Shown here: one piece after another, positions 1 through 35,470 of the stretch
Position numbering within the stretch: position 1 is the first letter of the stretch
Layout: each line of letters begins with the position of its first letter
Source: Candidatus Woesearchaeota archaeon
GTDB taxonomy: Archaea; Nanobdellota; Nanobdellia; Woesearchaeales; UBA119
Assembly (NCBI GenBank): GCA_030156615.1
Contig: JASGME010000011.1
Span: 1 to 35,470, forward strand
Length of the DNA stretch: 35,470 bases
Reading direction: 5' to 3'
The notes under the pieces: generated by a model
The model's input: only the letters and a program-made list of their open reading frames with translations
What the model was told of the DNA's origin: nothing
Database searches by the model: none
Program-made: the position numbers and the translations under genes

Positions 1-75
1 AACCTGAACTCTTTTTCAGAAGTTAAGATAAATGAGACTATCGTTTTTATTGTGCCATTTGCTTTGCTTGGATGA
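1..75 (+). CDS. C-terminal end of an unknown protein (partial)
   Basis: Frame 1 is open from the window edge to a TGA at 73-75, giving 24 residues that end in a hydrophobic stretch (TIVFIVPFALLG). The other two forward frames hit stops within the first 30 bases. The tail could be a membrane segment or a buried strand. Too little is present to assign a family, and it could be a chance open frame. Confidence 0.35.
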   Translation, partial: NLNSFSEVKINETIVFIVPFALLG

Positions 76-109
76 AAAATAGTTCTTATGATTTTTGTGG
101 ATAAAAAAG

Positions 110-117
110 TTTAAATA
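110..117 (+). promoter_or_regulatory. TATA box of the toxin-antitoxin operon
   Basis: TTTAAATA lies 23-30 bp before the ATG at 140, the distance at which an archaeal TATA box places the transcription start on or next to the start codon. The mRNA is therefore probably leaderless. Confidence 0.6.
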
Positions 118-121
118 ATAT

Positions 122-137
122 TAATCCTTAAGGATTA
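122..137. promoter_or_regulatory. Perfect 16-bp palindrome, probable antitoxin operator
   Basis: TAATCCTTAAGGATTA equals its own reverse complement. It fills the space between the TATA box (110-117) and the start codon at 140. Ribbon-helix-helix antitoxins bind short palindromes in their own promoters, and this placement would block initiation. The palindrome is seen; the binding is inferred. Confidence 0.6.
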
Positions 138-139
138 CT

Positions 140-385
140 ATGAAAACTATAGCGATAAAGTTGGCTGAGGATGAGTTTAGAGAGCTTAATGAATTCATTA
201 AGAGAAAGAATTATCCATCTGAATCCGAATTTATACGACACCTTATACTCTCCAGTTTAGATAGTGATAAAAAAGAAAAGAATGGCTGGATGGTTCTTGC
301 AGAGAAATCCATGGAAAAGATCTGGAATAATGAAAAAGATGACAAGGTTTGGAGAGGATATTTGTTATTGCCCAGAAAGATTTAG
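140..385 (+). CDS. Ribbon-helix-helix (CopG-like) antitoxin
   Basis: This 81-residue protein starts with the RHH pattern: a short strand (KTIAIKLAEDEF), then two helices with the turn NYPSESEFIRHLI. The second half is charged and carries two Trp residues, as expected of a flexible segment that wraps a toxin. The gene overlaps the MazF-like toxin gene downstream by 37 bases. The RHH domain should bind DNA, most likely the palindrome at 122-137, and the C-terminal part should neutralise the toxin. The ATG is supported by the TATA box about 26 bp upstream. Family assignment is by pattern; no specific antitoxin subfamily is recognised. Confidence 0.75.
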   Translation: MKTIAIKLAEDEFRELNEFIKRKNYPSESEFIRHLILSSLDSDKKEKNGWMVLAEKSMEKIWNNEKDDKVWRGYLLLPRKI

Positions 386-699
386 TTCTTCTTCCTTTTC
401 CATTTTCAGACCAAACTGGAAGGAAAGTAAGACCTGCAATAGTCATAAGTAATGATGAATTCAATAATAACTCTGAAGATGTTTTAGTTGTCGCGGTCAC
501 ATCAAATATATCTAAAGGGAAATATACTATTCCTTTAACAAATAAAGATTTAGAGGAAGGAAAGCTTAATGTTCCTTGTTGTATAAAGGTTGAGAATATT
601 CTTAAAATAGAGAAGTCAATGATTATAAAAAAGATTGGAAAGATAAAAGGGTATAAGTTGGAGTTTATTAGAAAAATTATCTTTGATATAATTAGATAG
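349..699 (+). CDS. MazF/PemK-family endoribonuclease toxin
   Basis: This 116-residue protein has the MazF/PemK core. KDLVLLPFPFSDQTGRKVRPAIVIS holds the first strand, the loop before it and the conserved Arg-Pro; VVAVTSNI follows, then the late NVPCCIKVENILKIEKSMI block with its KIGKIKG end. The length is normal for the family. MazF proteins cleave RNA at short sequences and stop growth when free of antitoxin. The start is TTG at 349, because the frame is closed by TGA at 340-342 and no ATG or GTG precedes the conserved core. It lies inside the antitoxin gene, which suggests translational coupling. No inactivating change is visible. Confidence 0.85.
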   Translation: MERIFVIAQKDLVLLPFPFSDQTGRKVRPAIVISNDEFNNNSEDVLVVAVTSNISKGKYTIPLTNKDLEEGKLNVPCCIKVENILKIEKSMIIKKIGKIKGYKLEFIRKIIFDIIR

Positions 700-775
700 T
701 CTTTTACTTTCTGTGATCATCTTAGGAAATTGGCTTACTCTTCTTTATGGAAGATTTGATTTTTATCACCAAGAA

Positions 776-1801
776 TTACTCTTTTATAAAATTCTTAATT
801 CTTTCAATGAACAAATCTAAATCATCATGCTTGACCTCAGCACCACAGGCATGCTCATGCCCTCCACCTGAGCCTGAGAGCCCTTGCAGAGCAGCCTCAA
901 CGATAGGTGGCAATTCAACATTAGAAGCCCTTATGCTAAGCTTAAAAATCCCTTTAGTCTCCCTTCCCACAATAATAAGCTTATCAGGAAACAAATAGAG
1001 AAGTTCATTGGATAATTCTTTCGTGAAACTAAATCTTTTGCCTTCGTAAAGATAAATAAGGAAGTTATCCTTTGCAGCCCTCTTTGCCTCCTCTAAATGC
1101 TTATTGTATTCCTTTTCAATACTTTCAACACCCTTATAGATAAACCTCCCGGGAGGACTGCTTTGATGAAGAATTTCGTAAGGAGAATTAACCTTTAAAA
1201 GACTCATTATAGCAGAATTAATCCTCCTAGTGTTGCCCTTAAGCATAAAAGATATTATCTTGATAAGATGTCCAAGTTCGCTCTCAAACAAAGCCTTTCC
1301 CGGCTCTTTTATGCTTGGATCAAGCAAATCAGGATATTCATTGCAGAAATCAGATGAAAACTCGGGAAGAGTCCAGTCGCCAACAGCCCCAACCATTGCC
1401 ATCCAGAGATTCTCCTTAAATACACGATAGGCAATATCAGATACAGGAATATTCATGCCTAAGCTATCCCTAGGATTATAATAGAAGATATCCTTTTTAA
1501 AGCCATTTATCCAGTTCTTTTGCGACTCATGATGATCTATCCATCGCAAAGGAATATCAAGTCCATTAATGAATTCCTCAGAAATGAGAGGCTTGTCAAG
1601 CACAAATACAACATCCGCATTGTACTCCTGAACCTTTCTGAGATAGATAGGCTTCAACTGAGGGCTACTCTTAACAATAACTCCTTTTCCTGCACCTTTT
1701 GCCTTGTAAAACTGGACAAAAGAGCTTAACCCGTCAGGATCATCATCATAGAAGAAGATAGGTCTCTCTGCTCGTTCCACCTCTATTTTAATAGATTGCA
1801 T
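776..1801 (-). CDS. DHH/DHHA1 family phosphoesterase
   Basis: This 341-residue protein has both halves of the DHH superfamily. The N-terminal half carries FYDDDPDGLSS (motif I, usually D-x-D-A-D-G), VFVLDKPL and RWIDHHE (DHH motif). The C-terminal DHHA1 half ends with SGSGGGHEHACGAEV. Members hydrolyse phosphodiester bonds with Mn2+; archaeal ones include RecJ-like nucleases and nanoRNases that degrade short oligonucleotides. The exact substrate cannot be told from sequence. The gene lies 24 bases after the methyltransferase stop, but a TATA-like CTTTAAAAG overlapping that stop lies about 26 bp before this ATG, so it may also have its own leaderless transcript. It converges with the toxin gene. 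Confidence 0.9.
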   Translation of the reverse strand: MQSIKIEVERAERPIFFYDDDPDGLSSFVQFYKAKGAGKGVIVKSSPQLKPIYLRKVQEYNADVVFVLDKPLISEEFINGLDIPLRWIDHHESQKNWINGFKKDIFYYNPRDSLGMNIPVSDIAYRVFKENLWMAMVGAVGDWTLPEFSSDFCNEYPDLLDPSIKEPGKALFESELGHLIKIISFMLKGNTRRINSAIMSLLKVNSPYEILHQSSPPGRFIYKGVESIEKEYNKHLEEAKRAAKDNFLIYLYEGKRFSFTKELSNELLYLFPDKLIIVGRETKGIFKLSIRASNVELPPIVEAALQGLSGSGGGHEHACGAEVKHDDLDLFIERIKNFIKE

Positions 1802-1822
1802 AATCCTGAGGGAAAGAGGCCC

Positions 1823-1831
1823 CTTTTAAAG
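1823..1831 (-). promoter_or_regulatory. Probable TATA box of the DHH gene
   Basis: On the minus strand CTTTAAAAG is centred about 26 bp before the ATG at 1801. It overlaps the stop codon of the upstream methyltransferase gene. It could support a separate leaderless transcript inside the two-gene unit. Confidence 0.4.
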
Positions 1832-2425
1832 CTTTTCCCTGCTTAACTCATAACAATAAAGGGTTTCAAAGAAAAGTCTCGTATCTTTAATGATTCTATG
1901 TGAAATCAGATGCTCGTCAAAAAAATCCTCCAGCCCTTTATTAGATATAGAAGAAGAGATAAGCAGAATCCTTCCATCTGCCTTAAGAAAATCAAAAGCC
2001 TCTTTTAAGAATTCTTCAGTTAACTCAATCCCTCTCTTCCCTCCATTCAGAGCAACATCAGAGCCCTCGTCAGGCAAATAAGGAGGATTAAAAAGAATAA
2101 AATCAAAGATCTTCCCGGTTCTTCCAGATGAAATCCATAATCTTCCCTCTTTAAACTCTATCTTATAATCCTTTAAAAAAGAGAAAAGATTGCTCTCAAA
2201 GAAATAAAGATTCTTGCAACCAATCTTTCTGCTTTCCTCTTCAGCAAATCTTACAGCATCACTATTTATATCAAGCCCTATGCCACATTCAATCCTGTCG
2301 CAAATCCCTTGAAGAACAAAGCCTGTGCCAGAGCCCATCTCAGCTACAATGCCTTTAGCAAGCATCTGAGCACAATCCCTCAGGAGAATGCTATCCTCCC
2401 TTGGAAAATAAACCTCTCCTTTCAT
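1826..2425 (-). CDS. HemK2/PrmC-like class I SAM methyltransferase
   Basis: This 199-residue Rossmann methyltransferase begins VYFPREDSILL, close to the P-x-E-D-[ST]-x-L-L opening of HemK2/Mtq2. It then has the SAM motif AEMGSGTGFV, the acidic end of strand 2 (GIGLDINSDAV) and the catalytic FNPPYLP motif of N5-glutamine and N6-adenine methyltransferases. Archaeal and eukaryal HemK2 methylates the GGQ glutamine of the class I release factor, usually with Trm112; no Trm112-like gene is visible here. The short length matches HemK2, which lacks the N-terminal helical domain of bacterial PrmC. Release-factor methylation is the likely role, but another substrate is possible. Confidence 0.85.
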   Translation of the reverse strand: MKGEVYFPREDSILLRDCAQMLAKGIVAEMGSGTGFVLQGICDRIECGIGLDINSDAVRFAEEESRKIGCKNLYFFESNLFSFLKDYKIEFKEGRLWISSGRTGKIFDFILFNPPYLPDEGSDVALNGGKRGIELTEEFLKEAFDFLKADGRILLISSSISNKGLEDFFDEHLISHRIIKDTRLFFETLYCYELSREKL

Positions 2426-2432
2426 ACAGTAT

Positions 2433-2455
2433 ATATTTCATTCATAATGAAATAT
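2433..2455. repeat. Inverted repeat between divergent methyltransferase and ligase genes
   Basis: Two perfect 10-base arms (ATATTTCATT and its complement) are separated by CAT. The right arm overlaps the minus-strand TATA box at 2452-2459. This could be an operator or a hairpin in divergent transcripts; AT-rich DNA makes chance repeats more likely, but a perfect 10-bp arm with a 3-base gap is notable. Confidence 0.5.
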
Positions 2456-2459
2456 TTAA
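2452..2459 (-). promoter_or_regulatory. TATA box of the HemK2-like gene
   Basis: Minus-strand TTAAATAT lies about 27-34 bp before the ATG at 2425, consistent with leaderless transcription. Confidence 0.5.
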
Positions 2460-2496
2460 GAGTTTCTTATGAAAAAGCGTGAAAATCCTAAAAAAC

Positions 2497-2504
2497 TTTA
2501 AATA
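2497..2504 (+). promoter_or_regulatory. TATA box of the DNA ligase gene
   Basis: TTTAAATA lies 23-30 bp before the ATG at 2527 and no ribosome-binding site precedes the ATG, so the ligase mRNA is probably leaderless. Confidence 0.6.
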
Positions 2505-2526
2505 GGTTTAATCATATAGCCAAATC

Positions 2527-4470
2527 ATGGAATTCAGACAATTCGCAGAACTATGCAGTTCCCTTGAAAAAACATCGTCAAGGCTTAAAAAAACATTCAT
2601 CCTTTCTGAATTCTTTAAAAAGGTTAACGGAGAAGAAGCAGGCATATCCTCACTCATAATCCTTGGAGACTGGTTTCCCGGCGTCTCCAAAAACAAGATT
2701 GGCATCTCTGACAGATTAGTCATAAAAGCAATCTCAAGGTCATTTGGCATATCCGAATCAAGGATAGAGACATTATGGAAAGAGAAAGGAGATTTGGGGG
2801 ATGTAGCAGCCCATTTCAGTTCAAAAAGGGAGCAGGCAACCCTGTTTAAGAAAAAACTTGATTTAAAAGAGGTCTTTGAGACGATTCGTTCAATAGCCTA
2901 TGCCGGAGGAGAAGGCTCAGTATCAGACAAGATTGGAAGACTATCAAAAATAATAACAAATGCCTCTCCAATTGAAACAAGATACATCGTCAGAGCTGTT
3001 CTCGGTGAAATAAGAACCGGTGTTGCAGAATCCATAATAATAGACACATTAAACTGGGCATACCTGCCAAAGGTTGCAGGGGAGCCGGGCCAGTCCGGGA
3101 CATTCCTCATATGCCCGAATTGCAACAACCTAGTTCCATCATTGTCTGAATGCATCTCCTGTGGCCATCCCCTAAAAGGCATAAAAATAGATGACTGGTT
3201 TAAGAAGCAGAATCAGTACGATGCAATAGAACTAACCTTTGAAGAATTCAGGGAAAAATCCAAGCAGTTGACATCAAAAACAATAATAAAAAGTCCAGAT
3301 GCGTCAAAGATAATCAAAGATATTAAAGAAAAACTAAACTTTGCCCTTTATGTCCGCAATAACATAAAAGAGGTTGCAGAATCAGTATTCTCTAAAGGGA
3401 TTGGAGGCTTAGAAAGCTTTGACATTGAAGTCATGAAACCATTCCGTTCAATGCTCTATATAAAGGCAGGCTCATTGAAAGAAGCATTAGATGTCTTAGG
3501 CCCAACCGTGCAGGCAGAATACAAGTATGACGGCTTCAGAATGCAGATTCATAAAAAAGGGGAGAAGGTAAAGCTATTCACGAGAAATCAGGAAGATGTT
3601 ACAGCCCAGTTCCCGGATGTAGTTGAATTAATAAAAGGCCTTGATATAGAATCCTGCGTTTTAGATACAGAAGTTGTTGGGATAACAAAGACAGGAAAGT
3701 TCAAGCCATTTCAGTCAATATCCCAGAGAATAAAGCGTAAATATAACATATATGAATTAGCCAATCAAATCCCTGTTGAGGTCAATGTCTTTGACATTTT
3801 ATACTATAATGGAAAATCAACGATTCATCTTCCATTCAAAGAAAGAAGAAGAATCATAGAAGAGGTTATAAAGCCAATAAAGGGCAAGATAAGGCCGGCA
3901 GTTGCTATTGTTTCATCAGATTTAAAAGAGCTGGAAAAATTCTACGAAGAATGCCTCAATAAAGGACTTGAAGGTGTTATGATAAAAGCCTTGGACAAGC
4001 CGTATTCTCCGGGCAGAAGTGTTGGCTATGGAATGAAAGTCAAGCCAGTCATGGAAACACTTGATGTTGCAATCACGAGAGCAGAATGGGGAGAAGGAAA
4101 GCGTAAAGGTCTTCTTACATCATATTACATAGCAGTTAAAGACAATTCCCTAAAAGAGATAGGGAAGGTGTCAACAGGATTAAAAGAACTGAAGGAGAGC
4201 GGCACAACATATTCAGAGATAACAAAAGAGCTGTTAAAGCATAAAATAAAAGAAGAAGGCAGAATAGTTTTCGTTGAGCCAGCCATTGTTATAGAAGTAG
4301 ATTACGAAGAGATACAGAAAAGTCCAAGTTATTCATCCGGGTTTGCCCTACGCTTCCCAAGGTTTGTCCGCCTTAGGCCTGATAAAGGCATAGATGATGT
4401 TTCCCCAATAAGTCTAGTTAGGCAACTCTATGAAATTCAGAGAGGAAAAGGCAATAGAATCAATCAATAA
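2527..4470 (+). CDS. lig: ATP-dependent DNA ligase with inserted zinc ribbon
   Basis: This 647-residue archaeal/eukaryal DNA ligase seals nicks in DNA replication and repair. It has an N-terminal DNA-binding domain (about residues 1-180 and 270-300), a nucleotidyltransferase domain with catalytic Lys333 in EYKYDGFRMQ, FTRNQEDVT, LDTEVVG and EGVMIKA, and a C-terminal OB fold ending in ALRFPRFVRLRPDK. The family is usually about 560 residues with the catalytic Lys near 250. Here about 85 extra residues (about 180-270) split the DNA-binding domain. They contain CPNC (196-199) and CISC (209-212), a four-Cys zinc-ribbon pattern, then a charged helical stretch. The reading frame is intact. The gene converges with, and overlaps by 11 bases, the transglutaminase-like gene. 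Confidence 0.97.
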   Translation: MEFRQFAELCSSLEKTSSRLKKTFILSEFFKKVNGEEAGISSLIILGDWFPGVSKNKIGISDRLVIKAISRSFGISESRIETLWKEKGDLGDVAAHFSSKREQATLFKKKLDLKEVFETIRSIAYAGGEGSVSDKIGRLSKIITNASPIETRYIVRAVLGEIRTGVAESIIIDTLNWAYLPKVAGEPGQSGTFLICPNCNNLVPSLSECISCGHPLKGIKIDDWFKKQNQYDAIELTFEEFREKSKQLTSKTIIKSPDASKIIKDIKEKLNFALYVRNNIKEVAESVFSKGIGGLESFDIEVMKPFRSMLYIKAGSLKEALDVLGPTVQAEYKYDGFRMQIHKKGEKVKLFTRNQEDVTAQFPDVVELIKGLDIESCVLDTEVVGITKTGKFKPFQSISQRIKRKYNIYELANQIPVEVNVFDILYYNGKSTIHLPFKERRRIIEEVIKPIKGKIRPAVAIVSSDLKELEKFYEECLNKGLEGVMIKALDKPYSPGRSVGYGMKVKPVMETLDVAITRAEWGEGKRKGLLTSYYIAVKDNSLKEIGKVSTGLKELKESGTTYSEITKELLKHKIKEEGRIVFVEPAIVIEVDYEEIQKSPSYSSGFALRFPRFVRLRPDKGIDDVSPISLVRQLYEIQRGKGNRINQ

Positions 4471-5536
4471 ACCTTTCCTTAATAGAATCAAGCCTTTCAT
4501 CAAACAATGCGAATCCAAGCCATTCATCTCTAAAAAAGAGCAAATCATTATCTATTATCACTTCGTATATATAATAAGGAGCATCAAAATCTTCTTCATC
4601 AGCAACAAGAATAGTTTTGTTCCCAATGTAATCAACAAACCTTCCATCCTGAGGCTCTATAAGAACACCCCCATTCAACAATTCAATATCATCAACGCCA
4701 TTAATCTCTTCTTTAGCAAGAGCAATCATACAATGCCCTCCTTTCTCTTCATTAACGCTGTCGTAAAGCATCCCGCAAACTACATAAGGATACTTGTATC
4801 CCTTCAAGAACATTCCATCTGCATATCTCAAATACCAGTTATGCCCAGCATCAAGCCAGAACCTCTTTTCATGCTCAACAGGTTGCCAGCTGTCTAAAAC
4901 AACCTCCCTGCCTCCACATTTTTCAATCAAAAAGGCAAGCTCAGCCCTATAGAACAATGAAAAATCCTCACAATCTCCTCCTCTATGCATCAAAAATTCA
5001 TCAAGGCTTTGCAACTTATCCTGTTCTTCATAGATGCTCGTATCATTAATGTATTCTACATCAAAATACTCAGAATTAACAAGATAAATGCACCCTGTGT
5101 TAATTATGCATAAATCATTATTCTTCTCAATGCATCTGCTCTGTAGCAATCCCTTTAACTTTTCTCTTGCAAAACTGTCATTAATCATATTTATGTTTGA
5201 ATTCATCTCAAACCATTCCATAGATGCCTCAATCTCCCTCTTATATTCATCAATTGTCTTTAACATCTCTTCAGCATCCCTGTTCAACTCAGCATATTCA
5301 CTGCTAAGATTCTCATATTCTTTTTTCAATGCATCTATCTCATTCTCTCTTTCATTTAAAGCATCAAGAATCCTTTTATTCTCTTCTATTAGCCTATTAA
5401 TCTCTTCAGTAGCATTCTCCTTAAAAGATTCAAACTCTGAATTACATTCAACAGCATCATATCTAAATCTAAAAGCAATTGCAACAAGAACAATCATCAA
5501 TACAATCGATGCAGAAATGAATATTTCGCGCTTCAT
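4460..5536 (-). CDS. Membrane-anchored coiled-coil protein with transglutaminase-like domain
   Basis: This 358-residue protein has an N-terminal membrane segment (about residues 5-24), a coiled coil of Glu/Lys/Leu heptads (about 35-110) and a papain-like transglutaminase fold. The likely catalytic triad is Cys189 in GGDCEDFS, His268 in GGHCMIAL and Asp297 in IEPQDG; GHNW at 231-234 also fits the fold. Several extra Cys residues (135, 143, 149, 207) suggest an oxidising extracellular side. Members act as proteases, cross-linking enzymes or amidases; the substrate is unknown. It starts 6 bases after the VWA gene stop, so it is the last gene of the DUF460-MoxR-VWA unit. Its 3' end overlaps the ligase gene. 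Confidence 0.75.
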   Translation of the reverse strand: MKREIFISASIVLMIVLVAIAFRFRYDAVECNSEFESFKENATEEINRLIEENKRILDALNERENEIDALKKEYENLSSEYAELNRDAEEMLKTIDEYKREIEASMEWFEMNSNINMINDSFAREKLKGLLQSRCIEKNNDLCIINTGCIYLVNSEYFDVEYINDTSIYEEQDKLQSLDEFLMHRGGDCEDFSLFYRAELAFLIEKCGGREVVLDSWQPVEHEKRFWLDAGHNWYLRYADGMFLKGYKYPYVVCGMLYDSVNEEKGGHCMIALAKEEINGVDDIELLNGGVLIEPQDGRFVDYIGNKTILVADEEDFDAPYYIYEVIIDNDLLFFRDEWLGFALFDERLDSIKERFID

Positions 5537-5542
5537 CTTTCA

Positions 5543-6712
5543 TCAATTATATCTCTCGTTTAAATAATCTGCGATAACAACCACAGGTATATCCTTAACA
5601 AGTTTTATATCGTACAAATGTCCACCAGTTATATCACAAATCCTTCTTGCTAATCTTCTTCCATCTTCCTTTAAAGAGATTCCAACAATAGATACTCTAA
5701 GGCCAATATCCCTTGCTTTATAAGCACTATCAATAACTGCCTTTTCAGAATTCCTTGATGAAGTATGCATAGCATCGCTAATCATAATCAATTCCTTCTC
5801 TTCATTATGCCTGACAATCTTTGAGCATTCTTCCATAGGCAGGCTAATATCCGTTTGCCCTTTTGGCAAGACCTTCGCAATTGCCATAGCTATCCTCTTA
5901 AAATCCTGTGTCGGTTCTATCACGCTTTCAATCTCCTTGCTGAAGTTTATCAATCCAACCTTGTCAGAATGCCTTATAGCCCAATAAGAAAGCCCAAGAG
6001 CCGCCATCTTTGAATAATAAATCTTCTTCCCGCGCATGGATGCAGATGTATCTAGGGCAAATATTATCTCCATATTAGCCTTCCTCTTTCTCTCAGCCCA
6101 TACAATATCCTTCTCCTCAATGCTCTTATGCTCTCTCTTTAAAGCATTATGCACAGTTTTTGTTAAAAGCAGATCCTTGAATAACTCCTTTCTATTTGGA
6201 GAAACAGCCTTAATATCAAATCCACGAATCTTCTTATGCTGCCTTTCCCCTGAGCTTGGCAGCAACTTGCTCTTCTCTAAATTCTTAAGATAATCCTCAA
6301 TTAGGGAAAGTTCTATCCCGGAATCATTAATCATAGCTTCTTTGTCTAAGAACCCATCTCTCTTTAACTCTTCTATATTTTTATTAATACGCTTTAAAAT
6401 CTCCTTTTGAAACTCAGGAATCCTTATATTTTTCTCAATATAATCATTGCTAAAATCGGATATCTCCCTTATGATGTTCTTACCAAGGAGTTGCTCAGCA
6501 AGCTTGTAATTGCTCACCATCTTCTCAAAAATCATCTCAGGCGTGAAATTAAGCATCCCGCGATTCATCGCCTCTGCAATAAGCTCTCCCTTCTTTTTCC
6601 TTTTCTTCTTTTCATCAAAATCCTTTGATAGCACCCCCTCTCCTTCCCTCTTTTTAGCCTTCTCACTGTTCCTTGTTGGCTTCAACTCCTTGGCCAAGTT
6701 ACCCCGGACCAC
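5543..6712 (-). CDS. VWA-domain protein, partner of MoxR ATPase
   Basis: This 389-residue protein has a very basic N-terminal stretch (about residues 10-45), a helical region, then a von Willebrand A domain from about residue 212. The metal-binding MIDAS is complete: DTSAS (221-225), the Thr of GQTDIS and the Asp of MISDAM. VWA proteins encoded beside MoxR ATPases act together with them as metal-dependent adaptors, like chelatase subunits or CoxE. The gene overlaps the moxR-like stop by 14 bases, a sign of coupled translation. The frame opens at GTG (6712), preceded by AAAGG; a TTG five codons later, after CCGGGG, is an alternative start. No signal peptide, so it is cytoplasmic. Confidence 0.85.
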   Translation of the reverse strand: MVRGNLAKELKPTRNSEKAKKREGEGVLSKDFDEKKKRKKKGELIAEAMNRGMLNFTPEMIFEKMVSNYKLAEQLLGKNIIREISDFSNDYIEKNIRIPEFQKEILKRINKNIEELKRDGFLDKEAMINDSGIELSLIEDYLKNLEKSKLLPSSGERQHKKIRGFDIKAVSPNRKELFKDLLLTKTVHNALKREHKSIEEKDIVWAERKRKANMEIIFALDTSASMRGKKIYYSKMAALGLSYWAIRHSDKVGLINFSKEIESVIEPTQDFKRIAMAIAKVLPKGQTDISLPMEECSKIVRHNEEKELIMISDAMHTSSRNSEKAVIDSAYKARDIGLRVSIVGISLKEDGRRLARRICDITGGHLYDIKLVKDIPVVVIADYLNERYN

Positions 6713-7712
6713 CCAGCCTTTCTTTTAACTTTTCAAAGAAATAATCAGCATTTTTCTTCAAAAATTCCTCTCTTGAAGTATTGAATTCAACAGAAGGTTT
6801 TAAAGAAATCCTGTGAGCAAGAACCGATTCAATTGCCTCTCTAACATCATCTATATCCACTTCTTTCTTATTCTTTATGACAGCATTTGCCTGGGCCCTG
6901 TTATAAAGAGCTATAGTCGCCCTAACAGAAGGCTTCTTATCTATATCAGGATGTCCCCGAAGTTCCCTTATGAATCCTACTATCGCTTTTGAAATCTCCT
7001 CCCTTACATCAATCTCTTTCAATCCCTTTAAAGCCATAATTTCATGTTCCAACTCAAGGCTCTCAGGATAACCAACTGCAATAAAATCTGTCCTGTCAAC
7101 CAACACATCAGGCAAAGCTTCAGTGCTCCTGTCCATAGGATTCATAGTTCCTATAAAGAGAAAATCAGATTCAATATCTATGTCATAGCCGCCGATCGTT
7201 GCCTTCCTCTCAGCCAAAACCTGAAGCAAAGTATTCTGAAGCTTCTCAGGGCATCTATTAATCTCGTCAAAGAAAAGTATCTTCTTGTTAGCCTTAAAAA
7301 TCTTGCCGGGACTGAACGCCTTTATTGACATAGGCCCGAATTCCAGAGCCCTCTTAGGATCAATATCTCCAAAGAGGTCTTCCTCAGTTAGATCAGGGCT
7401 GCCCTGTATCCTGACAAATCTCTCCTCACCCTTTATCTTAATCTTCTTGGATTTTCCGCTCTTGCATAACTCGCACTGAGGCCTGTCTATAGAACAATGA
7501 AATGGGCAATCATAAAGCTCTATCTCGGGAAGCATTCTTGCAATGTTCAGTGCAAGAGTTGTTTTCCCAACACCCGGAGGACCAACAAGTATTATATGAT
7601 GTCCGGCAAACAATGCAGATTTAACATCATGCTTTGCCTTTTCAAGTCCTATTATATCATTAAATTCTACTCCTTTCCTGACAATCTCCCTAATCTCATT
7701 GCTTATATCCAT
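6699..7712 (-). CDS. MoxR/ChlI-type AAA+ ATPase
   Basis: This 337-residue AAA+ ATPase has Walker A GPPGVGKT (44-51), Walker B ILFFDEIN (145-152), the sensor GTMNPMD and the C-terminal lid helices. It matches the MoxR/magnesium-chelatase subunit I clade. A loop after Walker A carries C-x3-C-x6-C-x2-C (C69, C73, C80, C83) next to a His, a probable zinc site also seen in some chelatase-like members. Such ATPases remodel or insert cofactors into partner proteins through a VWA subunit, which is encoded just downstream. The ATG follows GGTGAAAAA, a ribosome-binding site typical of internal operon genes here. The client is unknown. Confidence 0.92.
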   Translation of the reverse strand: MDISNEIREIVRKGVEFNDIIGLEKAKHDVKSALFAGHHIILVGPPGVGKTTLALNIARMLPEIELYDCPFHCSIDRPQCELCKSGKSKKIKIKGEERFVRIQGSPDLTEEDLFGDIDPKRALEFGPMSIKAFSPGKIFKANKKILFFDEINRCPEKLQNTLLQVLAERKATIGGYDIDIESDFLFIGTMNPMDRSTEALPDVLVDRTDFIAVGYPESLELEHEIMALKGLKEIDVREEISKAIVGFIRELRGHPDIDKKPSVRATIALYNRAQANAVIKNKKEVDIDDVREAIESVLAHRISLKPSVEFNTSREEFLKKNADYFFEKLKERLGGPG

Positions 7713-7741
7713 TTTTTCACCTTTATTCTTTAAAAATAGCC

Positions 7742-8968
7742 TTATCTTTTTGTCCTGTTTCTCTTATACTCCTCAACAATATCTTCAATTATACTCTTGT
7801 TCTTAATAATTGCCTCTTTTTCCCTAGCATTGAAACAGGCAACATTATTAAAAATTCTTATTTTTACTCCTTTTATCTGAGCAACGAATATTCCTTCCTG
7901 CCTAAGCCTCTCTATCTCATTCTTATGTCCTTCAATATAAAAAACTCTCGCATTATGCCTCTTCAACTCTTCAATAACAGGATTTCTCAATTCATAAAGT
8001 TGCTTAACAATAATCTCTCTGTTCAGCTCAAGATTCATTCTCTTAATCCTATCTTTCTTAAGATGATCACAATACCAGCAGAATCCTGTTGAGCTATCAA
8101 CAGCAGCATCCTTAATGCTTTTTAATTCTTCCCTAGCTCTTTTATACCTTCTATTAATTTGAATGTTTTCTTTTCTAATATCATTTATAAGCAATCTTAA
8201 TAGCTTCTTCTCTGCATCGTTGCTTTTTATAATCCTCTTTATCTCTTCCTTTATGCTATTGAAGCTCTTGTCTTCTGAGCTCTTTTTATCGCTTAACTCC
8301 TCAAGCCTTTGCTTTAAGAGAGCATTACTCTTTTCTAAAAGCTCAAGCTCTCTTTTCATTGCTTCATATTTTCCTTTATTCTTTAATTCACTTCTTTCTT
8401 CTCCTTTTTCTTTTCTTTTCTTTTCGCTTTTTTCTTCCCTTTTACCTTTGCTTTCTAAATCAAGAAGCCTCTTCTCTTCAATGTCGATGGCTTTTTTTAT
8501 ATTGTAATTATTGATAAGCACCCCACTTAGTATCCCTTGAGATGGAAGCTCCTCTCCTGTCTTATCCCTTATCTTATCAATCTTTTGCCTCAATCTTTTA
8601 TAAGCAAAAAGAGCACTAGCACAGGCATCCCTCTGATGACTATCTTTTACAGCTTCATCAAAACCAAACTCCTTAACTATCATTTCCTTTTCAATTGTGC
8701 TTAAATCCTCCTTTGGTGCAGATACTATGCATCCAAGTGTAGCCCTAATCTCATTCACATATTCAGGGATTTTTTTCTTATCGCAGGAAATAACAATAGC
8801 TTTTCCATTCTCAATTATTCTCTTTATAATAGAGTCAATTTTAATATTTCTATATGATGAAAGCTCAATCAAATTAGCATTAAAATCAATTATGCAAAGA
8901 CCTATAGTTGTGCCCGGATCAATCCCAACAATCAAAGCCCTTCTATCATTGTTTTTATTCTCTTTCAT
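7742..8968 (-). CDS. DUF460-like RNase H-fold protein with long coiled coil
   Basis: This 408-residue protein opens with LIVGIDPGTTIGLCIID, the first RNase H/RuvC-like strands of the archaeal DUF460 family. SAPKEDLSTIEKEMIVKEF and SHQRDACASALFAYKR follow, with candidate acidic residues at Asp17 and the late Asp. A Lys/Glu-rich coiled coil spans about 160-300, followed by a C-terminal domain (about 300-400) with FCWYCDH. The family is widespread in archaea and largely uncharacterised; a nucleic-acid role is presumed from the fold. It precedes the MoxR-like gene by 29 bases on the same strand, so it is probably cotranscribed. A functional link to that unit is not shown. Confidence 0.75.
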   Translation of the reverse strand: MKENKNNDRRALIVGIDPGTTIGLCIIDFNANLIELSSYRNIKIDSIIKRIIENGKAIVISCDKKKIPEYVNEIRATLGCIVSAPKEDLSTIEKEMIVKEFGFDEAVKDSHQRDACASALFAYKRLRQKIDKIRDKTGEELPSQGILSGVLINNYNIKKAIDIEEKRLLDLESKGKREEKSEKKRKEKGEERSELKNKGKYEAMKRELELLEKSNALLKQRLEELSDKKSSEDKSFNSIKEEIKRIIKSNDAEKKLLRLLINDIRKENIQINRRYKRAREELKSIKDAAVDSSTGFCWYCDHLKKDRIKRMNLELNREIIVKQLYELRNPVIEELKRHNARVFYIEGHKNEIERLRQEGIFVAQIKGVKIRIFNNVACFNAREKEAIIKNKSIIEDIVEEYKRNRTKR

Positions 8969-9116
8969 TATCTGTTAAGAAATCTTTTCGTTTTTTTATT
9001 TTGTCATTTTTTTGAATATATAAAAAATATTTAAATCTATTATAATGAGACTCGATATTGATACAATAGTAAATTGTCAGGACAACAAGAATTTTTTATT
9101 TATCTCTCAAATCATT

Positions 9117-12100
9117 CTAAGCTGACCCTTCATTAGCCAACTCACCTTCTAATTTGAGCAGTCTTACCTCAACCTCAATATTCTTCTTTTCAAGCTTGCT
9201 CATCTTGATTTTATCTATGGCCTTCTCAATTATTTCTAAGCCTTTCTTAGCCTGATCAGTTATGTTTAGCTCAGCAAGAGTTCTTGTAGTTTCAATCAAT
9301 TGCTTAAGCTCGTTTAGATTTCTTGGTTCAGGGATCTCAATCTGATTTCCTTCTTCTTCAGTTATTCCTTCGAAAATCTTCTCAGCTCTTTCTTCAGGTC
9401 CCTCTTCAATTGCTTCATCCTCAGAGATTACTATATTTGGCTTTGCCTCTTCTTCTTTTCCTTTCTCAGCCTTTTCAATGATCTTTCTCCCTTTCTCTGC
9501 TTTAACCCTTTCATTGTCAACAGCTTTTCCTAACTTTGATTCATCACTTACCTTCTTTTCTTCTTTTTCTTTTATTGATTTCTTAAGTTTCTCAATCTCT
9601 TTCTTCAATGCCCTGTTCTCTGCTTCAATCTTCTTCTTTTCATTTTGCGTCTCTTTAAGCATCTTGTATTGCTCTTCAAGAGCTTTTCTTAATTCATTCC
9701 CTTCACTCTTCTTCTCTTCCTTTGTCTTCCTTAATTCCTTTTTTTCGTTCTTTTCAACGCCTTTCTTCTTTCCAATATCTTTTTCTTCTTCTCTTGCTTT
9801 TATCTCTAACAACTTAATCTCTCTCTGCTTCTCATTCAGCTCCTTTTTCATTGATTCTAATTCTCCGCTAAGTTCTTCCTTCTTATTGCTCAATTCTTTG
9901 AGTTCTTGCTCCAGAATATTCTTTCTCTTCTCTATCTCTTGAGAATATTTATCAAGTTCTTTCTGAAGCCTTTCCTTTTCTTCATCTAAATTTATTCCAT
10001 TGATTGCCTTTTCTTTATCCTTAGCCTTTTTCTCAAGCATCTCAATCTCTTTTGTTAGCTCTTTTCTCCTTTTTTCTGTCTCGTTGATTTCTTTATCCAG
10101 CAGAGATTTCTTTTCCAGAAGCTCTTGAACCTTTTTATTGTTCTTTTCAAAAGACTTTGATTCCTTCTTTATCTTATTCAATAGTTTCTGTCTTCCAAGA
10201 ATCTCCTCTTTCAAATCCTCGTTTTCAGATTCAAGTCTCTTCTTAGTATTCTCAATATTGTATAACTCTTTAAGCAGAATTGTATAATCCTTATTCGTAT
10301 CATTATAAAGCTTCTTTGCAGCTTCTATCTGATCTTCAAGCTTTTTAATTATATTCTCGGAATTCTTTAGCTCTTCAGCTTTTTTATTTAAAAGCTCTTC
10401 TTGTTTTTCAAGATTCTTCTCAACTTCCTCCTTTTTCTTCCACAACCTTTCTAACTCATTGTTCCCTGCTTCAATCCTCTTTTCTATATCCTGTAATTCA
10501 ACATTCAATGCTTCCTTCTTATCACTTAACCCTTTGACCTCCTGCTCAAGAACCTTCTTTTTATTCTCTAAATCTTTCGTGTATTCTTCAAATTCTTTCT
10601 GAATCCTCTCCTTCTCTTCATTTATCTTCTGTTCAAGGCCTTTTTTCTCCTCTTCAAACTCTTCCTGCAGTCTCTTCTTTTCTTCTTCAATATTTATTCC
10701 CTTTGCCTCTTCAATCTTCTTCTCAAGATCTTCTAATATCCCTTTCTTTTCAGATATTGCTTTTTCAAGCTCTTCTAAATTCTCCTTTACGCTGCTGACA
10801 ATTGATGCCTCTTCAGCATTATTCTCTAAAACAGCCAGCCTCTCTTTCAACTCTTTATTTTCATTCTCTAATCTTTCCTTTATTGCTGTAATCTCTCTTA
10901 TCCTGTTTTCAACCTCTTCTTTTATATAACTCTCCTCATCTTTCTTCTTATCCATTAATTTAGAAAGCTCATTTTCAAGCTCTCTTCTCTTTGCATTCAA
11001 CTCCCTTATCTTATTGCTTAACTCATCCCTTCTCTTCTTGAATTCGTTTAATTCATCATTTAATTCCTCTGTAAGAAGTCTCTTTCTTGATTCTAAAGTT
11101 TCATTTAATGCCTTAATCTCTTCCTTTCTCATAGCTATTGACGACTCAAGCTGCTTTAAATCCAGTTTAAGGCTCTCTTTTTTCGTCTCGTCGTATTCAC
11201 TTAAGTATTCTTTATACTCTGGAATGCTTTCATAACTTGCCCCCTTGATTTCTGTCTTCTTTTCTATATCTTCTTCAACAGATGGTGGAGCTTCTTCCTT
11301 GTAGAATCTTTCAACATCATCATCAATTCCTTTGCTTGTTTTTCCTTTTATAGGCTCAGAATAAGAAGGCTCTTCTCTATAACTTGTCCCTAACAACTCT
11401 GATAAATACTCATTCTGGGGCTTTACCTCTTCAGGACTGCTTGGTGGTTTTAACCCAACATTCCTTTCTTTTGGAATCAAAGCCTCTATTCTTTTCTCCT
11501 CTTTTAAAGAATTCTTTGGTTTTTCCTCTTTATGAAGCTCTTTCTCGTTTTTTGAGTCCTGCTTGACGTCTTTTATTTCTTCAATATTAGCTCCTTTATC
11601 ATCCTCAAAGAATCCTATCTCTTCCTCAGACATTTCCTCTTCTTTGTTATTCTTTTTGTTTATCTTTTTATCCTTTTTCTTTTCTTCATCATTCTCTTTC
11701 TCTTCAAAAGCTTCTTCTGCTTTCTTCTCTTTTTCTACCTCTTCTGGATTATCCTTTTTCTTTTCATCTGATTCTATTTTATCTTTATTCTCTTCTATTC
11801 CTTCCTTCGGCTTCCAAATCTCTTCTTCCAGCAAGTTTGATGTTTCTTCTTCATTATCTTTTTTATCCGGCTCTGGCTCTTCAGGAATCTTTTCTTCTTT
11901 TTTCTCTTGGTTTTCTTCTTCATGATTCTCTTTTATCTCCGGCTCTGGCTCTTCAGGAATATTTTCTTCTTTGCTCTCTTCTTCATTATCTTTTACTTCA
12001 TCAGCCTTTTTTGTACTTATTATATCTTCAAATTTCTTTACAAATTCATCACGCTCTCTTGTAAAGAGCAAGCTGCTTAGCTCAGGATTCCCATTTTTCT

Positions 12101-13094
12101 CAATTAGCCATTCTACAATTTCCCTCTTATTCGGGATTATCTTTGAATTGAATTCATCAGAATCCATAGACTTAACATATTCTAAAAGCTCGAAAGGATC
12201 TTTAAGCTCCTTGCCTCCAACCTCTATTGAGCCAATGTTCTCTTTCTTAACCGAATGAGACTCTTCCTCTGCCACCTTTTTGGCGTTGGCTATATCTTCA
12301 AGAAGACTCAACTCTCTCTGTATAATATTTGAAAGGGTTTTTATATCATTTGCAAACTTTATTCTCTTAGCAACCCTTTCATCCCCAATAGTCTTTTCAA
12401 GCCAATCAGAAAGTCCTTTCTTTTGTCTAATGAATTCAGTTTCAAGCCTTCCCTTTGGAAGTTCTCTTAGGGCTTTGTTTAACTCTTCTATAGAGCTTAT
12501 CTTATTTCCTAAAAGATTGAATTCCTTTCCCTTAGGCACATTCATCAAAATCTTTTTAGCTTCCTCGGGGCTTATCCTTTTCTCTTCTATCTCTTCCTCT
12601 TCAGGCTTTTCTTCATATTCTGCTGCTTTGCTTTCCTTTTTCTTTATATTAACAGATTTATCACCATTACTTATTATGTATGCCTGAAGTTTTGATATGA
12701 TGTCTTGTTTAGTTTTAAGCAATGCAAGTTCTATAGAAAGGCCTTCTTCTTGCAGCTCATTAGCAGCCCACTCTGCAATAACATTAAACTTGCTGTTTAC
12801 GAACCTTTTAAAATCCTTGTCTGAGAGCTCTTTTAAGAAATCTATCATCTCCTGAAGGCTCTTTATGGGAGTTCCATCAGAATTTACAAGCCCTCCTTTC
12901 TCACTAATCTCCTCCTCTTCTTCCTTATCCTCTTCTGGTGCAAACTTTAGCTCTTCATTCAACTCTTTTAATAGTTCTTCTTCCAAGATATCTTTATGAC
13001 TCTTCTTTCCTCCACTAGCATTCTTCAGCTCTTCAATGTTTATCTTTGGAAGTTCTGTATCGCTCTTTTTCTTCTTAAAAAAATTAAACGCCAT
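9117..13094 (-). CDS. Giant coiled-coil protein with three N-terminal repeat domains
   Basis: This 1325-residue protein is dominated by Glu and Lys. It starts MAFNFFKKKK with no signal peptide or membrane segment. Three divergent copies of a domain of about 70 residues lie at about 68-139, 190-258 and 287-359. Each has S-[LI]-[QE]-E-x-x-x-x-L, a Phe before an N-x-K-type helix, then [AD/E]W and a Leu-rich helix; they faintly recall the archaeal DUF5752-type domain. An acidic low-complexity region (about 360-560) has a 24-residue duplication. A long coiled coil follows (about 640-1190), then a helical C-terminal domain. AAGGGGG lies just before the ATG. A cytoskeletal or scaffold role is a guess. 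Confidence 0.85.
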   Translation of the reverse strand: MAFNFFKKKKSDTELPKINIEELKNASGGKKSHKDILEEELLKELNEELKFAPEEDKEEEEEISEKGGLVNSDGTPIKSLQEMIDFLKELSDKDFKRFVNSKFNVIAEWAANELQEEGLSIELALLKTKQDIISKLQAYIISNGDKSVNIKKKESKAAEYEEKPEEEEIEEKRISPEEAKKILMNVPKGKEFNLLGNKISSIEELNKALRELPKGRLETEFIRQKKGLSDWLEKTIGDERVAKRIKFANDIKTLSNIIQRELSLLEDIANAKKVAEEESHSVKKENIGSIEVGGKELKDPFELLEYVKSMDSDEFNSKIIPNKREIVEWLIEKNGNPELSSLLFTRERDEFVKKFEDIISTKKADEVKDNEEESKEENIPEEPEPEIKENHEEENQEKKEEKIPEEPEPDKKDNEEETSNLLEEEIWKPKEGIEENKDKIESDEKKKDNPEEVEKEKKAEEAFEEKENDEEKKKDKKINKKNNKEEEMSEEEIGFFEDDKGANIEEIKDVKQDSKNEKELHKEEKPKNSLKEEKRIEALIPKERNVGLKPPSSPEEVKPQNEYLSELLGTSYREEPSYSEPIKGKTSKGIDDDVERFYKEEAPPSVEEDIEKKTEIKGASYESIPEYKEYLSEYDETKKESLKLDLKQLESSIAMRKEEIKALNETLESRKRLLTEELNDELNEFKKRRDELSNKIRELNAKRRELENELSKLMDKKKDEESYIKEEVENRIREITAIKERLENENKELKERLAVLENNAEEASIVSSVKENLEELEKAISEKKGILEDLEKKIEEAKGINIEEEKKRLQEEFEEEKKGLEQKINEEKERIQKEFEEYTKDLENKKKVLEQEVKGLSDKKEALNVELQDIEKRIEAGNNELERLWKKKEEVEKNLEKQEELLNKKAEELKNSENIIKKLEDQIEAAKKLYNDTNKDYTILLKELYNIENTKKRLESENEDLKEEILGRQKLLNKIKKESKSFEKNNKKVQELLEKKSLLDKEINETEKRRKELTKEIEMLEKKAKDKEKAINGINLDEEKERLQKELDKYSQEIEKRKNILEQELKELSNKKEELSGELESMKKELNEKQREIKLLEIKAREEEKDIGKKKGVEKNEKKELRKTKEEKKSEGNELRKALEEQYKMLKETQNEKKKIEAENRALKKEIEKLKKSIKEKEEKKVSDESKLGKAVDNERVKAEKGRKIIEKAEKGKEEEAKPNIVISEDEAIEEGPEERAEKIFEGITEEEGNQIEIPEPRNLNELKQLIETTRTLAELNITDQAKKGLEIIEKAIDKIKMSKLEKKNIEVEVRLLKLEGELANEGSA
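11867..11972 (-). repeat. Duplicated 72-bp unit inside the coiled-coil gene
   Basis: The plus-strand sequence from 11867 (CCGGCTCTGGCTCTTCAGGA and on through TTTTCTTCTTT) recurs nearly unchanged from 11939, a 72-bp offset. It encodes a 24-residue repeat built on IPEEPEPxxK followed by N-x-E-E-E. The offset is a multiple of three, so the frame is kept. Confidence 0.7.
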
Positions 13095-13168
13095 TGAGAC
13101 CCCCTTCTCAAGAAACTATCATAATGACTTTTATTTATTTGTAATGACTGGGCAGGAGAAACAAAAAC

Positions 13169-13243
13169 TGCCCGGTTCGGGATTTGAACCCGAGTCCCTG
13201 CCTCGAAAGGGCAGGATGATTGGCCGGACTACACCAACCGGGC
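13169..13243 (-). tRNA. tRNA-Glu (UUC)
   Basis: The minus strand folds into a cloverleaf. The acceptor stem is GCCCGGT/ACCGGGC, the D-arm has GTAGTCCGG, the anticodon stem CTGCC/GGCAG closes the loop CTTTCGA (anticodon TTC at 13207-13205), and the T-arm TCGGG/CCCGA has loop TTCAAAT. The discriminator base is A at 13169 and no CCA is encoded. There is no intron. A U13-U22 mismatch in the D-stem is normal for tRNA-Glu. It decodes GAA and GAG, and sits directly upstream of the extremely Glu-rich coiled-coil gene, probably by chance. Confidence 0.97.
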
Positions 13244-13266
13244 ATAAGAGCAAGGGTTTTCTCATT

Positions 13267-13280
13267 CTTTTTTAAACTTT
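13267..13280 (-). promoter_or_regulatory. TATA box of tRNA-Glu
   Basis: Minus-strand AAAGTTTAAAAAAG is centred about 26-30 bp before the first base of the mature tRNA, giving a predicted 5' leader of only a few bases. Confidence 0.5.
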
Positions 13281-13358
13281 TTGATAACTCTAAGAAATAA
13301 CTAAAACTAAATCAAGAAATAGATAAAAAAGAAATAGAAAAATAAAAAACTAAAAAAT

Positions 13359-14669
13359 TTAGTAATAAGTCTGCGTATCTTCTTCCTCGTTTCCCTTCAT
13401 CTTTCTGAAGGCAAGCACAAGTCCTATTATCACTAAAACAATCACTAATATCACTATTGCAACCTCAAGTACCAGTCTGAGATTTGCACTAGCAAAAGCC
13501 TTTTCTTCCTCTTCCTTCTCTACATTCACTGTGAAAGGAACCTGTTGAGCAACCTTTCCTTCTTTGATTATGTTCAATGTTAACACCTTTGATCCCTCAA
13601 CATCTTCCTTTGGTTTAACATATAAGCTAATCACTTCGCTCTCTTCTCCTTTTACAATAAGGATGTTGCTAGGTTTGAATTCAACATTTGCCCAATCTGC
13701 TCCTTGAACCTCAAATGAAACAGTTGTAGCTGTCGTTCCAGTATTCACTATTGTTATTGGGAAGAGTGCAGCTTCATTAGGCATTACATCTGCCTGTTGA
13801 ATAGCAATAGAGACAATAGTTTTTTCAGGTGTCTTGTAAGGCTCCTTTGTTAGCTCACAGGCATTTGACTCAACAATATGTATTGTTCTTTGGCTTGATA
13901 CACTCTTATACAAGTCGTCAAAGTAAACAGTTGCCTTAACCTCGTATTCACCTTCCTCAGTGCATACTGGGATCTTTAGAGCAACCTCTTCAGAGGATAC
14001 AGACTTTCCTTCCTCAATCTCATCAATATATGAAATTGCTTGAAGGGATAACTCTGGAATCTCAAGGATAACCTTTACATTATCCTCATCATTGTTTCCC
14101 TCATTCCGGACTCTAACTTGTCCTATTAAATAGCTTCCAGCCTGCACATAATTGTTTGGGCTGAGCATTATATCTGCAATTGAAACCTTTTCATCAATGC
14201 ATTCAATATCCAAATTGTATTCATTAACGGTTGCATCTCCATCTTTATTGGATAGAACAATTCTAAGCTTGTAACTTCCTGATTCCATATCCTCTGGAAG
14301 TTCCAGCTCTAAGCTTTCCCATCTGGAATATATCTGACCTTCATCTCCTTTGTTCTTCTTAATGTGAAAAACATCGGATGCCTGAATCAGAGGATTGTAT
14401 TCAGAATGCTTATAGCCAGTAATAAATGCAATAACCTGCAAATCTTCTACACTGCTCGAGTTAGCTCCAAGCTCAATCTTAAACTCTAATTCGAGTGTTT
14501 CTCCTCTGGACACTACAAGTCTTTCATTCCCATTTTCACTAAGTGTTTTTCCATCCAGTCTAACCTCAACAATATCTGCTCCATCAGTCCCTGCAAAGCT
14601 TAATCCAGTCAAAACACTAAACATCAAAATCCCTAAAACAAATATAGATAATTGCTTCTTTTCCATCAT
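13359..14669 (-). CDS. Secreted, C-terminally anchored surface protein with beta-sandwich domains
   Basis: This protein has 436 residues from the preferred start. It has a signal peptide (basic MMEKKQ, then hydrophobic FVLGILMFSVLTGLSFAG), two or three Ig-like beta domains, a C-terminal membrane segment (about 400-423) and a short charged tail ending QTYY. The middle domain (VRVRNEGNNDEDNVKV) resembles CARDB/NEW3-type domains of archaeal surface proteins; the next (ITIVNTGTTATTVSFEVQG) is similar. The frame can be read from GTG at 14687, but GAGGGGG lies after that codon and 9 bases before ATG 14669, so the ATG is chosen. A cell-envelope role is likely; the ligand is unknown. Confidence 0.8.
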   Translation of the reverse strand: MMEKKQLSIFVLGILMFSVLTGLSFAGTDGADIVEVRLDGKTLSENGNERLVVSRGETLELEFKIELGANSSSVEDLQVIAFITGYKHSEYNPLIQASDVFHIKKNKGDEGQIYSRWESLELELPEDMESGSYKLRIVLSNKDGDATVNEYNLDIECIDEKVSIADIMLSPNNYVQAGSYLIGQVRVRNEGNNDEDNVKVILEIPELSLQAISYIDEIEEGKSVSSEEVALKIPVCTEEGEYEVKATVYFDDLYKSVSSQRTIHIVESNACELTKEPYKTPEKTIVSIAIQQADVMPNEAALFPITIVNTGTTATTVSFEVQGADWANVEFKPSNILIVKGEESEVISLYVKPKEDVEGSKVLTLNIIKEGKVAQQVPFTVNVEKEEEEKAFASANLRLVLEVAIVILVIVLVIIGLVLAFRKMKGNEEEDTQTYY

Positions 14670-14712
14670 CTTTATCAACCCCCTCACTATTATGAGGACT
14701 ATTGAGAATGTT

Positions 14713-14766
14713 GTAACTAAACTATTATTTAAACATTTCGTTTTTTTAGCATTGAATAGTAGTTAC
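14713..14766. promoter_or_regulatory. Promoter of the surface-protein gene flanked by imperfect inverted repeat
   Basis: Minus-strand GTTTAAATA at 14734-14726 is a good TATA box for 13359-14669, predicting a leader of about 35 bases that includes the GGGGG ribosome-binding site. GTAACTA (14713-14719) and TAGTTAC (14760-14766), with further CTATT/AATAG pairing, flank the TATA box. The repeat may be an operator or the end signal of the upstream methyltransferase transcript. Confidence 0.4.
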
Positions 14767-14807
14767 ATCCTTTTATACTTATTTAGTGTAAACAACTTTT
14801 GTTTTAG

Positions 14808-15752
14808 TTATTTCTTTTTTATCCTGCACACAAAGAAGCCATCTGTATTATTCCTTTGAGGACTTATTCTCAAGCATTTTCTAACCTCATTGTCATATCT
14901 TTCTCCTTCAAATTCTAAAATAGGCCTGTCTCTTTTTACATCCATTTCAATCTCTTCAACTATTGCATCATCTCTGCCTTTAAGAAACATTGAGATTACC
15001 CTTTCATTCTCAAAAGGCTCAAGAGAACAAGTAGAATAAACAACAACCCCTCCTCTCTTTAAAATCTCAAAACCATTCTCAAGAAGCCTTAATTGCAACC
15101 TTGAAAGTTTTTCAATCATCCTTTCATTCCACATCCTTAAAGTTAGAAAACTCTTTCTTATAGTTCCGGTGCCGGAACAAGGAGCATCTATAAGAACCCT
15201 GTCAAATCTCATCTTCTTGTTGGCAAATGCAATTCCATTCATATTCGTAATAATGGTATTCATAACAAAACATCTCTGAAGATTAGAATTTAACATCTTA
15301 AGCCTCTTTGTATCAATCTCGTTTGCAATAATACAGCCCCTGTTTTTCATCATTGCTGCTATCTGTGTAGTCTTTGAGCCCGGAGCAGCCGCCATGTCTA
15401 TTACGAATTCATCTGGCTGAGGCCCAAGTGCAATTGCCGGAATCATGCTCGCAGGTTCCTGCACATAATATTTCCCAAGCTGATGAAACAGATGATTTCC
15501 TATATCTCTTCTTTCACCTTCAATCCAGAATCCCTCTTTACACCAAGGGATAGGCTCAAGTTTCCAAATCTTGCAAAGTTCTTCTTTAACCTCCTGAATG
15601 CTTCCCCTTAAGGTATTAACCCTTATTGCCCTCCTTGGGAACATAAAAGAATATTCAAGAAACAAATCATAATCAGGCCCAAAGATTTTTCTATATCTCT
15701 CTTCAAACCCCTTCTTTATCATCTCTTTATTTATCTCATCATCCTTTTCCAT
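14808..15752 (-). CDS. NSUN/RsmB-family RNA m5C methyltransferase
   Basis: This 314-residue NOL1/NOP2/Sun-type enzyme transfers methyl groups from SAM to cytosine C5 in tRNA or rRNA. Seen motifs are RVNTLR (42-49), the SAM motif DMAAAPGSKTTQ (119-130), DAPCSGTGT with Cys192 (release cysteine) and YSTCSLEP with Cys242 (catalytic nucleophile). The length is typical of archaeal NSUN proteins without an added PUA domain. Whether it modifies tRNA or rRNA cannot be read from sequence. A TATA box ATATTTAAAAA is centred 27 bp before the ATG, so the mRNA is probably leaderless. Confidence 0.95.
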   Translation of the reverse strand: MEKDDEINKEMIKKGFEERYRKIFGPDYDLFLEYSFMFPRRAIRVNTLRGSIQEVKEELCKIWKLEPIPWCKEGFWIEGERRDIGNHLFHQLGKYYVQEPASMIPAIALGPQPDEFVIDMAAAPGSKTTQIAAMMKNRGCIIANEIDTKRLKMLNSNLQRCFVMNTIITNMNGIAFANKKMRFDRVLIDAPCSGTGTIRKSFLTLRMWNERMIEKLSRLQLRLLENGFEILKRGGVVVYSTCSLEPFENERVISMFLKGRDDAIVEEIEMDVKRDRPILEFEGERYDNEVRKCLRISPQRNNTDGFFVCRIKKK

Positions 15753-15773
15753 TAAGAAATAGCATTTTATCTC

Positions 15774-15784
15774 TTTTTAAATAT
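15774..15784 (-). promoter_or_regulatory. TATA box of the NSUN gene
   Basis: Minus-strand ATATTTAAAAA is centred about 27 bp before the ATG at 15752; no ribosome-binding site intervenes. Confidence 0.55.
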
Positions 15785-15840
15785 CTTGCCAAGATTCTAT
15801 TAAACATAAATACAAAAAAGAACTGAATTAATTAATGAAC

Positions 15841-16308
15841 TTAGTCAGCAATCTCTTCTTTAAGCGCCTCAAGCCTCCTTCTATGCTCATCCTCTTCAAT
15901 ATTAAACCTTATGAACAATTGCTTCAGTTCATCGCTTTTAGCCTCTTCAACGTATCCCTGATACTGATTTAAAGCCTCCTTTTCCTTTTCTATGTTTATT
16001 TCAAGTATGCTCTTTATGATTTCTATATCATCACCAATTCCATTAAGCATATCCAAGTTAATTTCTATTTCCCACAACTTGTCATCCTTGAAATTAAACT
16101 TTGGAATCCTTGATTTGATCTCTTCAACTAATATTTTCTTATGCTTCTGCTCTGACTTATGCAAAGCCTTTAGAACCTTTCTTACCTTTTTATTATTAAC
16201 ATATGCTAAGTGTTTAGCATATCTCTTCTCAGCCTCAATCTCCTGCCTCAACGCAGCCTTAATTAGCTCAATATCCTTATCTTCTTTTTCTTCAACATTC
16301 CCCCTCAT
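15841..16308 (-). CDS. Ferritin-like/rubrerythrin-like diiron protein
   Basis: This 155-residue all-helical protein has the four-helix carboxylate pattern of the ferritin-like superfamily. Glu residues sit in QEIEAEKRY (22-30), an E-x-x-H is in SEQKHK (52-57), Glu in EKEKEALNQY and a second E-x-x-H in EEDEHRRR. It lacks the rubredoxin-like Cys4 domain of full rubrerythrin. Members handle iron, oxygen or peroxide; the exact reaction is open. GGTGA lies 6 bases before the second Met codon (16308), so this start is preferred over an ATG at 16323. It follows cysteine synthase by 24 bases and is probably the last gene of the endonuclease IV/cysteine synthase run, which would suit a stress-related unit. 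Confidence 0.8.
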   Translation of the reverse strand: MRGNVEEKEDKDIELIKAALRQEIEAEKRYAKHLAYVNNKKVRKVLKALHKSEQKHKKILVEEIKSRIPKFNFKDDKLWEIEINLDMLNGIGDDIEIIKSILEINIEKEKEALNQYQGYVEEAKSDELKQLFIRFNIEEDEHRRRLEALKEEIAD

Positions 16309-16332
16309 TTTTTCACCTCTCATATCATAAAA

Positions 16333-17241
16333 TTAAAACAATCCGTTGCTGAAATACCTCTCTGCCCTGTCTGGCAACACACTAACTACATTACTTTTTC
16401 CATTATCCAACTGAAGGGCAGCGAATACATTCGCCCCGGAAGATGTTCCAACAAGCATCCCTTCTTCACTAGCAAGCCTTCTTGTTGTCTCTATCGCTTC
16501 ATCGTCAGATACAGTTATTACAGCATCAATCATATCTCTGTCTATGATTTCAGGAACAAAGCCGTCGCCTATCCCGTTTATTTGATGCAATCCAGGTTCT
16601 CTCCCAAGCAAAGATGCACTATTCTTAGGCTCAACAGCAACTATCCTTATCTTAGGATTCTTCTCTTTCAGGAAAGTTCCTATGCCCTGCAAAGTGCCTC
16701 CACTTCCAATCCCTGCAACAAAAACATCAATCTTTCCCTGCATTGCATTGAATATCTCTTGGGCAGTCTCCTTATAATGAACCTCTGCATTTAACGGATT
16801 TGAGAATTGATTCACAAAGAAATATGCCTTAGGATTTTCTGAAATGATTTCCTTTACCTTAGATACGCTTCCAGCAATGTTTTCTTCTGAAGGCGTTATT
16901 ATAATCTCTCCTCCAAAGGCCTTAATGATTTTTCTTCTCTCAATGCTCATATTTTCAGGTATAACACATATCACATGATATCCAAGTTGTCTTCCAACAA
17001 GCGAAAGCCCTATCCCGGTATTTCCTGATGTTGCTTCAATAATAGTCATCCCCTGCTTTAACTTCCCGTCTTCAATAGCCCTCTTCAAGATGTATCTAGC
17101 TACCCTGTCCTTTATACTGCCCCCAGGATTCAAATGTTCTGCCTTAACAAAAACATTCCCTGTTGAAAGCTTCTTTAACCTAACAAGAGGGGTGTTTCCT
17201 ATTGCATCCAATATTGAGTTTAAAATACTCGAATTCTTCAT
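16333..17241 (-). CDS. Cysteine synthase family PLP enzyme
   Basis: This 302-residue fold-type II PLP enzyme makes cysteine by replacing the O-acetyl or O-phospho group of serine with sulfide. GNTPLVRL (15-22), PGGSIKDR with the PLP lysine Lys44, TSGNTGIGL (71-79), the phosphate-binding GIGSGGTLQ and SSGAN near the end are all present. The length fits stand-alone CysK/CysM. Whether it uses acetylserine, phosphoserine or acts in transsulfuration cannot be decided. It starts 25 bases after the endonuclease IV-like gene with GGTGA before the ATG. That spacer was built by a 15-bp tandem duplication (17249-17278). Confidence 0.93.
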   Translation of the reverse strand: MKNSSILNSILDAIGNTPLVRLKKLSTGNVFVKAEHLNPGGSIKDRVARYILKRAIEDGKLKQGMTIIEATSGNTGIGLSLVGRQLGYHVICVIPENMSIERRKIIKAFGGEIIITPSEENIAGSVSKVKEIISENPKAYFFVNQFSNPLNAEVHYKETAQEIFNAMQGKIDVFVAGIGSGGTLQGIGTFLKEKNPKIRIVAVEPKNSASLLGREPGLHQINGIGDGFVPEIIDRDMIDAVITVSDDEAIETTRRLASEEGMLVGTSSGANVFAALQLDNGKSNVVSVLPDRAERYFSNGLF

Positions 17242-17248
17242 TTTATCA

Positions 17249-17278
17249 CCTTCATTGTTTTATCCTTCATTGTTTTAT
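17249..17278. repeat. Perfect 15-bp tandem duplication at a gene junction
   Basis: CCTTCATTGTTTTAT occurs twice head to tail (17249-17263 and 17264-17278). One copy encodes the last residues and stop of the endonuclease IV-like protein (minus strand ATA AAA CAA TGA); the other copy forms most of the spacer before cysteine synthase. Slipped-strand duplication is the simplest origin. Confidence 0.9.
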
Positions 17279-18139
17279 ATTATTATATAACTCTTTCATA
17301 TAGATTGCATCTTCCTCTATATTTGGACTCTCGCATATAACTATGCCTTTACACCTAAACTCTTTCAATGCCTGAAGTAATTCCCTTATTCTAAGCTTTG
17401 AATCTCTAAGATTAAGATGATTCTTTTCTCCTTTTGGTCCATACTCTATACCAGAGATATGACAATGCATATTAGATAAAACAGATTCTCCTAGCTCTTT
17501 CTTCATCTTTTCAAGGAAGGAATCAAATGCCTCTTTTGAATTGAACTTTCCAAGAGTTCTGGCAAAATTATGGGAAAAATCAATGCAAGGAAGAACCCCT
17601 TCAACCTCTTCACTTAGTTTGATTAGCTCATCTATATCACCGAACTGGGTTGGCTTCCCTGTTAGCTCAGGCCTAATCCAGACATCATCTGCTCCAATTC
17701 TCTTTAATTCTTCAATGATTCTTTGTATAGCATTCTTAACATTTTCATACACCTTGCCTTTGTCCATCCCTAAGTAATAAGCAGCGTGAAATGTTATGCT
17801 CTTTGCACCACATAAATGTGCTATCCATGCGGTTCTAACTATCCTTTCTATGCTTTTTTCAATAATCTCTTTATCTCTGGAATTGAGATTTATATAATAA
17901 GGCCCATGAGCAGTCAGTTCCTTTCCCTCTTCAAGCCTGACCCTTCCTACCTCTTTTGCCTGTTCTTCCTTCATCTTAACTCCTCTAACAAACTCCATCT
18001 CCATAGCATCAAGACCGAGCTTTTTTAGAAATCTAATCCCTTCAATACTGTCTCTTTTTGGAGCAGATAGAGGAACGCCTGCAGTTCCGAACAGAAGTCC
18101 TTCATAGCTCCTATTTCTCTTCTCATCCCTTTTTTCCAT
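17267..18139 (-). CDS. Endonuclease IV-like TIM-barrel protein
   Basis: This 290-residue xylose-isomerase-like TIM barrel resembles endonuclease IV (Nfo), which cuts DNA at abasic sites. LLFGTAGVPLSAP opens the barrel. Metal-ligand candidates are in ELTAHGPYYINL, SITFHAAYYL, IRPELTG, PCIDFSHNFAR, NMHCHISGIEYG and IVICESPN. The pattern matches archaeal Nfo-like proteins, but the substrate could differ. The frame opens at TTG 18154; ATG 18139 is preferred because a TATA box (18161-18170) lies about 27 bp before it, giving a leaderless mRNA. It heads a likely operon with cysteine synthase and the ferritin-like gene, all plausible in oxidative-damage defence. Confidence 0.88.
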   Translation of the reverse strand: MEKRDEKRNRSYEGLLFGTAGVPLSAPKRDSIEGIRFLKKLGLDAMEMEFVRGVKMKEEQAKEVGRVRLEEGKELTAHGPYYINLNSRDKEIIEKSIERIVRTAWIAHLCGAKSITFHAAYYLGMDKGKVYENVKNAIQRIIEELKRIGADDVWIRPELTGKPTQFGDIDELIKLSEEVEGVLPCIDFSHNFARTLGKFNSKEAFDSFLEKMKKELGESVLSNMHCHISGIEYGPKGEKNHLNLRDSKLRIRELLQALKEFRCKGIVICESPNIEEDAIYMKELYNNIKQ

Positions 18140-18160
18140 AACTATCCTTTCCAAAAGAAA

Positions 18161-18170
18161 CTATATTAAT
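18161..18170 (-). promoter_or_regulatory. TATA box of the endonuclease IV-like gene
   Basis: Minus-strand ATTAATATAG is centred about 27 bp before ATG 18139. Confidence 0.45.
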
Positions 18171-18259
18171 TTTGTTGTTTTATTTTTTATTAATTCTTTT
18201 TTTCAAACTACAAATTTCAATCAATAAATTTTTATAAATCTGACTTTAATGCAAAAAGT

Positions 18260-18392
18260 ATGTATAATGAAATTCTTGCAGATTACATAAACCAAATTCC
18301 TTCAATAAATTCTTCAGTTCTTAAACAGGAATGAAGAAGCAAAAAAATGCTTAGCAATCTCAAACTTCCTTAAAACTGATTCCATGATTTAG
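18260..18392 (+). pseudogene. Possible small gene, split by a frame change
   Basis: This lies in a 315-base gap before cdc48. A TATA box (TTTATAAA, 18231-18238) lies about 26 bp before an ATG at 18260 that opens a 24-codon frame ending in TGA at 18332-18334 (MYNEILADYINQIPSINSSV and four more residues). From 18327 a second frame continues with protein-like sequence (RNEEAKKCLAISNFLKTDSM) to a TAG at 18390-18392. One frame change would join them into about 45 residues. This may be a decayed gene, a real 24-residue leaderless peptide, or chance. No family is recognised. The rest of the gap holds only the cdc48 promoter. Confidence 0.25.
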
Positions 18393-18423
18393 ATTTTTAA
18401 GAATTCTTTAAAACTAAGCAAAA

Positions 18424-18434
18424 TTTTTATATTA
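18424..18434 (+). promoter_or_regulatory. TATA box of cdc48
   Basis: TTTTTATATTA is centred about 26 bp before the ATG at 18455; the mRNA is probably leaderless. Confidence 0.6.
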
Positions 18435-18454
18435 CCTCTTGAACACTATCAGAT

Positions 18455-20767
18455 ATGGCAGCGTCTGATGATAAAGCTAATGATTTTCCAAAGAAAAGTG
18501 TCCAACTCAAAGTAGCAGAAGCTATGCTTGAGGATATCAATAAAGGCATAGTTCGTATTGATTCTGCAATAATGAAGGAGATAGGAGTCAGACCTGGTGA
18601 TGTCGTAGGGATAAAAGGTAAGAAATTCACGGTAGCTATTGCAGATAGATGTTATCCGGGAGATATTGGCCTGAATATTGTTAGGATGGATGGTCCTACA
18701 AGAAGAAACAGTGGAGCATCGCTTGGAGAGTTTGTTTCTGTTGAGAAAGCAGATGTTAGTGAAGCTAAGAAGGTCGTAATTGCCCCAATTGAAAAGAATG
18801 TTTATATACAGGCTTCTGGGAATGTTTTTAAGAAGGGACTTTTAGGCAGGGCTGTTGTTAAGGGAGATTTTGTTCATATGGGAGGTAGCACAGTCAGAAC
18901 AAAAGCCCTCGGTCAAAATCCATTCTTTGATGATATCTTCAGGATGCTTGACGAGGATGTTGATAGCATATTTGGTTTTGGTTTCCGTGATATAACATTT
19001 GTCATCGTATCCACAAATCCTTCAAATAAACCAGTCATTATAACAGAGATGACAGAGGTTCAGTTTAATCCCGAGCCAACAGAAATTAAGGAATCTGGCA
19101 CAACAGGTGTTACTTATGAGAGCATAGGCGGGCTTGAAGATGAGATTCAAAAGATTAGGGAAATGGTTGAGCTTCCTCTTCGCCATCCTGAAATCTTTGA
19201 ACGCCTCGGCATAGATCCTCCAAAAGGCGTACTCCTACATGGCCCGCCAGGCACAGGAAAGACATTGCTTGCAAAGGCAGTTGCAAATGAATCAGATTCT
19301 CATTTCATCCTGATAAATGGCCCTGAGATTATGAGCAAGTATTATGGACAGAGTGAGGAAAATCTTAGAAAGAAGTTTGAGGAAGCAGAAAAGAATGCTC
19401 CCTCTATCATTTTCATTGATGAGATAGATGCAATAGTGCCTAAAAGAGAGGAAACTAAAGGAGAGGTTGAAAGAAGGGTTGTTGCTCAATTATTAGCTTT
19501 GATGGACGGGTTGAAATCAAGAGGAAGGGTTGTAGTTATTGCTGCTACAAACATCCCGAATTCATTAGATCCTGCATTAAGAAGGCCGGGACGGTTTGAC
19601 AGGGAGATTGAATTTGGTGTCCCGGGGAAGAATGCAAGAGAGCAAATCCTTAAGATTCATACTTTAAACATGCCTCTTGAAGGCGTCAATCTTAAGGAGC
19701 TTGCCGAGGTAACTCATGGCTTCGTGGGAGCAGATTTAGCCGCTCTGGCAAAAGAAGCCGCAATGAATGCTTTAAGAAGGGCACTTCCAAAGCTTGGTTT
19801 GGATAAAGATGAAACTATTTCCCAAGAAGTTCTTCAGCAATTAAAGATAAATATGGATGACTTCAAAGAGGCTCTTAAGATAGTAAGACCTAGTGCATTA
19901 AGAGAGTTTTTAATTGAAATTCCATCTGTAGAATGGGAAGATATTGGTGGATTAGCAGATGTAAAAGAAGAGTTAAAAGAAGCAGTAGAATGGCCTATTA
20001 AACATCCGGAATATTTTGAGAAATTTGGCATTAGACCTCCAAGGGGTCTCCTTCTCTATGGACCTCCGGGCACAGGAAAAACATTGCTCGCAAAGGCGGT
20101 TGCAAACCAATCAGAGGCAAATTTTATACTAGTTAAAGGACCTGAACTGCTCTCGAAGTGGGTTGGAGAAAGTGAAAGGGCTATTCGCGAAGTATTCCAT
20201 AAAGCAAGAACCTCAGCTCCAGCAATAATATTCTTTGATGAGGTAGACAGCATTGCTCCGAAGAGGGGTAGAGATCCAACAGGCGTTACTGAAAGGATTG
20301 TAAATCAGATATTAACAGAGATAGACGGGCTTGAATCGTTGTATGGCGTTGTTGTCATCGGAGCAACAAACAGGCCAGATATGTTAGACCCTGCATTATT
20401 AAGGCCAGGTCGTTTTGACAGAATTCTTTTCACGCCACCACCTAATGAAGAAGCAAGGCTCCAGATATTCAAAATACATACAAAGTCTATGCCTCTTGGT
20501 AAAGATGTAGATCTGAAGAAATTAGCAAAACAGACCGAAGGCTATGTTGGGGCAGATATTGAGGCTATATGCAGGGAGGCTGCTATGCTGACTCTAAGGA
20601 AATCTTCTGAGGCAAAGGAAGTTCCACTCTCTTCTTTTGAAGAAGCATTGAAGAAAGTAAAGCCATCTGTGACAAAAGAGATTGTTGACACATATAAAAA
20701 CATGAATAATTCATTTAGACAGGCAAAGGCTAGAGAAATCCTTGAAAAACCGGAATATTATGGCTAA
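18455..20767 (+). CDS. cdc48: Cdc48/VCP-like tandem AAA+ unfoldase
   Basis: This 770-residue archaeal Cdc48 (VAT/p97 type) is a hexameric ATPase that unfolds proteins. The N domain spans about 1-205, with a double-psi barrel opening VQLKVAEAM and a half containing an insert around [24 protein letters not shown]1 has Walker A GPPGTGKT (263-270), Walker B IIFIDEID and arginine fingers in [13 protein letters not shown]2 has Walker A near 536-543, IIFFDEVDS and RPGRFDRI. Both ATPase sites look intact. The protein ends EYYG, which fits the HbYX tail that lets archaeal Cdc48 dock on the 20S proteasome. The gene converges with the STT3-like gene with only 8 bases between stops. Confidence 0.97.
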
Positions 20768-20775
20768 ATTCTGCC

Positions 20776-21612
20776 TTAGCAAAGCCTGAATAACCTTGAA
20801 TTTTCATCTTCATACACAATTTCTAAGCCGTTAGTTTTACAGTTGAAGGCATCTGATGGCATAGAATTAAGTTCATAAAGCAAAGAATTCCTAATTATAG
20901 CTTCAATCTCCTCCTCGCTTTTTGAAAATCTGCTCGTAAGATACATATCTATGCTTAGCAAATCATACAAATCATCTTTTGAGACAAATATCCAAATACA
21001 ATTAATTTCATCAGCAAACTCAACTAGCTCTTCAATCTCTCCATCATGCATTATTTCAGCAAATGATTTGAATTCTTCCCTGTTAGAAAAATCCCCTTTA
21101 ATGCTGGTATCCCATATTTTATCCTTAGTAAAAGGAACAAAAGCAGGCTCTGGTGCCTTAAAGAAAGGCGTAACATTCGCTATTCCTTTAATTGCATGGC
21201 CATGTTCCCACCAGCTGAGCACGCAGCTGATATTCTCTTTCTCCTTATTTTCAATGAGATATTCAAGAAATCCTAAATCATTATAATTCATATCAGATGT
21301 TATAATAAAAGGATACTCAATCCCGAGCCAGCTCTTTTCAGTTAAATTATACATAACATAATAATCTCCATCCTTGCTTTTCAATATACTTCCTGCCCCT
21401 ACGTTTTCGTTAGAGATTATATCAGGAGAGCTTATCAAATCAACTAAGTTTAATGCGATTGATGACAAAATAAGGACTATTAGAAGCATTCTTAAATCCA
21501 AAAAACCCCCATCTTCAGGCATCCCTCCAATCCCTAATCCAGAATCTAACGGCTCTTTTTGAGAATCCTTCTCATTCTCTTTCTTTTTGTTGTCTCTTTT
21601 CTTTTTTGCCAT
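20776..21612 (-). CDS. Single-TM protein resembling the soluble domain of STT3/AglB
   Basis: This 278-residue protein has a Lys/Glu-rich cytoplasmic tail (about 1-39), one membrane helix (about 41-60) and an outer domain. The outer domain contains YNDLGFLEYLIENKEKENIS followed by CVLSWWEHGHAI (130-141), very like the segment around the WWDYG motif of oligosaccharyltransferase STT3/AglB, and then an alpha/beta region ending in a short hydrophobic C terminus. The many membrane helices of real STT3, which hold the catalytic Asp/Glu residues, are absent. It is therefore not an oligosaccharyltransferase by itself; an acceptor-binding or accessory role is possible. Start 21612 is chosen over ATG 21630 because the TATA-like TTTATAAA is about 28 bp away. 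Confidence 0.65.
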   Translation of the reverse strand: MAKKKRDNKKKENEKDSQKEPLDSGLGIGGMPEDGGFLDLRMLLIVLILSSIALNLVDLISSPDIISNENVGAGSILKSKDGDYYVMYNLTEKSWLGIEYPFIITSDMNYNDLGFLEYLIENKEKENISCVLSWWEHGHAIKGIANVTPFFKAPEPAFVPFTKDKIWDTSIKGDFSNREEFKSFAEIMHDGEIEELVEFADEINCIWIFVSKDDLYDLLSIDMYLTSRFSKSEEEIEAIIRNSLLYELNSMPSDAFNCKTNGLEIVYEDENSRLFRLC

Positions 21613-21715
21613 TTTTCCATGATGATACATATCTTTTTATAAATATTTATTGAAAAGATAAAAATAAAGCAAAATCATGAATAAATCAAGAAAAGAAAGC
21701 CAAAAATAGCAATCC

Positions 21716-21724
21716 TTTTAAATA
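21716..21724 (+). promoter_or_regulatory. TATA box of the small acidic protein gene
   Basis: TTTTAAATA is centred about 20 bp before ATG 21740 and 26 bp before the in-frame ATG 21746. The usual spacing favours a leaderless start at 21746. Confidence 0.45.
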
Positions 21725-21739
21725 CAGCCATATTAAAGC

Positions 21740-22018
21740 ATGAAAATGGAGATAAAGATAGATGTTAATGAGGAAAACTCGGATTCTTTGAAAGCCTTAG
21801 CCGATTTTCTCTTGAGGATTGCAGAGCTTAAGAAAGGAAACAATTCAGAGGAAAATCATGATAATGATGCAAATGAAATCTCTGACTACTCATCAATGTT
21901 TTCATTGTTTGACAGAGAGCAAAGCAATGATAAGAATGAAATGAATCAAAAAGAGGAGAGCCCGACAAAAAAGCAGGATGCTGAAATAGTTTTTGACATC
22001 AATGATTTTATTTATTAA
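21740..22018 (+). CDS. Small acidic protein of unknown function
   Basis: This 92-residue protein begins with a strand (MEIKIDVNEENSD) and an amphipathic helix (SLKALADFLLRIAELKKG). A long Asn/Asp/Glu/Ser-rich linker follows, then a short hydrophobic end (AEIVFDINDFIY). The ordered first 35 residues and short terminal motif around a disordered linker suggest an adaptor. No family is recognised. It is divergent from the STT3-like gene and upstream of the SurA-like gene. The second Met codon (21746) may be the real start. Confidence 0.6.
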   Translation: MKMEIKIDVNEENSDSLKALADFLLRIAELKKGNNSEENHDNDANEISDYSSMFSLFDREQSNDKNEMNQKEESPTKKQDAEIVFDINDFIY

Positions 22019-22058
22019 CCTATTTTGTTATCTGTTTTTTCCCAATATTTGAATATGA

Positions 22059-22160
22059 AACTCTTTCTTAGAGTTCAGAAACTTTTAAATATTATCCTTT
22101 GAGCACCACTAAGATAATTTTGTTACTTCCGAGTATAAGCAAAAACAATCATTAATGATT
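22059..22160 (+). promoter_or_regulatory. Promoter and leader of the SurA-like/thioredoxin operon
   Basis: AACTCT/AGAGTT (22059-22075, 5-base loop) forms a small hairpin. TTTTAAATATT (22083-22093) is a TATA candidate that would start transcription near 22113 and give a leader of about 65 bases. A perfect 14-bp palindrome AATCATTAATGATT (22147-22160) lies in that leader, 17 bases before the ATG at 22178, and GGTGA at 22169-22173 is the ribosome-binding site. Confidence 0.45.
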
Positions 22161-22177
22161 AATTGAATGGTGATACT

Positions 22178-23542
22178 ATGACAAATGATGATAAAAAAGA
22201 TAAAATAAAAGGGCCTAAAAAAACAGTTTCTAAAAAAACAGCTTCAAAGAAAAAAGAAAAATTGAATGAGGATTCTGGGCTAAAGCAATCAAATGAAGCT
22301 AATAAAGCAGAAGAAGAAATAGAAGCAGGATCAAACGAAGCAAACTCTGAGAAGAAATCTTTAAAGAAAGAAGGAAAGAAGGATAAAAAAGCCAAAGAGA
22401 TTGAAAAGCCTAAGAAAGCAGAAGAAATTAAAATTGAAGCAAAGAAACATAAAAAGAATAAAAAGAAAGACAAAAATCATCATTTCTTTATCTATTTGAT
22501 TACAGCTTTAATATTGGCTGGTGCAATATACTATGTTTCTTTATCTTTTATTAATAATAATACATTAGTAACTGTAAATGGAGAAAGAATTACTGTAGAT
22601 GATGTTATGAATACCATGATAAGAATTCCATATGAGCAGTTCAATCGTTCGTCTTTTGATGCTATCCTTGATTCTTTCGTTAATGAAACAGTTCTAAGAC
22701 AATGGGCTGAAAGAGAAGGAATAAAGCCAAATGAGTCTATTGTAGAACAGTTCTATGACGAATACTATGTATCGCTGTTCTCTTCAGAGGAAGAGTTAGA
22801 AGAACAGCTTGCCTTATTAGGTTATACAACAGAAGATATTAAGGAATCAATAAGAGGTCAGTTAATTCAAGCAGAACTAATCAATAAACTTTTCAGTAAT
22901 ATAACTGTTTCAGATGAAGAGATAGAGGACTTCTACAATCAAAATGTGGATTCGCTAAAATTAATCTATGCCTTTTTTATGAATAAAAGCGTTAGCAATT
23001 TGTCAGACATAGAAGATGACCTTTCTCAAACATTGCTTGAAGTTAAGTTAGATGAAGCATTCACGCAAAGATTCTCAAAAGAGTTAAATGAATCAAATAT
23101 AAAATACAATGAGAAAAGAATAGATGAACTTTACGAGCTTTTGAATGAACTACTTGCTCCTGTTGATTTGAATCTAACAAATATTACAAATCTAACTAAC
23201 GAAACAAATGCTTCAATTGAAGAAAATCAAAGCGAAGAAATTCAGCTTTCAGAATTATCTGAGGAAGCAAAAGAATGCATCCTGAATAAAGGCTATAATG
23301 AAACTGATGTATTAATCTTCTTATCAGAAGATAGCGAAGATTTTGATAAAATTATTGAACTTGAAGAAGCCCTTTCTATGAATTTTGTGAATATTGAGAT
23401 TGCGTCAGAGAGCTTTTTTAACCTTTCTGAATGCATTAATGTAACATATATCCCAAGCTTTCTCTGCGTCAATGATCTGGCCTTTGTTGAAGGATATATT
23501 TCAGAAACAGCATTGAAGGAGGCAATGAGCGCCTGTATATGA
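22178..23542 (+). CDS. Membrane-anchored SurA_N-like protein with C-terminal thioredoxin fold
   Basis: This 454-residue protein has a cytoplasmic Lys/Glu/Ala-rich tail (about 1-97), a membrane helix (about 98-120) and an outer part. The outer part starts with a SurA N-terminal/parvulin-associated chaperone pattern: VTVNGERITVDDVM, a helical core, ITVSDEEIEDFYNQN. No parvulin isomerase domain follows. A linker has six overlapping N-x-S/T sequons (23171-23233), with about ten more elsewhere. The last 100 residues look like a thioredoxin fold with a cis-Pro segment (TYIPSFLCV) but no CxxC. Start 22178 is chosen over TTG 22163 because GGTGA precedes it. It forms an operon with the next gene and probably assists folding outside the membrane. 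Confidence 0.75.
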   Translation: MTNDDKKDKIKGPKKTVSKKTASKKKEKLNEDSGLKQSNEANKAEEEIEAGSNEANSEKKSLKKEGKKDKKAKEIEKPKKAEEIKIEAKKHKKNKKKDKNHHFFIYLITALILAGAIYYVSLSFINNNTLVTVNGERITVDDVMNTMIRIPYEQFNRSSFDAILDSFVNETVLRQWAEREGIKPNESIVEQFYDEYYVSLFSSEEELEEQLALLGYTTEDIKESIRGQLIQAELINKLFSNITVSDEEIEDFYNQNVDSLKLIYAFFMNKSVSNLSDIEDDLSQTLLEVKLDEAFTQRFSKELNESNIKYNEKRIDELYELLNELLAPVDLNLTNITNLTNETNASIEENQSEEIQLSELSEEAKECILNKGYNETDVLIFLSEDSEDFDKIIELEEALSMNFVNIEIASESFFNLSECINVTYIPSFLCVNDLAFVEGYISETALKEAMSACI

Positions 23543-23576
23543 TTTGTAAGAATTTAACTAAAACGAGGTTGAAAAA

Positions 23577-25454
23577 ATGAAAAATAAAGATTCAAAAGAA
23601 AAAAATAATGAAAAAAAAGAAAAGAAAGATGAAGCTAAAGGAAAGACATTTGAACATGTTGCTCATAAGCATATTAAGAAGAGAAAGCAAAAACTGAACA
23701 TATGGCTAATTATTTCAATAGTTTTTATCTCTTTGTTTGCAATCCAGCTCTTATGGGCTCCTTTTCCTTCTCCAATAATTAAAGGAAATTTTATTAAACC
23801 TTATGAAGATGCTTCTAAAGAGACTGTTTCTCTTGATTTATATGTAATGAGTCAGTGTCCTTATGGAATTTCTGCTGAGGCTGAACTGGATAAAGTATTA
23901 ACACAAATGGGCGATTATGTTGATTACAATATAGATTTCATCGGCATGGTTCAATCAGATGGTTCTTTTTCAAGTCTTCATGGCGAAAAAGAGATTCAGG
24001 GAGACATGATTCAGTTATGCGTAAAGGAGCATTATCCAGAAAAACTTCTTGATTTCATACTTTGCATGAATGAAGATGTTCAGAGCATCCCTGACAATTG
24101 GGAACAATGTTCAAAAGAGCTTGGCCTTGACATAGAAAAATTGAGACAATGCTATGAAGGAGAAGAAGGAAAATCTTTGCTTAATGATAGCTTTAGGAGA
24201 GCAGCTCAGGCAGGTGCCAGTGGCAGTCCAACTATTGTTATTGGCAATGAAGTCATCGTTGGCTTAAGAACAGCAGATGAAATGATGAAGAAGATATGTA
24301 ATGCTCTAGAGACAAAACCAGATGCATGCAATGATCTCCCCGAATGCTTTAGAAATTCAGATTGTAATGAAGAAGAAGGGATGGTTGGGATATGTGAAAA
24401 TCCGGGCACAGAGGAAGCTAAATGCATCTATAAAGAGCCGGAAACTGTCAATATGATTGTATTAAATGATGAAAGATGTGAAGAGTGCAGTGATATTCAG
24501 CAATTAGTTGATTCACTTAAAGACATCTTCATAGATGTTAATTTGACAGAATACGATTACAGCTCTGAAGAAGGCAAGGAGTTATATGAAAGCACGGGCA
24601 TAACATATTTACCAGCAATCCTCTTTGATGATACAGTTAGTTCTTCAGAAGGATTCTCAAATGTTCAAGCCTTTCTTGACACAGCAGGCGATTACTACTC
24701 TTTGAGGATAGGAGCAAACTTTGATCCAACCAAGGAGATTTGCGATAATAATATAGATGACAATGGAAATGGCCTTATAGATTGCGATGATGCAGATTGT
24801 GAAAACAGCCCTCAATGCATGGAAAAGAAAGAAGTTCCTGAAGTAGATTTGTATGTGATGAGCTACTGCCCGTATGGAACTATGGCTGAAAAGGGAATTA
24901 TTCCAGTAGTAGACCTCTTAGGAGATAAGATTGATTTTGAGCTTAAATTCGTTGATTATGCAATGCATGGAAAGAAAGAGATTGATGAAAATCTTGTTGA
25001 ATACTGCATTCAAAAAGAGGAGCCAGAAAAGTTCATTGAATACCTAAGATGTTTCTTGGGCAAAGGTACAGAAGAGGGAAGCATTGAATGTAGAGAAGAG
25101 GTTGGCATAGATGAAGACTTGCTCAATCAATGTTTGGAAGAGACAGAAGAGGAGTACGGAATATATGAAGCCTATGAGGATAAATCAACATGGCTCAGCG
25201 GTGTCTATCCAATATTCCCGATTTATAAAGACGAATGCGATAAGTATGGTATTAGTGGCAGTCCAGGATTAGTTATCAACAACGTTACTATCCCGCAATT
25301 CGGGAGATCTCAAGCAGCATTTCTTTCATTGATATGCTCAGCATTTGAAGAACCGCCAGCAGAATGCGATGAAGAGTTGAGCAATGTAACGCCTGCTCCT
25401 GGATTTGGCTGGGAAGGCAGTGCAAGCTCAGCTTCAGAATCAGCGAGTTGCTAA
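23577..25454 (+). CDS. Membrane-anchored triple thioredoxin-fold protein (DsbA/GILT-like)
   Basis: This 625-residue protein has a Lys-rich cytoplasmic tail (1-40), a membrane helix (41-60) and three outer thioredoxin-like domains. Domain 1 has SQCPYG (94-97) then HGEKEIQGD, a late Cys and the cis-Pro block SGSPTIV; this follows the GILT layout. Domain 2 has CEEC (301-304) and TYLPAIL. A Ca-binding-like insert (DNNIDDNGNGLIDCDDADC, about 390-408) follows. Domain 3 repeats SYCPYG (431-434), MHGKKEI and SGSPGLV. Domains 1 and 3 keep only one active-site Cys and domain 2 has two. Thiol exchange or disulfide handling of exported proteins is likely. The ATG has GAGG upstream, 34 bases after the SurA-like stop. 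Confidence 0.85.
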   Translation: MKNKDSKEKNNEKKEKKDEAKGKTFEHVAHKHIKKRKQKLNIWLIISIVFISLFAIQLLWAPFPSPIIKGNFIKPYEDASKETVSLDLYVMSQCPYGISAEAELDKVLTQMGDYVDYNIDFIGMVQSDGSFSSLHGEKEIQGDMIQLCVKEHYPEKLLDFILCMNEDVQSIPDNWEQCSKELGLDIEKLRQCYEGEEGKSLLNDSFRRAAQAGASGSPTIVIGNEVIVGLRTADEMMKKICNALETKPDACNDLPECFRNSDCNEEEGMVGICENPGTEEAKCIYKEPETVNMIVLNDERCEECSDIQQLVDSLKDIFIDVNLTEYDYSSEEGKELYESTGITYLPAILFDDTVSSSEGFSNVQAFLDTAGDYYSLRIGANFDPTKEICDNNIDDNGNGLIDCDDADCENSPQCMEKKEVPEVDLYVMSYCPYGTMAEKGIIPVVDLLGDKIDFELKFVDYAMHGKKEIDENLVEYCIQKEEPEKFIEYLRCFLGKGTEEGSIECREEVGIDEDLLNQCLEETEEEYGIYEAYEDKSTWLSGVYPIFPIYKDECDKYGISGSPGLVINNVTIPQFGRSQAAFLSLICSAFEEPPAECDEELSNVTPAPGFGWEGSASSASESASC

Positions 25455-25468
25455 TCCATTTAAGCTAC

Positions 25469-25486
25469 TTTTTTATTATTTTTTTT
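25469..25486 (+). terminator. T-rich terminator after the thioredoxin operon
   Basis: Two T runs (TTTTTT and TTTTTTTT) lie just downstream of the stop codon. Archaeal termination commonly uses such U-tracts without a hairpin. Confidence 0.45.
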
Positions 25487-25502
25487 AATTTAACCTTTTA
25501 AA

Positions 25503-26342
25503 ATGAAACATCTTAATGCATTTTACGATATTGATGATACATTGCTGGAAAGCCTTGACCTTTTTTTCTTTGTAGATAACCTTATGGCTCTTGAATACCT
25601 TAAAAAGATTAGAGGCTACGAAAAAAATAAAGATTTCTATGAAATTCTTTCAGGCCTGCCAGATTCTTTAAATGAAAACAAGAAGATAGAACAATATCTT
25701 GCAAGCCAACCAGAAATAAAAGAGTTAAATGAGTTCAAAACAGATATAAGGCAGACCGATGATAAAATAATGGAAAAATGGCCTAAGCAAGGCAAAAACC
25801 CTTTTTCTTTGGAAGGTTATAAAACAGCATTGGAAGAAATAACTGATAAATACAACCTTAATCTTAATGATGCAAGTATTAATGCATTATCAAGAATTCC
25901 TTTTCATTATCGATTAAATAAGAAGTATCCATTGCAGTCCATAAAAGAACTCCTTAAAGAATCTCTTGAATTTGATGTTAATCTATATATCTTATCCAAA
26001 GGGAGCTTCAAAGAACAAGCAAAAAAACTGGAATACATCAGGCTTAATGAAGTTATTCCATCAAAAAATCTTTATATCCTGTCCAAGAAGGATAAAAATG
26101 CCCTTAAAGAAATTATTGACTATGAATGCTTAGATAATCTATTAATAATAGGAAATTCACTAAAAGAAGATATCATGCCTGCGTTAGATTTAGATGGTAT
26201 AAATATAAGAGCACTCTGGGTAAGGCATGAAGATTACTTCAGCAAGGGATTAAACTCAAAAAAAGATAAAATAGAAAATAAGATTGAAGACTTCTCAAAT
26301 GAAACCTTTTCCAAGATAGTCAAAAACTATCTATATGATTAA
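25503..26342 (+). CDS. HAD-superfamily hydrolase
   Basis: This 279-residue protein has the HAD motifs: YDIDDTL (D9-x-D11-x-T13, nucleophile and acid/base), LYILSKGS (motif II Ser), a Lys in FKEQAKKLEY, and LLIIGNSLKEDI (acidic motif IV). A helical cap of about 130 residues sits between motifs I and II. Most such enzymes are phosphatases; the substrate is unknown. It converges with dnaG, and the two stop codons overlap by 4 bases (26339-26342). The upstream region shows no good TATA box, so it may be read through from the thioredoxin operon. Confidence 0.8.
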   Translation: MKHLNAFYDIDDTLLESLDLFFFVDNLMALEYLKKIRGYEKNKDFYEILSGLPDSLNENKKIEQYLASQPEIKELNEFKTDIRQTDDKIMEKWPKQGKNPFSLEGYKTALEEITDKYNLNLNDASINALSRIPFHYRLNKKYPLQSIKELLKESLEFDVNLYILSKGSFKEQAKKLEYIRLNEVIPSKNLYILSKKDKNALKEIIDYECLDNLLIIGNSLKEDIMPALDLDGINIRALWVRHEDYFSKGLNSKKDKIENKIEDFSNETFSKIVKNYLYD

Positions 26343-27652
26343 TCTTCAAGTTCATCGTAAGATATTATGATCCCTCTTCTGTTCTTGATACTATTATCTT
26401 TGTTCATAGCAACAACCATATTTACAGATGCCTTGTCAAGAGCCTCCGAAAGATCCTTATCTATTGCTCCATCAAGCACGACAGCGTAAATCTCATCCTT
26501 TATATCTTTCAATGTAGATGTCAGCTCTGAAATTGGTAGTTTTCCTAGTATAGCTAAGTTTCTGTCAAGGATATAGGCTGCCTTGCTCCCTAACAAGTCT
26601 TCTATCCTTTCTTTCAGAATTTTCTTGTCCTCTGATGATAGCTCTTTTTCATCGTTTTTCTCTCTCCTTGCATTAATTATCGGTTTCCTCATCTTGTTCT
26701 TGTCTTTGTTATCTCTGTTGTCCTTTTGGTTGTTGTTATGATTGTTGTTATTATACTGTTTATCCTGTTTCTTCGATTCATTTGTTTTATTATTTTCCTT
26801 TTCTTCCTTGTTCGTATCTATATTATGCTCAAGTGAGAACTGCTCAGCAGTAATCTTTCCTCTTAGGCATTTATGAATCTCCTTACTTGTAAGTTCTTCA
26901 ACTTCTTTTCCATCAGGTGCGACCGCAACAAAATCTATCTCTGCAAGAGTTAGCAGCTGTTTTAGGTTAAGTTGCCCTCCCCTGTCGCCATCAATAAATA
27001 CGGTTATCGTCTTCTTCTTTGACAAATCTATAATCGTTTGAGGCACAGAATTTCCGTTCATTGCAATAACATTTTTGAAGCCATACTTCAGCATGTTTAT
27101 TACATCGGCTCTTCCCTCAACGACAATGATTTCATCGCTCTCATCAATATTTGGCCCTGCAGCAAGTTTTTCCCTTCCATATTCTCTTATCTCCATTGTT
27201 CTAACTGACTTAGCAACCTCTTCTGCAATCTCCTGACTATCTGAACTTCCTTTGTTCATTAATCCAGAAAGCAGACTCTTTGCTCTCTCAATAATATACT
27301 TTCTCTTAGCAATTCTAACATCTTCAATACTTTCTACCTTGATTTTTGCATTACATGGTCCAATCCTCTCTATAACCTCTAAAGCAGCTGCAATTATAGA
27401 AGTCTCGGCCTTGTCCAAAGAAGAAGGAATAGTCATCGTGCCCTTTGTCTTTCCTCCTTTCGTTTCTATGTTGACTTCAATCCTGCCAATTCTTCCTCCA
27501 CGCTGGAGCTCTCTGAGCTCAAGGTCAGTTCCTAAAAGTCCTTCTGTTTGCCCAAATATGGCACCAATTACATCAGGCCTATCAACTACGCCATCTATCT
27601 CAATAGATGCATTAATTATGTATTTTGCTGAAACAATACTTATCTTTCCCAT
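26339..27652 (-). CDS. dnaG: Archaeal DnaG-like TOPRIM primase
   Basis: This 437-residue archaeal DnaG has the conserved N-terminal domain (KYIINASIEIDGVVDRPDVI, IFGQTEGLLG), the TOPRIM core with Glu179 in VVEGRADV and D221-G-D223 in FIDGDRGG, and a C-terminal helical domain. Archaeal DnaG is associated with the RNA exosome and has weak primase activity. An Asn/Asp/Lys-rich linker with N runs (about 285-335) separates TOPRIM from the C-terminal domain, longer and lower in complexity than I would expect. AGGAGG lies 8 bases before the ATG, the most canonical ribosome-binding site in this window. A TATA-like CCTTTAAATC lies at 27698-27689. Confidence 0.96.
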   Translation of the reverse strand: MGKISIVSAKYIINASIEIDGVVDRPDVIGAIFGQTEGLLGTDLELRELQRGGRIGRIEVNIETKGGKTKGTMTIPSSLDKAETSIIAAALEVIERIGPCNAKIKVESIEDVRIAKRKYIIERAKSLLSGLMNKGSSDSQEIAEEVAKSVRTMEIREYGREKLAAGPNIDESDEIIVVEGRADVINMLKYGFKNVIAMNGNSVPQTIIDLSKKKTITVFIDGDRGGQLNLKQLLTLAEIDFVAVAPDGKEVEELTSKEIHKCLRGKITAEQFSLEHNIDTNKEEKENNKTNESKKQDKQYNNNNHNNNQKDNRDNKDKNKMRKPIINARREKNDEKELSSEDKKILKERIEDLLGSKAAYILDRNLAILGKLPISELTSTLKDIKDEIYAVVLDGAIDKDLSEALDKASVNMVVAMNKDNSIKNRRGIIISYDELED

Positions 27653-27862
27653 TCTAAAAACCTCCTTTTTGGCCTTAACTCAGAATTAGATTTAAAGGGT
27701 AGCTATAACAACTGATTCCTTCTGCTAAACCTTAAATTCTTAAACTACGAACTTGTGAAAATGAATCATTGAAAGTTCTTCATATTACCCATCTATCTGA
27801 GTAAGCCTCTTTAATTATATTTTTTTATTCTTTTTATCTTTTTGTATTCTTCAAACATTGCT

Positions 27863-28005
27863 AATAAAAGATTGTTGCCCGCAACACTAACTCCCTAGTT
27901 CACAGCTTGAGTAAACTCGTGAGCTCCCCAGAGTACTCTCATGGCGGGCTGTCTGCAAAGGCTTTTGATTTTTTCATTGTCCCCTCAAAATCCTTGACCT
28001 TTGCA
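27863..28005 (-). ncRNA. Candidate structured non-coding RNA of unknown family
   Basis: The minus strand has a TATA box (28034-28026) about 25 bp before a long hairpin: TGCAAAGG (28005-27998) pairs with CCTTTGCA (27961-27954), and an inner TTTTGA (27990-27985) pairs with TCAAAA (27968-27963). Then GCCCGC (27949-27944) pairs with GCGGGC (27882-27877), enclosing three small hairpins: AGAG/CTCT, AGCT-GAG/CTC-AGCT and AACT/AGTT. A T-rich stretch TCTTTTATT (27871-27863) may end transcription. It is not tRNA, 5S rRNA, SRP RNA or RNase P RNA by any motif I can find, and neither strand has a plausible gene here. The rest of 27653-27862 holds only the dnaG promoter and ribosome-binding site. Confidence 0.5.
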
Positions 28006-28025
28006 ATTTATAGTAAATGCTTCTT

Positions 28026-28034
28026 CTTTATAAG
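28026..28034 (-). promoter_or_regulatory. TATA box of the candidate RNA
   Basis: Minus-strand CTTATAAAG is centred at 28030, about 25 bp before the first paired base of the predicted RNA (28005). It lies just past the stop codon of the upstream regulator gene. Confidence 0.5.
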
Positions 28035-28043
28035 TCTTGTTTT

Positions 28044-28604
28044 TTATCTTTTTGCTTCTTTCTCAAAAAGCACCTTCTTCTTGCCTGAATAGAGCCCAAG
28101 CAATGTCATCTTTTCAAACTGCTCTTCAGTCAGCAATATATGATTTAACTTTATACCATATTGTTCGCTGATCCTCTTCTCTCTTTCTTCAATAATTCTA
28201 TTATCAATATTCTCGCCTATAAAAAGCAACGTCGCCTTATTCTCTTTAACCTCCCCATAGATTACAACCTTTTTCAATGCTTCAATATCGCCAAAAAACT
28301 CTTTTATTATCTTTCCAAGGTTTTTTGAAGGCTTGATAATCTCGCCAAGCAATCTAACCTGCTCATTATCGTTTAAATGATAAATCTTTGAAGGTCCTAT
28401 TATCTCTTCCCTTATAATGCCTATTTCCCCTAATTTCTTTAGCCTTCTATATGTTGAAGAAAGACTAACTCCAGTTTCCTGACTCAACTGAGTTAAATAA
28501 TAACCTTTCTTTTGATTTTCATAAAATGCATTAAGAATCTTGCCTATTTTTTCATCAATGATGCTCATTACAACATCTCTGCGTAACATCTCTTTGTTTT
28601 CCAT
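28044..28604 (-). CDS. Winged-helix regulator with degenerate nucleotidyltransferase-like domain
   Basis: This 186-residue protein has a winged helix-turn-helix at about 15-75 (YYLTQLSQETGVSLSSTYRRLKKLGEIGII). Its C-terminal domain follows the layout of MNT-type nucleotidyltransferase domains attached to archaeal regulators (KKVVIYGEVKENKATLLFIG, later IKLNHILLTEEQFEKM). The family's G-S and D-x-D catalytic residues are missing, so this half is probably a sensor or a fold relic. A TATA box (28624-28634) is centred 26 bp before the ATG. Targets are unknown; the candidate RNA gene lies immediately downstream. Confidence 0.75.
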   Translation of the reverse strand: MENKEMLRRDVVMSIIDEKIGKILNAFYENQKKGYYLTQLSQETGVSLSSTYRRLKKLGEIGIIREEIIGPSKIYHLNDNEQVRLLGEIIKPSKNLGKIIKEFFGDIEALKKVVIYGEVKENKATLLFIGENIDNRIIEEREKRISEQYGIKLNHILLTEEQFEKMTLLGLYSGKKKVLFEKEAKR

Positions 28605-28623
28605 AGCATGCTTTTTAGAAGAG

Positions 28624-28634
28624 TTTTATTTAAG
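28624..28634 (-). promoter_or_regulatory. TATA box of the winged-helix regulator
   Basis: Minus-strand CTTAAATAAAA is centred about 26 bp before ATG 28604; leaderless transcript likely. Confidence 0.55.
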
Positions 28635-28699
28635 TTTTTCTTTTTTGAAATCTCTTTTCAAAACTGAAAGATGCTTTCACAAAAGAAAGGGGATGAACC

Positions 28700-29500
28700 T
28701 TAAATTCTAAACCTATTTACTGCCTCTTCTTCAATAAAATGCATTTTAGAAGGAATGATGAGGCAATGAGGCACTTTCCCTAATTCAGTCTTCTTTACAT
28801 CCTTTGCTTTTCCAAAGACAATCTTTGGATTCTCTGAACCTATTCTTGCAGCCCCTATGCATAAACTATCTTCTTTAAACACCTTTCTTCCTTCTCTCTC
28901 TTCAACAGAAAGCAATATATCTATCGCCTGATTTACAGTCATAAACCTTGTTTCTCTTTCATCAATATTTCTTCTTAATCCCTCTAGGCTAAGTTCGTTC
29001 CTTTTAATATCCAAAAGAACTAAAGTATGCAATCCAATGCTTTTATTTCTCTCAATTGCTTCATAGGCAGATCTGTTTATTCCTTCTTCAGGGAATACCA
29101 ATGAGCAGGTCTGACCAAATTTATACAAAGAAAGCCCTGTTATTCCTATTGCAGTCATGATTGATGCATTATGAATAACCCTCGTCTTTATCCCGCTCTT
29201 TTCAGCTCTTATAATCAAATCAATATGGGTAGTTGCTGCTAAGCCGTCTCCAACAGCTAAAAGGCAAACATCTTTGCTCTTAGCATCTTTTAGAATTCTA
29301 TTATCATCTTTTTCAATCTCTTCTCTATACAAGATTTCTATTTTCTTTCCATAGAGCTTCTCCATTCCTTCTATGTCTTCTTCAAGCATTAAAGAGGTAT
29401 AGCCATCCATAAAAACCTCATCAGCCCTTCTTATTACTTCTAATCCCTTTAATGTAATATCCTTTTTGTCGGCAAGTCCTAATCCAATTATATTAAGCAT
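28700..29500 (-). CDS. dphB: Diphthine synthase
   Basis: This 266-residue SAM-dependent tetrapyrrole-methylase-fold enzyme methylates the diphthamide precursor on His of elongation factor 2. Seen are LNIIGLGLADKKDITLKG, RADEVFMDGYTS, CLLAVGDGLAATTH (80-92), VIHNASIMTAIGITGL, YKFGQTCSLVF and the C-terminal GKVPHCLIIPSKMHFIEEEA. The length is normal. The usual proline of the G-D-P-x-x-A-T-T-H loop is Gly here, a conservative oddity. No other dph genes are in the window. Confidence 0.95.
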   Translation of the reverse strand: MLNIIGLGLADKKDITLKGLEVIRRADEVFMDGYTSLMLEEDIEGMEKLYGKKIEILYREEIEKDDNRILKDAKSKDVCLLAVGDGLAATTHIDLIIRAEKSGIKTRVIHNASIMTAIGITGLSLYKFGQTCSLVFPEEGINRSAYEAIERNKSIGLHTLVLLDIKRNELSLEGLRRNIDERETRFMTVNQAIDILLSVEEREGRKVFKEDSLCIGAARIGSENPKIVFGKAKDVKKTELGKVPHCLIIPSKMHFIEEEAVNRFRI

Positions 29501-29748
29501 TTTTTAAGTCCATAAGATTAATTAGAAAGGTTTTTAGATTCTCCAATCTATCTTTTTCAAAACATATTTCTCAGTGTAAAAATCCTTAAATAGATGCTTT
29601 AATGAAAAATAAATGGGTTAAGAAATTAATTAAACATTAAACTATTTCAGCGCGTTAGAATTCAACAGCGAACTTGAGTGGGTTAAGTTTTCTCGCATTC
29701 GTATTCTAGTTAGTGGGTTTTGGGTTAATTAAAAACTATTTCTAAGAA

Positions 29749-29860
29749 AGAAATCAGCATAAAAGCAATATATATTTTATTGTTTCAGAATATATCAATC
29801 AGAAAATATATATTTCAGTATGCATCAATGGAACTGATTGTCTATGATGTGCTGATTTCT
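29749..29860. repeat. 11-bp inverted repeat spanning the ftsZ promoter
   Basis: AGAAATCAGCA (29749-29759) is perfectly complementary to TGCTGATTTCT (29850-29860). The 90-base interior holds both proximal TATA candidates. It could be two half-sites for one regulator, or the base of a long hairpin in transcripts from the distal promoter. Confidence 0.6.
29783..29829 (+). repeat. Pair of 17-bp direct repeats before ftsZ
   Basis: TTTCAGAATATATCAAT (29783-29799) and TTTCAGTATGCATCAAT (29813-29829) match at 14 of 17 positions and start exactly 30 bp apart, about three helical turns. They flank the proximal TATA candidate at 29803-29813, as expected of repressor or activator sites. Confidence 0.55.
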
Positions 29861-29897
29861 AAAAATAAACAAAAAATGAAAAAAAGGGGGATGAAAA

Positions 29898-30986
29898 ATG
29901 GAGTTTTTAGTTAAGAACGCTGTGGAAAACGCTAAGGATATGCCTGATTTAAAGGTTGGAAATGCAAACATCAAAGTTATTGGATGTGGTGGTGCTGGAA
30001 GCAATATAGTCTCTTGGCTTTATAATAAAGGAGTAGAGGGAGCAGAAATCTATGCTTTAAATACAGATATGCAGCATTTAAACATGAGTAAAGCAGATAG
30101 AAAATTGCTTATCGGTAAAGATCTTACAAAGGGTCTTGGTTGTGGAGGTTATCCAAAGATTGGTGCTGATGCTGCTAAGGAAGCTATAAATGAAATAAAG
30201 GAATTTTTGAAAGGCTCAGATATGGTTTTCGTCTGCGCAGGCATGGGTGGCGGAACAGGAACAGGAAGTGCTCCTGTTGTTGCAAAGGTTGCAAAGGAAT
30301 TAGGATCAATTGTTATAGGCACTGTTACCATGCCTTTTGATATAGAACGGGCAAGAATTGATAAGGCAGAGTATGGCCTGCAAGAGCTAAGGAAATACAG
30401 CGATACAGTAATTGTTATTGATAACAACAGATTGGTGAAGATTGCCGGAAACCTGCCTATACAACAGGCCTTTGCAGTTGCAAATGAGCTGGTATCTACA
30501 ATGATTAAAGGTATTGTAGAAACGATTGCAGTTCCTTCATTAGTTAACCTTGACTTTGCAGATGTTAAGGCAATAATGTCAAACAGCGGAGTTGCAGCCA
30601 TCGGTGTAGGTTCATCCGATACAAAGAACAGGGTAGAAGAGGCTGTCAAAGGAGCATTGCTTAATCCTTTGCTTGATATAAACTATGAAGGAGCTACAGG
30701 TGCATTAATCCACATCCATGGAGGCAATGATCTAACATTAGAAGAGGTAAATAAGATTGGAGAGCTCGTTACAGACAGCCTTGATCCTGAAGCGAATGTA
30801 ATCTGGGGTGCTAGAGTCACAGATGATATGACTGGAAAGCTTGTTGTAATGACTATTATAACAGGTGTTAGCTCACCATGGATGTTAGGACAAGAGCAGG
30901 AAAGAACACCAAAACCTCGTTCATTAAAGCAAACTGAAGAAAGCTTAGAAGAAGAGGATCTTTTTGGCATAGAAATCCTGCAATAG
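29898..30986 (+). CDS. ftsZ: Cell-division GTPase FtsZ
   Basis: This 362-residue tubulin-fold GTPase forms the division ring. It has IKVIGCGGAGSNIV (25-38), YALNTDMQHL, the tubulin signature GGGTGTG (117-123) in MGGGTGTGSAP, MPFDIERARIDKA, the T7-loop region NLDFADVKAIM and the C-terminal half GATGALIHIHGGNDLTLEE. After the core comes a linker of about 30 residues and an acidic tail ending EEEDLFGIEILQ, a likely docking peptide for a membrane anchor such as SepF. FtsZ1 or FtsZ2 type cannot be settled by eye. A run of five G lies 7 bases before the ATG. The long repeat-rich upstream region suggests tight control. Confidence 0.97.
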   Translation: MEFLVKNAVENAKDMPDLKVGNANIKVIGCGGAGSNIVSWLYNKGVEGAEIYALNTDMQHLNMSKADRKLLIGKDLTKGLGCGGYPKIGADAAKEAINEIKEFLKGSDMVFVCAGMGGGTGTGSAPVVAKVAKELGSIVIGTVTMPFDIERARIDKAEYGLQELRKYSDTVIVIDNNRLVKIAGNLPIQQAFAVANELVSTMIKGIVETIAVPSLVNLDFADVKAIMSNSGVAAIGVGSSDTKNRVEEAVKGALLNPLLDINYEGATGALIHIHGGNDLTLEEVNKIGELVTDSLDPEANVIWGARVTDDMTGKLVVMTIITGVSSPWMLGQEQERTPKPRSLKQTEESLEEEDLFGIEILQ

Positions 30987-31003
30987 GCTAAAAGCTCAAC
31001 CCC

Positions 31004-31031
31004 TTTTTTGTTTTTTTTCTTTTCTTTTTTT
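31004..31031 (+). terminator. T-rich terminator after ftsZ
   Basis: Three T runs (6, 8 and 7 bases) follow the ftsZ stop within 45 bases; no strong hairpin is seen, as is usual in archaea. Confidence 0.55.
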
Positions 31032-31049
31032 AAGAAATCTTTTCAAGAT

Positions 31050-31349
31050 TTATTCTCCATCAAGTATTTTCTTTACCTTGCTAAACGCCTCTGCAAGCTC
31101 TTTGCCTTTATTTGTTAAGGAAAGCAACTTAAGTCTTCCTTTCTTGTTGAAGATAACAAGTCCATGCTTCTCCATTTGCTTCAACACCTTAACAACATGC
31201 GAATAGGTGCAATCAGCCTGTTTAGCCAAAACAGAAGAATACATAGGACCTTTCGCATTGTTCAAGAAAATAAGCATATCAGCCGGTTTTTCTCTTACAA
31301 AGGCGCTATATATCTTAGAATGTTTTTCATTTTTTGTCTGTCCTATCAT
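31050..31349 (-). CDS. Small winged-helix regulator (MarR/PadR-like)
   Basis: This 99-residue protein is nearly all winged helix: KPADMLIFLNNAKG, SSVLAKQADCTYSHVVKVLKQMEKHGLV (recognition helix around YSHVVKVLK) and the wing RLKLLSLTNKGKELA. It has no effector domain. The start is ATG 31349, with GGGGG 6 bases before it; the frame extends to a TTG at 31364 that would sit on the far side of that site. It converges with ftsZ and is divergent from the winged-helix/S-layer gene. Targets are unknown; its neighbours are candidates. Confidence 0.8.
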   Translation of the reverse strand: MIGQTKNEKHSKIYSAFVREKPADMLIFLNNAKGPMYSSVLAKQADCTYSHVVKVLKQMEKHGLVIFNKKGRLKLLSLTNKGKELAEAFSKVKKILDGE

Positions 31350-31510
31350 AATAATCCCCCTCAAAAGAGCTATTAAATTAGTTCTCTAAACTAAACTTTA
31401 AACAATATATCTCATATTAATAGCTTTCCATTTTATTTTTTTGATAATTTATATTTTATGCATGATATTTATTCTTTTTTACTAAAAATGGAGCGATCAA
31501 GCAAGAAAAG

Positions 31511-31520
31511 ATATATAAAG
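31511..31520 (+). promoter_or_regulatory. TATA box of the winged-helix/S-layer-like gene
   Basis: ATATATAAAG is centred about 26 bp before ATG 31542; leaderless transcript likely. Confidence 0.6.
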
Positions 31521-31541
31521 AATTAATATGATTCTTCTTAT

Positions 31542-32453
31542 ATGCACATCATAAAAAAAGAGAAAGGAGAGCAATCATTTCTTCAAACGAAGGTCGTAGC
31601 TCCTGAAGATATGGTTGCAATAGGCTCTCAAATCGCAATAGGCATAGTTAAAGCAGTTGCAGAAAAGCCAATGTCAGTCTCAGAGCTGTCAAAGCATTTG
31701 AAGTGTCATGAACAAACAATATACTATCACATTGGAAAATTAAAGAAAACTGGTTTCATAAAGCCATATGAAGATAGATCATCAAGCAAAAAACAAACTT
31801 TGTATAAAGCAACGGCATCTTCTTTTTCATTCGCTTTTGAAGATTTTAAGAAAGGCGAAGTTCCATCAATAAATGAATCAAGCTTTTTTTCTCCATTTAT
31901 AAAAAATGGAAGGTTAAATGCTAAAATAATAGTTGGCAGTCCAGATCCACATGGCCCTGAAAATGCCAGATCAAGAGACAGCTATTATGGTATTGACTTT
32001 GCCCTATTCTTGGGCACATTCTTAAACTATGTTCCACATTCGTATGCTCTTTTAGACACAGAAGTCCGAAGCGAGGATTTAAAACAAAATCTAATAATAA
32101 TAGGAGGCCCAATCGTCAATAAGATTACAGAGCAAATAAACGATTATTTTAAAATCCGTTTTGTTCATGATAAGGCTTGGAGCATCTATTCAACAATTTC
32201 AGGCAAAAAATACTTTGACGATGAAACAGGATTAATCGTTAAGCAGAAAAACCCATTCTCAAATAACCATTATATTCTTTTGATTGCAGGCAAACGATAT
32301 GTTGGAACAAAGAGTGCAATTGTTTCTTTTCTAAAGAAGTTTTCAGAGATAAAAAAAGGGAATATATACGATAGAAATTACTCTGGAAAAGTTGTCATGG
32401 GCCTAGATGTAGATTCCGATGGCAATATTGATGATGTAGAGATGCTTGAATAA
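31542..32453 (+). CDS. Winged-helix protein fused to S-layer-like domain
   Basis: This 303-residue protein has an ArsR-like winged helix at about 30-90 (MSVSELSKHLKCHEQTIYYHIGKLKKTGFI). The second part (about 118-303) follows the layout of a domain found in archaeal S-layer proteins: KIIVGSPDPHGPENARSRD, NLIIIGGPIVN (183-193), KNPFSNNHYILLIAG (236-250) with GTKSAI, and the end GLDVDSDGNIDDVEML. There is no signal peptide or membrane segment, so it should be cytoplasmic and bind DNA. The S-layer-like half may sense a ligand. It does not look like a frameshift fusion; the frame is continuous and the linker is well formed. Confidence 0.75.
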   Translation: MHIIKKEKGEQSFLQTKVVAPEDMVAIGSQIAIGIVKAVAEKPMSVSELSKHLKCHEQTIYYHIGKLKKTGFIKPYEDRSSSKKQTLYKATASSFSFAFEDFKKGEVPSINESSFFSPFIKNGRLNAKIIVGSPDPHGPENARSRDSYYGIDFALFLGTFLNYVPHSYALLDTEVRSEDLKQNLIIIGGPIVNKITEQINDYFKIRFVHDKAWSIYSTISGKKYFDDETGLIVKQKNPFSNNHYILLIAGKRYVGTKSAIVSFLKKFSEIKKGNIYDRNYSGKVVMGLDVDSDGNIDDVEMLE

Positions 32454-32559
32454 GGGTATCTTCTTTTTTCGTACTTTCCTTTTATTTTTTTTGAAGTTAG
32501 TTGCTATATCATTAATTCCTTTGTTTTTGTTACTCCTTTTAAGTAGTATTAAATAGAAA

Positions 32560-32570
32560 TATTTATATAT
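32560..32570 (+). promoter_or_regulatory. TATA box of the beta-rich secreted protein gene
   Basis: TATTTATATAT would start transcription near 32591, giving a leader of about 30 bases that contains the GGGGGG ribosome-binding site at 32608-32613. Confidence 0.5.
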
Positions 32571-32619
32571 TGTTTATACTTGCTTGTTCATTATAAGATC
32601 ATTCAACGGGGGGATTTTT

Positions 32620-34455
32620 ATGAAAAAAATAACTGATAAAATCAAATTTAGCAATATTGGGAATAAGATAAAAACAGGAATTCTTGTTGGTGCTGCTTTG
32701 GCATCTCCGCTTTTTGCTCAGAAAGCCTATTCAGCGATAATCCCGCAGCCAACAGCACAATACCAGATGATGGAGCAAGCTGGTGAAGAAGCAGGTGAAG
32801 ATGGCGAGTTCTCACTTGAAGAAATCGTTATGAATCTTCCAGAAGATAGTGCATTAAAGATTACGCCCTTCGCATTTAATCAAGAAGAATTAAGAGACTA
32901 TTATTCTGGTCTTGGTTTAGATTTGGAAGCCAAGAATGAAGAGGCAATAGAAAATCTCTCTAAAGTAACCATTTCACATTACAATTCAATAACCAATGAC
33001 ATAAATCAATTGAATAACCAAACTGCAATGATGCTTGAAAAGATTGAATCAGATGATCAGACAAAGACAGCATATAGTGTCATAAAAGAAAACCTTAGCA
33101 ATCTTGAATCGCTTGCTGAGAATGTCAGAAGAAAATCATTTGAACTTAACGATTTAAGCGAGCTAATAGTTGCTACATATCACGCCTCTAAATCAATATC
33201 AGAAGAAGAGGCAGAAAAGGTTGTGAACTTAGCAAAAACCATTTATTCTAAGGCAGAAAATGCGCCTTTTGGTCTAAAACCTTACGACTCTTCAGTGCTT
33301 AAAGAAGCTAGCGATGCAACTCAAAAGATAATTGATCTATATGAAAAAGAAGAGAAAAGATTAGAAGAGAAGCTAAAAGAGGCAGAGCAAGGTTATTTAG
33401 TTAAGACAAGAGAAGAGATTGAAGAAGAAAAAAACGAAATTAATAGCCTTGTAGAAAGGGCTAAAGACACACAAGAAACATTTAGTGAAACCTCAGAGAA
33501 TTATAGCTCATCAATCTTAACACTTGAAAGGGTTGCAAAAAACTCCACAAATGTTATTAATGTACATAATTTTATGAAGACCTTTGATAAAGATTACAAT
33601 GAAGAGAAAAAAGCAAATATCTCAGCAATTCTTGTTCCAACAATAAGCTACACTAACAATTCTGACCCAAATATCTCTTGGAGCTTATACAAGCTAAGTC
33701 CTTCAGCAGAATTAGAAGCCAAGATCCCTTACAGCCCAAATGATCTTGTAGCTCTCCTTGTTGGTGGTAGGTTTGTATACGATGAAGAAAATCTTCTTAG
33801 AAAGACAGATGTTGCTGAAAAACAGGTTCATACAGAAAACACATCAGGAGGAGTATCAGGCAAACTTGTTTTTAAGCCAACAAAAGATTCAAATCTATAT
33901 CTAATTTTATCTGGAAACTATCTCGTCGGAGACAGAATAGAAGAGATAACAGGAGAATCACCAGTTCCTTTTAGGGTATTAAACGAAGAGTCAGTCTCTA
34001 AGTTTGGTTATGAATTAGGATTGTCAGGAGTCCTTAACAAAGAAAATGGACTTCTTGCAGGGATTTCAATTGCAGGTGAAAAGTCAAAAAAAGGAATGAA
34101 TGAAGAATCAAACCAATACCTCTTATTGCATTTAAACAATCTTGACTACTCCGATTTAATAAATGGTGGCTTGAAGTTAGGATATGGAACCTCAACAAAA
34201 AGACAAATTGAACTAAATGAAGAAAATAGGGACAACTATTGGCTAGTTGGAGCAAATACAAATTTCAAAATCATTGGAGTTCCAAGCAATCTCGAATTAT
34301 TACTTAAGAAATCAGGCAGCGAAAGCAACATTGGATTAGAAATGTCAAATTATGTGACAGACAATTTAAGCCTCAATTACAAAATGAATTACATTAAAAA
34401 AGGCGATAATGAGAGAAAAACTAAGATAGGAGCAGGCATTACTGCTTCGTTTTAA
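32620..34455 (+). CDS. Secreted coiled-coil protein with beta-barrel-like C-terminal half
   Basis: This 611-residue protein has a signal peptide (IKTGILVGAALASPLFA, about 18-34, then AYSA), a helical coiled-coil half (about 60-330) and a C-terminal half (about 333-611) of alternating polar/hydrophobic strands. Examples are NLYLILSGNYLVG, KFGYELGLSGVL, GLLAGISIAGE, NGGLKLGYG, NYWLVGANTNF and SLNYKMNYI. It ends KIGAGITASF, with hydrophobic residues at every second place back from a terminal Phe, as in bacterial outer-membrane proteins. There is no C-terminal membrane helix. A beta-barrel or a soluble beta-solenoid adhesin are both possible; no family is recognised. ATG 32620 is chosen over TTG 32584 because GGGGGG precedes it. 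Confidence 0.75.
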   Translation: MKKITDKIKFSNIGNKIKTGILVGAALASPLFAQKAYSAIIPQPTAQYQMMEQAGEEAGEDGEFSLEEIVMNLPEDSALKITPFAFNQEELRDYYSGLGLDLEAKNEEAIENLSKVTISHYNSITNDINQLNNQTAMMLEKIESDDQTKTAYSVIKENLSNLESLAENVRRKSFELNDLSELIVATYHASKSISEEEAEKVVNLAKTIYSKAENAPFGLKPYDSSVLKEASDATQKIIDLYEKEEKRLEEKLKEAEQGYLVKTREEIEEEKNEINSLVERAKDTQETFSETSENYSSSILTLERVAKNSTNVINVHNFMKTFDKDYNEEKKANISAILVPTISYTNNSDPNISWSLYKLSPSAELEAKIPYSPNDLVALLVGGRFVYDEENLLRKTDVAEKQVHTENTSGGVSGKLVFKPTKDSNLYLILSGNYLVGDRIEEITGESPVPFRVLNEESVSKFGYELGLSGVLNKENGLLAGISIAGEKSKKGMNEESNQYLLLHLNNLDYSDLINGGLKLGYGTSTKRQIELNEENRDNYWLVGANTNFKIIGVPSNLELLLKKSGSESNIGLEMSNYVTDNLSLNYKMNYIKKGDNERKTKIGAGITASF

Positions 34456-34456
34456 T

Positions 34457-34487
34457 CTTTTTCATATCTAATTTTTTATTTTTTTTC
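34457..34487 (+). terminator. T-rich stretch between the last two genes
   Basis: TCTTTTT, TTTTTT and TTTTTTTT runs follow the stop at 34455 and precede the next ribosome-binding site (34511-34515), so the two secreted-protein genes may be separate units. Confidence 0.35.
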
Positions 34488-34522
34488 AAATAAATTAGCA
34501 AGAAGAAAAGGGGGAGAATAAG

Positions 34523-35470
34523 ATGAAATCTAAAAAATCATTTATGCTGATGCTCTTTTTATTTTCTTTTCTTTTGATAACAACTCCAAGCATGGCTTCA
34601 GTAGTAAATTCAGAGTCTGATTTTGTAATCATCGAACCATCTTCTCCAACCACAGATGATGATGTATTATGCAGAGCTTTTGATGGAGATTCTTACTTCT
34701 TTGCTTGGTTAGTAAACGGCATAACAGCAGAATCAAATTCTGTTTCTGCAACATCCTTAACATTAGATTCTTCTGAAACCTCTGAAGGAGATGTTTTAAC
34801 ATGCATAATTTATCTTGATCTTGGTCACAGTCTTGAATTAGATAGAGAAAGCGTTAGTGTCGCTTCTGAACATATTCCAGAGCTTCCTTCAAGAGATGTA
34901 GAGATAACCCCTTCCATAGCCTACACAGATGATGATTTAATCTGTGATGTAGTTACTGATAACGACTTATATTATTATGTCTGGCAGATAAATGGCATAA
35001 CCATACTAACTGAGCAATTCTCGAATAAGACTTCCACTTTGCAAAGCAGTTATACCGCAAAACATGATTCAGTGAAGTGTATAGCCTATTACGATGAATC
35101 TCACACTTTTGAAGTAGGAGATGATACAGTTGAAATTCTCAACTCAGATCCTGTTGCAGTGTTAAAAGTCAATACCACTTCTGCCTTAGTTTACGAAGAC
35201 ATCCTCTTTGACGCTTCTGCAAGCCACGATCCAGATGATGATGACTTAACCTACAGCTGGGATTTTGGTGATGGCACATCGAGCACCGCAGAGCAAGTTG
35301 TTCACTCCTATTCAAAGCTAGGCGAATACGAAGTTATTCTTCATGTTTCCGATGACGAATCATCAGACTCAGAATCTAAGATTATAACGATCTCTGGTTA
35401 TCTGGATATTCAAGATGCAGAATGTTTTGATCCTGTAATGCTTGGTTCTAAACAAGTCTGTTCTGTTGCA
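34523..35470 (+). CDS. Secreted protein with Ig-like repeats and a PKD domain (partial)
   Basis: An open frame of 316 codons runs to the window edge. It starts with a signal peptide (MKSKKSFMLMLFLFSF, then LLITTPSMAS). Two Ig-like repeats follow, each with a T-D-D-D-[VL]-[LI]-C strand and a later W-x-[VI]-N-G-I-T motif (about residues 40-75 and 130-165). A PKD domain at about 210-290 has FDASASHDPD, YSWDFGDG and YEVILHVSD. Such domains build archaeal surface and adhesion proteins. GGGGGAG precedes the ATG by about 6 bases. The remainder of the protein and its anchor lie outside the window. Confidence 0.88.
   Translation, partial: MKSKKSFMLMLFLFSFLLITTPSMASVVNSESDFVIIEPSSPTTDDDVLCRAFDGDSYFFAWLVNGITAESNSVSATSLTLDSSETSEGDVLTCIIYLDLGHSLELDRESVSVASEHIPELPSRDVEITPSIAYTDDDLICDVVTDNDLYYYVWQINGITILTEQFSNKTSTLQSSYTAKHDSVKCIAYYDESHTFEVGDDTVEILNSDPVAVLKVNTTSALVYEDILFDASASHDPDDDDLTYSWDFGDGTSSTAEQVVHSYSKLGEYEVILHVSDDESSDSESKIITISGYLDIQDAECFDPVMLGSKQVCSVA

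Follow-up and report, generated by a model that had tools for sequence, protein, structure and literature searches.

A structured segment lies on the minus strand between a regulator-like gene and dnaG in the 35,470-nucleotide stretch of archaeal DNA that we analysed (the window), and the locus raises the question of what kind of RNA, if any, it encodes. A sequence-only reading had described it as the gene of an orphan small RNA. We found that the RNA is very probably an archaeal box H/ACA guide RNA with two hairpins, the second of which would be aimed at helix 69 of 23S rRNA; this kind of RNA is already known, and the family itself is new to Rfam. The features of the locus are as follows.

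28027 to 28033, minus strand: TATA box TTATAAA, read from the sequence, ~22-25 nt before the first paired base (28006/28005).
27950 to 28006, minus strand: hairpin 1, an H/ACA hairpin, from the minimum free energy fold; the same architecture is found in relatives with 17 of 19 pairs covarying.
27873 to 27951, minus strand: hairpin 2, the conserved H/ACA hairpin, matched by covariance model R1 (90 bits, E 6e-23) and showing covariation.
27935 to 27940, minus strand: left guide GAGAGU, which can pair with ACUCUC in 23S helix 69, with a matched change in other orders.
27900 to 27926, minus strand: K-turn and apical hairpin, from invariant or nearly invariant columns of alignment A2 and C-stem counts.
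27888 to 27892, minus strand: right guide AGUUA, which can pair with UAACU in helix 69, with an alternative register UAGU at 27889-27886.
27873 to 27875, minus strand: ACA box of hairpin 2, from the sequence and from ANA/NCA counts in relatives.
27863 to 27870, minus strand: T-rich stretch CTTTTATT, a possible terminator judged by sequence only.
26339 to 27652, minus strand: dnaG (NF003108, 496 bits), downstream of the RNA on the same strand.

Between 28033 and 27863, the minus strand holds in order the TATA-like motif, hairpin 1, hairpin 2 with its closing stem GCCCGC/GCGGGC, and the T-rich tail. The promoter-like motif ahead of the fold and the possible end signal behind it lie where they had been proposed. 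The mature RNA probably extends from ~28006 to ~27870. In relatives that have hairpin 1, TATA-like motifs are found ~95-112 nt before hairpin 2; in relatives that lack it, the distance from such a motif to hairpin 2 is often 28-60 nt. The flanking genes also agree with their earlier description: the open reading frame upstream is weakly HTH-like and the gene downstream encodes DnaG. The upstream regulator gene is seen in few relatives only.

Archaeal H/ACA hairpins have a lower stem of 7-9 bp, a GA stem of 8-11 bp and 14-16 nt from the pocket to the ACA box (PMC4652768, PMC7991803). The long first hairpin of the sequence-only reading is present in the window (paired region 28006-27953), with the correction that its end is a K-loop, in which GA at 27986-27985 faces GA at 27975-27974. 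Its lower stem, UUGCAAAGG/CCUUUGCAG, has 9 bp (28006-27998/27961-27953) and is followed by the guide arms UCAAG (27997-27993) and AAAAG (27966-27962) and by the upper stem GAUUUU/AAAAUC. An ACA stands straight after the lower stem at 27952-27950, and the distance from pocket to ACA is 14 nt in the window and mostly 15 nt in relatives.

The body of hairpin 2 spans 27949-27873, and its lower stem likewise has 9 bp (27949-27941/27887-27877), with a 2-nt bulge. The GC-only 6-bp stem (27949-27944 paired with 27882-27877) forms part of it. This stem had been drawn around three hairpins; what it encloses is a pocket-like internal loop, an upper stem (27933-27929/27897-27893) and one K-turn hairpin. 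The K-turn consists of GA at 27926-27925, GA at 27901-27900 and the 3-nt bulge UGU at 27904-27902, and its C-stem pairs GCU at 27924-27922 with AGC at 27907-27905. Directly after the lower stem is ACA in the window; in relatives this box reads ANA in 68 of 94 sequences of the order (NCA in the remaining 26) and in 19 of 20 sequences from other orders. From pocket to ACA we counted 17 contiguous nucleotides, 15 without the conserved 2-nt bulge and 14 in an alternative, overlapping fold (ACUC/GAGU), whose GA stem has 10 bp as compared to 9 bp in the main fold. Across 64 divergent sequences the main fold is better kept, with its pairs formed in 64/64, 64/64, 62/64, 58/63 and 53/63 sequences by several pair types; the alternative fold is still possible, its weakest pair being formed in 47/64. 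Both hairpins thus have the lower stem, the K-turn or K-loop and the ACA box of the class, and a bipartite rRNA match around an unpaired UN was found for hairpin 2 and, in relatives, for hairpin 1.

The folding energy of the 151 nt is modestly better than that of shuffled sequences (z -2.05; 8/200). Fold energy alone is not convincing, and we accepted the RNA as real because of its conservation. Plain DNA similarity recovered it in 14 of 39 related genomes, and a degenerate pattern search of GTDB genomes gave 57 loci, nearly all with Woesearchaeota, Nanoarchaeota, Nanoarchaeia or DPANN in their titles. One locus, on JAFCCF010000002.1, is titled Candidatus Aminicenantes bacterium and has both the RNA and an archaeal dnaG; it is probably a misplaced archaeal contig. 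Viral spread was considered because of two pattern matches in IMG/VR, one of which has no flanking structure and resembles ordinary coding sequence, and we treated both as chance.

From 53 sequences of the 3' hairpin, hairpin 2 (alignment A2), we built model R1, which has a match in 158 of the 193 genomes sampled from the order Woesearchaeales (116 of 135 among the good ones) and in 192 of the 279 from the phylum; 45 of the genomes listed belong to other orders of the class. The copy number is nearly always one per genome. Hairpin 1 was aligned from 25 relatives (alignment A3, model R2). Covariation in relatives, which had been suggested as a check on the two stems, turned out to be strong in both hairpins. 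In hairpin 2, 96.1% of cells are paired as compared to 23-41% for slid partners (lower stem 97.3%), 8 pairs are changed on both sides and the covariation score is 0.227 versus 0.092 when shuffled; in hairpin 1, pairing is 84.7% versus 36-44% (lower stem 86.5%), with double changes in 17 of 19 pairs; the controls leave some effect of relatedness in these figures, but the margin is large. Using R2, we found hairpin 1 immediately ahead of hairpin 2 in 49 of 93 loci of the order; among 20 loci of other orders it was upstream in none, and the single weak match there overlaps hairpin 2.

No Rfam 15 family lies over the RNA at gathering threshold, the sole match in the window being a tRNA elsewhere, and nothing credible appears over the RNA even at E <= 10, nor in three relatives. 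(Elsewhere, a Woesearchaeales contig has a match of 57 bits to the Rfam RT-16 RNA at 7437-7627 on the plus strand of locus L018.) The idea of a new orphan family therefore survives in part: this is a real noncoding RNA family of the lineage, outside Rfam, but it is not an orphan, as it has H/ACA parts and an rRNA target. Conservation together with the lack of an Rfam match would also be expected of a small RNA of some other class, a reading that we consider highly improbable given that all main H/ACA parts are present and that the target changes together with the guide. Even less credible is that the copy in the window has decayed or arose by chance: the single-sequence z of only -2.05 and the lack of an rRNA target for hairpin 1 in this genus would suit such a copy, but its hairpin 2 scores 90 bits with the family model and keeps both guide arms.

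To place hairpin 2 on rRNA, we scored candidate sites with an optional spacer between the target U and the right guide; when direct adjacency was required, helix 69 was missed. The arms GAGAGU and AGUUA are complementary to UAACU-AUA-ACUCUC in helix 69 of the 23S rRNA encoded by the same genome (E. coli U1915/U1917). In a scan of 23S and 16S rRNA, both registers rank helix 69 first, each with U1917 in the gap; the pairing around U1917 A1918 has 6 + 4 bp, which becomes 6 + 5 bp when one more spacer is allowed. Against rRNA, about 4% of shuffled guides reach an equal score, and the rRNA match alone is therefore moderate evidence.

The comparison between orders is the strong test of this match. 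The helix 69 sequence is identical in every genome of the order that we read, except in a second 23S rRNA of one genome (G060, contig 53); this second rRNA is very different, has AUUGUU in helix 69 and is probably contamination. In other orders, helix 69 reads UAACUAUA-AUUCUC and the left guide is GAGAAU. When guides aligned by the model were tabulated against the rRNA of the same genome, 21 genomes had ACUCUC with GAGAG, 9 had AUUCUC with GAGAA and there was no crossing among those scored (Fisher 7e-8), a p value that overstates independence because the change may be a single event. The change falls at exactly the predicted pair. Three further sequences of the order were scored as GCGAGA, which is GAGAGU read two bases early, and one genome (G037) has a divergent guide. 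Three additional genomes of other orders agree with the matching; one other-order locus (L194) carries GAGAGU, and a search for its 23S rRNA did not find it. We consider this strong comparative evidence for helix 69 as the predicted target of hairpin 2. Archaea are known to carry pseudouridines at 1915 and 1917 (positions 1956 and 1958 in H. marismortui), which have been ascribed to H/ACA guides (PMC2584109); for Haloferax, a single hairpin with alternative structures has been credited with both sites (PMC2584109, PMC4652768).

In relatives, the hairpin 1 arms AAUGGGU and ACACUC are complementary to the A-loop, which reads GGGGGUGU-UC-ACCCAUU; the gap is the usual UN and falls at U2555 (E. coli numbering, from the alignment to the A-loop made in this analysis). 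None of 1000 shuffled pairs of guides scores as well as the consensus guides against the A-loop. When the guides of twelve genomes were compared with their own 23S rRNA, the A-loop was the best site in most of them (the comparison for one, G023, covered the wrong strand), and one genome with an altered A-loop stem has a matching guide, ACCGAU with AUUGGU. Hairpin 1 is present in about half of the order's loci, where its guides usually match, and would usually address, the A-loop.

The window's own hairpin 1 gives a different result. In the 23S and 16S scan, no site fits both UCAAG and AAAAG, and the drifted guides of two other loci, L022 and L045, gave no convincing new site. The A-loop of the window's genome (around position 4090 of L075) reads GGGUGCUCACCC, with C at 2554 (E. 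coli number). This C is a change at a nearly universal position, and a genome of another order (G250) has it likewise. In the window's genus, hairpin 1 keeps the H/ACA fold, but its guides differ and have no rRNA match; it appears to have lost or changed its A-loop target, and it would be either retargeted or decaying.

We then considered the position of the RNA ahead of dnaG. In 52 of 54 loci, dnaG starts 106-568 nt downstream of the RNA on the same strand; in the remaining two, the sequence stops within 250 nt. Such fixed synteny throughout the order is unusual for a guide RNA. The leaders between RNA and dnaG contain a second conserved element: CUUGUUCU occurs in 33 of 52 of them as compared to 0.2 expected, and it usually pairs with AGARYAAG ~55-165 nt upstream (G-U variants included, arms of 8-14 bp) to form a helix whose interior is rich in ATTCATT. 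The element is seen, for example, in L011, L018, L045 and L048; the exact motif is absent from 27653-27872 of the window.

These observations could mean that the RNA acts in cis as the leader of the dnaG mRNA, either like a riboswitch or as a K-turn control element bound by L7Ae, with the rRNA complementarity being secondary. The strand, the distance to dnaG and the second helix all fit a leader, and K-turn control by L7Ae has been suggested in archaea (PMC5539422). We nevertheless consider a leader very unlikely, as the guide arms change together with helix 69, and a box ACA, a pocket and an optional second hairpin with its own rRNA match are unexpected for one. With the RNA taken as an H/ACA guide, guide and dnaG might still be functionally coupled, so that guide processing or the level of L7Ae would control dnaG expression. 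We proposed this coupling because of the fixed same-strand linkage and the second leader helix (AGARYAAG...CUUGUUCU), and we hold it to be unlikely, if less so than a leader. Archaeal DnaG is also a component of the exosome.

The genome of the window encodes a TruB/Cbf5 family protein, Nop10 and L7Ae family proteins; Gar1 was undetected there with a model that misses the Sulfolobus control too. In the mechanism that we propose, in which transcription, RNP assembly and modification are all inferred steps, Cbf5, Nop10, L7Ae (on the K-turn or K-loop) and probably Gar1 would bind each hairpin. The pocket of hairpin 2 would pair with 23S helix 69, and Cbf5 would convert U1917 to pseudouridine. U1915 would possibly be modified too through the alternative register, as proposed for Haloferax. 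In many relatives, hairpin 1 would act likewise on U2555 of the A-loop.

The locus thus represents a conserved RNA gene, absent from Rfam, that most of the sampled genomes carry in an archaeal group that is very large and for the most part uncultured. Judged by their guides, these reduced genomes appear to have retained the RNA-guided modification of helix 69 and probably, for about half of the order, that of the A-loop too. That guide and rRNA have changed in step between orders provides a natural test of their pairing, and the two covariance models, R1 and R2, ease annotation of the gene. Our search of the open-access literature, outside which most subscription journals lie, turned up no paper that describes such an RNA from Woesearchaeales.

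Among known systems, several share the target region. Pyrococcus Pf7 stem III/Pab40 and Archaeoglobus Afu4 are guides for the 1915 equivalent in helix 69 (PMC2584109, PMC4652768), although Pf7 is a three-hairpin RNA. Haloferax volcanii HP2/Hvo2 is a proposed guide for the equivalents of both 1915 and 1917 by means of alternative structures, one model including a spacer of three nucleotides, as in the present RNA; in contrast, the other hairpin of HP1/HP2 (Hvo1/Hvo2) is aimed at the 2586 equivalent, not at the A-loop (PMC2584109, PMC4652768). The likeness of Pf7 stem III and Hvo2 to the present RNA is one of target, with no Rfam match at E <= 10. In eukaryotes, one H/ACA RNA (the snoRNAs snR191 and U19) serves both equivalent pseudouridines of helix 69 (PMC2584109), but eukaryotic H/ACA RNAs are without a K-turn (PMC7991803). 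The closest architecture is found in Nanoarchaeum equitans, a related archaeon with a small genome, which has a single H/ACA RNA of 159 nt, seen by RNA-seq, with two hairpins separated only by ACA, a K-turn in each, a box A promoter and a T-stretch (PMC3491384). That RNA lies between tyrS and NEQ392 and not before dnaG, and its targets were only predicted (PMC3491384). From this likeness in architecture, the RNA described here may be a homologue of the Nanoarchaeum equitans H/ACA RNA.
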